Positions 1 through 64,000 of a stretch of 64,000 nucleotides of DNA are shown here, in pieces. A program made the position numbers and the translations under genes. Numbering within the stretch: position 1 is the first letter of the stretch; each line of letters begins with the position of its first letter. The notes beneath the pieces were generated by a model. The model was not told the DNA's origin and did no database searches. It worked only from the letters and a program-made list of their open reading frames with translations. The stretch is from Methylobacterium aquaticum. Lineage in GTDB: Bacteria; Pseudomonadota; Alphaproteobacteria; Rhizobiales; Beijerinckiaceae. Location of the stretch: contig NZ_CP043627.1 in the NCBI RefSeq assembly GCF_016804325.1, forward strand, positions 1,039,001 to 1,103,000, read 5' to 3'.

Positions 1-1
1 G

Positions 2-949
<948 letters not shown>

Positions 950-1045
950 GTCCGCCCGGTTCGACAAACATCCGGCAAAAGTGCTATTCGGTTCGCCGGC
1001 TCTTGCTCAGTTCGGCAACAGCTGTCGGGCCGAAGGGATTTCGAG

Positions 1046-1975
1046 ATGAAGCAAAGAACGATACTTATACAGAATTATCATCCACCAGGTACACAGGGCC
1101 TGATCCGCGACTTCAAAAAAATCGGCTTCAGAGTTGTCGCGCCCGATAGCAATTGGGGTCGTATATCATATTATGCGCCTAATGATGGTCTTGGCGGCGA
1201 GTTGATCAGCTACGAGGAGTTTGTCGCGTTGCCGCCTGGATACGTGATGATTGCATGCAAGCCTCAGGAAGAAGATTTCAAGAAGCTAGCCAGGAGCGGA
1301 AATCACGGCATTATATTAAATATCGCGCAGCAACATCATGAATACGAAAGCGGAATATCGGACATAATGATTTGTCCAGATATTGGTTTATACAATAATT
1401 ATTCTAGCCACATCAAACATAAGCTACTTTACTTTCCGAGGCCATTCATCGAATCTATACCAACAAAAAACATTGAAACCGCATACTACGGCAAGAAAAT
1501 TTATTCCTATATCAATCTTCCGCATCATTGGCCGAGAGGGTCGCAGGCTTTTGCGGAATTCACAAGCAAATACGATGGTGAGTGTGAGCAATACGGGACC
1601 GATGCTTCAGGAGGGGCTCTAAGTCACGCGCAGTGCCACACGAAGATGGCAGAAGCGTTCTTCACCGTCCATTTGAAGGATGCGGAGGGGTACGGCCTGA
1701 CATGTCTTGAGTCGATGATGATCGGGACTCCCGTGGTTGGGCTGAACAGCTTGATGGCAGGAACGACACTCAAGGCCTTTTTTCTCGACGATACCACCTC
1801 GATCCTGGCCGACACGATCGACGAACTGGTAGCTCGGATTGACGCCATCACGCTCCAGGACTACGCCGCGATGTGCAAGGCGTGCGAGAGCCGCGTCCTC
1901 GACCTGACGTCCGATGCGCGCACCGTCGATAAACTGCGCGAAGCCATCGAGGAGGACGAGAGCAGCGCCGCTTGA
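1046..1975 (+). CDS. Glycosyltransferase (GT4-like), probable surface polysaccharide enzyme
   Basis: The 309-residue protein has no signal peptide. Its C-terminal third carries the pattern AEGYGLTCLESMMIGTPVV, in which E214 and E222 form the E-x7-E motif of retaining GT4-type glycosyltransferases that bind the nucleotide sugar. The N-terminal half is divergent and gives no clear family match by eye. The first roughly 550 bases are far richer in A and T than the surrounding genome, with many AAA, ATA and TTA codons. The last third returns to local GC. That mosaic suggests acquired DNA. The ATG follows a weak AAGGGA ribosome site. The GSCFA/WcbI pair downstream on the other strand suggests a small polysaccharide module. 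The acceptor and donor sugars are unknown. Confidence 0.7.
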   Translation: MKQRTILIQNYHPPGTQGLIRDFKKIGFRVVAPDSNWGRISYYAPNDGLGGELISYEEFVALPPGYVMIACKPQEEDFKKLARSGNHGIILNIAQQHHEYESGISDIMICPDIGLYNNYSSHIKHKLLYFPRPFIESIPTKNIETAYYGKKIYSYINLPHHWPRGSQAFAEFTSKYDGECEQYGTDASGGALSHAQCHTKMAEAFFTVHLKDAEGYGLTCLESMMIGTPVVGLNSLMAGTTLKAFFLDDTTSILADTIDELVARIDAITLQDYAAMCKACESRVLDLTSDARTVDKLREAIEEDESSAA

Positions 1976-2476
1976 GGGGCGGCGGCGCATCCCTTCGATG
2001 CGCGCCCTGCATCGAGGGGGGCAGTACCTCGACGGTCCGTCCGGTCGCCCCGGAGCGCGCTGCGGGCAGCGGTCGGCCGCCGACGTCAACAGGATCACTC
2101 GGCATCGTGTCCGGCTGATGACCACCCGCGAGGTTCGGCGTGTGTTAAAATCCGCCTCCCGGTCGGCATAATCGGTCGCATGTGCGCGTCCTGCTGCCCG
2201 GACGGCCGCAAAGCGGTCATCCCTGCGCGTCCAGCAGACGACGCCAAGTGCTACCCGCCATGGAAACCGGCATTCAGGACGTTCGATGATGGTTCGGATC
2301 CAGCTCGGTGGCTGAGAGTTCCAGTGTTTCAGCCGCTCTCATTTAGCCGAGTTTAACAAAAAATCGGTCTCGATACGGCGGTTCAAGGTTGATCGTTTCC
2401 GAAACGGCCAACCTCGCCCGCTTGTATGCGCTTCCGCGCCGACGGCTGTGCGCACGGTCGCCGACAGTCACTGACC
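1976..2476. other. Intergenic gap between convergent genes
   Basis: I see no convincing gene here. The interval separates the 3' ends of the glycosyltransferase and the GSCFA gene. Its only recognisable feature is the left copy of an imperfect direct repeat at 2318-2425. Confidence 0.6.
2318..2425 (+). repeat. Imperfect direct repeat, left copy
   Basis: This stretch aligns over its length with 4755-4862 in the same orientation. Shared blocks include CGCTC-CATTTAGC, TTAAC-AAAAA, AAGGTTGATC, TTTCC and AAACGGCC. Roughly three quarters of positions match by eye. The two copies bracket the GSCFA/WcbI pair. The right copy sits immediately upstream of the DUF2778 gene, so this copy may be a relic of the same promoter region. 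Confidence 0.7.
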
Positions 2477-3535
2477 TCAAGTCGTCACGGCAGCGATCGT
2501 TTCCTCGTCGCAAATGACCGAACCGAGAGCCTTTGAATACTCGATGTTGTCTATGAACCTGATCCCATCGCTCGCCTGCTTGTTTCGGCGAACGTAATGC
2601 TCGATGAAGCACCGCATCGCATGATCGACGCCAGTCTTGTTGACATCACGCAGATCGGCTTCGTAATATTTGCCTAAGTTAAAATTTCCGGTAATTATCT
2701 CGAATGAAGGAAAATAATCCACCCATTCGTATGCCTGATAAGCTGCCTCGGCAGCGACTCTCAGCACGGCCTTGCTATACGTCGTCGAGACCAGCACGTG
2801 ACGGTCTTCCGCCGTCGCGATCAGCGGAACCGGTGAGACGGTCAGCAAAACCTTCACCGATGGGTTGACCTGCTTGATCTTCTCCAAGAAGGCGAACAGA
2901 TCCGCCCGCACGTCGTCAATGGTAAAATTGACGAATCCGTGGAGGCCGTCGGAGTAGTCGCCACCCGCCACGCCGGGTGCGAGCGGGAACACGTCACCCG
3001 AGGCTTTGCTGACCCAACCCTCGGTCAAGCCGAGCGTAAAGATGAAGATGTCCGATTCGAGAAACATCCGTCGGACGAACGCGATGTGCTCCGCGCGGGC
3101 AGCCACGACGTCGTCCTCGGTTCCGAAGCCATCGGGCTCGATGTTCGGACGAAACGGATCGACGAAACGTCCGTCTGGTCGCCTCCACGCTCGCTCGGCG
3201 GGGACGCGCTCCCCGATGGCCTCCAGCAGGAGGAATAGAAGTTGCCGGACCGTATAGATGTTTCCGAACCGCGCAGAAAACATGCCAAATCCGCGCCTCG
3301 CTCGGATATCGGGATCGAGGTGCAGGCCATGCTCCGGGATGAAATAACTGAAGTCGAGGGCTGTCAGGCGCCGCGAGATGTGCTGTGCGAAGCAACTGCC
3401 GGCCGTGGCGAACTTGTCCGATCTGGTGATGAGGAACCGCGGTGCCACGACAGGATCGACACGGTGAGGCTCGACGTTGGAGATCGCCCGACGCCACATC
3501 CGGTAATCCGGGGCACCCTGGTATGGATTGCTCAT
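2477..3535 (-). CDS. GSCFA domain protein
   Basis: The 352-residue protein carries the family's name motif, GSCFA, at residues 46-50, within TAGSCFAQHI. It continues with the conserved FTLGLTEGW and LLTVSPVPL stretches of this SGNH-hydrolase-like family. GSCFA proteins are found in capsule and exopolysaccharide loci, where they are thought to act on acyl groups; no substrate has been assigned. I chose the ATG at 3535, which overlaps the upstream stop codon as TGATG. A GTG one codon earlier is possible. The gene is translationally coupled to the WcbI-like gene, and the two form a two-gene unit. Confidence 0.85.
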   Translation of the reverse strand: MSNPYQGAPDYRMWRRAISNVEPHRVDPVVAPRFLITRSDKFATAGSCFAQHISRRLTALDFSYFIPEHGLHLDPDIRARRGFGMFSARFGNIYTVRQLLFLLLEAIGERVPAERAWRRPDGRFVDPFRPNIEPDGFGTEDDVVAARAEHIAFVRRMFLESDIFIFTLGLTEGWVSKASGDVFPLAPGVAGGDYSDGLHGFVNFTIDDVRADLFAFLEKIKQVNPSVKVLLTVSPVPLIATAEDRHVLVSTTYSKAVLRVAAEAAYQAYEWVDYFPSFEIITGNFNLGKYYEADLRDVNKTGVDHAMRCFIEHYVRRNKQASDGIRFIDNIEYSKALGSVICDEETIAAVTT

Positions 3536-4386
3536 CACGACTCCGAAAACAGTTCGTATGCCGCCGCGAATTGCGGGCTGGCCGATGTGATCGCAGCACG
3601 GTCGTGCTTGCTCAGGTATGCGAAACAGCCCGCCACATACTCACCAAGGGACAACGTGGTGTAGGTGCTGTGCGGCTTGAAACGATATGCGCCGCCGGCA
3701 TAGCCGTAACGCTCGGCGATCTCGGGATAGACGGGGAAAATGCTCGCATTCGCGAGGTTGTCGGGCGGGAGGAAGTTCAGCGTCTGGCACTCCACGCCAA
3801 GACTGTTCAATATGGCGCCCGCCAAATCATAGATCACACTGATATTGGGATGATTGAAGACATGCATGAACGGCGTCGGCAGGCGCGACCAATCCAGGAA
3901 AGGGCGGCGGATATCGATTCCTTCAGCCTTGTATTCCTGGGTAATTGCATCCCTCTCGGCATCCCATAGGGAAAAGAAGCCGAGGCTTTCGTAGACATCC
4001 TGGTTATAGAGAGCTGCAGTGTCCTGCGCGGAGTAGCCAGCCTTGTAGGCCGCAGCGCAGATCGCAGAGTAATAATCATGCAGCGGTGAGAACAACGGTT
4101 CGTCACCTGCTTGTACGTAGCATACGTCTGGGTGAAATGCACGAAACATAAAGTTTGGAATTTTCGACAGCTTGCCCACATGGACAAAGCTGTCGGGTCG
4201 CATCTGGATGACCTGGGTCGCCGCGACGACGCGGTCGTAGGCCGGCATCTCCTCGCTCCAGGAGCGCGTGGACGCCAGGAACGACCAGATATCCAGCGCT
4301 TCGACCTGTAAACCTGGACTGCGCAGCGTGAGACTGTTCTTCAGCCCTTCAGTTTGGCAATTGGAGATCAGGAGCCACTTTTCCAT
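3535..4386 (-). CDS. WcbI-like polysaccharide biosynthesis protein
   Basis: The 283-residue protein begins with LLISNCQTEGLKNSL, the N-terminal signature of the WcbI family. These are capsule biosynthesis proteins related to SGNH-type acyltransferases or acetylesterases; the Burkholderia member is required for capsule. Later conserved stretches include FMHVFNHPN and NLANASIFPVYPEIA. The start has a GAGG ribosome site a few bases upstream. It is the promoter-proximal gene of the pair with GSCFA. These two families recur side by side in polysaccharide loci, which supports both calls. The exact reaction is not established from sequence. Confidence 0.8.
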   Translation of the reverse strand: MEKWLLISNCQTEGLKNSLTLRSPGLQVEALDIWSFLASTRSWSEEMPAYDRVVAATQVIQMRPDSFVHVGKLSKIPNFMFRAFHPDVCYVQAGDEPLFSPLHDYYSAICAAAYKAGYSAQDTAALYNQDVYESLGFFSLWDAERDAITQEYKAEGIDIRRPFLDWSRLPTPFMHVFNHPNISVIYDLAGAILNSLGVECQTLNFLPPDNLANASIFPVYPEIAERYGYAGGAYRFKPHSTYTTLSLGEYVAGCFAYLSKHDRAAITSASPQFAAAYELFSES

Positions 4387-4928
4387 ATCGCCTCGGATCC
4401 CCTGTGGTCCCGGAAATCGTGGATGGCCGGCGCCCGGGGCCGAGAGCGACGCGGGGCGTCAAGCCCGCAGCGGGAACGGCCAATGCGCGCGTTGACTAAA
4501 CGATTTGCCAAATCCTGACAAACGTCGATTAGCCTCGGCACCGCGTGCCCCAAGCCCGATCTCGGCGCCCTCCGCCCGTTGCCGATCCAGGTCGCCGCTT
4601 ATGGATGGGGGCGCGTCGGGCGGCGACACCGCGAGGGAGACGGGACCGGTGGGCACCAGATGGACCGGGCCACCGCTGCCGGCGGTCCAGCGGCACCTGC
4701 CGACCGGTGCCCGGGATCGACCGGGCCGAAGGGAGTCGGGACCGATGAATGAGAATTCCATGATTTCGGTCGCTCCCATTTAGCTGGGATTAACCAAAAA
4801 CCGCCTCAATACGAGGGCTTAAGGTTGATCCTTTCCTAAACGGCCGATCTCACCGGCCCGCCCTGCGCTCGCGCGCCGGCGGCCGGCCGGGCGGGTCCGT
4901 GCGGGACAAGCCATCGAGTACAGGCCGC
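4387..4928. other. Intergenic region between divergent genes
   Basis: This holds the divergent promoters of the WcbI-like gene (minus) and the DUF2778 gene (plus). The right copy of the direct repeat lies at 4755-4862. Otherwise the region is GC-rich, and I see no gene in it. Confidence 0.55.
4755..4862 (+). repeat. Imperfect direct repeat, right copy
   Basis: This is the partner of 2318-2425 in the same orientation. It contains CATTTAGC, GATTAACCAAAAACC and TTAAGGTTGATCC. It lies just upstream of the DUF2778 gene and so probably includes that gene's promoter. The left copy would then be a duplicated and diverged version of this upstream region. Confidence 0.7.
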
Positions 4929-6065
4929 ATGGACCTCGTCGCGTATTCGTCCGGTCGCCTCGCCCCGGGCTCCATCCGTCGCCGCCGCCGCAACCGGCGG
5001 CTCATCGGCATCGCCGCCGTGCTCGGCGGCATCGGGGCCGCCGCCGCCCTGGTGCCGCGCGAGGAAACTCGCTCGCCCGTCGCCGGGATCGCCGCGGAGC
5101 CGGCCGCGCCGGTCCGCGAGGCCCGGGTCGCCCCGGCCGAGCTCGGCTGGATGCTCGCGCCGCTGCCGACCCTGAGGGGCGAGACGACGGGCTTCACCCG
5201 CGACCTCCCGGTCGAGGCGCACCGGCAGATCGCCGCCGTCTCTCCCGCGCCGTCGCCGGCTCCCGAGCCGCTGCGCCTTGCCGAGGCCGTGCCGGCCGCC
5301 CTGGTTCCGCCACCGGCGGTACCGTCCGAGGCGGTGCAGCCCGCCACCACGCCGCTCGTCGCCGTGCCCCTGCCGGTGCCGCGCCCGCCCGAATTGCGCC
5401 CCTCCGAGGCGCGGCCGTCGCCGACCGTCCTGGCGACCCGGATCCCGCGGCGCCAGAACCAGGCCATCGCCTCGACCCAGAGCGTGTTCAAGGCCGCCCT
5501 GCCGGAAGAGCCGTCGCTGTTCGACCGGATCTTCGGGGGAGGGGGCTCGAGCGCCCCATCGCAGACTCTCGCCTATGCCGCCCCCGGCGGCCTCGATCCG
5601 AGCCCGCGGCCGCGCCTGAGCGCCAGCCCGGGCATCGCGGTCTACGACATCAGCGCCCGCACCGTGACCCTGCCGAGCGGCGAGTCGCTGGAGGCCCATT
5701 CCGGCCTCGGGCCGCACATGGACGATCCGCGCAACGTCCACCTGAAGATGCGCGGCGCGACGCCGCCGGGCACCTACGACCTCACCGAGCGCGAGGCCCT
5801 CTTCCACGGCGTGCGGGCGATCCGGCTGAACCCGGTCGGCGGCAGCGGCGCCATCCACGGGCGCGTCGGGCTGCTCGCCCATACCTACATGCTCGGCCCG
5901 AGCGGCGCCTCGAACGGCTGCGTCTCGTTCCGCAACTACGATCGCTTCCTGCAGGCCTTCCTGCGCGGCGAGGTCCGCCGCCTCGTCGTGGTGCCGGGCG
6001 CGGGCGCGAGCGACCTGCCGCGGATCGGCCGGGGCGGCCCGTCGGACCGGTATACGCGAGGCTGA
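4929..6065 (+). CDS. DUF2778 (Tlde1-like) L,D-transpeptidase-fold protein, membrane anchored
   Basis: The protein is about 378 residues. A short basic N-terminus (RRRRRNRR) is followed by one hydrophobic segment (LIGIAAVLGGIGAAAAL), so it is probably anchored in the inner membrane facing the periplasm. A proline- and alanine-rich linker follows, up to about residue 230. The last 150 residues are a DUF2778 domain with HMDDPRNVHLKMRGATPPG, an IHGR histidine motif and SNGCVSF, whose Cys and His correspond to the L,D-transpeptidase-like active site. The family cuts or exchanges peptidoglycan cross-links. I prefer the ATG at 4929 over a GTG at 4899. The lytic transglycosylase downstream is on the other strand. 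Confidence 0.8.
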   Translation: MDLVAYSSGRLAPGSIRRRRRNRRLIGIAAVLGGIGAAAALVPREETRSPVAGIAAEPAAPVREARVAPAELGWMLAPLPTLRGETTGFTRDLPVEAHRQIAAVSPAPSPAPEPLRLAEAVPAALVPPPAVPSEAVQPATTPLVAVPLPVPRPPELRPSEARPSPTVLATRIPRRQNQAIASTQSVFKAALPEEPSLFDRIFGGGGSSAPSQTLAYAAPGGLDPSPRPRLSASPGIAVYDISARTVTLPSGESLEAHSGLGPHMDDPRNVHLKMRGATPPGTYDLTEREALFHGVRAIRLNPVGGSGAIHGRVGLLAHTYMLGPSGASNGCVSFRNYDRFLQAFLRGEVRRLVVVPGAGASDLPRIGRGGPSDRYTRG

Positions 6066-6102
6066 GAGATCGGCTCGATCGAAAAACCGACGATTATCGT
6101 AC

Positions 6103-6253
6103 CCTCCATGTCATTCCGGGGCCGCGAAAGTGGAGCCCGGAATCCAGAACCGCGGATGGTGCAGAACGAAGCGGGCCGCGTTCCGCTCGATTCTTGATCA
6201 CCTGAGGGTCTGGATTCCGGGCTCCGCTCCGCGTCCCTGGAATGACATGGAGG
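6103..6253. repeat. Nested intergenic palindrome, 151 bp
   Basis: Outer arms of 15 bp are perfect inverted repeats (6103-6117 against 6239-6253, CCTCCATGTCATTCC). Inner arms of 16 bp are also perfect (6134-6149 against 6209-6224, GAGCCCGGAATCCAGA). It lies between the 3' ends of two convergent genes and could act as a bidirectional terminator. The core TGTCATNCCGGGGC recurs near 24.8 kb and 49.6 kb, which marks an interspersed palindromic family. Confidence 0.75.
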
Positions 6254-6331
6254 ATGTCAACATCGTTGTCGGATCAACAGGAATCCAAGCGAAAACGACC
6301 CCCGGAGACGAATCCCGGAGGCCGCTTGCCA

Positions 6332-7120
6332 TCACTCCCCGTCGATCTTCGCGCCGATGATCGCGATGGCGCGCTGGTAGACCGAGGCGGCGTTCCAGCC
6401 CTGGATCGCCGCGAAGTTCGGCTCGCCGGGCTGGTAGCCGGCACCGGCGCGCCAGCCATGGGCCTTGAGGAAGTTCGCGGTCGAGTTCAGCGCCGTCGAG
6501 GCGTTGTCGAGGCTGCCGCCGGTGCCGTAGTTCAGGACGTTCTTGGGCAGGAACTGGGTGTGGCCGATCTCGCCATGGGCGGCGCCGCGGGTGTTCGGGG
6601 TGAGCACGCCGCGATCGACCAGGGTCAGGGCCGCGTAGAGCTGGTCGGTGAAATAGGCCGAGCGGCGGCAATCATAGGCCAGGGTCGCCACCGCCGAGAG
6701 GGTGTTGACGTTGCCCTTCACGGCGCCGAACGCCGTCTCCATGCCCCAGATCGCCAGCAGCGGGCCCGGCGGCACGCCGTAGCGCTGCTCGATCGAGTCG
6801 AACAGGGCCGCCTGCGAGCGCTTCATCGCCCGGCCGCGGGAGATGATCGAGGCGGCGCCGCGCTTGGCCATGAACTGGTCGAGGGAGAGCTTGAAGCTCT
6901 TCTGGCCCCGGTCCGCCGCGATGGTCGCCGACGAGTACGAGGTGCCCATCAGCGCCGAGATCGCCGCCGGGCTGGCGCGCCCACGGGCCTCGTCGGCGAA
7001 TTCCCGCTTCCAGGCTTCGAACCCTGCGGAGGTGTTGCCGCATTGCGCCGCCTGCGCGCTCCCGGCCAGCACCGCGAGACCCGCGGCGATGAGCGCCCTC
7101 CCGTAACCGCTTCCGATCAT
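6332..7120 (-). CDS. Lytic murein transglycosylase, MltB-like
   Basis: The 262-residue protein has a signal peptide ending near SAQA-AQC, so it acts in the periplasm. There it would cleave glycan strands of peptidoglycan to give 1,6-anhydro ends. The catalytic glutamate lies in WGMETAFG, and the family stretches GEIGHTQFLPKN and GWNAASVYQRAI follow. The length fits the shorter alphaproteobacterial MltB group without a C-terminal peptidoglycan-binding domain. I chose the ATG at 7120 because an AAGGAG ribosome site lies 8 bases upstream. A GTG at 7129 would overlap that site. Confidence 0.88.
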   Translation of the reverse strand: MIGSGYGRALIAAGLAVLAGSAQAAQCGNTSAGFEAWKREFADEARGRASPAAISALMGTSYSSATIAADRGQKSFKLSLDQFMAKRGAASIISRGRAMKRSQAALFDSIEQRYGVPPGPLLAIWGMETAFGAVKGNVNTLSAVATLAYDCRRSAYFTDQLYAALTLVDRGVLTPNTRGAAHGEIGHTQFLPKNVLNYGTGGSLDNASTALNSTANFLKAHGWRAGAGYQPGEPNFAAIQGWNAASVYQRAIAIIGAKIDGE

Positions 7121-7364
7121 CCCCAACACTCCTTGGGAGCCGCGCGCTCAGCCTCGGGACGTCGGGCCGCCGCGGATCCCGTTTTCAGTCAAGTCGCGTC
7201 ATCCAAGTCGCGCCCGCCCGTCGGGCGACACTACGATCCCGCCCTCTGCGAAACCTTTACGGCGGAACTGCAACACGACCCGAGACGGACCCGTCTCGAG
7301 CGAGCGCGACCGATTCGTCGAAGGAGATAGGGCCGGGCAGGGCCTGCCGGGACGACGGTCCGCG

Positions 7365-7386
7365 GGCGTGGCCTTTCGGCCACGCC
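7365..7386 (-). terminator. Stem-loop downstream of the BKACE gene
   Basis: A perfect 9-bp stem (GGCGTGGCC/GGCCACGCC) with a 4-base loop begins 7 bases beyond the BKACE stop codon. There is no clear U-tract on the minus strand, so termination is probable but not certain. Confidence 0.5.
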
Positions 7387-7392
7387 GTCGGT

Positions 7393-8271
7393 TCAGGCGC
7401 CGAGCCCGAAGATCGCCCGCGCCTCGGCCGGGCTGGCGGGGGCGCAATCGAGATGGGCGAGCAGGCTCACCGCCTTCTCGACCAGGGCCGCGTTGCTCGG
7501 CGCGAGTTGCCCGCGCGACAGGTAGAGGTTGTCCTCGAGCCCGACCCGGACGTGGCCGCCGGCGGTGGCGGCGAGCGCCACCATCGGGAACTCGGCCCGC
7601 GCGATGCCGAAGGCCGACCACACCGCGTCCCTCGGCAGGCGGTCGCGCATCTGCAGCAGGGTTTCGGGCGTCGCCGGCGCCCCCCACGGAATGCCGAGGC
7701 AGATCTGGAACAAAGGCGGGGAGTCGAGATGCCCCTCCGCCAGGAGGTGGCGGGCGAGCTCGATCTGCCCGAGGTCGAACACCTCGATCTCGGGCTTTGC
7801 CCCCGCCTCGCGGATCATCGCCGCCATCGCCCGCAAATGCGCGGGCGTGTTCATGAAGGCGTGCTCGCCGAAATTCATCGTCGCCACGTCGAGGGTGCAG
7901 ACCTCCGGCCGCAACGCCGTGACGTGGCGGGTGCGGGCCTCCGGCGAGGCCAGGGTCGTGCCGGGGCCCGCCACGCCCGGGTCGGGATCGCCTGCGACGT
8001 AGCGCCCGCCGGCCCCGGTGGTGAGGTTGAGGATCACGTCGGCGTTCCGGTCGCGGATCCGCTCCACCACCTCGCGGTAGAGCGCCAGCTCCATGCTGGG
8101 CTTGGCCGTGGCGGGATCGCGGACGTGGATGTGGACCACCGCCGCGCCGGCTGCCGCGGCCTCGAGGGCCGATTGCGCGATCGCCTGCGGGCTCACCGGG
8201 ACGGCGGGGTTCTTCGACGCCGTGTCGAACGAGCCGGTGAGGGCGCAGGTGATGACGGTCTTGCGAGACAT
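7393..8271 (-). CDS. Beta-keto acid cleavage enzyme (BKACE, 3-keto-5-aminohexanoate cleavage family)
   Basis: The 292-residue protein matches the DUF849/BKACE family. These zinc enzymes condense a beta-keto acid with acetyl-CoA to give acetoacetate and a new CoA ester. Visible signatures are ITCALTGSF at the start, the metal-binding VVHIHVRDP, MNFGEHAF, EVFDLGQ and GHVRVGLEDNLYLSRG. The start ATG has a strong GGGAGGGA ribosome site and lies 11 bases after the SDR stop, so the two are one operon. The substrate cannot be read from sequence. The SDR partner suggests that a beta-hydroxy acid is first oxidised to the keto acid and then cleaved. The original lysine-pathway function is only one possibility. 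Confidence 0.88.
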   Translation of the reverse strand: MSRKTVITCALTGSFDTASKNPAVPVSPQAIAQSALEAAAAGAAVVHIHVRDPATAKPSMELALYREVVERIRDRNADVILNLTTGAGGRYVAGDPDPGVAGPGTTLASPEARTRHVTALRPEVCTLDVATMNFGEHAFMNTPAHLRAMAAMIREAGAKPEIEVFDLGQIELARHLLAEGHLDSPPLFQICLGIPWGAPATPETLLQMRDRLPRDAVWSAFGIARAEFPMVALAATAGGHVRVGLEDNLYLSRGQLAPSNAALVEKAVSLLAHLDCAPASPAEARAIFGLGA

Positions 8272-8282
8272 CGGTCCCTCCC

Positions 8283-9041
8283 TCAGAGCATGCCGCCGTC
8301 GACCGCCAGGGTCTGGCCGGTGACGTAAGGTGCGCCGGCGGCGAGGAACAGCATGGCTTGCGCGATGTCCTCGGGCTTCGCCATGCGGCCGAGCAGGGTA
8401 CGGGACACCGAGTCGGCCTTGCGCTCGGGTGACCAGGGCGCCGTCCACGGCGTCTCGACCAGGCCCGGCGCCACGGCGTTGACCCGCACATCCGGGGCGA
8501 GCGCCCGGGCGAGGCTGCGGGTGAGGTTGATGAGCCCCGCCTTGCTCGCCGAATAGGCGATGCTGGAGCCGCGCTGCCCGAGGCCGGCCACCGAGGCGGT
8601 GTTGACGATGGCGCCCTTGGCGCGGCGGAGCGCCGGCGCCGCCGCGTGGGCGCAGCGATAGGGGCCGATCAGGTTCGTGGCCAGGATGGTCTGCCAGAAC
8701 TCCTCGGTCATCGCGTCGAGGTCGGCAAAGTCGATCGGCGTGGTCGTGGCCGGGGTGCCGGCATTGTTGATGAGCACGTCGAGGCCGCCGAGCGCGTCGA
8801 TTCCCCGCGCCACCATCGCCTCCGCCTCGCCCGGCACCGAGACGTTGCCGGCGAGCGCCTGGACGTTCAGGCCCTCCGCCGTCAGCCGCCCGGCCTCATC
8901 CGGCCCGCGGGCATCCTCGGCGAGATGGTTGAGCACCACGCTGGCGCCGCAGCGGGCGAACACCGTGACGGCCGCGAGCCCTATCCCGGAGGCGCCGCCG
9001 GTGACGAGCACGCAGCGCCCGCGCAGATCCGCACTGATCAT
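8283..9041 (-). CDS. SDR family NAD(P)-dependent oxidoreductase
   Basis: The 252-residue classical short-chain dehydrogenase has the cofactor motif TGGASGIG near its N-terminus. It also has NNAG, a catalytic serine in NTASVAG, and YSASK with the catalytic tyrosine and lysine. It is first in an operon with the BKACE gene. The likely role is oxidation of a 3-hydroxy acid to the beta-keto acid that BKACE cleaves; this is inferred from the pairing only. I chose the ATG at 9041, with a GGTGGA site upstream, over the GTG at 9053. Confidence 0.85.
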   Translation of the reverse strand: MISADLRGRCVLVTGGASGIGLAAVTVFARCGASVVLNHLAEDARGPDEAGRLTAEGLNVQALAGNVSVPGEAEAMVARGIDALGGLDVLINNAGTPATTTPIDFADLDAMTEEFWQTILATNLIGPYRCAHAAAPALRRAKGAIVNTASVAGLGQRGSSIAYSASKAGLINLTRSLARALAPDVRVNAVAPGLVETPWTAPWSPERKADSVSRTLLGRMAKPEDIAQAMLFLAAGAPYVTGQTLAVDGGML

Positions 9042-9220
9042 TGGATTTTCCACCCTGCGAAATGTTGTTTCGCGGGAGAGTGGCAGGAGCGGGCGGGTCT
9101 TGTCCAGCCAAGGCCGCGCATCGGGGGTGCGCCGTGGCGCGCCTCGACGGCGGCGGCGGCCGTGCCATGATCGGGGGTCGTGCCGGGTGGGGTGCCGTTC
9201 GGGCGGTCCGGAGACGACGA

Positions 9221-9250
9221 CGGGGCCGCCCCCTCCCGGAAGCGGCCCCG
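9221..9250 (-). terminator. Stem-loop downstream of purC
   Basis: Perfect 9-bp arms (CGGGGCCGC/GCGGCCCCG) with a 12-base loop lie 36 bases past the purC stop. No U-tract follows, so this is a plausible GC-rich terminator. Confidence 0.45.
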
Positions 9251-9286
9251 CTCGTCATCCCGATCCGGCTCGATGCCGGCTTCGCG

Positions 9287-10081
9287 TCACTGCACCAGGC
9301 GCGGTCCGCCGGTCTGCACCTTCTCGTTCTCGCCCAGGATGCCGAGGCGGCGGGCCACCTCGGTATAGGCCTCGATCAGGCCGCCGAGATCCTTGCGGAA
9401 CCGGTCCTTGTCGAGCTTGTCCTGGCTCTTGATGTCCCACAGGCGGCAGGAATCCGGGGAGATCTCGTCGGCGACGACGATGCGCATCATGTCGCCTTCC
9501 CAGAGCCGGCCGGTCTCCATCTTGAAGTCGACGAGGCGGATGCCGACGCCGAGGAAGAGACCCGACATGAAGTCGTTGACCCGGATGGCCAGCGCCATGA
9601 TGTCGTCGATCTCCTGCGGCGTCGCCCAGCCGAAGGCGGTGATGTGCTCCTCCGACACCATCGGGTCGTTGAGCTGGTCGTTCTTGTAGTAGAACTCGAT
9701 GATCGAGCGCGGGAGCTGGGTGCCCTCCTCCAGGCCGAGCCGCGTCGCCAGCGAGCCCGCCGCCACGTTGCGCACCACCACCTCGAGCGGGATGATCTCG
9801 ACCTCGCGGATCAGCTGCTCGCGCATGTTCAGCCGGCGGATGAAGTGCGTCGGCACGCCGATGTCGTTGAGGTGCTGGAACACGAACTCGGAGATCCGGT
9901 TGTTCAGCACGCCCTTGCCGTCGATCACCTCGTGCTTCTTGGCGTTGAAGGCGGTCGCGTCGTCCTTGAAATGCTGGATGAGCGTGCCGGGCTCGGGACC
10001 CTCGTAGAGGACCTTCGCCTTGCCCTCGTAGATGCGACGGCGGCGGTTCATAGGCGTGTACCGTGGTTTGAGGAAGTCCAT
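9287..10081 (-). CDS. purC: Phosphoribosylaminoimidazole-succinocarboxamide synthase
   Basis: SAICAR synthetase joins CAIR and aspartate with ATP in de novo purine synthesis. The family pattern is clear: [15 protein letters not shown] at the N-terminus, [13 protein letters not shown], the ligand stretch [10 protein letters not shown] and [12 protein letters not shown]. The length is 264 residues from the ATG at 10081. A second in-frame ATG at 10051 (MNRRRR) gives 254 residues, closer to the usual bacterial start, and neither has a convincing ribosome site. It is a single gene flanked by unrelated genes. Confidence 0.95.
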
Positions 10082-10440
10082 GGGGCCGAGGCTCCTGACG
10101 ACGTGTGGGACCCGCGGCGCGGACGACCTCCGAGACGAGGAGGCCGGGCCGGGGGACGCGTCGCTCCGGGCGTCCCGGCGGCCGGGGGCAAATTACCCGA
10201 ACCGCGAAGGCAGCACAACGCGTTAGCCTGTGCGCCGGGGAGAGCCCGGACGCCGCTGCGATGGATTGCGGTTGGTGGTCGCGCCGATATGCGCATCGGG
10301 CGCCGATGGTGCAAGCGTGGCGGGAGGGGGCGCCATGTCGCGGGCGAGGGCGTCTCCGCCTCGACGGCGCTCCCTCGCCTGACCTAAGCTTGCGGCCACG
10401 AGCCGCGCGGGAACCGGCGGCCGATCCGGGAGGGATCACG
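10082..10440. other. Intergenic region between divergent purC and the aldolase gene
   Basis: It contains the divergent promoter regions. I see no conserved operator, riboswitch or small gene in it. Confidence 0.5.
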
Positions 10441-11238
10441 ATGGCGGAACGAGCGATGGCGGAACGGGGCGGCGCGGTGGCTGCGCTGGCGGCGCGGTTC
10501 CGCGAGGGCAAGCCGCTGATCACCGCCTGGTGCGGGATCCCCGAGCCCTCGGTCGCGGGGCTGCTCGCCGCGGAAGGCTTCGACACCGTGACGCTCGACA
10601 TGCAGCACGGCGCCCACGACTTCGACAGCATCAGCCGCACCGTCGCCCTCGTCGCGGCCCGCGGCAAGCCGACCCTCGCACGGGTGCCGGTCGGCGGCTT
10701 CGCCACCGTGTCGCGCCTGCTCGATGCCGGCATCTCGGGCATCATCGCCCCGATGGTCAACACCGTGGAGGATGCCCGCCGCTTCGCGGCCCTGGCCAAG
10801 TACCCGCCGCTCGGCGAGCGCAGCTGGGGCCCGGCCCCGGCCCTGATGCTGTCGGGCCTTTCCCCCGAGACCTACCTGAAGGAGGCCAACGGCTTCTGCC
10901 AGACGCTCGCGATGATCGAGACCAGGGAGGCGCTCGCCGTCCTCGACGACATCCTGGCGGTGGACGGGATCGACGGCATCTTCATCGGCCCCTCCGACCT
11001 CTCGATCGCGCTCTCCAACGGCGCCGGCCTCGATCCCGACGGCGCGGCGGTGCGCGACGCGCTCAAGCACGCCATGGCGCGCACCCGGGCGGCGGGGAAG
11101 CGGATCGGCATCTATTCCCTGTCCGGCCCGCGCACCCGCGAGCTGATCGCCGAGGGCTTCGACCTGATCGCGCTCTCGGGCGACGGCGCCCTGCTGCGGG
11201 CCGGCGCCGCGGCGGCGCTGAAGGAGGCGCGTGGTTAG
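10441..11238 (+). CDS. HpcH/HpaI family aldolase
   Basis: The 265-residue class II (metal-dependent) pyruvate aldolase-type protein has the family signatures TVTLDMQHGAHDF, an SGIIAPMVNT strand, the metal-binding glutamate in MIETREAL, and IFIGPSDLS. Relatives cleave 2-keto-4-hydroxy acids to pyruvate and an aldehyde. The true substrate is not predictable. The ATG has a GGAGGG ribosome site about 8 bases upstream. Its stop codon overlaps the stop codon of the convergent esterase by three to four bases. Confidence 0.88.
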   Translation: MAERAMAERGGAVAALAARFREGKPLITAWCGIPEPSVAGLLAAEGFDTVTLDMQHGAHDFDSISRTVALVAARGKPTLARVPVGGFATVSRLLDAGISGIIAPMVNTVEDARRFAALAKYPPLGERSWGPAPALMLSGLSPETYLKEANGFCQTLAMIETREALAVLDDILAVDGIDGIFIGPSDLSIALSNGAGLDPDGAAVRDALKHAMARTRAAGKRIGIYSLSGPRTRELIAEGFDLIALSGDGALLRAGAAAALKEARG

Positions 11239-11914
11239 ACGCGCCCCGCCGCCCGCCTGAAGCCGGCGGCGAGGAACTGGCCGGCATGGTGCAGGGCGCC
11301 GTCGTCGATGCCGTGGCCGATCCCGGCGGAGAGGTGCCACTCCGCCGGCACGTCCGCCGCCGCGAGCGCCTCGGCCGAGAGGAACAGCGCGTCGACCGGG
11401 ATCACCTCGTCCTGGTCGCCATGGGCGAGCAGGATCGGCGGCACCGCCCTGACCTGCGGCTTCAGGCTTTCGGGACCCTGGCCCTCCTCCATCACCAGCA
11501 TGCCGGACAGGCCGACCACCGCCGCCAGGGGGCGGAGCGGCGCAAGGAGACGTGCAGGGCCATCATGCAGCCCTGGCTGAACCCCACGAGGGCGAGCTGG
11601 TGGGGGCCCAGCCCCGAAGCCGCGAGTTCCGCATCCAGGAAGGCGTTCAGCGTCGGGCCGGCCCGGTTCACGCCGCGCCAGCGCTCGTGCGGATCGCGGA
11701 AGGTGAGAGAGAACCATTGCCGGCCGAAGCCCTGGATGCAGGGCTCGGGCGCGTGCGGCGCCACGAAGGCGGCGTCGGGCAGGAGCGGCTGCCATTCCTG
11801 GGCGAGGTCGATCAGGTCGTTGCCGTCGGCGCCGAAGCCGTGCAGCAGGACGACGAGCTGGCGCGGTCGGGCGCCCGAGCGGGGCATCAGGCGCGGGCCG
11901 GTGAGGATCGGCAT
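11235..11914 (-). pseudogene. Phospholipase/carboxylesterase (alpha/beta hydrolase), frameshifted
   Basis: Two frames together spell one complete small carboxylesterase of about 226 residues. The first part starts at 11914 (MPILTGPRL) and carries VVLLHGFGADGND and the nucleophile elbow GFSQGC. The second frame continues with VVGLSGML, then the catalytic aspartate stretch LAHGDQDEVIPV and the histidine in GIGHGID. The frame breaks near 11530, beside a run of five G/C bases. The total length is one base short of a multiple of three, so restoring one base there rejoins the frames. An assembly error is more likely than true loss. Confidence 0.8.
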
Positions 11915-11937
11915 CGGGTCTCGGGCTCCGTTCGATT

Positions 11938-12639
11938 CTAGGGGGAGAGCGGCGCGCCATCGCGCGCCTTGGCCACCCGGTAATAGGCCCACAGCACCTT
12001 GGCGGCGACCCCGCGCCACGGGCGCCACGCCTCGGCCCGCACGATCAGGGCGGCGGCTGTCGGCCGGGTCTCCAGCCCGTCGGCGAGGCGGGCCGCCTCC
12101 TGGAGGGCGAGGTCGCCGCCCGGGAAGGCGTCGGGATGGCCGAGGCAGAACAGCAGGTAGACGTCGGCCGTCCACGGCCCGATGCCATGCACCGCCACCA
12201 TCAGCCGGTGGGCCTCGTCGGCCGGGAGCGCATGCAGGGAATCGAGGGGCAGGGCGCCGCCGATGACCGCGTCCGCCGCCGCCCGCAGGGTGCGGATCTT
12301 CGGTGCCGACAGGCCGGCCCCGCGCAAGGTCTCGTCCGGGGCAGCCGTCAGGGTCTCGGCGGTGAGGTCCGGCAGGCAGGCCGTCAGGCGGCCCCAGATC
12401 GCCGAGGCGGCGGCGGTGGAGATCTGCTGTCCGACCACGATGCCGGCAAGACCCTCGAAGCCGGGCGGCCGTTTGCGCAACACCGGCTGCGCGCCTTGTG
12501 TCACCAGTCGCGCCATCACCGGATCGAGGGCCGCCAGCGCTGCCGTGCCCTCGCGCAGGGCACGTTCCGAATCCAGCAGCACCCCGGTGACGGCGGAGCC
12601 CGGCGGGATTATGGCGTGAGAAGCTTTCTTCGTCCGCAT
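11938..12639 (-). CDS. DNA-3-methyladenine glycosylase II (AlkA-type)
   Basis: The 233-residue HhH-GPD base excision repair glycosylase removes alkylated purines from DNA. The helix-hairpin-helix reads VHGIGPWTADVYLL, and the catalytic aspartate lies in FPGGDLALQ. The stretch GIVVGQQIST is also typical. It lacks the N-terminal AlkA domain of E. coli and resembles the short alphaproteobacterial form. The chosen ATG at 12639 stands only 6 bases from the start codon of the divergent gluQ. A downstream start such as the GTG before LLDSERAL cannot be excluded. Confidence 0.85.
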   Translation of the reverse strand: MRTKKASHAIIPPGSAVTGVLLDSERALREGTAALAALDPVMARLVTQGAQPVLRKRPPGFEGLAGIVVGQQISTAAASAIWGRLTACLPDLTAETLTAAPDETLRGAGLSAPKIRTLRAAADAVIGGALPLDSLHALPADEAHRLMVAVHGIGPWTADVYLLFCLGHPDAFPGGDLALQEAARLADGLETRPTAAALIVRAEAWRPWRGVAAKVLWAYYRVAKARDGAPLSP

Positions 12640-12645
12640 GCCGCC

Positions 12646-13497
12646 GTGCCGTCTCCCCGCCTGCGCTTCGCCCCGAGCCCGAACGGGCGCCTGCATCTCG
12701 GCCACGCCTATTCGGCCCTCCTCAACGCGACCATCGCCCGCGCGCTGCACGGCGAAGTCCTGCTGCGCATCGAGGACATCGACCCGCTCCGCTGCCGGCC
12801 CGAGCTGGCGGACGCCGTGATCGACGACCTCGCCTGGCTCGGGCTGACGTTCCCGGAGCCGGTCTGGCGCCAGTCGGCCCGGATGTCCACCTACCGCGCC
12901 GCCCTGGAGTCGTTGCGGGAGCGGGGCCTGATCTATCCCTGCACCTGCACCCGACGGGAGATCCAGGCGGCGTCCGGCGCCGCCCGCGACCCGGACGGAG
13001 CGCCGCTCTATCCCGGTACCTGCCGCGGCAAGCCGGTGCCGGAGGCGCCCCATGCCTGGCGCCTCGACATCGGGCGGGCGCTCGCACGCTGCCCCGGGCC
13101 CCATGCCTACACGGCCTTCGCGCCGGGCGAGCCCGACACGGTCCGCACCGCCGAGCCGGCGCGGTGGGGCGATGCGGTCCTCGGCCGCAAGGACGTGCCG
13201 ACGAGCTATCACCTCGCCGTGGTGCTCGACGACGCCGCGCAAGGGATCACCCACGTCGTCCGCGGCCAGGACTTGGAGGCCGCCACCGACCTCCACGTCC
13301 TGCTCCAGCGTCTGCTCGGCCTGCCGACCCCGCGCTACCATCACCACGGGCTGATCCGCGACGCGGAGGGGGAGAAGCTGTCGAAGAGCCTGCGCTCCGA
13401 GGCGCTGGCGGCGTTGCGCGGGCGCGGGGTGAGCCCGCAGGAGGTGCGGGCGCGGCTCGGCTTCCCCGGCGGGGACACCGTGGGCACCGAGCCGTGA
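12646..13497 (+). CDS. gluQ: Glutamyl-Q tRNA(Asp) synthetase
   Basis: The 283-residue protein is a class I glutamyl-tRNA synthetase catalytic core without an anticodon-binding domain. This is the hallmark of GluQ, which attaches glutamate to queuosine in tRNA(Asp). The HIGH-type motif is SPNGRLHLGHAYSAL, the zinc site includes CTCTRRE and YPGTCRG, and the KMSKS-type motif is EKLSKSL. I assigned the GTG at 12646 because the conserved RLRFAPSPNG follows within a few residues, but no clear ribosome site precedes it. The gene is divergent from alkA with almost no spacer. Confidence 0.9.
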   Translation: MPSPRLRFAPSPNGRLHLGHAYSALLNATIARALHGEVLLRIEDIDPLRCRPELADAVIDDLAWLGLTFPEPVWRQSARMSTYRAALESLRERGLIYPCTCTRREIQAASGAARDPDGAPLYPGTCRGKPVPEAPHAWRLDIGRALARCPGPHAYTAFAPGEPDTVRTAEPARWGDAVLGRKDVPTSYHLAVVLDDAAQGITHVVRGQDLEAATDLHVLLQRLLGLPTPRYHHHGLIRDAEGEKLSKSLRSEALAALRGRGVSPQEVRARLGFPGGDTVGTEP

Positions 13498-13717
13498 TCC
13501 GGCTTCCGCTCGACCTGTCCGGGCAAGGCACGGTCCGATGGACCGGGAGGGCCGGCCGCGCGACGCGTGGGCTGCGCGCCCGACTGACGGCGGCCGAGGA
13601 GCGGGAGATCGCCGCCGGGCTTGCCCACAACCCGGTGCCGGGTGACGACTTGGCGTTCCGCGTCAGGACCTGGTTTCCCGCGTGCGGACTTGGCGGCGGA
13701 CGCTCGATGCCATCGCC

Positions 13718-15169
13718 CTACTGGACGAGGCGGGCGACCTTCAGCGCCTGGTCGAACATCGCGGCCAAGGCGGCGTTGATCTGGTCCGGACCGTCGGCGG
13801 TCCAGAAGTTCCCCGGCGACGCGCAGGATTGAAGCGGCGTCGCCAGCGTCGGGCTGAAGCCGTTGACTCGGTTGTTCTCCCAGGCGACGCCGCCGCCCTT
13901 GTCGACGAAGCTGATCTGATTGTAGGGAATGTAGAGGATCGAGACGGTCGCGCCCGCGGCCTTCAGGGCGTCGCAGTTCTTGTAGTCGATCTGCGACGGC
14001 TGCGAGCCATCCCACCAGGCATTCGCATAGCCCGGAAACTTCGAGGGATTGCCCGGATAGGCATACTTGCCGTTACTCGACGTGAAGAAGTGCTGACCGT
14101 TCTGCATCCCGTCGGTGATGAGGAACACGAAAGGCTTGCGGCTCGCGCTGCTGGAACCGTCCCCGAAGCCGTTGAGGCCGACGATCCCCTTCATCTGCGG
14201 GAAGGCGACCTCGAAATGGGTGCCGCCCGAGCCGGTGCCGGTGGTCGGATCGCCCGGGGAGTAGAGCTGCGTGGCCCCGGTATCGAGGAGATTGGTGAAG
14301 GCGAGCGGCCAGGGACTCGCGCACTGGGCCGTCGTCTTCAGGCTGCCGAGGTCGCCGGAGAGCGCCGCGAGCGTCGCCAGCTGGTTGACGAACGGATAGA
14401 AGCCGATCCGGTACTGGTTCGTCACGGCTTGGTTCGAGGCTCGCTGGAGCAGCGCGCAGACGGCGTTGTTCACCGCGTCCGATCGCAGCTGGATCTTGCC
14501 CGCCGCCAGGCCCCAGCCGGTATTGCCGGGGAAATGGCAGGCGAACTGGCATCCCTGCTGGTAATCGGAATACATGTCGTAGTTGACGCTGGCGAGCTGG
14601 GTCATGCCGGTCGGGGTCGCGGGCAGGCCCATCGATCCCGAGACGTCGACCATCAGGTAGAAGTCGAGATAGCTCGGCAGGTCGACCGACGCGGTCGCGG
14701 TGTTGGTCATCGTCGTGGTCGGAACCAGGAAAATCTTGGAGAAGCTGTTGTTGATCGTTGCCGTATAGGTGATCGACGCGGTGATCGTCAGTCCGTTGGC
14801 CGAGGACGAGACCTGCGGCGTCTGCATCGTCACGGTGGCGAGGGGCACGTTGCCGGCATTGACGTTGAAGGTGTTGACGGCCTGTTTCGAGCCCGCGGCG
14901 AGGGCGGCAGCCATCATGCCGCTCTCGCCCGAATGGGCGGCGGCGTAGGCCTTGGCGGTCACGACCGCGGCGAGCGCCGCCGCGTCCGCGGCCCGGTCGA
15001 GCCGCGTCCGGTCCGTGATGGCGATGCCGTAATCGACCGCGAGCCCGACGAGGCCGATCAGCGGGATCAGGCTGAGACCGAACAGGATGGCGATGCCGCC
15101 GTCGCGGGCGCGGGCCAGGGATGCCGCCGCGGCGGTGAACCGGGACGCGCAGTTCAGAAGCCGGGACAT
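13718..15169 (-). CDS. TadG-like pilus assembly protein with von Willebrand factor A domain
   Basis: The 483-residue protein starts with a TadE/TadG-type segment (DGGIAILFGLSLIPLIGLVG) that serves as a membrane anchor and probable prepilin-like helix. After the conserved DRTRLDRAADAAALAA stretch comes an extracytoplasmic region with a VWA domain. Its metal-binding DVSGSMG begins near residue 175, followed by FLITDGMQNG. Such proteins belong to the Tad/Flp pilus system. The gene is last of three Tad-type genes and overlaps the preceding one by 16 bases. No secretion ATPase or Flp pilin gene is in the window, so this is an outlying set. Confidence 0.85.
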   Translation of the reverse strand: MSRLLNCASRFTAAAASLARARDGGIAILFGLSLIPLIGLVGLAVDYGIAITDRTRLDRAADAAALAAVVTAKAYAAAHSGESGMMAAALAAGSKQAVNTFNVNAGNVPLATVTMQTPQVSSSANGLTITASITYTATINNSFSKIFLVPTTTMTNTATASVDLPSYLDFYLMVDVSGSMGLPATPTGMTQLASVNYDMYSDYQQGCQFACHFPGNTGWGLAAGKIQLRSDAVNNAVCALLQRASNQAVTNQYRIGFYPFVNQLATLAALSGDLGSLKTTAQCASPWPLAFTNLLDTGATQLYSPGDPTTGTGSGGTHFEVAFPQMKGIVGLNGFGDGSSSASRKPFVFLITDGMQNGQHFFTSSNGKYAYPGNPSKFPGYANAWWDGSQPSQIDYKNCDALKAAGATVSILYIPYNQISFVDKGGGVAWENNRVNGFSPTLATPLQSCASPGNFWTADGPDQINAALAAMFDQALKVARLVQ

Positions 15170-15884
15170 TTCGTGGCGATTCCGTCGTTGCCGGTCGTGT
15201 CGAAAGTGATGAGCGAGGCGTAGCGCGGCTGGATGTAGGCCGAGCGGGCGATCCGCAGCGAGGGGAGGTAGCCGGCCCGAAGGTCGGGTTGAACGTGAAC
15301 ACCACGTCGATCACCACCATCGAGGCCGGGCCGAAGAGGGAGCGCGGCAGCGTCTGCGGAGTCGGAGCCGCGGTGTTCGAGGCCGCAACCTGCGCGATGC
15401 CGCAGGGCCGGTAGGCCGGCCCGCCCGACGGCTGCGTCGTGCCCGTGCTGGTCCAGACCACGTCGGCGCGGTAGCAGGCGGACAGGTCGCTGCTGTCGCT
15501 GCAGGACGTCGCCACCTGCGTGAACTGGATGCTGGCATAGTTGATGGTGACGACCTGCCACCAGGACTTGCCCTGCCGCCGGCCCTCGCTCATCAGGTAC
15601 GGAAACAGCACGAGGGCCGAATCGTAACTGAAATGCAGGTCACCCGCATTGACGGTGGCGACGCTCGTGCTGCCGTTGCTCGGCGGCGTGGTCTGCGAGA
15701 TCATCTGGCTGATCGATTCCACCACCAGCTCGACCTTGCGCACCGCGTTGATGTAGGCGACGAGCTGGATGCCCCCGAGCATGAACACCAGGAGCACGGG
15801 CAGGATCAGTGCGAGCTCGATCGCGGCGAGCCCGTCATCGGCGGCACGGAAGCGCCGGAGCCGGAGCCTGAGACCGGCGCGCAT
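15154..15884 (-). pseudogene. TadE-like pseudopilin, frameshifted near its 3' end
   Basis: The first frame starts MRAGLRLRL and has the TadE signature DGLAAIELALILPVLLVFMLGG. It runs to TFNPTFG. The matching C-terminus (AGYLPSLRIARSAYIQPRYA, ending KCPGF) is in another frame, with the switch near 15280. The summed length is one base short of a multiple of three. Inserting one C in the TTCGG stretch would restore TFRAGYL. The start codon overlaps the TadE stop as TGATG, so the three genes are translationally coupled. Confidence 0.8.
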
Positions 15885-16420
15885 CAGTATCGCTCGACGC
15901 GGAAGGCGGCGGTCGAGATCATCAGGTAGGCCGGCTTGCCCTTGTAGGTCGCCGTGGTGGCGATCAGGTCGGCCACGACGGACGGCAGGAAGGTGACCGG
16001 GTAGATCACCTGCAGATACTGGTACTGCCCCTGCGTGCCGAGGGTGAACTGGCCGCTTCCCGGCGTCAGGGGCGGGATCGCGAGGCCGCTCTGGTCGGCC
16101 TTGACGTAGGCGTAGTAACTCCCGGTCACGACGTACAGGTTGACGATGATGTCGTCGCAGGAGATCGTCGACGGCAGGGTCGCGCACAACGTCTGGGTGA
16201 AGGTGGCCAGCGTCGGCGGCGGATTCATCTTCTGGGAATTGCCGACGATGATGTCGCGTGCGGCTTTCTCGACCGCGAAATCGAGCCTCTGGCCGAAATA
16301 GAGAATCTGGGCGACGGCCAACGTGAACAGCAGGGCCACGATGAACATCAGGCCTACCAGGGCGAACTCGACGGTGGTCGATCCCTTGTCTTCACGGAGG
16401 AGGCGAAGCGTGTGCCGCAT
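15884..16420 (-). CDS. TadE/TadG family pseudopilin
   Basis: The 178-residue protein has the TadE signature KGSTTVEFALVGLMFIVALL. Its prepilin-like glutamate and hydrophobic helix would be processed and inserted in the inner membrane. The rest is a small extracytoplasmic domain with two cysteines that could form a disulfide. It is the first gene of the three-gene Tad-type operon on the minus strand and has no recognised promoter motif upstream. Confidence 0.85.
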   Translation of the reverse strand: MRHTLRLLREDKGSTTVEFALVGLMFIVALLFTLAVAQILYFGQRLDFAVEKAARDIIVGNSQKMNPPPTLATFTQTLCATLPSTISCDDIIVNLYVVTGSYYAYVKADQSGLAIPPLTPGSGQFTLGTQGQYQYLQVIYPVTFLPSVVADLIATTATYKGKPAYLMISTAAFRVERY

Positions 16421-16670
16421 GCCGCTAGCCCTAGGGCAAGCAAGTTAAGATCGCGGTAATCGGATCTCGGAGAGTCCGGGACTCGGACCGTCGGACGCGA
16501 TGCCCGGACCGGTTACCCACAGACCCGGCCCCGGCGGCGAGGTCCTCCGCCGATGGGCGCGCCCGCCCGGCGCTTGCGGGCGTATCATACGACTTCCGAT
16601 TGATCGCTTCGCGATGCGGAAATCGGCTTCGCTCAAACCAGTGAAGCCTACGGCTTCGCCGCGCGGGCTC

Positions 16671-16712
16671 GTGATACGAAGTCCGGAAGTGATCGTCCGG
16701 ACTTCGTATCAC
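16671..16712. terminator. Perfect 17-bp stem-loop overlapping a stop codon
   Basis: Arms 16671-16687 (GTGATACGAAGTCCGGA) and 16696-16712 are exact inverted repeats around an 8-base loop. The right arm contains the stop codon of the secreted protein gene on the minus strand. It probably ends transcription or protects the mRNA 3' end. No U-tract is present. A related sequence (ATCATACGACTTCCG) occurs at about 16583-16600, which suggests a repeat family. Confidence 0.65.
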
Positions 16713-17626
16713 GGATCCTTGGCGATCGCCTCGATGTCCCGGTCGACGCCGCTCTCGACCTTGAAGTCCTGGGTGTAGACCTTGCCGTCGTGGCGGGCGA
16801 TGAGCTGGTACTCGCCTTCCGCCAGCGTCACCTGCGGAAAGGCGCCGATCGCCTCGCGGATCGTGTCGCCGCCCGGCGTCAGCACGCTGAAGGCGGTCCC
16901 CGCGAAGGCCTCGGTGCCGGGGGAGGCGACGAGCTTCAGCGTCACGGTGGCGGCGCGGTGGTTGAGGGTCGCGTCGGTGAGACGCCCGTTCTCCACCTTC
17001 AGGTCGGCGCGCTGGATCGCGTTGGAATCGCCCCAGGTCGAGACGACGTGGTAGGTGCCCTCGGGCAGGCGCACCACCTCGCCGGCCTTGACGCCGTCGC
17101 GGACGAGCCGCCCCTCCGGGTTGTTGCCGATCGGCACGAAGACCGCGAAGGCGAGCTGGCCCGGGGCGATCTTCGCCTCGCCGACCGCGCCGGCGAGGCG
17201 CAACGCCCCGGCATTGACGGTGAGCTGGTCGCTCGCCGCCCCGGAATTCAGGGTCACCCGCTTCGAGGTGCTGACGAAGCCGTAGGTGACGTTGGCCAGA
17301 TAGGTCCCCGGCGGCAGCCGGAAGGTCGGCTGCGCCTCCTCGGAGCGGGCCAGCACCACGGGCTTGCCGCCCTCCGGCCGGTCCTCGTAGATCCGCCAGG
17401 TCAGGCCGCCGCGCAGGGGCTTGGCCTCGCTGGTCAGCACCGCCCGCAGGGACAGGCTGGCCTCGGCGGGGGCCGGCGCCGGGGGCGGGCCCTGCGTCAC
17501 GCCCTGCGGCGCGGCGCCCGTGAGGGGGGCCGGTGCCTGCGCCAGGGCCGGGAGGTGTCCCAGCGCTGGGCTTGCCGCGAGCGCGAGCGCGAGCGCCTTA
17601 CCGTACCGCCGTCTCGCCCGCGTCAT
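16709..17626 (-). CDS. Secreted protein with repeated beta-sandwich-like modules, function unknown
   Basis: The 305-residue protein has a signal peptide (ALALALAASPALGHLPALAQA) and a proline/alanine linker. Several modules follow, each with a GxY turn: LPPGTYLANVTYG, LPEGTYHVVSTWG and LAEGEYQLIARHDG. The layout resembles PEGA or carboxypeptidase-regulatory-like domains and suggests a periplasmic binding or structural role. I cannot name the family. The start overlaps the 3' end of the YfhO-like gene by 29 bases, so the two are co-transcribed. The stop codon lies inside a perfect hairpin. Confidence 0.7.
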   Translation of the reverse strand: MTRARRRYGKALALALAASPALGHLPALAQAPAPLTGAAPQGVTQGPPPAPAPAEASLSLRAVLTSEAKPLRGGLTWRIYEDRPEGGKPVVLARSEEAQPTFRLPPGTYLANVTYGFVSTSKRVTLNSGAASDQLTVNAGALRLAGAVGEAKIAPGQLAFAVFVPIGNNPEGRLVRDGVKAGEVVRLPEGTYHVVSTWGDSNAIQRADLKVENGRLTDATLNHRAATVTLKLVASPGTEAFAGTAFSVLTPGGDTIREAIGAFPQVTLAEGEYQLIARHDGKVYTQDFKVESGVDRDIEAIAKDP

Positions 17627-20047
17627 CGTCCCTCGCCAGCAACTCGCTCGCCGCCGCCACCAGGTTGTCGACCGAGAGCGGACGGAACTTGAACTCGACC
17701 ACGTGCTTGCCGGCCGGCACCTCGACCCCGCGGAAGAGCAGGTTGGTGCGCAGGATCGGGCGGCGGGCACCGTCGACCCGGGCCTGCCAGCCCGGATAGA
17801 AGATGTCGTGCAGCACCAGCACGCTGTCGCGGTCGGTCTCGACCTCCACCGTGACGATATTGCGGCGATAGGCCAGGATCGTCGCCGTGCCCTTCGCCGC
17901 GGTCACCGGGGCCGCCGGGTCCTTGAGGCCGAACTCGCCCGAGATCTTCGGCACGCTGTCCTTGTCGACGAGCGCGGTGTCGTTGCCCTCGAAGTCGGGC
18001 AGTTCGTCCTGGTCGAGCACGCTCTCGGAATCGACCGGGACGAGGCGGGTCGCCAGATAGGCCCGGGGCTTGGCCGGATCGAGGCGGTAGATCCACATCT
18101 CGCCCGAGCCGTAGAGGAGCTTCGCGCCGGTCAGCTGCGGGAAGTGTTTTGGGAGTCGCTCGGCCGGCCGGTCGAGGACGAGGTATTCGAGGCCGAGCAG
18201 GCTCGCGAGCCGCGAGCGGTAGCCGCGGAACAGCCCGGGGAACTGGCGCAGGTTCGGATCGGCGGCGTTCTCGCCCGGGCCGACGGCGCGCTCGTAATCG
18301 GCGAGCCGCAGGGGGTTGTAGCCAATCGTGTCCTCGAGCCCGAGCACCATCGAGGCGTTCTGCCAGGCGCCGCCGAGACCCAGGATCTCGACCCGGGGAT
18401 GCTCGCCCTTGGCGTGGCGCGCGTCGAGCTCGGCCTTCAGCAGGGTCAGGCCCTGGAGCTGCTCGGGCGGCAGTTTCTGGAACACCGCGTAGCGGCCCGC
18501 CGGCTCGGCATTGAGGGAATTGCCGGCATTGCGCCAGACCAGCTCGGCGCCGAGCACGGCCACGAGGCAGGAGGCGGCGAGCGCCCGCCGCCGCGGCGTC
18601 GCCCGCAGCATCACCATGACGGCAACGAGCGCGATGCCGGTGCCGATCAGGCCGTCGCGCAGGGCGTCCGGCAGGTGCTGGCCTTTGGCCGCGTAGCGGT
18701 AGGACACCCACACGATCCCCGCCAGGATGGCGAAGGCCGCGCCCGCAGGGCGAGGCGGGCGGCCCGCGCGAGGCCCGCCGCGCCCGAAGACAGCCGGGGC
18801 GCGCCCTCGGTGACGTAGCGGTGGACGAGGTAGCCGGCGGTGAGCGCCAGCCCGATATTGATGACGAAGGTCGCGTCGGCCGGCCGGCGGTAGAGGTCGA
18901 CGCCGGGGAAATGGTCGAAGATCGGTGCGAAGAGCGGGGTGTAGCGCCCCAGCGCATAGAGGATGGCGGCGCCGAGCACGATCACCGGGTAGCGGATCTC
19001 CCGGGCGGCGAGGCGACCGCCGGCGATGCCGTGCCAGAGGATCAGCACTGCCGGCAGGGTGCCGGCGAACAGGTAGTTCACCGCCCGGTCGGTCCAGGTG
19101 TTGCCGTCCATCGATTGCCAGTCCGGACCCCAGTAGTCGTAGGTCCAGCGCAGCGAGCCGAACACGTCGGCGAACAGCGTGGTGGCGAAGCTCGACGGCG
19201 GCAGCGAGCCCATGATCGCCGCGCCGTAGCCGAAGGACGGCCGGGTCGAGGTCATCAGGAACTGCATGGTGAGGAGCGAGGGCACGGCGAGCAGCGCCCC
19301 GCCGACCACGCCCATCACCGCGAGCACGCCGATCCGCGCCCGCAGATAGGCCAGCGGCGCCGGCGCCGTCAGGATCGCGTGGAATGCGACGCCGATCAGG
19401 CTCAGCCCGCACAGGAAGGCGACCTGGTCGCGCCCCACCGTCATCACCGCGGCCACCACCGCGAAGGCGAGACCGAAGGCATAGGAGCGGCGCGCCAGCG
19501 CCTCCTCCAGGAGCCACCAGGCCAGCGGCACGAAGCCGTAGGAGATGATCATGCCGGTATGCTGGAGCCGGGCCGAGGCCGAGCCGCCGAGCACGAACAC
19601 CATCGCGGCCGCGACCGCGCCGGCCGGGTGCCAGCCGCGGCGGCGGAACAGCAGCAGGGTCGCGACCGCGCCGGGGATCAGGTGGGCGAACACCACCGCG
19701 TCGAACAGCTCCATCGACGGGGAGGGATCGAGCCACGCGAAGAACAGCATGGTCGGGGTGAAGAGGAGCGATTGCGGGTCCGCGACCGAGGGGTGGCCGG
19801 CGAAGTGGTAGGGGTTCCAGAGCGGCAACTCGCCGTTGGCGAGCGCGGCGCCGAGATAGCGCAGCATCGGGTAGAAGTGGTTCTTGGAATCCCACGGCAC
19901 CACGGCGCCGGCGAGCGGCCACACCGCGGCGGCGGCGGCCCAGAACAGCATCACGGCGGCGAGCGCCAGCCAGAGGTCCCGGGAGGTCCAGGCATGGACC
20001 GGTGGGAGATGGGCCGGTGACGTTTGGGAAACGGGGGAGCGCGTCAT
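17598..20047 (-). pseudogene. YfhO-like multi-spanning membrane protein, frameshifted
   Basis: Two frames together encode about 816 residues. The first (MTRSPVSQTS) has some ten hydrophobic segments and the family-like stretches VVPWDSKNHFYPMLRYLG and WNPYHFAGHPSVADPQSLLF. The second resumes with AFAILAGIVWVSYRY and ends in a soluble domain with HDIFYPGWQARVDG and LFRGVEVPAGKHVVEF. This layout is that of YfhO/GT-C-like proteins implicated in glycosylation of cell-surface polymers. The frame breaks near 18748, and the total length is one base short. The rest is intact on both sides, so a missing base in the assembly is likely. It is co-transcribed with the downstream secreted protein. Confidence 0.75.
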
Positions 20048-20211
20048 GGTGCGGTCGGCGTCCTCGGCACCGGCTCTCCCGGCGCAGGGCTAGTCGTCGC
20101 GCCCGGCCGTGGCCGTCCGGGGCGGAATGGTGCTTAAAGGGAGCATCGGGGCGCCAGCGTGGCAGCCTGTCGTTCCGTCCGCCCGCTATAGCTCAAGCCA
20201 CTGAAGCCGAG

Positions 20212-20775
20212 ATGAACGCAACCCTCGACCTTCTTCGCACCCGCCGCTCGGTGCCGCCGGCGCAGCTCGCCGGCCCCGGCCCTTCCCGAGAGGAACTGGA
20301 CACGATCCTCGCCGCCGCCGCGCGCGTGCCCGACCACGGCAAGCTCGCGCCCTGGCGCTTCATCCTGATCGAGGGCGAGGGGCAGGCCAGGATCGGCCGC
20401 GTGGTGGCCGAGGCCTACCGGGCCGACCATCCGGAGGCCGACGACAAGCGCCTCGCCCTCGAGGCCGGGCGCCTCGCCCAGGCGCCCCTGGTGATCGCCG
20501 TGGTGTCGCGGGCCGCCCCCCACGTGAAGATCCCCGACTGGGAGCAGGTGCTCTCGGCCGGCGCCGTCTGCATGAACCTGATCGTGGCGGCCAACGCGCT
20601 CGGTTTGCGCACCGCCTGGCTCACCGAGTGGATGGCCTATGACCGCCGGGTGCTCGACGCGCTCGGCCTCGACCCGGCCGAGCGCCTGGCGGGCTTCGTC
20701 CATGTCGGCCGGGCCGGCGAGGTGCCCCCCGACCGGCCGCGGCCGGCGCTGTCCGAGATCGTGACGCGGTACTGA
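20212..20775 (+). CDS. Nitroreductase family protein
   Basis: The 187-residue flavoprotein has the nitroreductase layout. It opens with LRTRRSVPPAQL, which contacts FMN phosphate, then AAARVPDHGKLAPWRFI, and later ANALGLRTAWLTEW. It resembles the YdjA/RutE-like small nitroreductases that use FMN and NAD(P)H. The natural substrate is unknown. The flavin reductase-like gene follows 94 bases downstream on the same strand and may be co-expressed. Confidence 0.88.
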   Translation: MNATLDLLRTRRSVPPAQLAGPGPSREELDTILAAAARVPDHGKLAPWRFILIEGEGQARIGRVVAEAYRADHPEADDKRLALEAGRLAQAPLVIAVVSRAAPHVKIPDWEQVLSAGAVCMNLIVAANALGLRTAWLTEWMAYDRRVLDALGLDPAERLAGFVHVGRAGEVPPDRPRPALSEIVTRY

Positions 20776-20869
20776 GCGCGAGCGGGCTGGCGCCGGGCCC
20801 CGGGGATGCTCTAACTGGCGGCGGGCGGTCCGGACGGGCCGCCGCTTCCAGAGCATTTCGGGGCCGCCG

Positions 20870-21496
20870 ATGCATTACGACGCCGAGACCCGCACCCTGC
20901 CGCACAACCCGTTCAAGGCGCTGGTGGCGCCGCGCCCGATCGGGTGGGTCAGCGCGATCGGCGCCTCGGGTGCGCTGAACCTCTCGCCCTACTCGTTCTT
21001 CAACGGGATCGGGGACAACCCCGAGATGGTGATGTTCTCGTCCTTCGGCCGCAAGGACGCGCTGACCTTCGCGGAGGAGGGGGGCGAGTTCGTGTGCAGC
21101 CTCGCCACCTTCGACACCCGGGAGGGCATGAACCAGTCCTCGGCGCCCCTGCCGCGGGGCGAGAGCGAGTTCGCCTTCGCCGGTCTCGCCACCGCCCCGT
21201 CGCGCAAGGTGCGCCCGCCGCGGGTGGCCGACGCGCCCGCGGCCCTCGAATGCAAATGGCTCCAGACCATCCCGCTCGTGCCGGCCGGCGGGGGCGAGGC
21301 GGCCTACTTCATGGTGATCGGCCAGGTGGTGTCGATGTATATCGACGACCGCTTCGTGACGCCGGAGGGCCGGGTCGATACCGGGGCGATGCGCCCGATC
21401 ATGCGCGGCGGCTACTTCGATTACTTCACGGTCGAATCCGAGAACCGCTTCGAGATGCGCCGGCCGGCGGGCGGGGGTGACGTGCCGAAGCGGTGA
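20870..21496 (+). CDS. Flavin reductase family protein (FMN-binding split barrel)
   Basis: The 208-residue protein has the DIM6/NTAB-type split barrel signatures LVAPRPIGWVSAIG and LSPYSFFNGIGDNPEMV near its start. RKDALTFAEEGGEFVCSLAT and a C-terminal RGGYFDYFTV follow. These bind FMN and either reduce flavin for a partner oxygenase or act directly. The nitroreductase upstream is the only flavoprotein neighbour. No monooxygenase partner is seen. Confidence 0.85.
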   Translation: MHYDAETRTLPHNPFKALVAPRPIGWVSAIGASGALNLSPYSFFNGIGDNPEMVMFSSFGRKDALTFAEEGGEFVCSLATFDTREGMNQSSAPLPRGESEFAFAGLATAPSRKVRPPRVADAPAALECKWLQTIPLVPAGGGEAAYFMVIGQVVSMYIDDRFVTPEGRVDTGAMRPIMRGGYFDYFTVESENRFEMRRPAGGGDVPKR

Positions 21497-21530
21497 GGGC
21501 AGACGCCTCGCGCTGCGGAACTGGCCGGGA

Positions 21531-21830
21531 CAAGAGGGGCGCGAGTTCTCTCCTCTCCCCGCGGGCGGCAGGGCTGTCCGGGGAAAAGAAGAGGCGCGGG
21601 AAATCCCCCTCTCACCGCGGGCGGGAGAGGACTTCATCGACCTTGTCGTCGATGAAGTGAGCGGAGGCGCAGCCGGAGCGAGGGTGAGGGGGAGGTTCCG
21701 GAAGAGCCTCATCCTGAGACACCCCCTCACCCTCGCCCTGCGGGCTCCCTTCACCCCCGACGAGGCGGGTCTCCCCTCTCCCCGCCCGCGGGAGAGGGGA
21801 GACCCGCGCTCTTCTCGTCTCGAAAATTTC
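21531..21830. repeat. Cluster of GC-rich intergenic palindromes
   Basis: This 475-base gap holds several copies of the CTCTCCCCGCGGGCGG type. It also has a perfect 15-bp inverted repeat (21678-21692 against 21722-21736, GCGAGGGTGAGGGGG) and a small palindrome TTCATCGAC/GTCGATGAA near 21632-21657. Such mosaics are common between genes in this bacterial order. I see no gene in it. Confidence 0.65.
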
Positions 21831-22010
21831 CCCGGACCGTCCTGGCACCCGCGGGAGGCCTCATGCATCAGGTGAGAGCTTCGAACTGCCGTGCTCGCCC
21901 CATGCCTCCCGTACCCACCGGCGAGGTATCTCTCTCCGTGCCGCACGTGAGGCCGATATCGGGTCCGACCCGTGCCACCATCCTTCGAGTACACCGCGAA
22001 GGAGTCCCCG

Positions 22011-22292
22011 ATGCAAGCCGCCGACAAGACGACCGGGATCAGCGTTCCGTCCGAGCCACCGCGCGAGAGCGGTGCGGCGGGCGAGCACGCCTCCCTCGGC
22101 GACGTGCTGCGCGATGCGGTGAGCCTGGAGAAGCGCGAACGCGAGGAGGAGCACGCCGGGCGCCTCAACGCCATCCGCGCCCGCATCCGCCGCTCGCTGG
22201 ACGATCCGCGGCCCGACCTGACTCTCGATGAGGTCGATGCTGCCTTGGAAGCACTCTTCGCCGAGGCCGAACGGGATGGTCGTTTCGCGTGA
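22011..22292 (+). CDS. Small acidic protein, possibly antitoxin-like
   Basis: The 93-residue protein starts at an ATG with an AAGGAG ribosome site 7 bases upstream, which decides the start over an upstream GTG. The C-terminal half is helical and charged (REREEEHAGRLNAIRARIRR, then LTLDEVDAALEALFAEAERDG). The end recalls ParD-like antitoxins that bind a RelE/ParE toxin, but no toxin gene is adjacent. The resemblance is weak. Confidence 0.6.
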   Translation: MQAADKTTGISVPSEPPRESGAAGEHASLGDVLRDAVSLEKREREEEHAGRLNAIRARIRRSLDDPRPDLTLDEVDAALEALFAEAERDGRFA

Positions 22293-22469
22293 GGTAGCCC
22301 ATCGCGGTCGTGGGCCCGGGGAGCCGGAAGGCAGGGCGCGGGAGGGAGGAACCCGAGCGGGACTCGGCGGCCTCACCCCGCCTTCAACCTTCCTTTACCA
22401 TAACCCCAGCATCCTGCGGCCCATGAGAGAGCCGGCCCGCGCGTTGCGGCTCCGCTCCACCGGGCCGCT

Positions 22470-23503
22470 ATGTTCCTGTTCAGCAGCACGCCGTCGCAAG
22501 GGACTGCCAGCCAAGGGATGAACGCCCAGGCCACCGGCCGCGCGGCGTCCGGCAACCCGGTGATCGACGCGATCCGCCAGGGCGCCGAGAAGACCGGCGC
22601 CGCCTTCGACTACCTGCTCTCGACGGCGCAACGCGAATCGAGCCTCAACCCGAGCGCCAAGGCCGGGTCGTCCTCGGCCACCGGCCTGTTCCAGTTCATC
22701 GAGCAGACCTGGCTCGGGGTGATGAAGCAGGACGGCCCGTCGCTGGGCCTCGGCTCCTATGCCGACGCGATCACCGCGCGGTCGTCGGGCGGCTACACGG
22801 TCAGCGACCCGGCCGCCCGCCAGGCGATCCTCGACCTGCGGCGGGACCCGGAGGTCGCCTCCGCGATGGCCGGCGCGCTCACCCGGCGCAACGCCGACGC
22901 CCTCTCCGAGGCGCTGGGCCGCGAGCCGAACCGGGCCGACCTCTACGCCGCCCATCTTCTCGGGGTACGCGGGGCGCTGACCCTGATCCGCGCCGCCGAG
23001 GGCGCCCCGGCCGCTCCGCCGCCGCCGACCTGCCGGAGGCGGCCGCCGGCAATCGCGGCCTGTTCTACGACCGCGCCGGCCGGGCGCGCAGCGCCTCGGA
23101 ACTCTACGCCGTGCTCGGCACCAGTCCCGCCGTCCCGACCGCGACGGCCACCACCCTCGCGGCGCAAGCCGCCGCGCCCTCGGCCTACGCACCCGAGGCC
23201 GGCAGCGGCCTGCGCTCGCTGTTCCAGACCGATGCCCGTCGCGGCCCGGTCTCCGACAGCGTCGCCCGCCTGTGGGGCAGCCGGAGCACCGGCGCGAGCG
23301 CGCCGAGCTATTTCCCGCGCTCGAACGACGGCCCGGTCCTCGCGGCCGCCGCGCCCGCGCCGAGCCTGCCGGCCGCCCCGGCCGAGAGTCAGGACGGCGC
23401 CCAGGACGCCCCGATCCCGGGCATCCCCCTGCCGCCCGCCCGTCCGCCGGAATTCGGCGGGCGCGGCCGCGCCGCCGTCACGCCCCCCTCGATCCAATCC
23501 TGA
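22470..23503 (+). pseudogene. SLT-domain lytic transglycosylase, frameshifted in its linker
   Basis: The first frame (MFLFSSTPSQ) carries the transglycosylase domain. YLLSTAQRESSLNP holds the catalytic glutamate and GSSSATGLFQFIEQTW is the substrate groove. It reaches LYAAHLLGVRGAL and then turns into a proline/arginine run. The true continuation is in another frame from about 23003-23026 (ADLPEAAAGNRGLFYDRAGR, then SELYAVLGTSP) and ends at PPSIQS. Restoring one base joins them into about 344 residues. The C-terminal part is low-complexity and proline-rich. The DUF2336 gene follows 36 bases later. Confidence 0.8.
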
Positions 23504-23539
23504 CCACCCGCCGAAAAACCCCTCCACGGAGCCGCGCCG

Positions 23540-24772
23540 ATGATCGTCCGCCAGTTCCTGCTCTGGACGCAGCACGAATCCGCCGGAAGGCGGGCCGAGG
23601 CGGCCGCGTCGCTCGCCCGGGCCTATCTCTACGCCAAGCTCGACCCGGCGGCCCGCTGGGAGGCCAAGACCGCGATCACGGCGCTCCTCGACGATCCCTC
23701 GCCCCTGGTGCGGCGGGCGCTCGCCGAGGCCTGCGCCAATGCCGCGGAGGCGCCCCGGACCCTGGTGGTGGCTCTCGCCCAGGACCGGCCGGACATCGCC
23801 GGGCTGGTGCTGGCGCGCTCGCCGGTCCTGTCCGACGCCGATCTCGTCGATTGCGCCGCCGTCGGCGACGAGGCGGGGCGGATCGCCATCGCGGGTCGTC
23901 CCTACCTCTCGGCGATGCTGTGCGGCGCGCTGGCCGAGATCGCCGGGGTCGCGGCCCTGCGGGCGCTCGCCGCCAATCCGGGGGCCGAGATCACCCGCGG
24001 CAGCCTCCTGCGGATGGTCGAGCGCCACGGCGACGACGCCTCCTTGCGCGAGGCGCTGCTCGCCCGGGCCGACCTGCCCGTCGACGTGCGCCAGGCGGTG
24101 ACCGCCCGCCTCGCCAGCGCGCTCTCGGCCTTCGTGACCGGCTGCGGCTGGCTCTCGCCGGAGCGCAGCGAGCGGGTGACCCGCGAGGCGCGGGAACGCG
24201 CGACCCTCGGGCTCGCCGAGGCCTCGGACCGCGCCGACCTGCGCCGCCTCGTCGCCTACTTGCGCGGGGCGGGCCAGCTCACCGCCGGGCTGATCCTGCG
24301 GGCGCTGCTGTCGGGCCGGATGGCCTTCACGGAGGCGGCCCTGACCGATCTCTCAGGCTTGTCCCACGAGCGGGTGGCCGGGCTCCTGCACGATCCGCGC
24401 GGCAGCGGCATGACGGCGCTCTACCGCCGGGCCGGCCTGCCGCCGGCCCTGGAGCCCGCCTTCACGGCGGCGATGTCGGCCTGGCACGAGGAGGCGAGCG
24501 GCTTCTCCGAGAGCGGCGCCGCCGGCCTGTCGCGGCGGATGATCGAGCGCGCGGTCACCGCCTGCGAGCGGCTGCCCTTCGCCGACGCCCACGCCATCGT
24601 CGCCCTGCTCAACCGCTTCGACGCCGAGGCGGCCCGCGACGAGGCCCGGGTGCTCGCCCGCGCCCTGGTGAGCGAGGCCGCGACCGACACGGTGAGCGAG
24701 ACCGTGCCGGACACGATCCCCGCGGGCCTGATCGACAGCTATCGCCGGGACCGGCCGCGCCTCGCGGCCTGA
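23540..24772 (+). CDS. DUF2336 domain-containing protein
   Basis: The 410-residue soluble protein has an all-helical, HEAT-like composition throughout. It opens with RQFLLWTQHESAGRRAEAAA and has the DUF2336 stretch DDPSPLVRRALAEACANA. The ADLPVDVRQAVTARLAS and GLSHERVAGLLHD repeats follow. DUF2336 proteins are widespread in alphaproteobacteria and their function is unknown. The gene follows the SLT transglycosylase at short distance and probably shares its transcript. Confidence 0.85.
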   Translation: MIVRQFLLWTQHESAGRRAEAAASLARAYLYAKLDPAARWEAKTAITALLDDPSPLVRRALAEACANAAEAPRTLVVALAQDRPDIAGLVLARSPVLSDADLVDCAAVGDEAGRIAIAGRPYLSAMLCGALAEIAGVAALRALAANPGAEITRGSLLRMVERHGDDASLREALLARADLPVDVRQAVTARLASALSAFVTGCGWLSPERSERVTREARERATLGLAEASDRADLRRLVAYLRGAGQLTAGLILRALLSGRMAFTEAALTDLSGLSHERVAGLLHDPRGSGMTALYRRAGLPPALEPAFTAAMSAWHEEASGFSESGAAGLSRRMIERAVTACERLPFADAHAIVALLNRFDAEAARDEARVLARALVSEAATDTVSETVPDTIPAGLIDSYRRDRPRLAA

Positions 24773-24815
24773 CGCGAGCCCGGCAGCCCGAGCGGCTGTT
24801 CGCCAGACGCGAAAC

Positions 24816-24869
24816 CCTCGATGTCGTCCCGGGGCTCGACGACGTCGAGAACCCGGGACGACATCGAGG
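24816..24869. repeat. Perfect 18-bp inverted repeat with inner hairpin
   Basis: Arms 24816-24833 (CCTCGATGTCGTCCCGGG) and 24852-24869 are exact inverted repeats. The loop itself can pair (CTCGAC/GTCGAG). It lies 44 bases after the DUF2336 stop codon and may end that operon. Its core resembles the palindromes at 6.1 kb and 49.6 kb. Confidence 0.75.
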
Positions 24870-24909
24870 ATTAAAGTTCGGGAAGCCCGTTCGAACAGGC
24901 TCCGACCCG

Positions 24910-25026
24910 TCAGCGCCCGGCGGCGCGCCGGTCGGCGCACGTCACCGCCGCGGCGAGGTAGCCGGCCAACGAGACGATCACGGCGTGGGGGTAGATCGGT
25001 CGAACGAAATGGGCGGAGACGCTCAT
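24910..25026 (-). CDS. Small 38-residue protein with one hydrophobic segment
   Basis: The short frame starts with ATG at 25026, 5 bases after a strong GGGAGGA ribosome site. It reads MSVSAHFVRP, then a hydrophobic stretch (AVIVSLAGYLAAAVTC) and a basic tail ending RRAAGR. This would make a single-pass inner-membrane micropeptide with a positive C-terminus. The ribosome site and composition are the only evidence. No homolog is recognised. Confidence 0.45.
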   Translation of the reverse strand: MSVSAHFVRPIYPHAVIVSLAGYLAAAVTCADRRAAGR

Positions 25027-25257
25027 CGATTCCTCCCGATTTGGTGTCCCGTCCAGCGTACGATGCCGTATGCTCCGCGGACAAGCAGGTCTTGCGAAGA
25101 ATCTTATTCTCGAAAAGACGGATTAAGCTGCAGGTCGGTCTTTCGTGATCCCGGTATGGCGGTGGTCTTCGTCGTGCCGAGCGCAGGTTTGCCTCACGGA
25201 ACGTCGTTTCATCATGCCGCGAGCACCGGCCCTGCCGGGACCCGTGCCCCTCCGCCG

Positions 25258-26250
25258 TCATGACGGAGCGGTGCGGGCCTCCATGCGTGTCCGGGGCGCG
25301 AGGGCGGCGAAGAGGGCCGCATCGTCGTCCTGCTCGGCATTCGGGGTCGTCAGCAGGGTGTCGCCGGAAAACACCGAGTTCGCCCCCGCGAGGAAGCACA
25401 GGATCTGCGCCTCTCGCCCGAGCTGCGCGCGGCCGGCCGATAGGCGGACGATCGAACCCGGCAGGACGAGGCGCGCCGTCGCCACCATGCGGACGAGATC
25501 GAGAGGATCGGGGCGGGGCCGGTCGGCGAGCGGCGTCCCTTCGACCGGCACCAGGGCGTTGATCGGCACGCTCTCGGGATGCGGCGTCAGTCCCGCCAGC
25601 ACCCGGAGCATGTCGGCCCGGTCCGCCACCGCCTCGCCCATGCCGACGATGCCGCCGCAGCACAGGCCGATGCCGGCCTCCCGCACCGTCGCCAGGGTGT
25701 CGAGCCGGTCCTCGTAGCGGCGCGTGGTCACGATCCGCCCGTAGAAATCCGGGCCGGTATCGAGGTTGTGGTTGTAGGCCGTCAGCCCGGCCGCGGCAAG
25801 GCGGGCGGCCTGGTGGGCCTTCAGCATGCCGAGCGTCACGCAGGCCTCCATCCCGAGCGCGCGCACGCCCTCGACCATCGCCACCACCGCGTCGAACTCC
25901 GCCCCGTCGCGCACCTGGCGCCAGGCCGCGCCCATGCAGAAGCGCTCCGCCCCCGCCGCCTTGGCCCGGGCGGCCTGGGCCAGCACGAGGTTTGGATCCA
26001 TCAGCCGGTCGCGGGCGAGGTCGACCCCGCGGTGATGCGCCGATTGCGGGCAATAGGCGCAATCCTCGGGGCAGCCGCCGGTCTTCACCGACAGCAGGCT
26101 CGCCTTGCGGATCCGGTTCGGATCGTGGTGGCGGCGGTGGACGGCGTTGGCGCGCCCGACCAGTTCCAGAAGGGGCAGATCGTGCAGGGCCTCGATCTCC
26201 GCCACGCTCCAGTCGTGCCGGACGGTTCCGTCCTGGTGATCCGGGCTCAT
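25258..26250 (-). CDS. bioB: Biotin synthase
   Basis: The 330-residue radical-SAM enzyme inserts sulfur into dethiobiotin in the last step of biotin synthesis. The 4Fe-4S motif [11 protein letters not shown] follows VKTGG near residue 50. [25 protein letters not shown] and [13 protein letters not shown] are all typical, and [15 protein letters not shown] marks the C-terminus. Its start overlaps the bioY stop as ATGA, so the two genes are translationally coupled. BioR-like sites lie upstream of bioY. No bioFDA genes are in the window. Confidence 0.97.
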
Positions 26251-26804
26251 CGGGCGAAGACCCGGCGCAGGCCCGGCAGGGCGCAGGATCCGGCGGCGAC
26301 GAGGCCGATCTTGACGAGGTCGCCGAGGAGGAACGGCGCGAGGCCGAGGGCGACGAGGCGATCCGCGGGCACGAACAGGGCGAGCCAGGCGAGGCCGAGG
26401 GCATCGATCACCGCAAGGCCGGCGAGCATCGCGGCGACCCGGCCGAGGAGCCCGCGCCCGGCGGCGAGGATGCCGACCAGCCCGGCGGCGACGAGATAGC
26501 CCGCGAGGTAGCCGCCGGTCGGTCCCGCCATGTAGGCGAGGCCGATGCCGCGCTCCGGGGTGCCGGAGAAGACCGGCAGGCCGGCGGCGCCCACCGCGAG
26601 GTAGCCCAGCATGCTGGCGACCGCGAGGCGCGGGCCGGCGGCGAGCGCGAGGGCCATGACCGCGAGGGTGTGCAGCGTCATCGGCACCGGCCAGAACGGG
26701 ATCCGGACCTTGGCCGCGAGCGTGATCAGCAGCACGCCCGACAGGACGATCGCCAGGGTCCGGGCCGCGCGCAGGGGCGCAGCCCCGATGACGAGGGTGG
26801 TCAT
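26247..26804 (-). CDS. bioY: Biotin transporter BioY
   Basis: The 185-residue integral membrane protein has about six hydrophobic segments. It carries the BioY substrate-binding signatures [14 protein letters not shown] and [13 protein letters not shown]. BioY is the substrate-binding S-component of the biotin ECF transporter and can work alone. I chose the ATG at 26804, with GGAGAG upstream, over a GTG at 26816. A BioR box lies just upstream at 26821-26830. Transport and synthesis are thus in one biotin-controlled unit with bioB. Confidence 0.93.
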
Positions 26805-26820
26805 CAGGCTCTCCACTCAT

Positions 26821-26830
26821 TTATAGATAA
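26821..26830. promoter_or_regulatory. BioR operator upstream of bioYB
   Basis: TTATAGATAA matches the alphaproteobacterial BioR consensus TTATMKATAA exactly. It lies 17 bases before the bioY start and would overlap the transcript start or ribosome-binding region. Confidence 0.85.
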
Positions 26831-26893
26831 TTTTGCCGATATGGCAGGCAGAATGAGCCACGATCGCCGCTTCAAGGCAATATGCTCGGTCGA

Positions 26894-26903
26894 TAATAGA
26901 TAA
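26894..26903. promoter_or_regulatory. Second BioR-like site, one mismatch
   Basis: TAATAGATAA differs from the BioR consensus at one position. Its centre is 73 bp, about seven helical turns, from the perfect site, so both would face the same side of the helix. It lies just past the bioR stop codon, upstream of bioY. Confidence 0.55.
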
Positions 26904-26911
26904 TTTGATGG

Positions 26912-27562
26912 TCAGGCGCTGCGACGGCTGGGGCCGGGGGCCGGTCGATGCCCGACCCACTGGACGTGCCGGGCGAGGATGGCGGCGGCGGCGTCGATGT
27001 CGCCTCCCCGGAGGGCGACGAGGATCGCCCGGTGGTCGCGATCGGTCGGCGCCTCCCATTCCGCGCGCCATCCGGCGAACAGGAAGCGGGCACTGGCGGC
27101 CTGGAGGTCGTCGATCGTCCGCAGCAGGCGCGGCATGCCGCAGGGCCCCAGGATGAGGCGGTGGAAGCTCCGGTTGGCCTCCTCCCAGGCCTGGATGTCG
27201 CCGGCGGCCCGGTCGCCGGCCCGGGTCGCGTCCTCGGCCCGGTCGAGGATCGCCGGGGTGAGGTGCGGCGCGGCATGGCGCAGGGCCAGTACCTCGAGGG
27301 CGGCGCGCATCTCGGCGACCTCGCGCACCTCTTCCGGGCTGAACCCCGCGACCCGCACGCCCCGCCGCGGCTCGCTCACCACCAGCCCCTGCGCCTCGAG
27401 ACGGCGAAACGCCTCCCGCACCGGCACGTGGCTGGCATCGAACTCCTCCGCCACGGCGTCCTGCCGCAGCCGGGCGCCCGCCGCCAGGGCGCCGGAGATG
27501 ATGCGCTCGGCGAGCGCCCGGCTGATCCGCAGGGCAATCGGTTCGTCTTTGGCTGTTGTCAT
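26912..27562 (-). CDS. bioR: GntR-family biotin repressor BioR
   Basis: The 216-residue protein has an N-terminal GntR winged helix: GARLRQDAVAEEFDASHVPV, then REAFRRLEAQGLVV. An FCD-type C-terminal ligand domain follows (MRAALEVLALRHAAPHL, NRSFHRLILGPCGMPRL). The family alone is broad. The call as BioR rests on its place next to bioYB and on exact TTATMKATAA boxes upstream of both bioY and this gene. It would repress bioYB and its own synthesis when biotin is sufficient. Confidence 0.88.
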   Translation of the reverse strand: MTTAKDEPIALRISRALAERIISGALAAGARLRQDAVAEEFDASHVPVREAFRRLEAQGLVVSEPRRGVRVAGFSPEEVREVAEMRAALEVLALRHAAPHLTPAILDRAEDATRAGDRAAGDIQAWEEANRSFHRLILGPCGMPRLLRTIDDLQAASARFLFAGWRAEWEAPTDRDHRAILVALRGGDIDAAAAILARHVQWVGHRPAPGPSRRSA

Positions 27563-27565
27563 GGA

Positions 27566-27575
27566 TTATCGATAA
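27566..27575. promoter_or_regulatory. BioR operator upstream of bioR
   Basis: TTATCGATAA matches the TTATMKATAA consensus exactly. It lies 3 bases upstream of the bioR start codon, which indicates negative autoregulation. Confidence 0.8.
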
Positions 27576-27661
27576 TCCAACTCCGTCCCGAGGTCACGCG
27601 GGCGTGACAGGTGCCCCTCCGAGATGGCAGGCTTGACCGAATGGGAATCAGCGAGGCCGCG

Positions 27662-28366
27662 ATGAGCAACGGCTGGGAGGACTCGGCGTCCGCCTGGATC
27701 GCCGACATGGGGGAGGCGGGCGATTTCGGCCGCCGCCACGTGCTCGATGCGCCGATGCTGGCCCGGCTGCGGGGAAGGGGGTATCGCCGTGCCCTCGACG
27801 TCGGCTGCGGCGAGGGCCGTTTCTGCCGCCGGATGCGGGATCTCGGGATCGCCCCGGTCGGGATCGATCCGACCGATGCCCTGCTGCGCCAGGCTCGGGC
27901 CCGCGACCCGGAGGGCGCGTATCTCCCCGGCCGCGCCGAGGCGCTGCCCTTCGCGGACGGCGCCTTCGACCTCGTCGTCAGCTACCTGACGCTGATCGAC
28001 ATCCCGGACGTGCGCGCGGCGATCCCCGAGATGGCCCGGGTGCTGGCGCCCGGCGGGACGCTCCTGATCGCCAACCTCAACGGCTTTGCCACCGCTGGCG
28101 GCTGGAGCCGGGACGAGGACGGGGGCCAGCGGTACCGGATCGACGACTACCTGGAGGAGCGGGGGGAATGGGCCGCGTGGCACGGCATCCGCGTCCGCAA
28201 CTGGCACCGGCCGCTCTCGCTCTACATGAGCCTGCTGCTCGGGGAGGGGCTGATGCTACGCCAATTCGACGAGCCGGCGCCGCTGGGCGGCGACCCGGCC
28301 AAGGCCGCCCGCTACCGGCGGGTGCCGTGGTTCGTGACGATGGAATGGGAGAAACCGGCGGGCTGA
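27662..28366 (+). CDS. Class I SAM-dependent methyltransferase
   Basis: The 234-residue protein has the Methyltransf_11 motifs: ALDVGCGEGRF (motif I), GIDPTDALLRQA (motif II), FDLVVSYLTLIDIPD (motif IV) and ARVLAPGGTLLIANL (post I to V). No membrane segment or DNA-binding domain is visible. The substrate is unknown. I chose the ATG at 27662, whose SNGWEDSA start fits the family better than an upstream in-frame start. It is divergent from bioR. Confidence 0.85.
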   Translation: MSNGWEDSASAWIADMGEAGDFGRRHVLDAPMLARLRGRGYRRALDVGCGEGRFCRRMRDLGIAPVGIDPTDALLRQARARDPEGAYLPGRAEALPFADGAFDLVVSYLTLIDIPDVRAAIPEMARVLAPGGTLLIANLNGFATAGGWSRDEDGGQRYRIDDYLEERGEWAAWHGIRVRNWHRPLSLYMSLLLGEGLMLRQFDEPAPLGGDPAKAARYRRVPWFVTMEWEKPAG

Positions 28367-28471
28367 CGGCTGGTCCGTCGACTCGCCGGCTTTTCCGATC
28401 CGGGAAGCGTCAGGCGGCTCACCACTCGCGGAGGCGGACTGAACGCCACCCCCGAGCGCGTGGGTCTCCGT

Positions 28472-29194
28472 TCAGTGGCCGCCGCCGAGATACGCCGCCC
28501 GCACCTGCGGATCGTTGCGCAGCTGCGCCGCCGGGCCCTGGAAGCGGATGCGGCCGTTCTCGAGCACGTAGGCGTGGTCGGCCACGCCCAGCGCCGCCAT
28601 GGCGAACTGCTCGACCAGCAGCATCGTCACCTGCTCTTCTTTCAGCCGGCGGATGATGCGGAACACCTCCTCCACCAGCTTCGGCGCGAGGCCCATCGAG
28701 GGCTCGTCGAGGAGCAGGATGTCCGGGCGCAGCATCAGCGCCCGGCCCATGGCGAGCATCTGCTGCTCGCCGCCGGAGAGCGTGCCGGCGAGCTGGGTGC
28801 GGCGCTCGCGCAGCCGCGGGAACAGGGTGTAGGCCCGCTCCCGGTCGGCGTTGACGTCGCCCTTCGGCCGCGATCCGGTCAGGCGCGGGAAGGCGCCGAG
28901 CGTCAGGTTGTCCTCGACCGAGAGGGTCGGGAAGACCCGCCGCCCCTCGGGCGAGTGGGCGAGCCCGGTGCGGGCGACGTCGTGGCTCTCCAGGCCGCCG
29001 ATCTCGCGGCCGTTGAGCTTGATCGAGCCGGCGCGCGGCTTGATCATGCCCGACAAGGCCCGCATCGTCGTGGTCTTGCCGGCCCCGTTGGAGCCGATCA
29101 GGGTGACGACCTGGCCCTTCGGGACCGTGAAGGTGAGGCCGTGAAGGACCTCGATCTGGCCGTAGCCGGCCGACAGGCCGCTGACATCGAGCAT
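28472..29194 (-). CDS. livF: Branched-chain amino acid ABC transporter ATP-binding protein
   Basis: The 240-residue ATPase has Walker A GSNGAGKTT, signature TLSGGEQQML, Walker B ILLLDEPSMGLAP and an H-loop. The order and the MGLAPKLVEEVF stretch are those of LivF. The ATG at 29194 has a GGAG site 8 bases upstream. Its start falls just after the livM-livG stop, so it is the last gene of the transporter operon. It powers uptake with the LivG half of the fused protein. Confidence 0.92.
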   Translation of the reverse strand: MLDVSGLSAGYGQIEVLHGLTFTVPKGQVVTLIGSNGAGKTTTMRALSGMIKPRAGSIKLNGREIGGLESHDVARTGLAHSPEGRRVFPTLSVEDNLTLGAFPRLTGSRPKGDVNADRERAYTLFPRLRERRTQLAGTLSGGEQQMLAMGRALMLRPDILLLDEPSMGLAPKLVEEVFRIIRRLKEEQVTMLLVEQFAMAALGVADHAYVLENGRIRFQGPAAQLRNDPQVRAAYLGGGH

Positions 29195-29198
29195 CTCT

Positions 29199-31253
29199 CT
29201 ACTCCGCGGCGTCGGCAACCGGGCTGCCGAGATAGGCTTCGATGACCTTGGGGTCGGACTGGACCTCGCGGGCGCCGCCCTCGGCGATCTTGTGGCCGAA
29301 ATCGAGCACGCTGACGCGGTCGCACAGGCCCATCACCACGTCCATGTGGTGCTCGATCAGGATCACCGTGATGCCGGCGTCGCGGATCTTGCGGATGATG
29401 GCGGTCAGTTCGGCGATGTCCGGGGCGGTGAGGCCCGCCGCCGGCTCGTCGAGGAGGAGCAGGACGGGGTCGAGCGCGAGCGCCCGGCCGATCTCGAGGA
29501 GGCGCTGCTTGCCGTAAGGAAGGTTGCGCGCCTCGACCTGGGCGAGCGAGCCGAGGCCGACGAAGTCCAGGATCGCCATGGCGCGGGCGCGGGCCTCGCG
29601 CTCCTCGCGCCGGCGGCGCGGCGTGCCGAGGATCGCGTCGAACAGGGTTCCCTGGAAGCTGTGGTGCAGGCCGACCAGCACGTTCTCGAGCGCCGTCATC
29701 TCGCGGAAGAGCTGGACGTTCTGGAAGGTGCGGGCGACGCCCGACAGCGCGATCTCGGAGGGCGTACGGCCGTCGAGGCGTCTTGCGGCATCCGTGCCGG
29801 TGGCGAGCGAGACGCCGCCGGCGGTCGGCTTGTAGATGCCGGTGAGCACGTTCATCATCGTGCTCTTGCCCGAGCCGTTCGGCCCGATCAGGCCGTGGAT
29901 CGTGCCCGGCCGCACCGCGAGATCGACCTCGTTGAGGGCCTTGAGGCCGCCGAACTGCATCACCGCGCGCTCGACCTTGAGCAGCGGGTCGGCACCGGAG
30001 CGGCCGCCCTGGCGGATCAGCGCATCGCCGGAGGCCGCGAGCTCCTGGGTCGCTCCCGTATGGGACGGGCGCAGGAAGGGCAGCTTCTCCCGCAGGAAGC
30101 CGACGATGCCGTCCGGCAGGTAATAGACCACGAACAGGATCATCAGGCCGAAGACGGTGAGGCGGAAGTCGGTGACCGATTCCATCGCCAGCGTCGCCGG
30201 GAAGAAGGCGAGGCAGAGCGCGCCCGGGATGAGCAGGCTCATCCGGTTGTCCTTGCGGCGCAGGAAGGCGAGGCCGACAACGACCACGGCGAGCGCGGCG
30301 ATGATGCCGGCCATGATCCGCACCAGGCTGATATCGGCCAGGATGTTCGGCATCATCACGATGATCGCGGCGCCGATCAGGGGGCCTGCCCGCGACTTGC
30401 GCCCGCCCATGGTGACGGCGAGCAGGAACAGCACCGTCAGCTCGAAGCCGTAGGAATTCGGCGCGACGTAGCGCTCCGACCAGGCGAAGAGCGCGCCGGC
30501 CAGACCCGCGAGCGCGGCCGAGATCACGAAGGCGTAGACCTTGTAGCGGTAGACGCTGACGCCCATGCAGTCGCAGGCGATCGGCGAATCGCGCAGGGCC
30601 TCGAAGGCGCGGCCGAAGGGCGACCGGACCACCCGGTTGACCACCACGATGGTGGCGAGCAGGCAGGCGCAGACGAGGTAGTAGAATTCGAGCTTGCGGC
30701 CGGCGGCTCCCCAGGGCGCCTGCATGCCGATCAGCGAGAAGTCGAGGACCCGGGCCGGCGGCAGGGTGATGCCGAGGGGCCCGTTGGTCAGGTCCGTCAT
30801 CTCGTTGATGAAGATCTGGATGATGGTGCCGAAGGCCAGCGTCACCATGGCGAGGTACGGCCCGCTGACCCGCAAGGCCGGGATCGCCAGCAGCAGGCCG
30901 AAGGCGGCCGTGACGCCGATGCCGGCGACGAGCCCGACCCACAGCCCGAGCTTGAACTTGAGGAACAGCACGGCCGCCGCGTAGGCGCCGATGCCGAACA
31001 GGCCGGCATGTCCCAGCGAGACCTGGCCGGTATAGCCGACCACGATGTCGAGGCCGAGGATCAGGATCGCGTAGATCGCGATCACCACCAGCAGGTGGAT
31101 ATAGTACTGGCTGGTGACGACGTGCGGGAACGCCGCGAGGAACACCACGAGGCACACGGCCCCGAGGAGGCCGACGAAGCGGCCGAGCCCGGCTTGAGGC
31201 ACCGGCGGGGCGGTTTGCCGGGCAAGGGCCGGCGCGGAGGCGGGCTGCGCCAT
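29199..31253 (-). CDS. Fused branched-chain amino acid ABC transporter permease (LivM) and ATP-binding protein (LivG)
   Basis: One 684-residue frame holds two subunits. Residues up to about 340 form a LivM permease with many membrane helices and [21 protein letters not shown] linker follows, and residues from about 425 form a LivG ATPase with Walker [26 protein letters not shown] and Walker [12 protein letters not shown]. Such fusions are known in alphaproteobacteria and fix the stoichiometry of permease and ATPase. I chose the ATG at 31253 (MAQPASAP). Confidence 0.93.
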
Positions 31254-31332
31254 GATGGTGAAAGACCCTGGATGGACGGGGGGCAATTGCGGACCGCTCC
31301 CGCGATCCGGGAGCGGGGCTGAGCGGGAAAAA

Positions 31333-32205
31333 TCAGACCTTCTTGATCACGGCCTTGCCGAACAGGCCGACCGGGCGCACCGCGAGCACGGCGAGCAGCA
31401 GGATCAGGCCCGGCACGTCCTTGTAGCCGGTCGAGATGTAGAAGCCGGTGAGCGTCTCGGCGACGCCGAGGATCAGCCCGCCGACGATCACGCCGAGGCC
31501 GGATTCGAGGCCGCCGATGATCGCCACCGCGAAGGCCTTGAGCGCCAGCACCGAGCCCATCGTGGCCCCCGTGAGGGTGACCGGGGCGACGAGCACGCCG
31601 GCGAACGCCGCCGTCATGGCGCTGATCGAATAGGACAGGGTGATGACCTTCTGGGTGTTGATGCCCATGAGCCCGGCGGCGTCGATGTCGTTCGAGGTCG
31701 CCACCACCGCCTTGCCCCAGATCGAGCGGCGGTTGAACAGCTCGACCGCGAGCATCATCAGCAGCGCGCCGGCGACGATCATCAATTCCATCGGCAGCAC
31801 CCGGACGCCGCCGAAGGTGATGGCCTCTTCCGGCAGCGGCGAGGGGAACTTGAGGTCGTCGCGGCCCCAGATGTTCTCGGCGACGTTCTTGAAGATGATG
31901 CCGAGCGCGATGGTGGCCATGATCCACCCGTACTCGGACTTGATCTTCACGGCGGGGCGCACGCCGAGGCGCTCGACCACCGCGCCGAGCGCGAAGCCGA
32001 AGACGAGGACCAGCGGCAGCATCAGCCAGTAGCCGGTGAACGGCACCAGCGTCAGGCCGAACAGGGCGCCGAGCATCAGCGCCTCGCCCTGGCCGAAATT
32101 CAGGGTCTTCGAGGTCGCGAAGGTGAGCTGGTAGCCGAACGCGATCGCGGCGTAGATCATGCCGACGGCGACGCCGCTCGCCACGAGCTGAAGGAAGATC
32201 TGCAT
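31333..32205 (-). CDS. livH: Branched-chain amino acid ABC transporter permease
   Basis: The 290-residue inner-membrane permease has the LivH signatures LVASGVAVGMIYAAIAFGYQ at the N-terminus, LNFGQGEALMLGALF, and a central GINTQKVITLSYSISAMTA near the ATPase coupling loop. It lies between the binding protein gene and the fused LivM-LivG gene. A stem-loop separates it from the binding protein gene. Confidence 0.93.
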   Translation of the reverse strand: MQIFLQLVASGVAVGMIYAAIAFGYQLTFATSKTLNFGQGEALMLGALFGLTLVPFTGYWLMLPLVLVFGFALGAVVERLGVRPAVKIKSEYGWIMATIALGIIFKNVAENIWGRDDLKFPSPLPEEAITFGGVRVLPMELMIVAGALLMMLAVELFNRRSIWGKAVVATSNDIDAAGLMGINTQKVITLSYSISAMTAAFAGVLVAPVTLTGATMGSVLALKAFAVAIIGGLESGLGVIVGGLILGVAETLTGFYISTGYKDVPGLILLLAVLAVRPVGLFGKAVIKKV

Positions 32206-32251
32206 GGGGAAAAAGCTCGGGGAGGGCTCGTCTCGACGGGCAGGCCCCGGA

Positions 32252-32273
32252 GGGCGGAGGCGGACCTCCGCCC
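32252..32273 (-). terminator. Intercistronic stem-loop between the binding protein and livH
   Basis: A perfect 9-bp stem (GGGCGGAGG/CCTCCGCCC) with a 4-base loop lies 22 bases after the binding protein stop. It may attenuate transcription or protect the upstream mRNA, which would give more binding protein than permease, as is usual in such operons. Confidence 0.55.
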
Positions 32274-32294
32274 CGTCAGGGCCCGGTTACAGCC

Positions 32295-33509
32295 TCAGTT
32301 CGAGGCTTTCTCCTTGACGCGGACGACGCCGGCATTCTTGGCGTCCTCGTCCTTGGCGTAGACGATCTTGCCGTCCTGCACCTTGCCGAACACCACCATG
32401 TTGCGGCTGATGGCGTTGTGGTCCTTAGGGGTGAACGGCTTGTCGTAGGTCGTGACCACGCCCTCGACCTTGCTGTTCAGGTCCTCGAGGGCGGCGCGCA
32501 CCTTCGGGCCGCTGGTGGAGCCGGCCTGCTTGATCGCGGCCGCCAGCAGGTACACCGAATCGTAGCCCTGCGCGCCCGCCACCGGGGTCGGGATCTTGTT
32601 GACCTTGAAGGTGGCGTAGTACCCGTCGAGGAAGGACTTGCGCTTCGGCAGCGTCTTATCCTCGATGAATGTCTGGGGCATGATCACGCCGTTGCCGTTG
32701 GTGCCGGCGATATCGATGAAGCTCTGCATCGAGGCCGGCCACGAGGTGATCATCGGCACCTTCCAGCCGAGCTTGGCCATGCCGTTGGCGATCTGCGCCA
32801 GTTCCGGGCCGATGCCGTAGGCCAGGATCACGTCCGCGCCGGCGGCCTGCGACTTCAACAGCTGGGCCGTCATGTCGACGTCCTTGATGTTGAACTTCTC
32901 CACCGCGACAGGCTTTACGCCCTTGGCCTTGAGATACTTCTCGAGGTCCTCGCGGCCGAGCTGGCCGTAATTGGTCGAATCGGCCAGGATCGCGATCTTC
33001 TTGTAGCCCTGGGCGATCGCCTCGTCGGCCATCATGCCGGCCTGCAGCACGTCGTAGGCCGAGGTGCGGAAGACGTAGTTGTTGTCGTAATCCGGCGGAT
33101 TGAACTGGTTGGTGATGATCGTGCCGGTGGCGACGTTGTTGATCACCGGGATCTCGGCTTCCTGGTAGAAGCGCTGGGCGGCCAGAGCCACGCCGGTGTT
33201 GATGAAGCCGAGGGTGGCGACCACCTTCTCCTTGTTCACCAGCTCCTGGGCGACCTGGGCGCCGACCTCGTTCTTGCCCTCGTCGTCGCGCTCCACGAGC
33301 TGGAGCTGGCGCCCGAGCACGCCGCCATTCTTGTTGATCTCTTCGGCGGCGAGCCGCACGCCGTCGCGCATCGACACGCCCATTGAGGACGAGCCGCCCG
33401 TATAGGGGCCGGTCACCCCGATCTTGATCGGGTCGGCCGCCAGGGCCGGGGCCGCGAAGGCGGTTGCGCAGGCGAGCGCGGCCGCGAGCGCGGTCAGGGA
33501 TGAGCGCAT
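32295..33509 (-). CDS. ABC transporter substrate-binding protein, branched-chain amino acid type
   Basis: The 404-residue protein starts with a signal peptide ending near ALA-ADPIKIG and has the Peripla_BP_6 fold. Signatures are IKIGVTGPYTGGSS, GVRLAAEEINKNGGVLGRQLQL and INTGVALAAQRFYQEAEIPV. It is the first gene of the Liv-type operon and has a GGAGGA ribosome site. The ligand may be a branched-chain amino acid, an amide or another small molecule; these families are often misassigned, so the specificity is left open. Confidence 0.9.
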   Translation of the reverse strand: MRSSLTALAAALACATAFAAPALAADPIKIGVTGPYTGGSSSMGVSMRDGVRLAAEEINKNGGVLGRQLQLVERDDEGKNEVGAQVAQELVNKEKVVATLGFINTGVALAAQRFYQEAEIPVINNVATGTIITNQFNPPDYDNNYVFRTSAYDVLQAGMMADEAIAQGYKKIAILADSTNYGQLGREDLEKYLKAKGVKPVAVEKFNIKDVDMTAQLLKSQAAGADVILAYGIGPELAQIANGMAKLGWKVPMITSWPASMQSFIDIAGTNGNGVIMPQTFIEDKTLPKRKSFLDGYYATFKVNKIPTPVAGAQGYDSVYLLAAAIKQAGSTSGPKVRAALEDLNSKVEGVVTTYDKPFTPKDHNAISRNMVVFGKVQDGKIVYAKDEDAKNAGVVRVKEKASN

Positions 33510-33674
33510 CTGGATTCCTCCGGGGACCGTTTCTTGCCGTCCCGACCTTCGGCGGGCAGGGATCGGGGTGCCGGATAGAAGCGAGATTGGCAGCGCTTGT
33601 CGAGCGCGTCTTTCGATCTAGAAAGCCGGCGCCGGCGGAAAGCCGCAGCGGGCCCGCCCCGTCGCCCGGGACGA

Positions 33675-35771
33675 TCAGGCCGCCCGCACGCCGTCGAGGA
33701 AGCGGGCCACCTCGGCCGAGAGGTGTTCGGACTGGCGCGACAGCTCGCTCGCCGCCCCCAGAACCTGGCTCGCCGCAGCACCGGTCTCCTCCGCCGCCTC
33801 CGCCACCCCGGCGATGGTGCCGGTCACCTCGCCGGTGCCGGATGCGGCCTGGGAGACGTTGCGGACGATGGCCTGCATTGCCGCACCCTGCTCCTCCACC
33901 GCCGCCGCGATCGAGGTCGCGACCTCGCTGATCTGCTCGATCTGCGCGGTAATCCCGCCGATCGCGACCGCCGCCTGGCCGCTGGTATCCTGGATCGCCG
34001 CGATCTGCCCGGTGATCTCCTCGGTGGCGCGTGCCGTCTGGCCGGCGAGTTCCTTCACTTCCGCGGCGACCACGGCAAAGCCCCGGCCCGCCGCCCCGGC
34101 GCGGGCGGCCTCGATGGTGGCGTTGAGCGCCAGCAGATTGGTCTGGGCGGCGATCGAGGAGATCAACCCGACCACGTCGCCGATCCGTGCCGTCGCCTCG
34201 GTCAGCGCCCGGACCTGATGCGCGGTCCGGACGGTCCCGGCGACCGCGGCCTGGGCGAGGCGGGCCGAGCCGTCGACCCGGCGCCCGATGTCGACCACCG
34301 AGGCGCCCAGCTCCCCGGCCGCCGCCGCCACGGTGCCGACATTCGAGGAGGCCTGCTCGGCGGCGGCGGCCACGGCGGTCGACTGCGTGGCGGTCTGCGT
34401 CGCGGTCGCCGTCATGGTCCGGGCGGTGGCCTCGAGTTCGGTCGCCGAGGCCGAGACCTGCCCGACGATGCCGCCGACCGTGCGCTCGAAGGCGTCCGCC
34501 AACTGGCGCATCCCGGCCCGGCGCTGCTCCTCCGCCGAGGCGCGGGCGAGCGCCGTCTCGGTCTCGAGCGTCCTCATGTGGACCAGGCCGTCCTTGAACC
34601 CCTGGACCGCGGCCGCCATCGCGCCGATCTCGTCGCGCCGGCCCCGCCCCGGCACGGGCGCATCGAGGTCTCCGCGGCTGAGCCTGACCATCGCGTCCTG
34701 CAAGGCGGTGAGCGGCCGCGTCACACGGAACTGCGTGACGGCCAGGCCACCGAGGGAGACGATCAGCGCGACGGCGATGACGGCGGACATCGTCGCCATC
34801 TCCCGCCGCGCCTTCGCGACCGCGCCCTCGGTCGCTGCCACCACCTGATCCATCGCTATCGTGGCGACGGACAGGACCGTGCGTTGGCGGGTGCCGTTGT
34901 CGGCCTGGAACTCCATCAGCGACACGGGCAGCTGTCCGCTGACCAAGCCGTCGCGGATCGACTGCCTGAACCTGGCATTCTCGGGCGAGAACAGGCTCGC
35001 CTGCGCGGTGACGATGCTCTGACGGATCGCCTCCGTGACCCCCGACCGGTGGGTGCCGGCTTGCACCGAGGCCCAATGGGCGTCGGCCTTGCCCAGGTCC
35101 GCCGCGACGGTCTCCGCCTCGGTCGCCGTCAGCGGCCTGCGCTGGGCGACGGCTTGCGTCAGGATGGCATAAGCCGATCCGATGGCGGACCGGGTTTGCC
35201 ACGCCGCGTTCTTGATGTTCACCAGAGCTTGCGTGTCCGGCGCGATCTGCTTGATCCGGTCTCCGAGGAGGGCCGAGAGACTCGAGAGCGTCGCCAGCGT
35301 CCGGTCGGCCTGCTTGGCCCAGCGATCCGCCAGCGTAGCGTCCCGGCCCGCCATCTTGGCGAACGCGTCGTCGAGCGTCGACCGCAAGGTGACGATCGCC
35401 CCGTAATCGGATCGCACCGCCGTCGCGATCTCGACGAGCCCGGTATCCCCGAACCCGGCGGCCTCCCGATCGATATCCCGCATCGCCGCATCGAGGTCCG
35501 ACCGCATCCGGGCGAGCTTCTCGCGGGCCGCCGGCATCCCGGCCGCCTCCACCCGCAGGGTCGCGAGGCTGTTGGTGCGCTCGAAGCGCAGCGCCTGGAG
35601 CGCGCTGAGGACAGCCTTGTCGACGACGGCATCCCGCTTGGCGACAGCCGAGTCGGTCACGACCTCCCAGGCGCTTCCGACCCGCGCCGCCAAATCGGCG
35701 ATGAGCGCCAGGCCCAGGAATCCGACGATGACGAACAGGCTGAGACGGAGGGACACACTCGGCATGCGCAT
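33675..35771 (-). CDS. Methyl-accepting chemotaxis protein
   Basis: The 698-residue receptor has an N-terminal membrane helix ([16 protein letters not shown]) and a periplasmic sensor region of about 270 residues. A second helix near [16 protein letters not shown] is followed by a HAMP domain and a long coiled-coil signalling domain. The hairpin tip reads [20 protein letters not shown] and [18 protein letters not shown], the CheA/CheW contact. The ligand is not predictable from the divergent sensor region. The gene stands alone; flagellar genes lie 5 kb away. Confidence 0.92.
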
Positions 35772-36277
35772 GCCCGAATTCCTTGCCGAATGGTCAATAC
35801 GGTCACCGATCGCGAGGGACGTGACGTCGCTCGATCGTATCGACAGATATTTCGAATCAAAAAACTAATATTTTTTAAAAATTCTGACGGACGTCTATTC
35901 CATGGCGCGAGCGATGCCATCCTTCAGGCGCCGCGACTGCCGGTGTGACGTCCGCTTGTCAGCGTCTCGGAGGAACCCAGGCAGGGTCGGCAGGCGGTGC
36001 GCCGGGGGAGAGGCGAGCGAAATCCCGGAATCATTCGCGGGCGCCAACGAGGACAGGGACTGGGTGGTCGCTCGGGCCGATGCGCCTGCCCGCAATCGAG
36101 GTCGGAGAGGGCCGGCAAGCGTCGCGGAACTCGTGCCGAGTTTTTGCCGCTTCCTTGAGAACCGCAAAAGCGGCAAGCCGGCGCTCGGAGCTGACAGGGG
36201 GCCGGCCGCCATGCGCCGGCAACTCACGTCCCATCAGCCGATGCCTGCACAGCAAGTATCTGCTGACAAATGGGAAA
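35772..36277. other. Gap without a recognised gene
   Basis: A short AT-rich patch near 35850-35890 lies upstream of the chemoreceptor gene and probably includes its promoter. I see nothing else recognisable before the tRNA. Confidence 0.5.
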
Positions 36278-36352
36278 TGGCTGGGGCGCCAGGATTCGAA
36301 CCTGGGAATGGCGGTACCAAAAACCGCTGCCTTACCGCTTGGCGACGCCCCA
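36278..36352 (-). tRNA. tRNA-Gln (anticodon TTG)
   Basis: Read on the minus strand the sequence folds into a full cloverleaf. The acceptor stem is TGGGGCG/CGCCCCA with G as discriminator, the anticodon stem is GCGGT/ACCGC around loop TTTTGGT, and the T-arm has GGTTCGAATCC. The CCA end is encoded. The anticodon TTG reads glutamine codons. Confidence 0.95.
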
Positions 36353-36520
36353 ACGCGCGGCTGGCGCTTCCATAGCCGGGTAGGGCGGTGCTGGCAACCG
36401 GGGGCGTTGCCGTTTGGTGCGCGGGCGGCGGTTGGAGGGGCTTTCGGGCTCGTGTATGCCGGGCCCTGCGAACGGTGCGAAGCGCCGCAATCATCAACGA
36501 CGAAGGGGAGGAGAGGCGAG

Positions 36521-37276
36521 ATGAGCACGCAGAAGGTCGCGCTGGTGACCGGGGCCGGCTCGGGGGTGGGGCGCGCGGTGGCGCTCGGGCTCGCCGATGC
36601 CGGCTACGACGTGGTGCTGTCGGGGCGCCGGCCGGAGCCGCTGCAGGCGGTGGCCGCCGAGATCGAGGCCAAGGGCCGGCGGGCGCTGGCGCAGCCGACC
36701 GATATCGGCGACGAGGCCTCGGTGATCGAACTCTTTCGCCGGGTCGAGGAGACCTTCGGGCGCCTCGACGTGCTATTCAACAATGCCGGCATCGGCGCGC
36801 CGCCGGTCGAGCTCGACGAATTGCCCGTCGCGACCTGGAAGGCGGTGGTCGACACCAACCTCACGGGCGCCTTCCTGTGCACCCAAGGCGCGTTCCGGCT
36901 GATGAAGACGCAGCAGCCCCGCGGCGGGCGCATCATCAACAACGGCTCGATCTCGGCCCACGTGCCGCGGCCGTTCTCGGCGCCCTACACCGCCACCAAG
37001 CACGCCATCACCGGGCTCACCCGCTCGACCTCGCTGGACGGGCGCGCCCACGACATCGCCTGCGGCCAGGTCGATATCGGCAACGCCGCCACCGACATGA
37101 CCGTGCGGATGCAGGCCGGCGTGCCCCAGCCCGACGGCTCGACGCGGCCGGAGCCGACCATGGACGCCAAGCACGTCGCCGACGCGGTGGTCTACATGGC
37201 GAGCCTGCCGCTGGACGCCAACGTGCAGTTCATGACCGTCATGGCCACCAAGATGCCGTTCATCGGCCGCGGCTGA
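36521..37276 (+). CDS. SDR family oxidoreductase
   Basis: The 251-residue classical short-chain dehydrogenase has the cofactor motif [12 protein letters not shown], a serine in NGSISAH and YTATK with the catalytic Tyr and Lys. After the active site, [12 protein letters not shown] and the C-terminal MPFIGRG resemble a subgroup common in proteobacteria whose substrate is unassigned. The ATG is preceded by GGGGAGGAGAGG. It is a single gene between tRNA-Gln and prfC. Confidence 0.85.
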
Positions 37277-37436
37277 CAGGGCAGGGCCTCTGGCCCTCGG
37301 GCGCCGGCTTGGGGTAGAGAGGCGGCGCGGGCGACGAGAGTGCCCGCGCATCCCCTTTGGGGAATATCCTTCCTCGCCGATGCCGGGCCCCCGACGGACC
37401 CGAGACAGAAACCCGGGTCCGGGCTAGACACCTCCC

Positions 37437-39050
<1,614 letters not shown>

Positions 39051-39096
39051 CCGGCCGGCCGGTGCCCGCCCCAGGGATGGGGCGGCGCCGGGGGCT

Positions 39097-39549
39097 TCAG
39101 AGCTTGCCGAGCATCGGGAAGTCGACGTTGAGGCTCGAGATCGGGCTGACCGGCGTCTCGCGCTTGCGTGGCCGGCCGTTGAGCACCTGCTTCAGCTTCG
39201 TCTTCAGCAGCGACAGGTCGAAGGGCTTCAGGATGAAGGCGTCGGCGCCGGCGAGGTGCGCGACGTTGATGTCCTCGAAGCTGAACGACGTCTCGGTGAG
39301 GATGAACGGCATGTTCATCAGCATGTCGTCGGAGCGGATCTCGCGCAGGAGCTGGATCCCGTCCATCGGCTCCATGTCGAGATCGGAGATCACCAGGCCG
39401 TAGCGCTTGCTGCGCAGCGCCTCGAGTGCCTGCGGCCCGTCGGTCACGCCTTCGACCTCCGGGAAGCCGAGGCGGTTCATCAGCTCGGTAATCAGGCGGA
39501 CGAGTTTGACCTGGTCGTCGACGATCAGGATCGGGGGTGCTTCGCTCAT
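39097..39549 (-). CDS. Single-domain response regulator (CheY-like)
   Basis: The 150-residue receiver has acidic residues D11 and D12, the phosphoacceptor D56 in VISDLDMEPMDG, the T/S switch in ILTETS and the invariant lysine in FILKPF. About 25 residues extend beyond the receiver without an output domain, so it should act by protein contact, as CheY does. The BLUF gene lies upstream on the same strand, separated by a hairpin. The flagellar genes are nearby on the other strand. The partner kinase is unknown. Confidence 0.9.
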   Translation of the reverse strand: MSEAPPILIVDDQVKLVRLITELMNRLGFPEVEGVTDGPQALEALRSKRYGLVISDLDMEPMDGIQLLREIRSDDMLMNMPFILTETSFSFEDINVAHLAGADAFILKPFDLSLLKTKLKQVLNGRPRKRETPVSPISSLNVDFPMLGKL

Positions 39550-39612
39550 CGGATCCAGCCAACGGGGTTAGGTTTGAGAGGGCTCGGCGGGAGGGTTCCG
39601 ACGAGCCCTTAA

Positions 39613-39657
39613 GCAGGTTTCGCAAGCGGGGCCGACGGTCCCGCGATGGAAACCTGC
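39613..39657 (-). terminator. Stem-loop downstream of the BLUF gene
   Basis: Arms GCAGGTTTC (39613-39621) and GAAACCTGC (39649-39657) enclose a second GC-rich foldable stretch. It lies between the BLUF stop and the response regulator start, and could end the BLUF transcript. Confidence 0.5.
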
Positions 39658-39694
39658 GACGGGGACGGTCCGGGCGGCGCCGCGTCGGCGCCTT

Positions 39695-40165
39695 CTAGAC
39701 GAAGAGGTGGTCGATGCCCTGCTTGGCCATGGTGTCGGCCTGGAGGGCCTGGGCGAGGGCGTGGATCGTGCTCGCCTTCGGGGTCCCGCGCTGGAGCATC
39801 GGCGCCAGGTTGGCCTTCTGGAACAGGGCGTCGTTGGCTGCGGTGCGCAGGACATACGCGAACGACGTCACGAACTCGCGCTTGGCGATCTCGCGCCACT
39901 CGACGATGTGGACGTCGCGATGGCGGATATCCCCGCTGATCCGCTGGAACGTGTCCTGCACCGACATCCGTTCCCCTTCGAGGATCTGGATGAAGTAGCC
40001 CTGATCGACGATCAGGAGGCTGGTGATGACCGAGAACTCGTTCTTCTTCTGCGCGTGGCGGGCGATGTCGTTGACTTGGCGAGCGCGTTCCTTCGGCTCG
40101 GCGGACAGCTGCGCGCGCGAGAAGTAGATCAGGTGAATGAGGCTGCTTCGCTTGCTCGGGCGCAT
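39695..40165 (-). CDS. BLUF-domain blue-light sensor protein
   Basis: The 156-residue protein is an FAD-binding BLUF domain with a short helical tail. Conserved residues are Y14 in LIHLIYFSRAQ, N42 and Q60 in GYFIQILEG; these correspond to AppA Tyr21, Asn45 and Gln63, and the N-Q spacing of 18 is preserved. IRHRDVHIVEW follows the usual DxRHxxV pattern. The usual GITG turn is replaced by SVITS. There is no output domain, so signalling must be by protein contact. The start MRPSKRSS is preferred over a longer form that starts 51 bases upstream. Confidence 0.88.
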   Translation of the reverse strand: MRPSKRSSLIHLIYFSRAQLSAEPKERARQVNDIARHAQKKNEFSVITSLLIVDQGYFIQILEGERMSVQDTFQRISGDIRHRDVHIVEWREIAKREFVTSFAYVLRTAANDALFQKANLAPMLQRGTPKASTIHALAQALQADTMAKQGIDHLFV

Positions 40166-40335
40166 ATCCCTGGTTCCACCGCGGTCCAGGAGGGCAGCTA
40201 AGGCCAAGAGCTTCAACGCCGCGTAAACACGGTCCTGTCGATCCGACGGCAGTTTTTGCCGGAAGGACCGGGCGGCACCCGGCGGGTTTTGCCGCGCGAT
40301 GGTCGGCCCTCCAATGAAATCAATGGCTTGGGCTG

Positions 40336-40350
40336 TGGCACACGGCTTGC
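40336..40350 (+). promoter_or_regulatory. Sigma-54 type promoter of flgE
   Basis: TGGCAC-ACGGC-TTGC matches the RpoN consensus with the invariant GG and GC exactly 10 bp apart. The predicted transcript start would lie about 30 bases before the flgE ATG. Confidence 0.75.
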
Positions 40351-40390
40351 GGATCGTCCCGCCGAGTGATCCGGACGGGATGTGGAAAAG

Positions 40391-41764
40391 ATGGACCTTT
40401 TCGGCGCGTTGCAGACTTCGGTCTCGGGTCTCCAGGCCCAGGCCTTCAGCTTGGGCAACATTTCGGGGAATATCGCGAACTCGCAGACCGTCGGCTACAA
40501 GCGGATCGACACCGACTTCGCCGACATGCTGGTCGAGCAGCCGGCCAAGCAGCAGAGCGCCGGCGGGGTCGCGGCCTTCTCGCAGCTGACCAACAGCCTG
40601 CAGGGCGGGGTGGCGGCGACCGGCATCCCGACCAACATGGCGCTCAGCGGCGACGGCTTCTTCACCGTGCGGACCGCCGGCGGGACGCCCGGCGGCACGC
40701 CGACCTTCTCGGGCTCCGACCTCTATACCCGCCGCGGCGACTTCTCGGTCGACCGCAGCGGCTATCTCGTCAACGGCGCCGGCGCCTACCTGACGGGCCA
40801 GAGCCTCGACCCGGTGAGCGGCGCCGCGACCGGCACCGGGCCGATCAAGATTGCCGGTACCACGCTGCCGGCCAAGCCCACGACGGGCATCGCCTACGCG
40901 GCGAACCTGCCGAGCACCCCGACCACCACCTCGGGCAACGCGCTCCTCGGCACGCTGCCGGGCGGCGATCCCCGGGTGCTCTCAGGGACCGCCGCGACGG
41001 CTCCGAAAGTGGCCGCCGCCGATTCGGCCGCCTTCCTCGGTTCCAGCATCGCCGGCGGCGAACTCACGGCCTATTCCGGCACCGGCAGCCCGGTCAGCCT
41101 GCAGATGCGCTGGGCCAAGGTCGCGAATGCCGACGCGACGGCCGGCACCGGCGATACCTGGAACCTGTACTACGCCAACCAGACCGCCACCGGCACCACA
41201 CCGGCGACCTGGCAGAATGCCGGCACCGCCTTCACCTTCAACGGCAGCGGCCAGCTTACCGCGCCGACCGGCACCAGCCTCAGCATCCCCAACGTCACGG
41301 TGAACGGCACCAATCTCGGGGCAGTGGCGCTGAATCTCGGCACCGGCGGCCTGACCCAGTACGGCTCGGCCGGCGGCCAGGTCACCACTACCACCCTGCA
41401 GCAGAACGGCTACGCCGCCGGCACGCTCAACTCCCTCGCGGTGACGAGCGACGGCAAGCTCACCGGCACCTATTCCAACGGCAACAGCGTGGCCCTGGCG
41501 CAGGTCGGCGTGGCGCGGTTCAACGCCCCCAATTCACTCAAGGCGGTCTCGGGCGGCAACTACGCCCAGACGGCGGAATCCGGCGAGCCGCTGGTCGGTC
41601 TCTCCGGCACCACGATCGTCGGCGGCAATGTCGAGCAATCGAATACCGATACCGCCGGCGAGTTCTCGAAGCTCATCGTCACCCAGCAGGCCTATTCGGC
41701 CAACACCCGGGTGATGTCGACCGCCCAGCAGATGATGTCGGATCTCATCAACGTCATTCGCTAG
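40391..41764 (+). CDS. flgE: Flagellar hook protein FlgE
   Basis: The 457-residue hook protein starts MDLFGALQTSVSGLQAQ and has NISGNIANSQTVGYKRIDT, the rod/hook N-terminal signature. A variable central region follows, and the C-terminal helix is TQQAYSANTRVMSTAQQMM. It forms the curved hook joining the flagellar rod and filament. I chose the ATG at 40391 over the GTG at 40382, as relatives start at this point. A sigma-54 type promoter lies just upstream. flgK and flgL follow on the same strand. Confidence 0.93.
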   Translation: MDLFGALQTSVSGLQAQAFSLGNISGNIANSQTVGYKRIDTDFADMLVEQPAKQQSAGGVAAFSQLTNSLQGGVAATGIPTNMALSGDGFFTVRTAGGTPGGTPTFSGSDLYTRRGDFSVDRSGYLVNGAGAYLTGQSLDPVSGAATGTGPIKIAGTTLPAKPTTGIAYAANLPSTPTTTSGNALLGTLPGGDPRVLSGTAATAPKVAAADSAAFLGSSIAGGELTAYSGTGSPVSLQMRWAKVANADATAGTGDTWNLYYANQTATGTTPATWQNAGTAFTFNGSGQLTAPTGTSLSIPNVTVNGTNLGAVALNLGTGGLTQYGSAGGQVTTTTLQQNGYAAGTLNSLAVTSDGKLTGTYSNGNSVALAQVGVARFNAPNSLKAVSGGNYAQTAESGEPLVGLSGTTIVGGNVEQSNTDTAGEFSKLIVTQQAYSANTRVMSTAQQMMSDLINVIR

Positions 41765-42068
41765 GTTGGTAACGGTTCGTTATCCACTTTATCAGATACT
41801 GCAAAAGGCGGAATACTGACGAAGTGCTCGCCGGCGTCGCAGCAAAAGGCTGCAACGAAGCGACTCTACGAGCGGATCGCGCGTCGGCGTGCCGATGCGT
41901 GCTCCGCCATCGCGGTGGAGCCTCGCGTTCCAACGCCCCCGGACCCGGTCGGCTGCAAAAGGCGGCCCGATCGCTTCCGGTCCACCCGCGAGATGCCGGC
42001 ACGTGCCGCGGTCCCAAAAGGGGCGCGGCGGCGCGGCCCGGCTCTCTCCCTCACCCGGGATCCGACCG
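41765..42068. other. Intergenic gap between flgE and flgK
   Basis: The 304 bases hold no recognisable gene, and I found no sigma-54 or sigma-28 type promoter here. It is unusually long for consecutive hook genes and may hide a separate promoter for flgK. Confidence 0.45.
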
Positions 42069-43937
42069 ATGTCGCTCAACGCCCTCAACACCTCGACCGC
42101 CGGACTGCAGGTGACGCAGGCGGCGATCGGCCTCGTGTCGCAGAACGTCGCCAATGCCGGCACCGCCGGCTACGTCAAGCGCACCCTGACCTCGGTGTCG
42201 ACGCTCGGCAATTCCGGCGTCGCCACGGGGACGATCAGCCGGACCCTCGACGCGGTGTCGCTGAAGCAGCTGCGCCTCGAGACCGCGGGCGCGGCCTATA
42301 CCGGGCTGTCGGCCAAGGTGCAGGGCCAGCTCGACGCGCTCTACGGCACCCCGGGCAGCGGCAGCGCCCTCGACGGGGTGATGAACAATTTTACCCAGTC
42401 GCTCCAGGCGCTGACGACCGATCCGACCTCCGCCGCCTCGCGGGCGACCGCGGTGAGCGCGGCCCGGACCGTCGCCACCACGATCTCGGGCATCGCGCGC
42501 GGCGTGCAGGACCTGCGCAGCGGCCTCGAATCGCAGCTCGGCGGCGACGTCGCCTCGGCGAGCACGCTTCTCACGCAGATCGCGGAGCTGAACGGCAAGA
42601 TCGCCGGGGCCCCGAAGAGCGATGCCGGCACCGCCGACCTCCTCGACCGCCGCGACCAGGCGATCAACACGCTCTCGCAGTATCTCGACGTGCAGGTGAG
42701 CGACCAGCCCGACGGCTCGGTCACCCTGCTCACCGCCTCGGGCGCGACGCTGGTCGATCACGGTGCGGCGGCGAGCCTCGCCTTCGACGGCCGCGGGACC
42801 TTGAGCCCCGAGGCGCAATATTCGGCCGATCCGGCCACCCGCGGCGTCGGCACCGTGACGGCGACGACGCCGGCCGGCGCGAAGATCGACCTCGTCGCGA
42901 CGGGGGCGATCCGCTCCGGCTCGATCGCCGCCGCGGTCTCGTTGCGCGACGACACCCTGGTCCAGGCGCAGCGCCAGCTCGACGACCTCGCCTCCGGCCT
43001 GTCGCGGGCCTTGAGTGACCGCCCGGCGACCGGCACGGCGGCATCCGCCAACGGGCTCACCGGCTTCGACATCGACCTCACCGGGCTCCAGGCCGGCAAC
43101 GCCGTGACGATCGGCGTGCGCAACGCAGGAGGAGTGGGGCGCAACCTGATCCTGATGCCGACGAACGGCGCGGCGCCCGATCCGATCGATCCCAAGCTGA
43201 CCGACGACCCGACCGCCCTGGTGGTGCCGGTCGACATCTCGGGCGGGGATTCGACGCTCGCTCAGCGGATCGGCGCCGTGCTCGGCACCGGCTTCACCGT
43301 GTCGGCGACGCCCGGCGGTGCCGCCGGTTCGGTGCGGATCCTGTCGGATCCGGCCGCCCTCGCGCTCACCGGCGCCGGCGCCTCCGTCACCGTGCCGAAG
43401 AGCGCCGCGGATACCAGGACCGGCAGCGGCCAGCTCGCCCTGTTCGTCGATGGCGGGACCGGCGGCGTGTTCACCGGCTCGTTCGAGGGCGGCTCGCATC
43501 TGACGGGCTACGCCCAGCGCCTCGCGTTCAACCCGGCGGTCGCGGCCGATTCCTCCACCCTGGTGAACTACGCCGCCACCACCGCCTCGGGCGACACGGC
43601 ACGGCCGCAAACCCTCACCAATGCGCTGACCAACCGCACCCTGACCTTCTCGGCAGCGAGCGGCATCGGCGGCGTCAGCGCGCCGCGCTTCACCACCGTC
43701 ACCGGCTTCGCCCAGTCGGTCGTCGATGCACGGGGCGCGGCCAGCGCCGAGGCGCAGCAGCTCGACGAGGGGCAGCAGATCGCCCTGTCCTCGGCCCAGA
43801 GCCGCTTCGGCAAGGAATCCGGCGTCAGCGTGGACGAGGAGATGTCCCGGCTGATCCAGCTCCAGACCGCGTACGGCGCCAATGCGCGGGTGCTGACGGC
43901 GGCCCGCGACATGCTCGACACTCTCCTCCGCATCTAG
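42069..43937 (+). CDS. flgK: Flagellar hook-associated protein FlgK
   Basis: The 622-residue hook-filament junction protein starts MSLNALNTSTAGLQVTQ and has the rod-family signature SQNVANAGTAGYVKR. It contains the FlgK stretch IAELNGKI and LLDRRDQAINTLSQYLDVQV. It ends with the helical LIQLQTAYGANARVLTAARDMLDTLLRI, typical of FlgK. The large middle portion is variable. The stop codon lies inside a hairpin. Confidence 0.92.
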   Translation: MSLNALNTSTAGLQVTQAAIGLVSQNVANAGTAGYVKRTLTSVSTLGNSGVATGTISRTLDAVSLKQLRLETAGAAYTGLSAKVQGQLDALYGTPGSGSALDGVMNNFTQSLQALTTDPTSAASRATAVSAARTVATTISGIARGVQDLRSGLESQLGGDVASASTLLTQIAELNGKIAGAPKSDAGTADLLDRRDQAINTLSQYLDVQVSDQPDGSVTLLTASGATLVDHGAAASLAFDGRGTLSPEAQYSADPATRGVGTVTATTPAGAKIDLVATGAIRSGSIAAAVSLRDDTLVQAQRQLDDLASGLSRALSDRPATGTAASANGLTGFDIDLTGLQAGNAVTIGVRNAGGVGRNLILMPTNGAAPDPIDPKLTDDPTALVVPVDISGGDSTLAQRIGAVLGTGFTVSATPGGAAGSVRILSDPAALALTGAGASVTVPKSAADTRTGSGQLALFVDGGTGGVFTGSFEGGSHLTGYAQRLAFNPAVAADSSTLVNYAATTASGDTARPQTLTNALTNRTLTFSAASGIGGVSAPRFTTVTGFAQSVVDARGAASAEAQQLDEGQQIALSSAQSRFGKESGVSVDEEMSRLIQLQTAYGANARVLTAARDMLDTLLRI

Positions 43938-43975
43938 ATCGGTGCCGGATCGCAAGGCGATCGGACACCGATCTA
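43935..43975 (+). terminator. Stem-loop overlapping the flgK stop codon
   Basis: TAGATCGGTG and CACCGATCTA pair perfectly, and a few inner bases extend the stem around the loop CAAGG. It begins at the flgK stop codon. It may end or attenuate the transcript before flgL. Confidence 0.55.
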
Positions 43976-44050
43976 AGTTGTTGGTTTGCCGCATTTTCTG
44001 CGACGAACCCTTATCCACTTCGTCGAGAATGCCTTGAGAGGACGCCCGCG

Positions 44051-45847
44051 ATGACGATCGCCCCCTTCGCGGCCGGCACCGCCGCCGCCGACCTCAACAC
44101 CCAGCGCCTCGTCGCCATGAAGGCGTCGCTCGGCACGATCTCGAACCAGATCGGCAGCGGGCGCACCGCCGACACCTATGGGGGCTTGGGCACCGGCCGG
44201 ACCCAAAGCCTGGCGGCGCATGCCCAGATCAGCGCGCTCGACAGCTACATCGCGGCGGCGGGCACCGGCGCGACCCGGGTCTCGCTCGCCTCGGCGAGCG
44301 TGCAGCAGATCGCGACCCTGGGCTCGAATACCTGGAGCAGCCTCGTCAGCGCCCGGACCGGCACCGGCACCACCGCCCGCTCGACGATGCAGCAGATCGC
44401 GGCGGGCCAGCTCGGCGGCACCCTCGACGCCCTCAACCAGAGCACCGGCGGCCAGTACATCATGGGCGGCCGGGTCACCGACCGGGCCCCGGTGGAGAGC
44501 GCCGCCCGGATCCTCGACGGCGACCCCGCCGCCGGCCTCGACGGCGTGCGCCAGGTCATCGCCGAGCGCCAGGCCGCCGATCTCGGCACCGGTTCGCCGA
44601 AGACCGGGCGGCTCGACCTCTCGGGCTCGGGCGCGAGCGTGAGCCTGTCGGAGAGCCAATCCCTCGGCGTGCGGACGAATTTCGGCTTCACCATCGCCGG
44701 CGCCGTCAGCTCGAACCCGGCCGGCCTCTCGGTCGCGCTCCAGCCCGGGGCGCCTGCGAGCGCCACCCTGTCCTTCGCCTCCCAGCCGAAGGACGGCGAC
44801 ATCGTGCGGGTGAGCGTGCGCAACGCGGACGGCAGCGAGGCCTTCGTCGACCTCACCGCCCGGGCGGCGGGGAGCGGCGGGGAGGGCACCTTCGCGATCG
44901 GCGCCGACGCGGCGGCGAGCGCCCAGAACCTCACCGCGGCGCTCGCCGGCAGGACCGTCACCGGCGTGCAGAGCGCGAGCCCGCCCGGCGCGACGGCGGC
45001 TCTGTCGGGGGGCAATCCGGCCTCCGCGACCGTGACGGTGGGGGCGGGTCTCAAGGCCGGCGACAGCGTGCAGATCACGCTCGGTCTTCGCGACGGCACC
45101 AGCCGGACCCTGACCCTGAAGGCCGCCGCGGACGACAAGGCCGCCGGCACCTTCGCGATCGGCGCGAGCCCGGCCGACACCGCCAAGAACCTCCAGGCGG
45201 CGCTGGCGACGGCGCTCGACGCCTCCGCCAGGACCGACCTCGCCGCGAGTTCCGCCACACGGGCGGCGGGCGACTTCTTCGCCGGCTCCTCCTCGCCGGG
45301 CCTGAGCCCGCGCCGGGTCGCGACGGACACGGCCGGCAACGCCACCGCCTACGTCGCCGATCCGAGCGGGCGCACCCTGATCTGGTACAAGGGCGACGAC
45401 ACCTCCGCCGACCCGCGCGGGACCGCGACCGTGCCGGTCTCCCGCGACCAGTCCGTGGCGATCGGCGTCCAGGCCAACGAGGCGCCGTTCCGCAAGACGC
45501 TGAGCGGGCTGGCCGTCCTCGCCACCACGTCCTTCGACGACACCGACGCCGACGGCCGCCGCTTCGACGCCTATTCCGGCCGACTCCAGACCCTGTTCAA
45601 GCCCGGCGACGGACAGCCCTCGGTCGAGGGCATCGGCTCTGAGCTGAGCCTCGCCTCGGCCCAGATCGCCACCCAGAAGAGCCAGAACACCGCCACCAAG
45701 GCGGTGCTGCAGAAGACGGTCGACGGCGTCGAATCGGTCACGACCGAGGAGGCGGCGGCCAAGCTCCTCACCCTGCAGACGCAGTTGCAGGCGAGCTACC
45801 AGGCGACCTCGATGCTCTCGAAGCTGACGCTGACGAGCTACCTGTAA
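44051..45847 (+). CDS. flgL: Flagellar hook-associated protein FlgL, enlarged
   Basis: The N-terminus (NTQRLVAMKASLGTISNQIGSG) and C-terminus (ASAQIATQKSQNTATKA, LLTLQTQLQASYQATSML) are those of flagellin-like FlgL, the filament-junction protein. At 598 residues it is about twice the usual length for the group. The middle has two similar modules of roughly 88 residues. Both have SAT, then DGDIVRVSVRN or AGDSVQITLGL, then TFAIGA with an SAQNLTAALA or TAKNLQAALA helix. The ATG has a GAGAGGA ribosome site. Confidence 0.9.
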   Translation: MTIAPFAAGTAAADLNTQRLVAMKASLGTISNQIGSGRTADTYGGLGTGRTQSLAAHAQISALDSYIAAAGTGATRVSLASASVQQIATLGSNTWSSLVSARTGTGTTARSTMQQIAAGQLGGTLDALNQSTGGQYIMGGRVTDRAPVESAARILDGDPAAGLDGVRQVIAERQAADLGTGSPKTGRLDLSGSGASVSLSESQSLGVRTNFGFTIAGAVSSNPAGLSVALQPGAPASATLSFASQPKDGDIVRVSVRNADGSEAFVDLTARAAGSGGEGTFAIGADAAASAQNLTAALAGRTVTGVQSASPPGATAALSGGNPASATVTVGAGLKAGDSVQITLGLRDGTSRTLTLKAAADDKAAGTFAIGASPADTAKNLQAALATALDASARTDLAASSATRAAGDFFAGSSSPGLSPRRVATDTAGNATAYVADPSGRTLIWYKGDDTSADPRGTATVPVSRDQSVAIGVQANEAPFRKTLSGLAVLATTSFDDTDADGRRFDAYSGRLQTLFKPGDGQPSVEGIGSELSLASAQIATQKSQNTATKAVLQKTVDGVESVTTEEAAAKLLTLQTQLQASYQATSMLSKLTLTSYL

Positions 45848-46018
45848 GGCCGAGAGTCAAAGATGCAGCGGGCCCGAGACGCCGCCGCATCGAGTCGATC
45901 TCGGGCATGCCCGGGATCGACGGGGCCGTGAAGCGATCCCGTGGGTCATCTCGAATTTTCGACACCGCGCCCAGACATCCGAGGCCTCGGGCTCGCCGAC
46001 GCCACCCGAAGCCTGCGA

Positions 46019-47037
46019 TCAGCGCAGATCGTTCCACCAGTCGGCGAGGCCTTGCGGCGAGGCGGGAACAGGACTGTCCACGGCCCCTCCGAGGCGGCGG
46101 TAGTCGCTCAGCGACAGGCCGTAGGCCGCCTTGAAGGCGCGGCCGCAATCGGATTCGCTCGAGAAGCCGCAGGCCCGGGAGAGATCGGCGATCCGACCGA
46201 CCCGGTCCGGCTCCGCCAGCAGGGCCCGCAAGCGAGCGAGCCGGCGGGAGCGGATCACGCGGGCGACGCCGCCGCTCGGCTCGAAGGCCCGGTAGAGCGC
46301 TGAGCGCGACACGCCAATGGCCCGCGCCAGGTCGTCCGGCGTCGTTCCCGGATGCGCGTCGATGTAGAGGCGTGCCCGGCGGCGGCAGGCCGCCGCGCCG
46401 GCCATCCGCACCGCCTGCGCCGATGGTGGGGCGTGGCCCGCCAGGGCCAAGGCGAGGAGTTCCGCGGTCACACGCTCCAGGCGCTGGCGCTCGCCCACGC
46501 CGTAGCGAGGCATCTCGTCGAGCACCGCGCGCAGGAACCCGGTGAGCAGGCATGCGCGGTCCTGCGGCAGGACCACGCCGTGCAGCCGCCCAGGCTCGGG
46601 CACGGCCGCCTCGATCACGTCGCGGGGGCAGACAGCGTCATGACGCGGGCCCGGCTTGCCCGCGTCTCCATGGGCCGGCTCATGTCGATGAGGGCACATT
46701 CGCCCGGCCCGGCGATCCGGCTGCCTTCCGGCGTACCGACCGCCAGGTTTCCGTCGAGGACGATCTGTGCCGTGAAATGGTCGAAGCCGTTGCGCTGAAC
46801 CCGCCGATGCGGGCGCACATGCGCGATGCCCCGCATCTGTCGGTCGAACAGGATCATGCCGCCGAGGCGCTCGGCGGTGACCGCGACCGCGAAGGACTCG
46901 TCCAGCCTCACCGCATCGGCCGCCGTCGCATAGAGATCGTGATACGCCTCGAAGCCGCACTGACCGGCCCGTGTCGCCACGTCGGTCGAGAATTGCAGGC
47001 GCATCGCTCGGCGGCCCACGGCTCTCGTTTCGGACAT
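46019..47037 (-). pseudogene. AraC-family transcriptional regulator, frameshifted
   Basis: The first frame (MSETRAVGRR) encodes an AraC_binding_2-like N-terminal domain and stops prematurely after VMTLSAPAT. The second frame continues with CPRDVIEAAVPEPGRLHGVV and ends in the AraC helix-turn-helix (RIADLSRACGFSSESDCGRAF, then AYGLSLSDYRRL). The break is at a run of five C's near 46624, and one more C rejoins the frames into about 340 residues. It probably regulates a nearby or distant catabolic gene, but no target is clear. Confidence 0.8.
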
Positions 47038-47280
47038 CGATCGCTCGGCCAGTCTATCGGTCGTTGCCTTTAGGGCCAAAGGATCGCGCGATGCAAGGTT
47101 GAGCCCAAGGCAACGCCGTTCCGTCGCGATGCGGGACATGCGACCTCGACCGGGCGCTGAAGGGGCTTGCCGGAAACGCCGAGCCCGGTTACGACGAGCG
47201 AGGTTTCTGTCGCCATTTCCATCGCCGGACCTCTTGCCCAAGCAGAGTATAGGCGTCACGTTGTTGCAGACAAAAGCCGA

Positions 47281-47356
47281 GGGCCTGTAGCTCAATGGTT
47301 AGAGCCGACCGCTCATAACGGTCTGGTTGTAGGTTCGAGTCCTACCGGGCCCACCA
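47281..47356 (+). tRNA. tRNA with CAT anticodon (Ile2 or elongator Met)
   Basis: The sequence folds to a cloverleaf. The acceptor is GGGCCTG/CGGGCCC, the D-arm GTAGCTCAATGGTTAGAGC, and the anticodon stem GACCG/CGGTC around loop CTCATAA. The T-arm has GGTTCGAGTCC, and CCA is encoded. The anticodon is CAT. The first acceptor pair is a normal G-C and the anticodon stem lacks three GC pairs, so it is not initiator tRNA. The CTCATAA loop fits tRNA-Ile2 (lysidine-modified) as well as elongator Met. Confidence 0.9.
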
Positions 47357-47440
47357 ACCATTTCAATAAAACGAGTGGCGTAGGCGGACGCCGCGACGGG
47401 CGACCCGACCGGCACGAGCCCGGCCGGGTCGATCCGACAT

Positions 47441-48709
47441 CTACGGCATCAGCCGCAATGCGTCGGCGAAGAAGTCAGGCCCGCCGAAATTGCCCGACTT
47501 GAGCGCCAGCCACATGTCCCGGTCTGTGGTGCGCAGGACCGGGACGCCGGCGGCGATCTCGGGGCCGACGCGGAAGGCCGGCAGGCCGAGGCGGTCGACC
47601 ACGGCGCCGGAGGTCTCGCCGCCCGCCACCACCAGGCGGCGCACGCCGTGGGCCACCAGACCCTCGGCGATCCGTGCCATCGCGGCCTCGATGGCGTGGC
47701 CGGCCGCGTCGCGGCCATGCTGGGCCTGGACCGCCGCCACGTCCTCCGGACCGGCGCTGCTGGCGATCAGCACCGGACCGGCGCCGATCCGCTCCAGCGC
47801 CCAGGCGAGCGCGGCGCCGGCCTCGTCCTCGCCGGACAGCAGGCGCGCGGGATCGAGGCGGCGCACCGGCATCGCCGCCTCGGCCCGGGCGATCTGCCCG
47901 AGCGTCGCCTGCGAGCAGCTGCCGGCGAGGCAGGCCGCCGGGCCGCCGATCGGGCCGCCGAGATCGGCCTCCGCAGCGGCGGAGGCCACGCGACCCGCCG
48001 CCACGAGGGCGCGGGCCAGCCCGAGGCCGAGGCCCGAGGCGCCGGTCGAGACCTTCCGGGTCAGCGCCGCGGCGCCCAGAACCGCGAGGTCGCGGTCGAG
48101 CACGGCATCGGCGATGGCCGCACCCTTGCCCTCCTTCGCCAGTGCGTCGAGGCGGGCGATCACCGCGTCGGCGCCCTGCGCCACCGCCGCGAGGTCGACC
48201 AGCCCGACCCCCGCCCGGCTCTGGCGCGCCAGCACCCGCACGAGGTTCGAATCCCGCATCGGGTTGAGGGGATGGTCCTTGAGCGGGCTCTCGGCCAGCG
48301 GCACCGCGCCGACGAAGAGATGGCCGAGATAGACCGTGCGCGCCGTCTCCGGGAAGGCCGGGGTGACCAGCGCGATCGCCTCGCCGGCATCCGTCCGCAG
48401 CGCGTCGGTGACCGGGCCGATATTGCCGGCATCGGTCGAATCGAAGGTCGAGCAGACCTTGAACATCAGATGGCCGGCGCCCCGGGCGTTCAGCCACGCG
48501 GCGGCCTCGCGCGAGCGCGCCACCGCCTCGTCGGCGGGGATCGACCGGCTCTTGAGCGAGACCACCACGGCATCGACCTCGGGCAGGGCGAGGTCGTCCG
48601 CCGGCACCCCGATGGTCTGGACCGTGCGCAGGCCCGCCTTGGTCAGGGTGTTGGCGAGGTCGGAGGCGCCGGTATAGTCGTCGGCGATGCAACCCAGTGC
48701 CAGGGTCAT
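47441..48709 (-). CDS. otnK: 3-oxo-tetronate kinase
   Basis: The 422-residue four-carbon acid sugar kinase phosphorylates 3-oxo-tetronate in tetronate catabolism. The N-terminal domain has GCIADDYTGASDLANTL and KVCSTFDSTDAGNIG. The C-terminal nucleotide-binding domain has LAGSCSQAT, VAGGETSGAV and LALKSGNFGG, the end expected of OtnK-type kinases. Its ATG overlaps the otnI stop by 4 bases. The full set of neighbouring enzymes (OtnI, LtnD, OtnC) supports this over the related D-threonate kinase. Confidence 0.9.
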   Translation of the reverse strand: MTLALGCIADDYTGASDLANTLTKAGLRTVQTIGVPADDLALPEVDAVVVSLKSRSIPADEAVARSREAAAWLNARGAGHLMFKVCSTFDSTDAGNIGPVTDALRTDAGEAIALVTPAFPETARTVYLGHLFVGAVPLAESPLKDHPLNPMRDSNLVRVLARQSRAGVGLVDLAAVAQGADAVIARLDALAKEGKGAAIADAVLDRDLAVLGAAALTRKVSTGASGLGLGLARALVAAGRVASAAAEADLGGPIGGPAACLAGSCSQATLGQIARAEAAMPVRRLDPARLLSGEDEAGAALAWALERIGAGPVLIASSAGPEDVAAVQAQHGRDAAGHAIEAAMARIAEGLVAHGVRRLVVAGGETSGAVVDRLGLPAFRVGPEIAAGVPVLRTTDRDMWLALKSGNFGGPDFFADALRLMP

Positions 48710-49488
48710 GCCCGTGCTCCCTTGTAGGCGTCGAACCAGCCCAAGCCCTCGCGGGTGCCCGCCCGCGGGTTGTACTCGCAGCCGATGAAGCCGTCATAGC
48801 CGAGCCGGTCGAGCTCGGCGAACAGGAAGGCGTCGTTCATCTCGCCGCTGCCCGGCTCGTGCCGCTCGGGCACGCTCGCGGTCTGGACGTGGCCGATCAT
48901 CGGCATCAGGGCACGCAGGCGCATCGTCACGTCGCCGTGCAGGATCTGGCAATGGTAGAGATCGAACTGCAGCTTCAGGTTCGGCAGGCCCAAGTCGCGG
49001 ATCAGGTCGGCGGCGTAACCGAAATCGTTGAGGAAGTAGCCCGGCATGTTGCGGGCGTTGATCGGCTCGAGGACGAGGTCGAGGTCTTCCTTCCCCAAGC
49101 GCTCCGCCGTCCAGGCGACGGCGCGGCGATAGGATGCCTGCGCCTGGCGGTCGCTCCGGTCGGCCATGCCGGCCATCAGGTGCAGGCGCTTCACCCCCGT
49201 CGCGCGGGCGTAAGTCAACGCCGTCTCGACGCCGGCCTTCAGTTCCTCGAACCGGTCGGGGAGGGCGGCGAGGCCGCGCTCGCCCGCCGCCCAGTCGCCC
49301 GGGGGCAGGTTGAACAGGGCCTGGGTCAGGCCGTGGGTCTTCAGGCGCTCGCCGATCGCCTCGGGCGGGTGGTCGTAGGGGAACAGGAACTCGACCGCCT
49401 CGAACCCGGCCTCCGCGGCCTGCGCGAAGCGATCGAGGAACGGGACTTCGGTGAACATCAGGGTCAGGTTCGCGGCAAAGCGCGGCAT
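48706..49488 (-). CDS. otnI: 2-oxo-tetronate isomerase (hydroxypyruvate isomerase family)
   Basis: The 260-residue TIM-barrel protein matches the Hyi/OtnI family. It has the start PRFAANLTLMFTEVPFLDRF, metal-binding residues in LVLEPINARNMPGYF and LQFDLYHCQI, and GFIGCEYNPRAGT at the C-terminus. Alone it could be hydroxypyruvate isomerase, but the adjacent kinase, dehydrogenase and aldolase make OtnI the better call. It converts 2-oxo-tetronate to 3-oxo-tetronate. Confidence 0.88.
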   Translation of the reverse strand: MPRFAANLTLMFTEVPFLDRFAQAAEAGFEAVEFLFPYDHPPEAIGERLKTHGLTQALFNLPPGDWAAGERGLAALPDRFEELKAGVETALTYARATGVKRLHLMAGMADRSDRQAQASYRRAVAWTAERLGKEDLDLVLEPINARNMPGYFLNDFGYAADLIRDLGLPNLKLQFDLYHCQILHGDVTMRLRALMPMIGHVQTASVPERHEPGSGEMNDAFLFAELDRLGYDGFIGCEYNPRAGTREGLGWFDAYKGARA

Positions 49489-49588
49489 GAAGGTTCTCCC
49501 TTGAGCGGCGTCCCTGCGCCGATGCCCTGGCGGGCTTGAGCCTGATCGACGATCCGGGGTGGCCGACCGGGCGCTCGCATGGCCTCAC

Positions 49589-49742
49589 CCTCCGTGTCAT
49601 CCCGGGGCCGCGTCGCGGAACCCGGGATCCATGACCGCCGACGATGCAGGATGAAGCGGAGCGCTGTCCGCTCTTTCAAGACGCCTCGGCGGTGATGGAT
49701 CCCGGGTTCTCGACGTCGGCGAGCCTCGGGATGACCCGGAGG
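49589..49742. repeat. Nested intergenic palindrome inside the tetronate cluster
   Basis: Outer arms (CCTCCGTGTCATCCCG/CGGGATGACCCGGAGG) differ by one base. Inner arms (ACCCGGGATCCAT/ATGGATCCCGGGT) are perfect. The element fills the gap between ltnD and otnI and is related to the repeats at 6.1 kb and 24.8 kb. It could partly terminate transcription after ltnD. Confidence 0.7.
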
Positions 49743-49765
49743 ATTTCAATTCAGTCGGGTGACAA

Positions 49766-50686
49766 TTAGGACGCCGATCCCGTCCCGTCCGGCAGCGCCG
49801 TTCCAGTCACCTGGGCGTAGATCCGCGCCACCGAGGCGTCGTCGTCGCGGCCCATGCCGGCGCCGGAGGCCATCAGGAACATCTGGAGGGCGGCCGCCGC
49901 CACCGGCACCGGGAATTTCTGGGTCCGCGCCATGTCCTGCACGATGCCCAGATCCTTGACGAAGATGTCGACCGCGCTGCGCGGCGAATAATCGCCGTCG
50001 AGCACGTGCGGCATCCGGTTCTCGAACATCCAGGAATTGCCGGCGGATGCCGTGATGACCTCGTAGACCTTGCGCAGATCGAGGCCCTGGCGGGCGGCGA
50101 AGGCCATCGCCTCGCTCGCCGCGGCGATGTGGACGCCGGCGAGGAGCTGGTTGATCATCTTGAAGGCCGCGCCCTGGCCGGCGGCATCGCCGAGCTCGTA
50201 GAGCTTGGCCGCCATGGCGTCGAGGGCCGGTTTCGCCCGGGAGAAGGCGGCGGCGCTGCCCGAGGCCAGGATCGTCAGTTCACCCTGGGCGGCGCGCTGG
50301 GCGCCGCCGCTGATCGGCGCGTCGAGATAGTGGCGGCCGGTGGCCTCGAGCTGGCTGGCGAGGCGGCGGGCGATCTCCGGGTCCATGGTGGCGCAGGAGA
50401 CGAAGACGGATCCCTCGGGCATCGCCGCGGCGACCCCGTCCGGGCCGAACAGCACTGTCTCGGTCTGGGCCGCGTTGACGACGACGCAGACCACGATTCC
50501 CGCCTCGGCCACGGCCGCCGCCGGGCTCGCGGCGCCCCGTCCGCCCTCGGCGACGAAGCGCGCCACGTTGTCGGGCATGACGTCGCTGCCGGCGACGTCG
50601 AGGCCGGCCCGGCGCAGGGCCTGCGCCATGCCGTAGCCCATCGAGCCGAGGCCGATCACCGCGACGCGGGCGGGTGTGTCGGTCAT
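49766..50686 (-). CDS. ltnD: L-threonate dehydrogenase (beta-hydroxyacid dehydrogenase family)
   Basis: The 306-residue protein has the Rossmann motif VIGLGSMGYGMA, the substrate stretch DAPISGGAQRA and the catalytic lysine in GAAFKMINQLLAG. These place it in the 3-hydroxyisobutyrate dehydrogenase family. Its place with OtnI, OtnK and OtnC identifies it as LtnD, which oxidises L-threonate to 2-oxo-tetronate. The ATG has a GGAGG site. It is divergent from lacI across an 18-bp perfect palindrome. Confidence 0.88.
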   Translation of the reverse strand: MTDTPARVAVIGLGSMGYGMAQALRRAGLDVAGSDVMPDNVARFVAEGGRGAASPAAAVAEAGIVVCVVVNAAQTETVLFGPDGVAAAMPEGSVFVSCATMDPEIARRLASQLEATGRHYLDAPISGGAQRAAQGELTILASGSAAAFSRAKPALDAMAAKLYELGDAAGQGAAFKMINQLLAGVHIAAASEAMAFAARQGLDLRKVYEVITASAGNSWMFENRMPHVLDGDYSPRSAVDIFVKDLGIVQDMARTQKFPVPVAAAALQMFLMASGAGMGRDDDASVARIYAQVTGTALPDGTGSAS

Positions 50687-50766
50687 GCGTGTCCTCCCTG
50701 CGGGCCGGCACCGGCCCCACTGTCACGCGGTCTGACGCCGCGCCGCGATCCCCGCTCTAACATTGA

Positions 50767-50784
50767 ATTGGCAGCGCTGCCAAT
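50767..50784. promoter_or_regulatory. LacI-type operator
   Basis: ATTGGCAGCGCTGCCAAT is a perfect 18-bp palindrome with the central GC step typical of LacI/GalR operators. It lies in the divergent ltnD-lacI spacer, 81 bases from the ltnD start and 97 from the lacI start. It should control both directions. Confidence 0.8.
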
Positions 50785-50880
50785 CCGATTCAAGGACCGA
50801 TTGAGCCGGCCGGGGAACCATGACATCGTGGCGCTCCCGAGCCTCCGTGACAAGGTGCCGGGTGGGGGATGGGAGGGCGG

Positions 50881-51924
50881 ATGGACGAGGGGGGCAACGA
50901 GGTCTTCGCGGCCGAGGACGAGGGTCTGCAGGACGGCGCCCGGCGCCCGATCACCCTGGCGGACGTCGCCCGCGAGGCGCGGGTCGGCGAGAGCACGGTG
51001 TCGCGGGTCCTGCGCAGCCACGGCTCGTTCTCGGAGAAGACCCGGGCCCGGGTCGAGGAGGCGGTGGCGCGCCTCGGCTACGTGCCGAACCGCATCGCCG
51101 GGACGCTCGCCTCCACCGGCTCGCGGCTGATCGGCATCGTGATCCCGTCGCTCACCAATATCGTCTTTCCGGATCTCCTGCGCGGCGCGACCGCGGCCCT
51201 CGACCAGGAGGGGTTCCAGTCGGTCATCGCCGTCACCGATTACGACCAGGACCGGGAGGAGGCGGTGGTCGGCTCGCTCCTGAGCTGGCGCCCGGCCGGG
51301 CTGATCGTCACCGGGCTCGAGCACAATCCGGGCACGCGGCGCCGGCTCGTCGCCAGCGGCGTGCGGGTGGCCGAGCTCCTCGACACCGACGGGCCGGGCC
51401 TCGACATCGTGGTCGGCTATTCCAACCGCGCCGCCGGCGCGGCGAGCGCCCGCCACCTCGCGGGCCGCGGCTACCGCCGCATCGGCTATATCGGCCACGA
51501 CCTCACCCGGGACAAACGCGCCGCCAAGCGCTACGCGGGCTTCCGCGAGGCCTTGGGCGAAACCGGGCTCGCGCTTGCCGGCGAGGAGCGGGTGGCGAGC
51601 CCGTCCTCGGTCGAGGCCGGCCGGCACGGGCTCGAGACCCTGCTCGCCCGGGTGCCGGATCTCGACGCGGCCTATTTCTCGAACGACGACATGGCGCTCG
51701 GCGGCTATTTCCACTGCCTCGCCCACGGCCTCGCGGTGCCGGAGCGGCTGGCCCTGTTCGGCTATAACGGCCTCGATGTCGGCCGGCTGATGCCCCAGCC
51801 GCTCGCCACCATCCGCACCCCGCGGGTCGAGGCCGGCGCCACGGCGGCCCGGCTCCTCTGCGCGGGCGGGCCGTCGACGGTGGTGGATCTGGGCTTCGAA
51901 CTGATCGAGGGAGCGACCGCGTGA
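50881..51924 (+). CDS. LacI-family regulator of the tetronate cluster
   Basis: The 347-residue protein has an N-terminal LacI helix-turn-helix and hinge (ITLADVAREARVGESTVSR, then VEEAVARLGYVPNRIA). A periplasmic-binding-like effector domain follows (LIGIVIPSLTNIVFPDLLRG, VVGYSNRAAGAASARHLAGR, YFSNDDMALGGYF). It overlaps otnC by 4 bases (GTGA), so it is made with that enzyme. The probable effector is a tetronate or one of its oxo forms. The palindrome upstream is its likely site. Confidence 0.9.
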   Translation: MDEGGNEVFAAEDEGLQDGARRPITLADVAREARVGESTVSRVLRSHGSFSEKTRARVEEAVARLGYVPNRIAGTLASTGSRLIGIVIPSLTNIVFPDLLRGATAALDQEGFQSVIAVTDYDQDREEAVVGSLLSWRPAGLIVTGLEHNPGTRRRLVASGVRVAELLDTDGPGLDIVVGYSNRAAGAASARHLAGRGYRRIGYIGHDLTRDKRAAKRYAGFREALGETGLALAGEERVASPSSVEAGRHGLETLLARVPDLDAAYFSNDDMALGGYFHCLAHGLAVPERLALFGYNGLDVGRLMPQPLATIRTPRVEAGATAARLLCAGGPSTVVDLGFELIEGATA

Positions 51925-52607
51925 CGGATGTGTCGGGATCGAGCGAATCCTCCTTGCGCGAGGCGATCTGCCGCTTCGGGCGCTCGCTGTTCGAGCGCGG
52001 CCTGACGCCGGGCTCGTCCGGCAACATCTCGCTGCGCCTCGACGACGGCGGCTGGCTGGTGACGCCGACCAACGCGTCGCTGGGCTTCCTCGACCCCGCG
52101 CGGATCTCGCGCCTCGACCGTGACGGGCGGCTCCTGTCGGGCGACAAGCCGACCAAGGAGATCCCGCTCCACGGCGCGCTCTACGACAGCCGGGCCTCGG
52201 CGCGGGCGATCGTGCATCTCCATTCCACCCACGCCGTCGCGGTCTCGATGCTGCCCGAGATCGACCCCCGCGCGGTGCTGCCGCCGCTCACCCCCTACAG
52301 CCTGATGCGGGCCGGCGCGGTGGCGCTGGTGCCGTATTTCCGCCCCGGCGATCCGGCGGTGGCGGATGCGATCCGGAGCCTGGCCGGGCAGTATTCCTCG
52401 GTGCTGCTCGCCAATCACGGGCCCGTGGTCGCCGGCGACACCCTGGAAGCCGCGGTCTTCGCCACCGAGGAGCTGGAGGAGACCGCCAAGCTCTACCTGC
52501 TGCTGCGCAACCTCAACCCGCGCCATCTGACCCCGGCGCAGGTGCAGGATCTGGTGAGCCATTTCGGGCTGACGCTGCCGGATCACGGGCACGAGCACGG
52601 GCATTGA
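51921..52607 (+). CDS. otnC: 3-oxo-tetronate 4-phosphate decarboxylase (class II aldolase/adducin family)
   Basis: The 228-residue protein has the class II aldolase signatures GLTPGSSGNISLR, the catalytic glutamate region PTKEIPLHGALY, the zinc motif HLHSTH and LLANHGPVVAG. It ends with a His-rich tail (HGHEHGH). OtnC decarboxylates 3-oxo-tetronate 4-phosphate to dihydroxyacetone phosphate, completing the pathway. The GTG start overlaps the lacI stop. A fuculose aldolase role is less likely in this context. Confidence 0.88.
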   Translation: MTDVSGSSESSLREAICRFGRSLFERGLTPGSSGNISLRLDDGGWLVTPTNASLGFLDPARISRLDRDGRLLSGDKPTKEIPLHGALYDSRASARAIVHLHSTHAVAVSMLPEIDPRAVLPPLTPYSLMRAGAVALVPYFRPGDPAVADAIRSLAGQYSSVLLANHGPVVAGDTLEAAVFATEELEETAKLYLLLRNLNPRHLTPAQVQDLVSHFGLTLPDHGHEHGH

Positions 52608-52831
52608 GGGCCGCATCGGGCGGGGAGCCGTGTCGGCTCGGGCCCGCGCCGGGCACGCTCGGTCCCATCCGGCGCGGCCATCGTGTCGGGAGGGCGCCCG
52701 GGGACCGGCCTTGATGGAGATCAATGGTCGGGGAAAAAAGATATCTCCCTTTGATTTCCGGTGGGGATGGCGCATCCATCTTCGGCCGATAGTAAGATCT
52801 TCGGCCTCTCTCGGGAACGGAGAGGTCGCGA

Positions 52832-55192
52832 ATGCAGGCAATCCTGACATGCGTCATGCAGGAGCATGACGGAAAAATCCTGGTCCTCGCCGCATTCGTC
52901 TGTGCGATCGGCGTCTACGCGGCCTCGGCGATCGCCTCGCATGCCGCCCGGTCGGAGGGGCCTGCGCGGCGTCACTGGGCGCTCGCCAGCATCGTCGCCT
53001 CCGGCTGCACCGCCTGGGCGACGCACATGATCGCTCTCCTGGCCTTCGAGCCCGGCATGGAGGCCGGCTTCGAGCCGGTCCTGACCGCGCTCTCCCTCCT
53101 GCTCGTCATCGGGGGCATCGGCGCGGGCGTCGCGCTCGCCCTCGGCCAGCGCCGGCGCCTCCGCCGCTTCGCCGCCGGCGTGATCCTGGGTCTCGGCGTC
53201 ACCGCCCTGCACTATGTCGGCCAGGCCTCCTACCACGTGACCGGGCACGTCGCGTGGGATGCGGGCCTCGTAGCGGCCTCCATCCCGGCGAGCCTCGTCC
53301 TGGCGGGTCTCGGGATGGTCGCCGCCGGCGAGCGCAACCGCGGCTTGCGCCGCTTCGCCGCCCCGCTGCTGCTCGGCGCGATCGCCGTCCTGCATCTCGG
53401 CGGGATGGCGGCGCTCCGCCTGACCTACGACCCGCTTGTTCCGCTGCCCGACACCGCGATCGCCCCCGCGACCATCGCCCCCATCATCGCGACCGTCTCG
53501 GTCGGGCTCCTGATGCTCGCCGTTCTCGGCCTGCGCATGACCCTCGCCGCCCGGGCGCAGATCCGCCGGGACCGGGAGCGCCTGCGGGAGCTGGCGAGCC
53601 TCGCCCTCGAAGGGCTCGCTGTCTGCGAGGACGGCGCGATCACCACCGCCAATCGGAGTCTCGAGCTCCTGTCGGGCCTGTCCCAGGCGGAGCTGACCGG
53701 TTGTCCCCTCGCCCGGCTCCTGCCGGGCCTCTTGCTCGCCGACCTGCCGGAGCAGGAGGAGCGCGACGCCGAGCTCGTCGACGCGGCCGGCCAGGGCGTG
53801 CCCGTGCGTATCCTGCGCAAGGACATCGCGATCGGCCACAAGCGCCAGACCGTCGTCGCCTTCCGCGACCAGCGCGAGCGCCTGCGTTCCGAGGCCCGGC
53901 TGCGCACGCTCGCCTTCACCGACGCCGTGACGGGCCTCGCCAACCGGGCGCGGTTCGCCGACCTGCTCGCGCACCACGCCGCCGCCCTGCGCGAGCCGCA
54001 GGCCGGCCTCGCCGTGCTGATGCTCGACCTCGACCGGTTCAAGTTCGTCAACGACACCCTCGGGCACGGGATGGGGGACGTCCTCCTGGCCAAGGTCGCC
54101 GCCCGCCTGCGATCCGTCGTCGGCGAGTCGGACGTCGTGGCGCGCTTCGGCGGGGACGAATTCGCCATCCTCCTGCTCGGGGTCGCGGAGGCGGGGCATC
54201 CCCGGGCTGTCGCCGCCCGCATCGTCGAGGCGATCGACCGGGCCTTCCTGCTCGACGGTCAGCTCGTCCATGTCGGGGTCAGCGTCGGCGTCGCCCTGGC
54301 CTTCGCCGGCACGGTCGAGCCCGAGGAGCTGCTGCGCCACGCCGATCTCGCCCTCTACAAGGCCAAGGAGGAAGGCAAGGGAACCTTCCGGGTGTTCGAG
54401 CCGGCCATGGCCGAGCGGATGCAAGCCCGCAGCCGGATGGAGGCCGACCTTCGCCGGGCCCTGGGAGCGGGCGAGTTCGAGCTGCACTTCCAGCCCCTCG
54501 TCGACGTCCGCACCGGCGCTGTGACGGCGGCCGAGGCACTGGTCCGCTGGCGTCACCCGGAACAGGGGCTGGTGTCCCCGGCCGATTTCATTCCGCTGGC
54601 CGAGGAAACCGGCCTGATCGCGCCGCTCGGCGCCTGGGTGCTGCATACGGCCTGCCTTCAGGCCGCATCGTGGCCGTCGGACATCAAGGTCGCCGTCAAC
54701 CTGTCCCCGGTGCAGTTCCGCGACGACGGGCTGCCGCAGGCCGTCGCCGACACCCTGCGGGCCACGGGCCTGGAGGCCGGCCGCCTCGAACTCGAGATCA
54801 CCGAGGGCGTCCTTCTGGACGGCGAGGAGCGCACGCTGGCGATGCTGACCAAGCTCCGGGGGATCGGCGTCGGCCTCGCGATGGACGATTTCGGCACCGG
54901 CTACTCGTCGCTCAGCTATCTCCGGCGCTTCCCCTTCTCCAAGATCAAGATCGACCGGTCCTTCGTCAGCCTGCTCCCGGACGATGCGGAGAGCGCGGCG
55001 ATCGTGCGGGCGATCATCACCATGGGTGCGGGCCTCGGCATGGCGACGACGGTGGAGGGGGTCGAGACCGCCGAGCAATACGCCTTCGTGGCGGCCGAAC
55101 GCTGCGGGCAGGTGCAGGGCTACCACGTGAGCCGGCCGCTGCCCGCGGCGGCGTTCCTCGGCTTCCTCAGCGGGCTGGAGGCGGCGGCGTAA
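52832..55192 (+). CDS. MHYT-GGDEF-EAL signalling protein
   Basis: The 786-residue protein has an N-terminal MHYT-type membrane sensor of about six helices (ATHMIALLAFEPG, TALHYVGQASYH, LHLGGMAAL). It may bind copper or a small gas through His and Met residues. A PAS-like linker follows. The GGDEF domain has an intact FGGDEFAI active site. The EAL domain has an intact AEALVRW, NLSPVQFRD and DDFGTGYSSLSYL. Both cyclic-di-GMP synthesis and hydrolysis are possible. It is a single gene with a GGAGAGG ribosome site. Confidence 0.92.
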   Translation: MQAILTCVMQEHDGKILVLAAFVCAIGVYAASAIASHAARSEGPARRHWALASIVASGCTAWATHMIALLAFEPGMEAGFEPVLTALSLLLVIGGIGAGVALALGQRRRLRRFAAGVILGLGVTALHYVGQASYHVTGHVAWDAGLVAASIPASLVLAGLGMVAAGERNRGLRRFAAPLLLGAIAVLHLGGMAALRLTYDPLVPLPDTAIAPATIAPIIATVSVGLLMLAVLGLRMTLAARAQIRRDRERLRELASLALEGLAVCEDGAITTANRSLELLSGLSQAELTGCPLARLLPGLLLADLPEQEERDAELVDAAGQGVPVRILRKDIAIGHKRQTVVAFRDQRERLRSEARLRTLAFTDAVTGLANRARFADLLAHHAAALREPQAGLAVLMLDLDRFKFVNDTLGHGMGDVLLAKVAARLRSVVGESDVVARFGGDEFAILLLGVAEAGHPRAVAARIVEAIDRAFLLDGQLVHVGVSVGVALAFAGTVEPEELLRHADLALYKAKEEGKGTFRVFEPAMAERMQARSRMEADLRRALGAGEFELHFQPLVDVRTGAVTAAEALVRWRHPEQGLVSPADFIPLAEETGLIAPLGAWVLHTACLQAASWPSDIKVAVNLSPVQFRDDGLPQAVADTLRATGLEAGRLELEITEGVLLDGEERTLAMLTKLRGIGVGLAMDDFGTGYSSLSYLRRFPFSKIKIDRSFVSLLPDDAESAAIVRAIITMGAGLGMATTVEGVETAEQYAFVAAERCGQVQGYHVSRPLPAAAFLGFLSGLEAAA

Positions 55193-55305
55193 GGCGCCGC
55201 ACGGCGCGCCACGCAACATCGACGCGACGATCGCGACCGATCGTTACGGTGAAGCGGCGAAAGCCGTGATGTCTTACGATGACGCCGGTAATGAATTTCC
55301 GGCCC

Positions 55306-55381
55306 TGGCGCTCCCAAGGGGACTCGAACCCCTGTTTTCGCCGTGAGAGGGCGACGTCCTAGACCGCTAGACGATGGGAGC
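55306..55381 (-). tRNA. tRNA-Glu (anticodon CTC)
   Basis: On the minus strand it folds with acceptor GCTCCCA/TGGGAGC, G as discriminator and an encoded CCA. The anticodon stem TCGCC/GGCGA carries loop CTCTCAC, so the anticodon is CTC. The T-arm has GGTTCGAGTCC. Confidence 0.95.
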
Positions 55382-55497
55382 TTGCCGGGCGGGATGGCGG
55401 CTGTATAGCCACGGGCCTGGACGGGCACAAGCCCGAAATCGTATCCCGGCTCGGTTTTCGCACGAGGCGATCGAGACGTGGCGGCAGGAGAGACGGT

Positions 55498-56486
55498 GTG
55501 AGCGAGGCGGAGCTGCGGGAGGGCGTGATCCCGCCGGGCGAGGGGAGCGAGCGGCTGGACCGGGCGTTGGCGCGGCTGTGGCCGGATCTGTCGCGCAGCC
55601 GGTTGCAGGCGCTGATCCGCGAGGGGCAGGTGACCCTGGAGGACGCCGCCATCGATGATCCGTCGGTCAAGGTCGCGCCCGGCCGGCGCGTCGCCGTGAC
55701 GGTGCCGCCGCCGCGCCCGGCCGAGCCGGAGCCGGAGGCCCGCGACCTCGCCGTCGTCTACGAGGACGACGACCTGATCGTGATCGACAAGCCGGCGGGC
55801 TGGTGGTGCATCCGGGGGCGGGCAACGACAGCGGCACGCTGGTCAACGCGCTGCTCGCCCATTGCGGGGCGAGCCTGTCGGGCATCGGCGGGGTCGCGCG
55901 GCCGGGCATCGTCCACCGCCTCGACAAGGACACGACCGGCCTGATGGTGGTGGCCAAGACCGATCTCGCCCACCAGGACCTGTCCGCGCAATTCGCCGAT
56001 CACGGCCGCACCGGGCCCCTGGAGCGGGCCTATCTGGCGCTGGTCTGGGGCTATCCCGACCCCGCCACCGGCACGATCGATGCCGCGCTCGCCCGCTCGG
56101 AGCGCAACCGGGAGAAGATCGTCGTGGTGCGGGAGGGGCGCGGCCGCCACGCGATCACGCATTACCGCACCGAGGCCAAGCTGGGGACGCAGGAGCCGGT
56201 CGGCCTGGTGCGCTGCCGGCTCGAGACCGGGCGGACCCACCAGATCCGCGTGCATCTCTCGCATCGCGGCCACCCCCTGCTCGGGGACGCGGCCTACGGC
56301 GCGGCCTTCCGCACCAAGGCCAACCGCCTGGACCCCGAGGCGCGCCAGGCCCTCGACGACCTCGGCCGCCAGGCCCTGCATGCGGCGCTTCTCGGCTTCC
56401 GCCATCCCCGCACCGGCGACGCCCTCCGGTTCGAGAGCCCGCCGCCGCCCGACATGGCCCGGCTGATCGCGGCCCTGACGCCGTGA
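55498..56486 (+). pseudogene. RluA/RluD-family pseudouridine synthase, frameshifted
   Basis: The first frame has a GTG start and an S4 domain (ERLDRALARLWPDLSRSRLQ), then [15 protein letters not shown]. It loses the frame at GCGGGCTGG near 55798-55802. The second frame resumes with [20 protein letters not shown] and [14 protein letters not shown], the catalytic aspartate site, and ends RLIAALTP. One C inserted at the break restores [11 protein letters not shown], which is the family sequence. The corrected protein is about 329 residues. It would modify uridines in 23S rRNA. It lies next to rpoH, as is usual in this order. Confidence 0.88.
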
Positions 56487-56745
56487 GCGGGCCCCATCGG
56501 GATGAGAATACCTGCCCCGGACGTCTCATTGACGAGGCGGCCGGGGCCGGCTCACCCCGGGGCAGTGCGGCACCGCACGCGGCGAACCGCCACGGCAGCA
56601 CAAAACGCCGCCTCACGCGTTGGTGGCGACACCCGTCGCTACCGGGCCGGATCGCTCCCTGCTAGGATCGCAGATCGAACGACCGGCCAACGGGAGGTCG
56701 TTCGCGCTCGCCCATGTCACCGCGGGGAGCATTCAGGAGGTTGGA

Positions 56746-57636
56746 ATGGCTGCTGCACTTCCCGTGCTCGCCAACGAAGGGGGCCTGTCGCGCTACCTGG
56801 ACGAGATCCGCCGGTTTCCGATGCTGGAGCCGACGGAGGAGTACATGCTCGCCAAGAGCTGGCGTGAACATGGCGATCGCGACGCCGCCCACAGGCTCGT
56901 GACCTCCCACCTGCGGCTCGTGGCCAAGATCGCCATGGGCTATCGCGGCTACGGCCTGCCGATCGGCGAGGTGGTGTCGGAAGGCAATGTCGGCCTGATG
57001 CAGGCCGTCAAGCGCTTCGACCCCGACAAGGGCTTCCGCCTCGCCACTTATGCGATGTGGTGGATCAAGGCGGCGATTCAAGAATACATCCTGCGCTCGT
57101 GGTCGCTCGTGAAGATGGGCACGACCGCGAACCAGAAGAAGCTGTTCTTCAACCTGCGCAAGGCCAAGGGCCGCATCTCCGCCCTCGACGAGGGCGACCT
57201 GCGCCCCGACCAGGTCAAGCAGATCGCCACCCGCCTCGGCGTGCCCGAGCAGGACGTGATCGACATGAACCGTCGCCTCGGCGGCGATGCGTCGCTCAAC
57301 GCTCCCTTGCGCGAGGAGGGCGAGGGCGAGTGGCAGGACTGGCTCGTCGACGACAGCCCGACCCAGGAGACCGTGCTCGCCCGCGAGCAGGAAGGGCAGA
57401 ACCGCCTCGCCGCCCTCAAGGACGCGCTCGGCGTGCTCAACCCGCGCGAGCGCCGGATCTTCGAGGCGAGGCGGCTGGCCGACGACCCGATCACCCTGGA
57501 GGATCTCTCCAGCGAGTTCGGCGTCTCCCGCGAGCGGGTGCGGCAGATCGAGGTGCGGGCCTTCGAGAAGGTGCAGGATGCGGTCAAGCGCAACCTCGCC
57601 ACCCGCGAGGCACCGCGGACGGGGGTGCCGGCCTAA
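56746..57636 (+). CDS. rpoH: RNA polymerase sigma-32 factor (heat shock)
   Basis: The 296-residue sigma factor has region 2 (VTSHLRLVAKIAMGYRGYGL, FDPDKGFRLATYAMWWIKAA). It has the RpoH box QKKLFFNLRKAK at about residue 130 and region 4 (LEDLSSEFGVSRERVRQIEV). That box separates it from RpoD. The ATG at 56746 has an AGGAGG site a few bases upstream and is preferred over an earlier in-frame start. The 3' end overlaps the AEC transporter stop by 4 bases. It may be one of several rpoH copies, as is common in this order. Confidence 0.96.
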   Translation: MAAALPVLANEGGLSRYLDEIRRFPMLEPTEEYMLAKSWREHGDRDAAHRLVTSHLRLVAKIAMGYRGYGLPIGEVVSEGNVGLMQAVKRFDPDKGFRLATYAMWWIKAAIQEYILRSWSLVKMGTTANQKKLFFNLRKAKGRISALDEGDLRPDQVKQIATRLGVPEQDVIDMNRRLGGDASLNAPLREEGEGEWQDWLVDDSPTQETVLAREQEGQNRLAALKDALGVLNPRERRIFEARRLADDPITLEDLSSEFGVSRERVRQIEVRAFEKVQDAVKRNLATREAPRTGVPA

Positions 57637-58571
57637 AAGCCCGGCACGACCCCGAGGGCCGTCAGGCCGATCAGCACCAGGGGCATCGCCGCCAGCGCCA
57701 GCACGGTCTGCACCGCGGTGATGCCCGCCATCAGCGGTGCGTCGCCGCCGAGCTGGCGCGCCAGGAGGTAGGCCGAGGAGGCGGTGGGCAGGACCTGGAA
57801 CAGCAGGGCCGTGGCGAGCGCCGGCCCGTGCAGCCCGAGGGCCATCGCCATCAGCACGGTCGCCCCCGGCATCGCCAGGAACTTCATCGCCGAGGCCGAA
57901 GCCACCGGCCCGAGCCAGGTCCGCGCGCCCGAGAAGTCGAGCGCGGCCCCGACGCAGAGGAGGCCGATCGGCAGGGAGGCCGCGCCGAGGGTGCGCATCG
58001 CCGGCTCCAGGCCCGGCGGGATGCCCCAGCCGAGGAGCTGGAATGCCATCCCGCCCAGCGACGAGACGATCAGCGGATTGGTGGCGAGTTGCCTGGCGAT
58101 CCCCCGCGGCGTCAGCCGCGCCGCGCCGTGGCGGGCGAAGACCAGTACGCACAGGATGTTGACCGTCGGCACGATCGCCGCGTTGCAGATCGCCGCGAGC
58201 GCGATCCCTTGCGCGCCGAACAGCCCCGCGGCGAGGGTGACGCCGACATAGTTGTTGAAGCGCACGCTGCCCTGGAACACCGAGGTGAAGGCCGGGCCAT
58301 CGACCCGCATCAGCGGCCGCAGGGCGATCACGAGACCGGCCACGATCACGGTCGAGAGGATCAGCGTCAGGGCGAGCGCGCCGACCGGCACCGCCTCGAC
58401 ATGCGCGGTGGCGAGGCTGTGGAAGAAGAGGCTCGGCAACAGCACGAAATAGCCCAGCCGCTCGGCCTGCGGCCAGAAGCTCTCGGCGAGGAAGCGGCGG
58501 CGACGGAGTGTGAAGCCGAGGGCGGTGAGGAGGACGACTGGCAGGAGGGCCAGGAGGATGGCGCCGGTCAT
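57633..58571 (-). CDS. AEC family transporter (auxin efflux carrier-like)
   Basis: The 312-residue inner-membrane protein has about ten hydrophobic segments in two similar halves. It carries the AEC-type stretches GYFVLLPSLFFHSLATA and ASLPIGLLCVGAALDF. Bacterial members export or import small dicarboxylates and similar metabolites; the substrate is unknown. The stop codon overlaps that of the convergent rpoH, leaving no spacer for a terminator. Confidence 0.87.
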   Translation of the reverse strand: MTGAILLALLPVVLLTALGFTLRRRRFLAESFWPQAERLGYFVLLPSLFFHSLATAHVEAVPVGALALTLILSTVIVAGLVIALRPLMRVDGPAFTSVFQGSVRFNNYVGVTLAAGLFGAQGIALAAICNAAIVPTVNILCVLVFARHGAARLTPRGIARQLATNPLIVSSLGGMAFQLLGWGIPPGLEPAMRTLGAASLPIGLLCVGAALDFSGARTWLGPVASASAMKFLAMPGATVLMAMALGLHGPALATALLFQVLPTASSAYLLARQLGGDAPLMAGITAVQTVLALAAMPLVLIGLTALGVVPGF

Positions 58572-58737
58572 GGGGCGAGGGTCAACGGAGGGCGGCCTTC
58601 GGATGGGATGCCCGCGCGGTGCGGCGCATGCGCGGGCGCAAGCGTATGTGGTGCTGGGCTCCAGCTTAATCAGCGCGACCGTACGCGGACAGTCGATTCG
58701 ATGCCGGCGGCCATGCACGGGACGGCGACGTCCTGTT

Positions 58738-59124
58738 TTACCTCACGCGGTCCCTGACATGCGCGACCCGTTCGGGCGCCGGGAGCATGCGGGTATCGAT
58801 CGCGATTTGCTGGATCAGGAACTGCCCGGCACCAACGATCTTTCCGATATAGACGCTGACCGACCGGCTCTGCGGCGCGGTGCAGACCACCCGGATGCGG
58901 CCCGTCTTGCCGTCCTTGGCCTCGCAATCCGTACCGTCGGCCGTGACGCGCTGGAAGAAGGCCGGGGTTTCTCCGACCGCCAGCGTCTCGCCTGAGCCGT
59001 CGGCGGTCGAGACTTCGAGGGGCCGGCCGGCTTCGCCGAGCAGGTCGTGCCGCTGCCAATCGACCGCATGGGCCGTGGCGGGGAGCATGAAGGCGAGGCC
59101 GTACGACGCGATTCGAAGCTTCAT
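58738..59124 (-). CDS. Small secreted protein, function unknown
   Basis: The 128-residue protein has a clear signal peptide (MKLRIASYGLAFMLPATAHA) and a mature part of about 108 residues rich in beta-strand-like pattern. Two cysteines (DGTDCEAKD and RVVCTAPQ) could form a disulfide. I recognise no family. It is divergent from the Rieske/PQQ pair across a 600-base gap and may share that control region. Confidence 0.7.
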   Translation of the reverse strand: MKLRIASYGLAFMLPATAHAVDWQRHDLLGEAGRPLEVSTADGSGETLAVGETPAFFQRVTADGTDCEAKDGKTGRIRVVCTAPQSRSVSVYIGKIVGAGQFLIQQIAIDTRMLPAPERVAHVRDRVR

Positions 59125-59726
59125 GGTCGGGGTCCCGGATGATTTGGGGGCGGCATGTCGTTCGGCCCGCTCGCGTTCGGGGGAACCGGTGCCGTGAGAG
59201 GCGGGTCGCAGGCTGAGGAGAAGCGAGGGCCTCTCCCGACGGCGCTGTCCGCGCGAGCATGAGCGTGGCCGGCGAAAGCCTCAAGCGCAATGAAAATCGA
59301 GCCGATGTCGTGCAGGATTTATAAAATTATTATATTATAATTATTATGATAACATCTCCGTCATCGCGATATTTCCAGTTGTCTCAGGACGAAAATCATC
59401 GATGCTGACGGCCGCATGACGACGCTGATCGAAAATTGGTCCGAGAGTGACCATCGATCGGCGCAAACAGGGGGGAGAAGTACGGCGACGACTTGGCGTC
59501 GCTGCGTGCCTGTGCATCGCACAATTCGCTCGGACGATCATGCTGCATTGCGCCGTCCGGTCTCCACTTGGGACCGTGCAGGGTGGTCGCGTGCGGCCCT
59601 GCCTCGCGACGCGGAGCCCTAAGGGCGGCCGGGCTCCGGCGGAGTCCCGGAACGGCGCCGGGCGCCCGAATGCCTGACTTTCCACTCGTCCCCACGGCCA
59701 GTCCCATCGGCAGAGAGAAAGAGAAC
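59125..59726. promoter_or_regulatory. Long upstream region with AT tract, before the Rieske/PQQ operon
   Basis: No gene is convincing here. At 59318-59354 a 37-base run is almost pure A and T in otherwise GC-rich DNA. Such tracts bend or melt easily and are typical of promoter or upstream-activation regions. It lies between divergent genes, both of them secreted products. Confidence 0.5.
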
Positions 59727-60371
59727 ATGGATCAGGAGAAAACGCAGGAACCGTCTCCGTGCCGGTGCGTCGCCGCCGAGTTGCCGCGCCGCAGCCTCCT
59801 CACGGCCGGGCTTGCGCTGCTTCTCGCGCCTCACGACGCGGCGCTGGCCGCAGGAGAGTCGAATCCCCGGGGGGCGGACGCCAAGCCTGCGAATCCCCGG
59901 AGCATGCGTCCGCAGCTCGGCGACACCTTCGCCTATCTCAGCGGCGAGTACAAAGACAAGAAGGTCATGGCGGCCGATCTCAAGGTCGGCGAGCCTCCGA
60001 GGTTGGTCTACCCCGTCGATCCGGTGACCGAGACGGTTCGCAGCGGCTCACGGGTCAACCAGATCCTGCTGATCCGTACCGAGCCGTCCCATCTCGCCGC
60101 AGCCACGGCGCCGCGGGCCGCCGAGGGTATCGTCGCTTATTCAGCGATCTGCACTCATAACGGGTGCCCTATCACTCTTCTCAACGAGGACGGGCGGTCG
60201 GTCGTCTGCACCTGCCATGGGTCGCGCTTCGATCTGGCCGATAACGGCACCGTCCTGACCGGTCCGGCTACGCGCCGCCTCGCCGCGCTTCCGATCGCCG
60301 TCACCGACGGCGTGGTGACGGTTGCAGGTCCCTTCGTCGGCACTCTCGGCGCGGCGCCGTCGCAGCAATAA
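59727..60371 (+). CDS. Rieske [2Fe-2S] protein, high-potential (bc1-type), probably exported
   Basis: The 214-residue protein has a twin-arginine signal-like start (ELPRRSLLTAGLALLLAP, R21-R22) and is probably exported folded by Tat. The cluster motifs are CTHNGC (C142, H144, C147) and CTCHGS (C161, C163, H164). C142, H144, C161 and H164 would bind the cluster, and C147-C163 would form the disulfide typical of high-potential, bc1-type Rieske proteins. There are no other bc1 genes nearby. The PQQ dehydrogenase starts 55 bases downstream, so the two are probably one operon. I infer a role as electron carrier for that enzyme. Confidence 0.85.
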   Translation: MDQEKTQEPSPCRCVAAELPRRSLLTAGLALLLAPHDAALAAGESNPRGADAKPANPRSMRPQLGDTFAYLSGEYKDKKVMAADLKVGEPPRLVYPVDPVTETVRSGSRVNQILLIRTEPSHLAAATAPRAAEGIVAYSAICTHNGCPITLLNEDGRSVVCTCHGSRFDLADNGTVLTGPATRRLAALPIAVTDGVVTVAGPFVGTLGAAPSQQ

Positions 60372-60426
60372 GCACCCCACGAATCAAGAAGCACGGCGAA
60401 GTCGTGCAAGACGGGAGGAAGACGCC

Positions 60427-62205
60427 ATGATGAAGACCGTGTCCGCGGCCCTGCTCGGGTCCGTCCTGATGCCTACACTGGCGATGGCAGAGCCCTTGAA
60501 GACATATTCGCCGGTCACGCAGCAACGGCTCTCCAACCCGGAGCCCGAGAACTGGCTGATGGCCAAGGGCAACTACGCCGGCTGGAGCTACACCCCGCTC
60601 GAGCAGGTCAATGCCGGCAACGTCAAGTCGCTCCGGCCGGTCTGGAGCTACTCGACCGGCGTGACCTCCGGCCACGAGGCACCGCCGATAGTCAACAACG
60701 GTGTCATGTACGTCGCCACGCCGTACAACCAGGTCATCGCCATGGATGCGAAGACCGGCGAGTCGGTCTGGCGCTACAAGCGCGACTTTCCCGAAGGATT
60801 CAGCGCCTTCCACTACACCAATCGTGGCGTCGCCCTGTGGGGTGACAAGGTCTACGTCGCCGGCCTCGATTGCCGGCTCGTCGCCCTCGACGCCAGGACC
60901 GGCAAGGTGGCGTGGGAGGCGGAGGTCTGCGACTGGACGCAAGGGGCCTACATCACCTCGGCCCCGGTCGCGGTGAACGGCAAGATCATGATCGGCCCGT
61001 CCGGGGGCGAGTTCGGCGTGCGCGGCTTCCTGAAAGCGTTCGATGCTGAGACCGGCAAGGAGGACTGGACCTTCTGGGCCGTGCCGGCCCCGGGCCAGCC
61101 GGGCTCCGAGACTTGGCCGAAGGAGGGCCGCTGGAAGGATGCCTGGAAGATCGGCGGCGGCACGATGTGGATGCCGGGCAACTACGACGCCAAGAACGGC
61201 GTGCTCTACTGGGGCGTCGGTAACGGCTCGCCCTGGCTCGGCGACCAGCGGCCCGGAGACAACCTCTACGTCGCTTCGGTCGTCGCGCTGAACCCGGCGG
61301 ACGGCACGATCAAGAGCCACTTCCAGTACCACTGGAACGATTCGTGGGACTGGGCCGCGATGAACGCGCCGACCCTCATCGAGCTCGATCGTGACGGCAA
61401 GAAGATGCCGGCGATGATCAGCGCCCAGCGCAACGGCTACCTCTACCGGCTCGGCCGCACCGAGGGCGGGCAGATCAGCTTCCTCGACGCCCGGCCCTTC
61501 GTGAAGAACACGGTCTTTTCGAGCGTCGATCCGAAGACCGGCCGGCCGACCTACAACCAAGCTGGCGTCCCCGGCACCGGCCGGGCGGGCACCTATTGCC
61601 CGAGCGTGTGGGGCGGCAAGGATTGGCCCTACGAGTCCTTCAACCCCAAGACCGGGATGCTCTACGTCCCGTTCAACGACAATCATTGCATGACCTATGA
61701 GGGCAAGGTCCAGGAGCGGGTTCCGGGGCAGTGGTCGGCCGGTGTCGACATCACCGACATCAAGCTGCTGATCGACAAGGACGTGAAATATATCGGCGGC
61801 ATCCAGGCGATCGATGTCAACACCAACAAGGAGGTGTGGCGCGATACCTACGCGAAGTCGTGGATGTGGGGCTCGATCCTGTCTACCGCGACGGACCTGA
61901 TTTTCGCCGGCGGCACCAGCGACCGGATGTTCCGCGCCTACGACGCGAAGTCCGGCAAGGAGTTGTGGAGCTTCAAGACCAATTCGGGGATCATCGCACC
62001 GCCGATCAGCTACGCGATCGACGGCAAGCAGTACATCGCCGTGGTCTCCGGCTGGGGCGTCGATTCCGCCCTGGTCCAGGGCATCATGGCCGACGAGCAC
62101 GGCTGGGAGAAAGACGTGCCGCAGGGCGGCACCGTCTGGGTGTTCGCCGTCGACGACGACAAGGCGCCGGAGAAGCGGGCCGAAGCGATTCCGTCCCGCC
62201 GGTGA
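60427..62205 (+). CDS. PQQ-dependent alcohol dehydrogenase-like quinoprotein
   Basis: The 592-residue periplasmic protein has a signal peptide (SAALLGSVLMPTLAMA) and an eight-bladed propeller with repeated W-motifs such as TGKVAWEAEVCDW and SGKELWSF. The catalytic aspartate is D308 in DSWDWAAMN. Ala310 takes the place of the second aspartate that binds lanthanides in XoxF-type enzymes, so calcium is the likely metal. The usual vicinal Cys-Cys pair before the NRG motif is replaced by F128-H129. No haem c motif is present. The ATG has a GGGAGGAAG ribosome site. The substrate is unknown. Confidence 0.88.
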   Translation: MMKTVSAALLGSVLMPTLAMAEPLKTYSPVTQQRLSNPEPENWLMAKGNYAGWSYTPLEQVNAGNVKSLRPVWSYSTGVTSGHEAPPIVNNGVMYVATPYNQVIAMDAKTGESVWRYKRDFPEGFSAFHYTNRGVALWGDKVYVAGLDCRLVALDARTGKVAWEAEVCDWTQGAYITSAPVAVNGKIMIGPSGGEFGVRGFLKAFDAETGKEDWTFWAVPAPGQPGSETWPKEGRWKDAWKIGGGTMWMPGNYDAKNGVLYWGVGNGSPWLGDQRPGDNLYVASVVALNPADGTIKSHFQYHWNDSWDWAAMNAPTLIELDRDGKKMPAMISAQRNGYLYRLGRTEGGQISFLDARPFVKNTVFSSVDPKTGRPTYNQAGVPGTGRAGTYCPSVWGGKDWPYESFNPKTGMLYVPFNDNHCMTYEGKVQERVPGQWSAGVDITDIKLLIDKDVKYIGGIQAIDVNTNKEVWRDTYAKSWMWGSILSTATDLIFAGGTSDRMFRAYDAKSGKELWSFKTNSGIIAPPISYAIDGKQYIAVVSGWGVDSALVQGIMADEHGWEKDVPQGGTVWVFAVDDDKAPEKRAEAIPSRR

Positions 62206-62402
62206 TCCGACCCCGCCTGCCGATGCCGGCCTAAATTCCGCGCATCGGCACGAAGGCCCCGGTCAGGTCGCGGCGTCTGTCGTGCCGCCTCGAGGCAGCG
62301 CGTCGTCTCACCAGGACGGCGTGCTGACCTTGAAGTGAAGCGACGGACCCCGCCCCATCGAAACGGACGCGGCCGAGCCGGAAGTCGATCTCGGGCGCAG
62401 CC

Positions 62403-63766
62403 TCACGGCTGCCACTGCTCGAACGCCTCCCGCAGCACCTTCTCGCCGGCATTGCCCTTCTCGAAGGTCAGGATGGCGCGGTTGCCGTTGGCGTAGCGGA
62501 TCGGCAGGTCGATCCAGTTGCGCTTGAGCAAGAGGTCGGTGTTGCGATCGATGTCGGCCTTGAGGTTGGACAGGCCGATCAGGAAGAGGTTGTCGCGCAC
62601 CGGCACCGGCAGGCCGGAAACCGGGGAGCCGCGGCCGGCCTCGTCGTCCTTGAACTGGATCAGGCCGACATCGCGCACCGTCCGGTTCGGGTCGGTCGAG
62701 GTGAAGGTCAGTTCGAGGATGTGCGAGGCCGGCAGGGTCGCGTCGGTGTTGCGGCGGAGCACCATCGCGAGGCTCAGGCCCGCATCGGGCACGTCGACCG
62801 TGCCGCGCACGACGGTCTGGAGCGGCTGGCCCTGGCCGGCATTGACGGCGTCGAGGCGCCAGACCACCCGGGCCTGGTAGGCCTTCGGGGCGGCGCCCTG
62901 GCCGCCATTCTCCTCGTAGAGCGTGCCGCGCTGCGCCACCGCGATGTCCGGCGTCGGCGAGGGGCGCGGGGCACTGCCTTGCGGGGCAGCGGGGGCAGGC
63001 GCCGCCGCGGGGGCGGGCGCCGGGGCCGCGCGCTCGCCGCCGACCCGGTCGGCGAATTTCGAATCCTGCGGCTCGGCCGGGCGGTTGGGGCCGTTCTCGG
63101 CAAAACCCGTCGGCAGGGCGGCGGGGTTGTCGCGCAGGGACCAGGCGGTGACCGCGATGGCGCCGACGACCGCCGCCAGGACCGCCGCCACGATGCCGTT
63201 GCGTACCAGCCGCGACCGGTCGCGCTTGGGCGCCACCACGTCGAGGCGCGGCCGTTGGGGGGCGGCGAGGCCCGCCTCCGGGTTCGCCGGCTCCTCCGCC
63301 GGCTCCGGCTGGCGCGGCCGTATCGGCGGCAGCTTCAGCTCGACCGGCGGGCCGGCCTCGGGCAGGGCGTCCGCATGGTGCGTCGCCGCCGGCTCGGGCA
63401 GAGGTTCGGCAAAGGGCGCAGCAAGGGATGCGTCCGGACGCGCCGGTACTTCCGGCGGCCGGGGGACGCGGGAGGCGGCGGTTCCGGGGCCGCCTGCTCC
63501 GGCGTCGCCGCCTCCGAGACGGTGGGCCCCGACAGGGCGGGCTCCGGCTCGGGGACGCCGCCATGCTCGATCTCGAGCCGGGCGATCGCCCGGTCGAGGG
63601 AGACCCTTTCCGCCTCGATGTCGGCCTCCGACAGGGGCGGATCGAGGGAGCGGAGCTGGCCGATCAGCGCTGCGCGGGCGCGCTCATAGACCGTATGCCG
63701 CAGGTCGGGCGAACGGTCGGGCAGCGCATCGAGGGCGCGGGCGAGCAGGGGATAGTAATCGGCCAT
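62403..63766 (-). pseudogene. Membrane-anchored protein of unknown function, frameshifted
   Basis: The first frame starts MADYYPLLARALDALPD and has a helical segment (YERARAALIGQLRSLDP, EAERVSLDRAIARLE). It loses frame in the proline-rich linker near 63461, at a run of five G's. The other frame continues with PPEVPARPDASLAAP, a long linker, one membrane helix (NGIVAAVLAAVVGAIAVTAW) and a periplasmic domain ending EAFEQWQP. The joined length is one base short of about 455 residues. Homologous layouts occur across this order without assigned function. It lies upstream of purA on the same strand. Confidence 0.75.
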
Positions 63767-63839
63767 GGTCGCCGCATGCCTTGTCGTGCCGGGCGGCGGG
63801 CGTCAAGCTTCGCCCGCCTGACATCGCGCGGGATTCCCC

Positions 63840-64000
63840 TCAATCCTCGAAGGGGTTGTGGACCAGGATGGTGTCGTCCCGCTCCGGCGAGGTCGAGAGC
63901 AGCGCGACCGGGGCGCCGATCAGCTCCTCGATCCGGCGCACGTACTTGATCGCCTGGGCCGGCAGGTCGGCCCAGGAGCGGCCGCCCGCGGTGGTCTCGC
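63840..64000 (-). CDS. purA: Adenylosuccinate synthase, C-terminal part
   Basis: The last 52 residues are visible, including [19 protein letters not shown] and the typical PurA ending [12 protein letters not shown]. The rest lies beyond the right edge. PurA makes adenylosuccinate from IMP and aspartate in AMP synthesis. Confidence 0.9.

Follow-up and report, generated by a model that had tools for sequence, protein, structure and literature searches.

The well-studied type I and type II PQQ alcohol dehydrogenases are described as giving their electrons to heme c. In PedH/PedE-PedF and ExaA-ExaB the acceptor is cytochrome c550 and a vicinal Cys-Cys is present (6zcv), and XoxF-XoxG-XoxJ and MxaF-MxaG pair a vicinal Cys-Cys with a dedicated cytochrome c. 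The respiratory Rieske protein of Thermus is part of a cytochrome bc complex, and arsenite oxidase AioBA has a periplasmic catalytic subunit and is exported by Tat. The AioBA Rieske subunit takes electrons from the catalytic subunit and passes them on to cytochrome c (PMC3758308). PMC11697101 speculates that PQQ-domain proteins might indirectly supply electrons to small Rieske proteins inside the cells of Bathyarchaeia; in the portions of the open-access literature covered, we found no mention of a PQQ alcohol dehydrogenase with a Rieske partner. Two enzymes of Methylobacterium aquaticum 22A, Adh4 and Adh6, are placed in PQQ-ADH type 6a, a family described as uncharacterised (PMC7356819; the type is also treated in PMC8561711), and the word Rieske is absent from the main text of PMC7356819. 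Here, we analysed a locus of M. aquaticum in which a Rieske gene stands beside a PQQ dehydrogenase gene, within a window of 64 kb (the whole stretch of DNA analysed). That pairing, which the original prediction had reported, is real, as the open reading frames, family profiles and motifs were all found.

The upstream gene (59727-60371, + strand) starts with ATG at 59727, has a stop codon ending at 60371, and encodes a Rieske [2Fe-2S] protein of 214 aa that is predicted to be exported and that we propose as the electron acceptor of the dehydrogenase. It scored 40.2 bits against PF00355 (Rieske; cut-off 20.3), and its cluster motifs, C142-T-H144-N-G-C147 and C161-T-C163-H164-G-S166-R-F168, contain the C-x-H (C142, H144) and C-x-x-H (C161, H164) ligands of that family. 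A twin-arginine signal read by eye (PRRSLLTAGLALLLA...AALA-A) falls in a putative Tat-type signal region of approximately residues 1-42 (59727-59852, + strand; by eye, PRRSLLTAGLALLLAPHDAALA). The AF2 model (pLDDT 86.3) has PDB 1nyk as its top match (TMt 0.92), and this Thermus respiratory Rieske is the nearest solved protein in both sequence and fold (E 4.4e-35), although it differs from the window Rieske in having Gly at the tuning Ser position. The arsenite oxidase complex 8ed4 is also among the structure matches. We tried and rejected two equivalog labels, proteobacterial bc1 Rieske (TIGR01416, 32.6 against a cut-off of 97.4) and arsenite oxidase small subunit AioB (TIGR02694, 46.3 against 95.65), as both scores lie under the cut-off. 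Thus, where the original prediction had described an exported bc1-type Rieske protein with full CTHNGC/CTCHGS motifs, the motifs are confirmed in the ORF and the bc1 type is not, given that 1nyk is nearest and TIGR01416 is missed.

The window Rieske carries the tuning Ser and has Phe at the tuning Tyr position, and is predicted from these residues to be of high potential. All 92 Rieske relatives that are paired with a dehydrogenase retain the four residues that bind the cluster, together with the other two Cys, those of the usual disulfide; their tuning site is Ser in 85 and Thr in 7, and the other site is Phe in 83 and Tyr in 9. An RR pair lies within the 100-residue stretch ahead of the cluster in 91/92 (a loose test), and 90/91 have an A-x-A-like site after the signal. 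Signal hydrophobicity reaches at least 1.6 in 31/91 relatives and 1.85 in the genome's own bc1 Rieske, a measure that does not settle whether the protein is soluble or anchored.

The second gene (60427-62205, + strand; ATG at 60427, stop ending at 62205) encodes a PQQ-dependent alcohol dehydrogenase of 592 aa, which scored 543.7 bits against TIGR03075 (methanol/ethanol family; cut-off 480.05). It has the metal and base ligands E195, N266 and D308, and its AF2 model aligns with 6zcv over 535 residues (rmsd 1.9), placing it in the eight-bladed propeller fold. Two residues past the base Asp it lacks the second Asp of the lanthanide-type DxD site and reads D308-W-A310, which is the Ca type. The vicinal Cys-Cys beside PQQ that is typical of type I enzymes (MxaF, XoxF, ExaA, PedH) is absent: the site reads A127-F128, and His129 replaces the Asp/Gly that follows Cys-Cys. 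We considered His129 as a replacement for Cys and rejected this, as the 6zcv alignment places it at the Asp after Cys-Cys. A putative Sec-type signal peptide of approximately residues 1-21 (60427-60489, + strand; by eye, MMKTVSAALLGSVLMPTLAMA) ends ...LAMA-E.

The two genes lie on the + strand, 55 bp apart, and the gap (60372-60426, + strand) contains a ribosome-binding site, GGGAGGA, ahead of the dehydrogenase ATG; nothing resembling a terminator was seen on its + strand. Because the next called gene downstream is convergent (62403-63239, - strand), Rieske and dehydrogenase look like a two-gene unit at the sequence level. A promoter scan returned one site, against 0.4 expected by chance. The cytochrome c gene that usually, though not universally, adjoins a type I enzyme gene is absent from this locus, and no CXXCH was found in the genes called across the window by a simple codon-composition gene caller.

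Is this arrangement conserved? A Rieske-side scan of GTDB genomes yielded 487 encoded relatives, and among the best 80 of these 487 loci, 72 had an adjacent PQQ dehydrogenase gene on the same strand (71 with Rieske first, 1 with the dehydrogenase first). Two of the other eight end at a contig end just inside the dehydrogenase, and six are without a dehydrogenase, one of which (L126) begins 143 bp away from the end of a contig. As the Rieske gene had served to pick the 80 loci, a fair test has to be reciprocal, and we ran one on two genome sets that had been drawn evenly. Scoring covered the top candidates of each genome (no more than 6, 16, 3 and 8 in the four scans), with score limits set after the score gap had been seen. 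In the order sample (199 genomes), 11 genomes held 12 over-limit dehydrogenases, and these 11 also held the 12 strong Rieske matches; 12/12 dehydrogenases adjoin a strong Rieske match, and the reverse is also true. Three weak Rieske matches (60-69 bits) sit in other genomes of that sample, without a clade dehydrogenase. The phylum sample (398 genomes) held 13 dehydrogenases and 13 Rieske matches in the same 12 genomes, 13/13 adjacent; the module is rare (12/398), and 8 of the 12 genomes belong to one genus. Across 13 pair-holding genomes, 15 clade dehydrogenases scored at least 632 bits and the next dehydrogenase 367, and by coordinates none of the 32 other dehydrogenases of these genomes adjoins a Rieske match.

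Plasmids gave the same picture. In all nine plasmid records whose dehydrogenase reaches at least 42% identity, a Rieske gene adjoins it (two of the nine are Paracoccus yeei records with equal scores), and none of the listed plasmid dehydrogenases at 39% identity or less is among the Rieske records listed (30 of 36). In Paracoccus, Alteromonas, G496 and L087 the dehydrogenase gene leads, with adjacency kept. No Rieske-dehydrogenase fusion protein came to notice in the course of these comparisons. In Deinococcus aetherius, Rieske and dehydrogenase genes are followed by a solute-binding gene that may be XoxJ-like. Within the genus, 7/37 genomes have a strong Rieske match, so the module is an accessory trait there. 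We therefore reject chance neighbourhood: linkage is reciprocal in both genome samples, holds on the plasmids too, and persists where gene order is reversed in several lineages. The original prediction had asked whether adjacency is conserved and named absence of the pairing from relatives as the result that would count against it; the reciprocal counts of 12/12 and 13/13 answer in its favour. Rieske and dehydrogenase distances also correlate in a mirror-tree comparison (r 0.73, 76 rows, 0/2000 permutations), as is expected of any co-inherited neighbours, and linkage gives no direction of electron flow.

The paired dehydrogenases also stand apart from their relatives in sequence. In a tree of 132 dehydrogenases, 92 paired rows fall on one side of a branch and 40 unpaired rows on the other, with SH-aLRT support of 94, or 100 for the 91 paired rows without Deinococcus (a quick method, with long branches flagged). 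The pairing label was assigned ahead of the tree. The 92 paired rows comprise 89 distinct sequences, drawn from 68 of the 80 Rieske-chosen loci, 14 further genomes, 8 plasmids and 2 loci of the source genome, so that 68/92 come from the Rieske-based set; L059, L171 and L137 are counted as paired from the hit table. The set leaves out dehydrogenase matches of up to about 420 residues (truncated or split genes, for example L067, L069, L090 and that of the clade in L109), as well as L029-L037 and L199-L210.

The Glu, Asn and Asp metal and base ligands are kept in 132/132 rows, which the paired clade thus has in common with XoxF-XoxG-XoxJ and MxaF-MxaG of the same enzyme family; those systems differ in their dedicated cytochrome c, their vicinal Cys-Cys and their separate tree branches. 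The vicinal Cys-Cys is present in 1/92 paired rows (Deinococcus) versus 36/40 unpaired rows, and the His after this site in 91/92 versus 0/40. The Ca-versus-lanthanide position is Asp in 57 and Ala in 35 of the 92 paired rows. The main clade has probably lost the vicinal Cys-Cys, gained a conserved His and come to include both Ca-type and lanthanide-type forms. According to PMC8561711, some minor members of groups 7, 8 and 9 lack the vicinal Cys-Cys; group 7 is type 6a. Two further candidate marks of the clade were set aside: Trp after the base Asp occurs in 91/92 paired and 0/40 unpaired rows, and PMC8561711 has the same Trp in XoxF3; the extra Cys pair C150/C169 occurs in 31/92 paired rows only.

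We then compared cytochrome c genes near paired and unpaired dehydrogenases. A same-strand ORF with CXXCH lies within 2 kb, or is fused, in 7/92 paired versus 29/40 unpaired rows (these are motif counts, with few ORFs checked as cytochromes and some loci having a flank of 1.5 kb only). Among the paired exceptions, Pfam identifies the L087 ORF as a cytochrome c (PF00034 above cut-off, PF13442 below), the L134 ORF looks unlike a cytochrome, and the L092 ORF goes with another dehydrogenase next to it. Seven of eight plasmid regions (8 kb each side, less at record ends) carry annotation, and in their incomplete gene tables no product is named cytochrome; the Alteromonas plasmid region has a large CXXCH-bearing ORF. 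PedF is annotated close to relatives, XoxG-type neighbours also occur, and the paired clade is also unlike PedH/PedE-PedF and ExaA-ExaB in its vicinal site. The absence of a local cytochrome, whose check the original prediction had called for, is thus usual for the clade. It is no proof of an alternative acceptor, however, because 11/40 unpaired rows are also without a nearby heme-motif ORF and no cytochrome was found in the flanks of unpaired L195 and L198 (the L195 flank is incomplete on one side).

The source genome carries a second Rieske and PQQ dehydrogenase pair at C1:303.3-305.8 kb. Its dehydrogenase (P0124) is 53% identical to the window dehydrogenase (P0001) and reads D-W-D, the lanthanide type, whereas the window enzyme reads D-W-A, the Ca type (the D-x-D rule is as in PMC8561711). 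A SCO1/SenC copper chaperone gene lies directly upstream of this second pair. A third Rieske gene, at C1:3482321, adjoins cytochrome b (named by eye) and is the genome's bc1 Rieske, which reads CPCHGSQF. Genome-wide, PF13442 has 13 matches, of which 9 are over the cut-off. Four other PQQ dehydrogenase genes are present. For three of them, an MxaF-like and a XoxF-like gene (names by eye) and the one at C1:5748877, a PF13442 match lies no more than about 2 kb away (24.5 bits for the last, under the cut-off of 27); no such match was found within about 2 kb of the fourth, at C1:221-222 kb. The two Rieske-linked dehydrogenases have no PF13442 match within 100 kb. The claim that no cytochrome c is present consequently stands for the locus, where the window has no CXXCH gene, and fails for the genome, with its 13 PF13442 matches.

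Plasmid pMaq22A_1p of M. aquaticum 22A carries both pairs, each dehydrogenase with a Rieske gene. Its dehydrogenase at 144 kb is 96.5% identical to the window dehydrogenase and that at 449 kb is 96.0% identical to the second-pair paralogue; these two positions agree with the locus-tag numbers of adh6 and adh4, respectively, and the dehydrogenases would then be the products of these genes. On this sequence relationship, PQQ-ADH type 6a, described as uncharacterised, is probably the type to which the dehydrogenase clade corresponds. Strains of 22A that each retain a single gene have been assayed on methanol and ethanol; growth is given for other genes, and the adh4 and adh6 strains are not singled out (PMC7356819).

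The pairing hardly varies across the genomes examined, so that the Rieske protein is probably the electron acceptor of the dehydrogenase, and we consider it likely that the two form one periplasmic electron-transfer module. The path that we infer, from export (routes read by eye) and physical interaction to PQQ-to-2Fe-2S transfer, onward acceptor and substrate, would run as follows. The dehydrogenase, exported by Sec, would bind PQQ and Ca2+ in the periplasm and oxidise an alcohol to give PQQH2; the Rieske partner, exported folded by Tat, would accept electrons from PQQH2 at its cluster in two single-electron steps and hand them to a general periplasmic cytochrome c and from there to a terminal oxidase. 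The Rieske protein would thereby take the place held elsewhere by XoxG, MxaG or ExaB/PedF, and the recipient is most likely one of the genome's cytochromes c with a PF13442 match. Rieske proteins with Ser and Phe have potentials of +335 mV (Kustd1480) and +225 mV (NT-26 AioB), and a Thr form +130 to +160 mV (PMC12954380, PMC3758308). As these lie above the +90 mV of PQQ (PMC11697101; the enzyme-bound value may differ), transfer from PQQH2 to the Rieske cluster would be downhill. In two of the six Rieske relatives without a dehydrogenase (Entotheonella L078 and L079), a one-CXXCH gene comes next, which would fit a step from Rieske to cytochrome c. The proposed module resembles AioBA, in which a Rieske subunit also relays electrons from the catalytic subunit to cytochrome c; it differs in that the catalytic subunit of AioBA is a molybdenum enzyme containing a 3Fe-4S cluster. 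Within about 7 kb of 74 pair loci (the 72 of 80 and the two of the source genome), an aldehyde dehydrogenase cluster occurs in 15 and a molybdopterin-binding hydroxylase cluster in 17 (clusters named by representative only), and these neighbours suggest a series from alcohol to aldehyde to acid. The earlier reading of a periplasmic path from PQQ through a 2Fe-2S cluster is thus supported, with electron transfer itself inferred from the genomic pattern.

Three other explanations were weighed against this module. The Rieske could be a spare or alternative cytochrome bc1 subunit that sits beside the dehydrogenase by accident, a reading that the Rieske fold and the Ser/Phe cluster surroundings would allow, as the genome's own bc1 Rieske likewise has the CPCHGSQF motif and exchangeable bc1 Rieske isoforms have reportedly been found in Rubrivivax. 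We regard it as very unlikely: every strong Rieske match in the two genome samples adjoins a clade dehydrogenase, the genome has a separate Rieske beside cytochrome b, the TIGR01416 score is far from the bc1 cut-off, and an A-x-A-like site follows the signal in nearly all relatives, though hydrophobicity leaves anchoring unsettled. It is somewhat less improbable, yet still unlikely, that electrons pass straight from the dehydrogenase to an unlinked cytochrome c and that the Rieske does another job for the enzyme, such as sensing, protection or enzyme reduction. The genome's 13 PF13442 matches offer candidates for such an acceptor, and L195, L198 and the 11/40 unpaired rows likewise manage without a local heme-motif ORF or cytochrome; one-to-one linkage and ligands intact in 92/92 partners nevertheless fit an obligatory redox partner better.

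A stable Rieske-dehydrogenase complex might instead deliver electrons to an oxidase, a cupredoxin or another terminal acceptor without a cytochrome c step. The copper chaperone gene upstream of the second pair is what speaks for such a route, which we hold to be highly improbable, since no oxidase or cupredoxin was recognised among the neighbour clusters listed (ten neighbours judged by Pfam, others at most by eye) and arsenite oxidase, the closest working analogue, uses cytochrome c. The periplasmic module with the Rieske as acceptor thus remains our preferred reading. The case made here from genomes is a strong one for a new partner of a known enzyme fold, and not for a new fold.

If true, electrons would leave PQQ by a new route, through a Rieske acceptor, and a partner would have been found for what seems to be the entire named, uncharacterised enzyme type 6a. 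The Rieske-dehydrogenase pair is a simple two-protein system open to testing: one version of each metal type, Ca and lanthanide, is present in the source genome, and strains of M. aquaticum 22A with only one of the two likely orthologues exist (PMC7356819). The paired clade would also serve as a natural experiment on what the vicinal disulfide does in electron transfer.

Upstream of the window pair and divergent from it lies a gene for a small protein (window 58738-59124, minus strand), whose product is probably exported. The cluster of this protein was found in 5 of the 74 pair loci (72 of the best 80 loci chosen by their Rieske protein, plus the two of this genome), and a Pfam search with its homologue from locus L059 gave no match. 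The same genome (G000, contig C1) carries a second Rieske and PQQ dehydrogenase pair at G000:C1:302424-305829 (L020:12424-15829), in which the dehydrogenase motif is of the lanthanide type. A SCO1/SenC copper-chaperone gene sits directly upstream of this second pair.

Two other genes, both named by eye, seem to spread over two overlapping frames. The apparent split of an RluD-like pseudouridine synthase gene (window 55498-56486; frames 55498-55944 and 55803-56486) is possibly a frameshift, and the calling of this genome's XoxF-like gene (G000:C1:5642006-5644092; L024:7007-9093) in two such frames suggests that it, too, may be frameshifted.

In other genomes, at L078:9908-11808 and L079:9938-11829, Entotheonella relatives of the Rieske gene have no adjoining PQQ dehydrogenase of the clade, and the next gene carries one CXXCH motif. 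Large heme-motif ORFs (L132:12180-14312 and L168:8899-12288) each lie close to a pair. On Paracoccus and Alteromonas plasmids (L165, L166, L168 and L172), the Rieske gene is followed by a hypothetical protein of ~135-155 aa, and aldA is found a few genes away, downstream in Paracoccus and upstream in Alteromonas. Deinococcus aetherius plasmid pDAETH-2 (L170) holds a basal form of the pair; there, the Rieske gene is followed by the dehydrogenase gene, whose product retains the vicinal Cys-Cys, and then by a solute-binding gene that is perhaps XoxJ-like.
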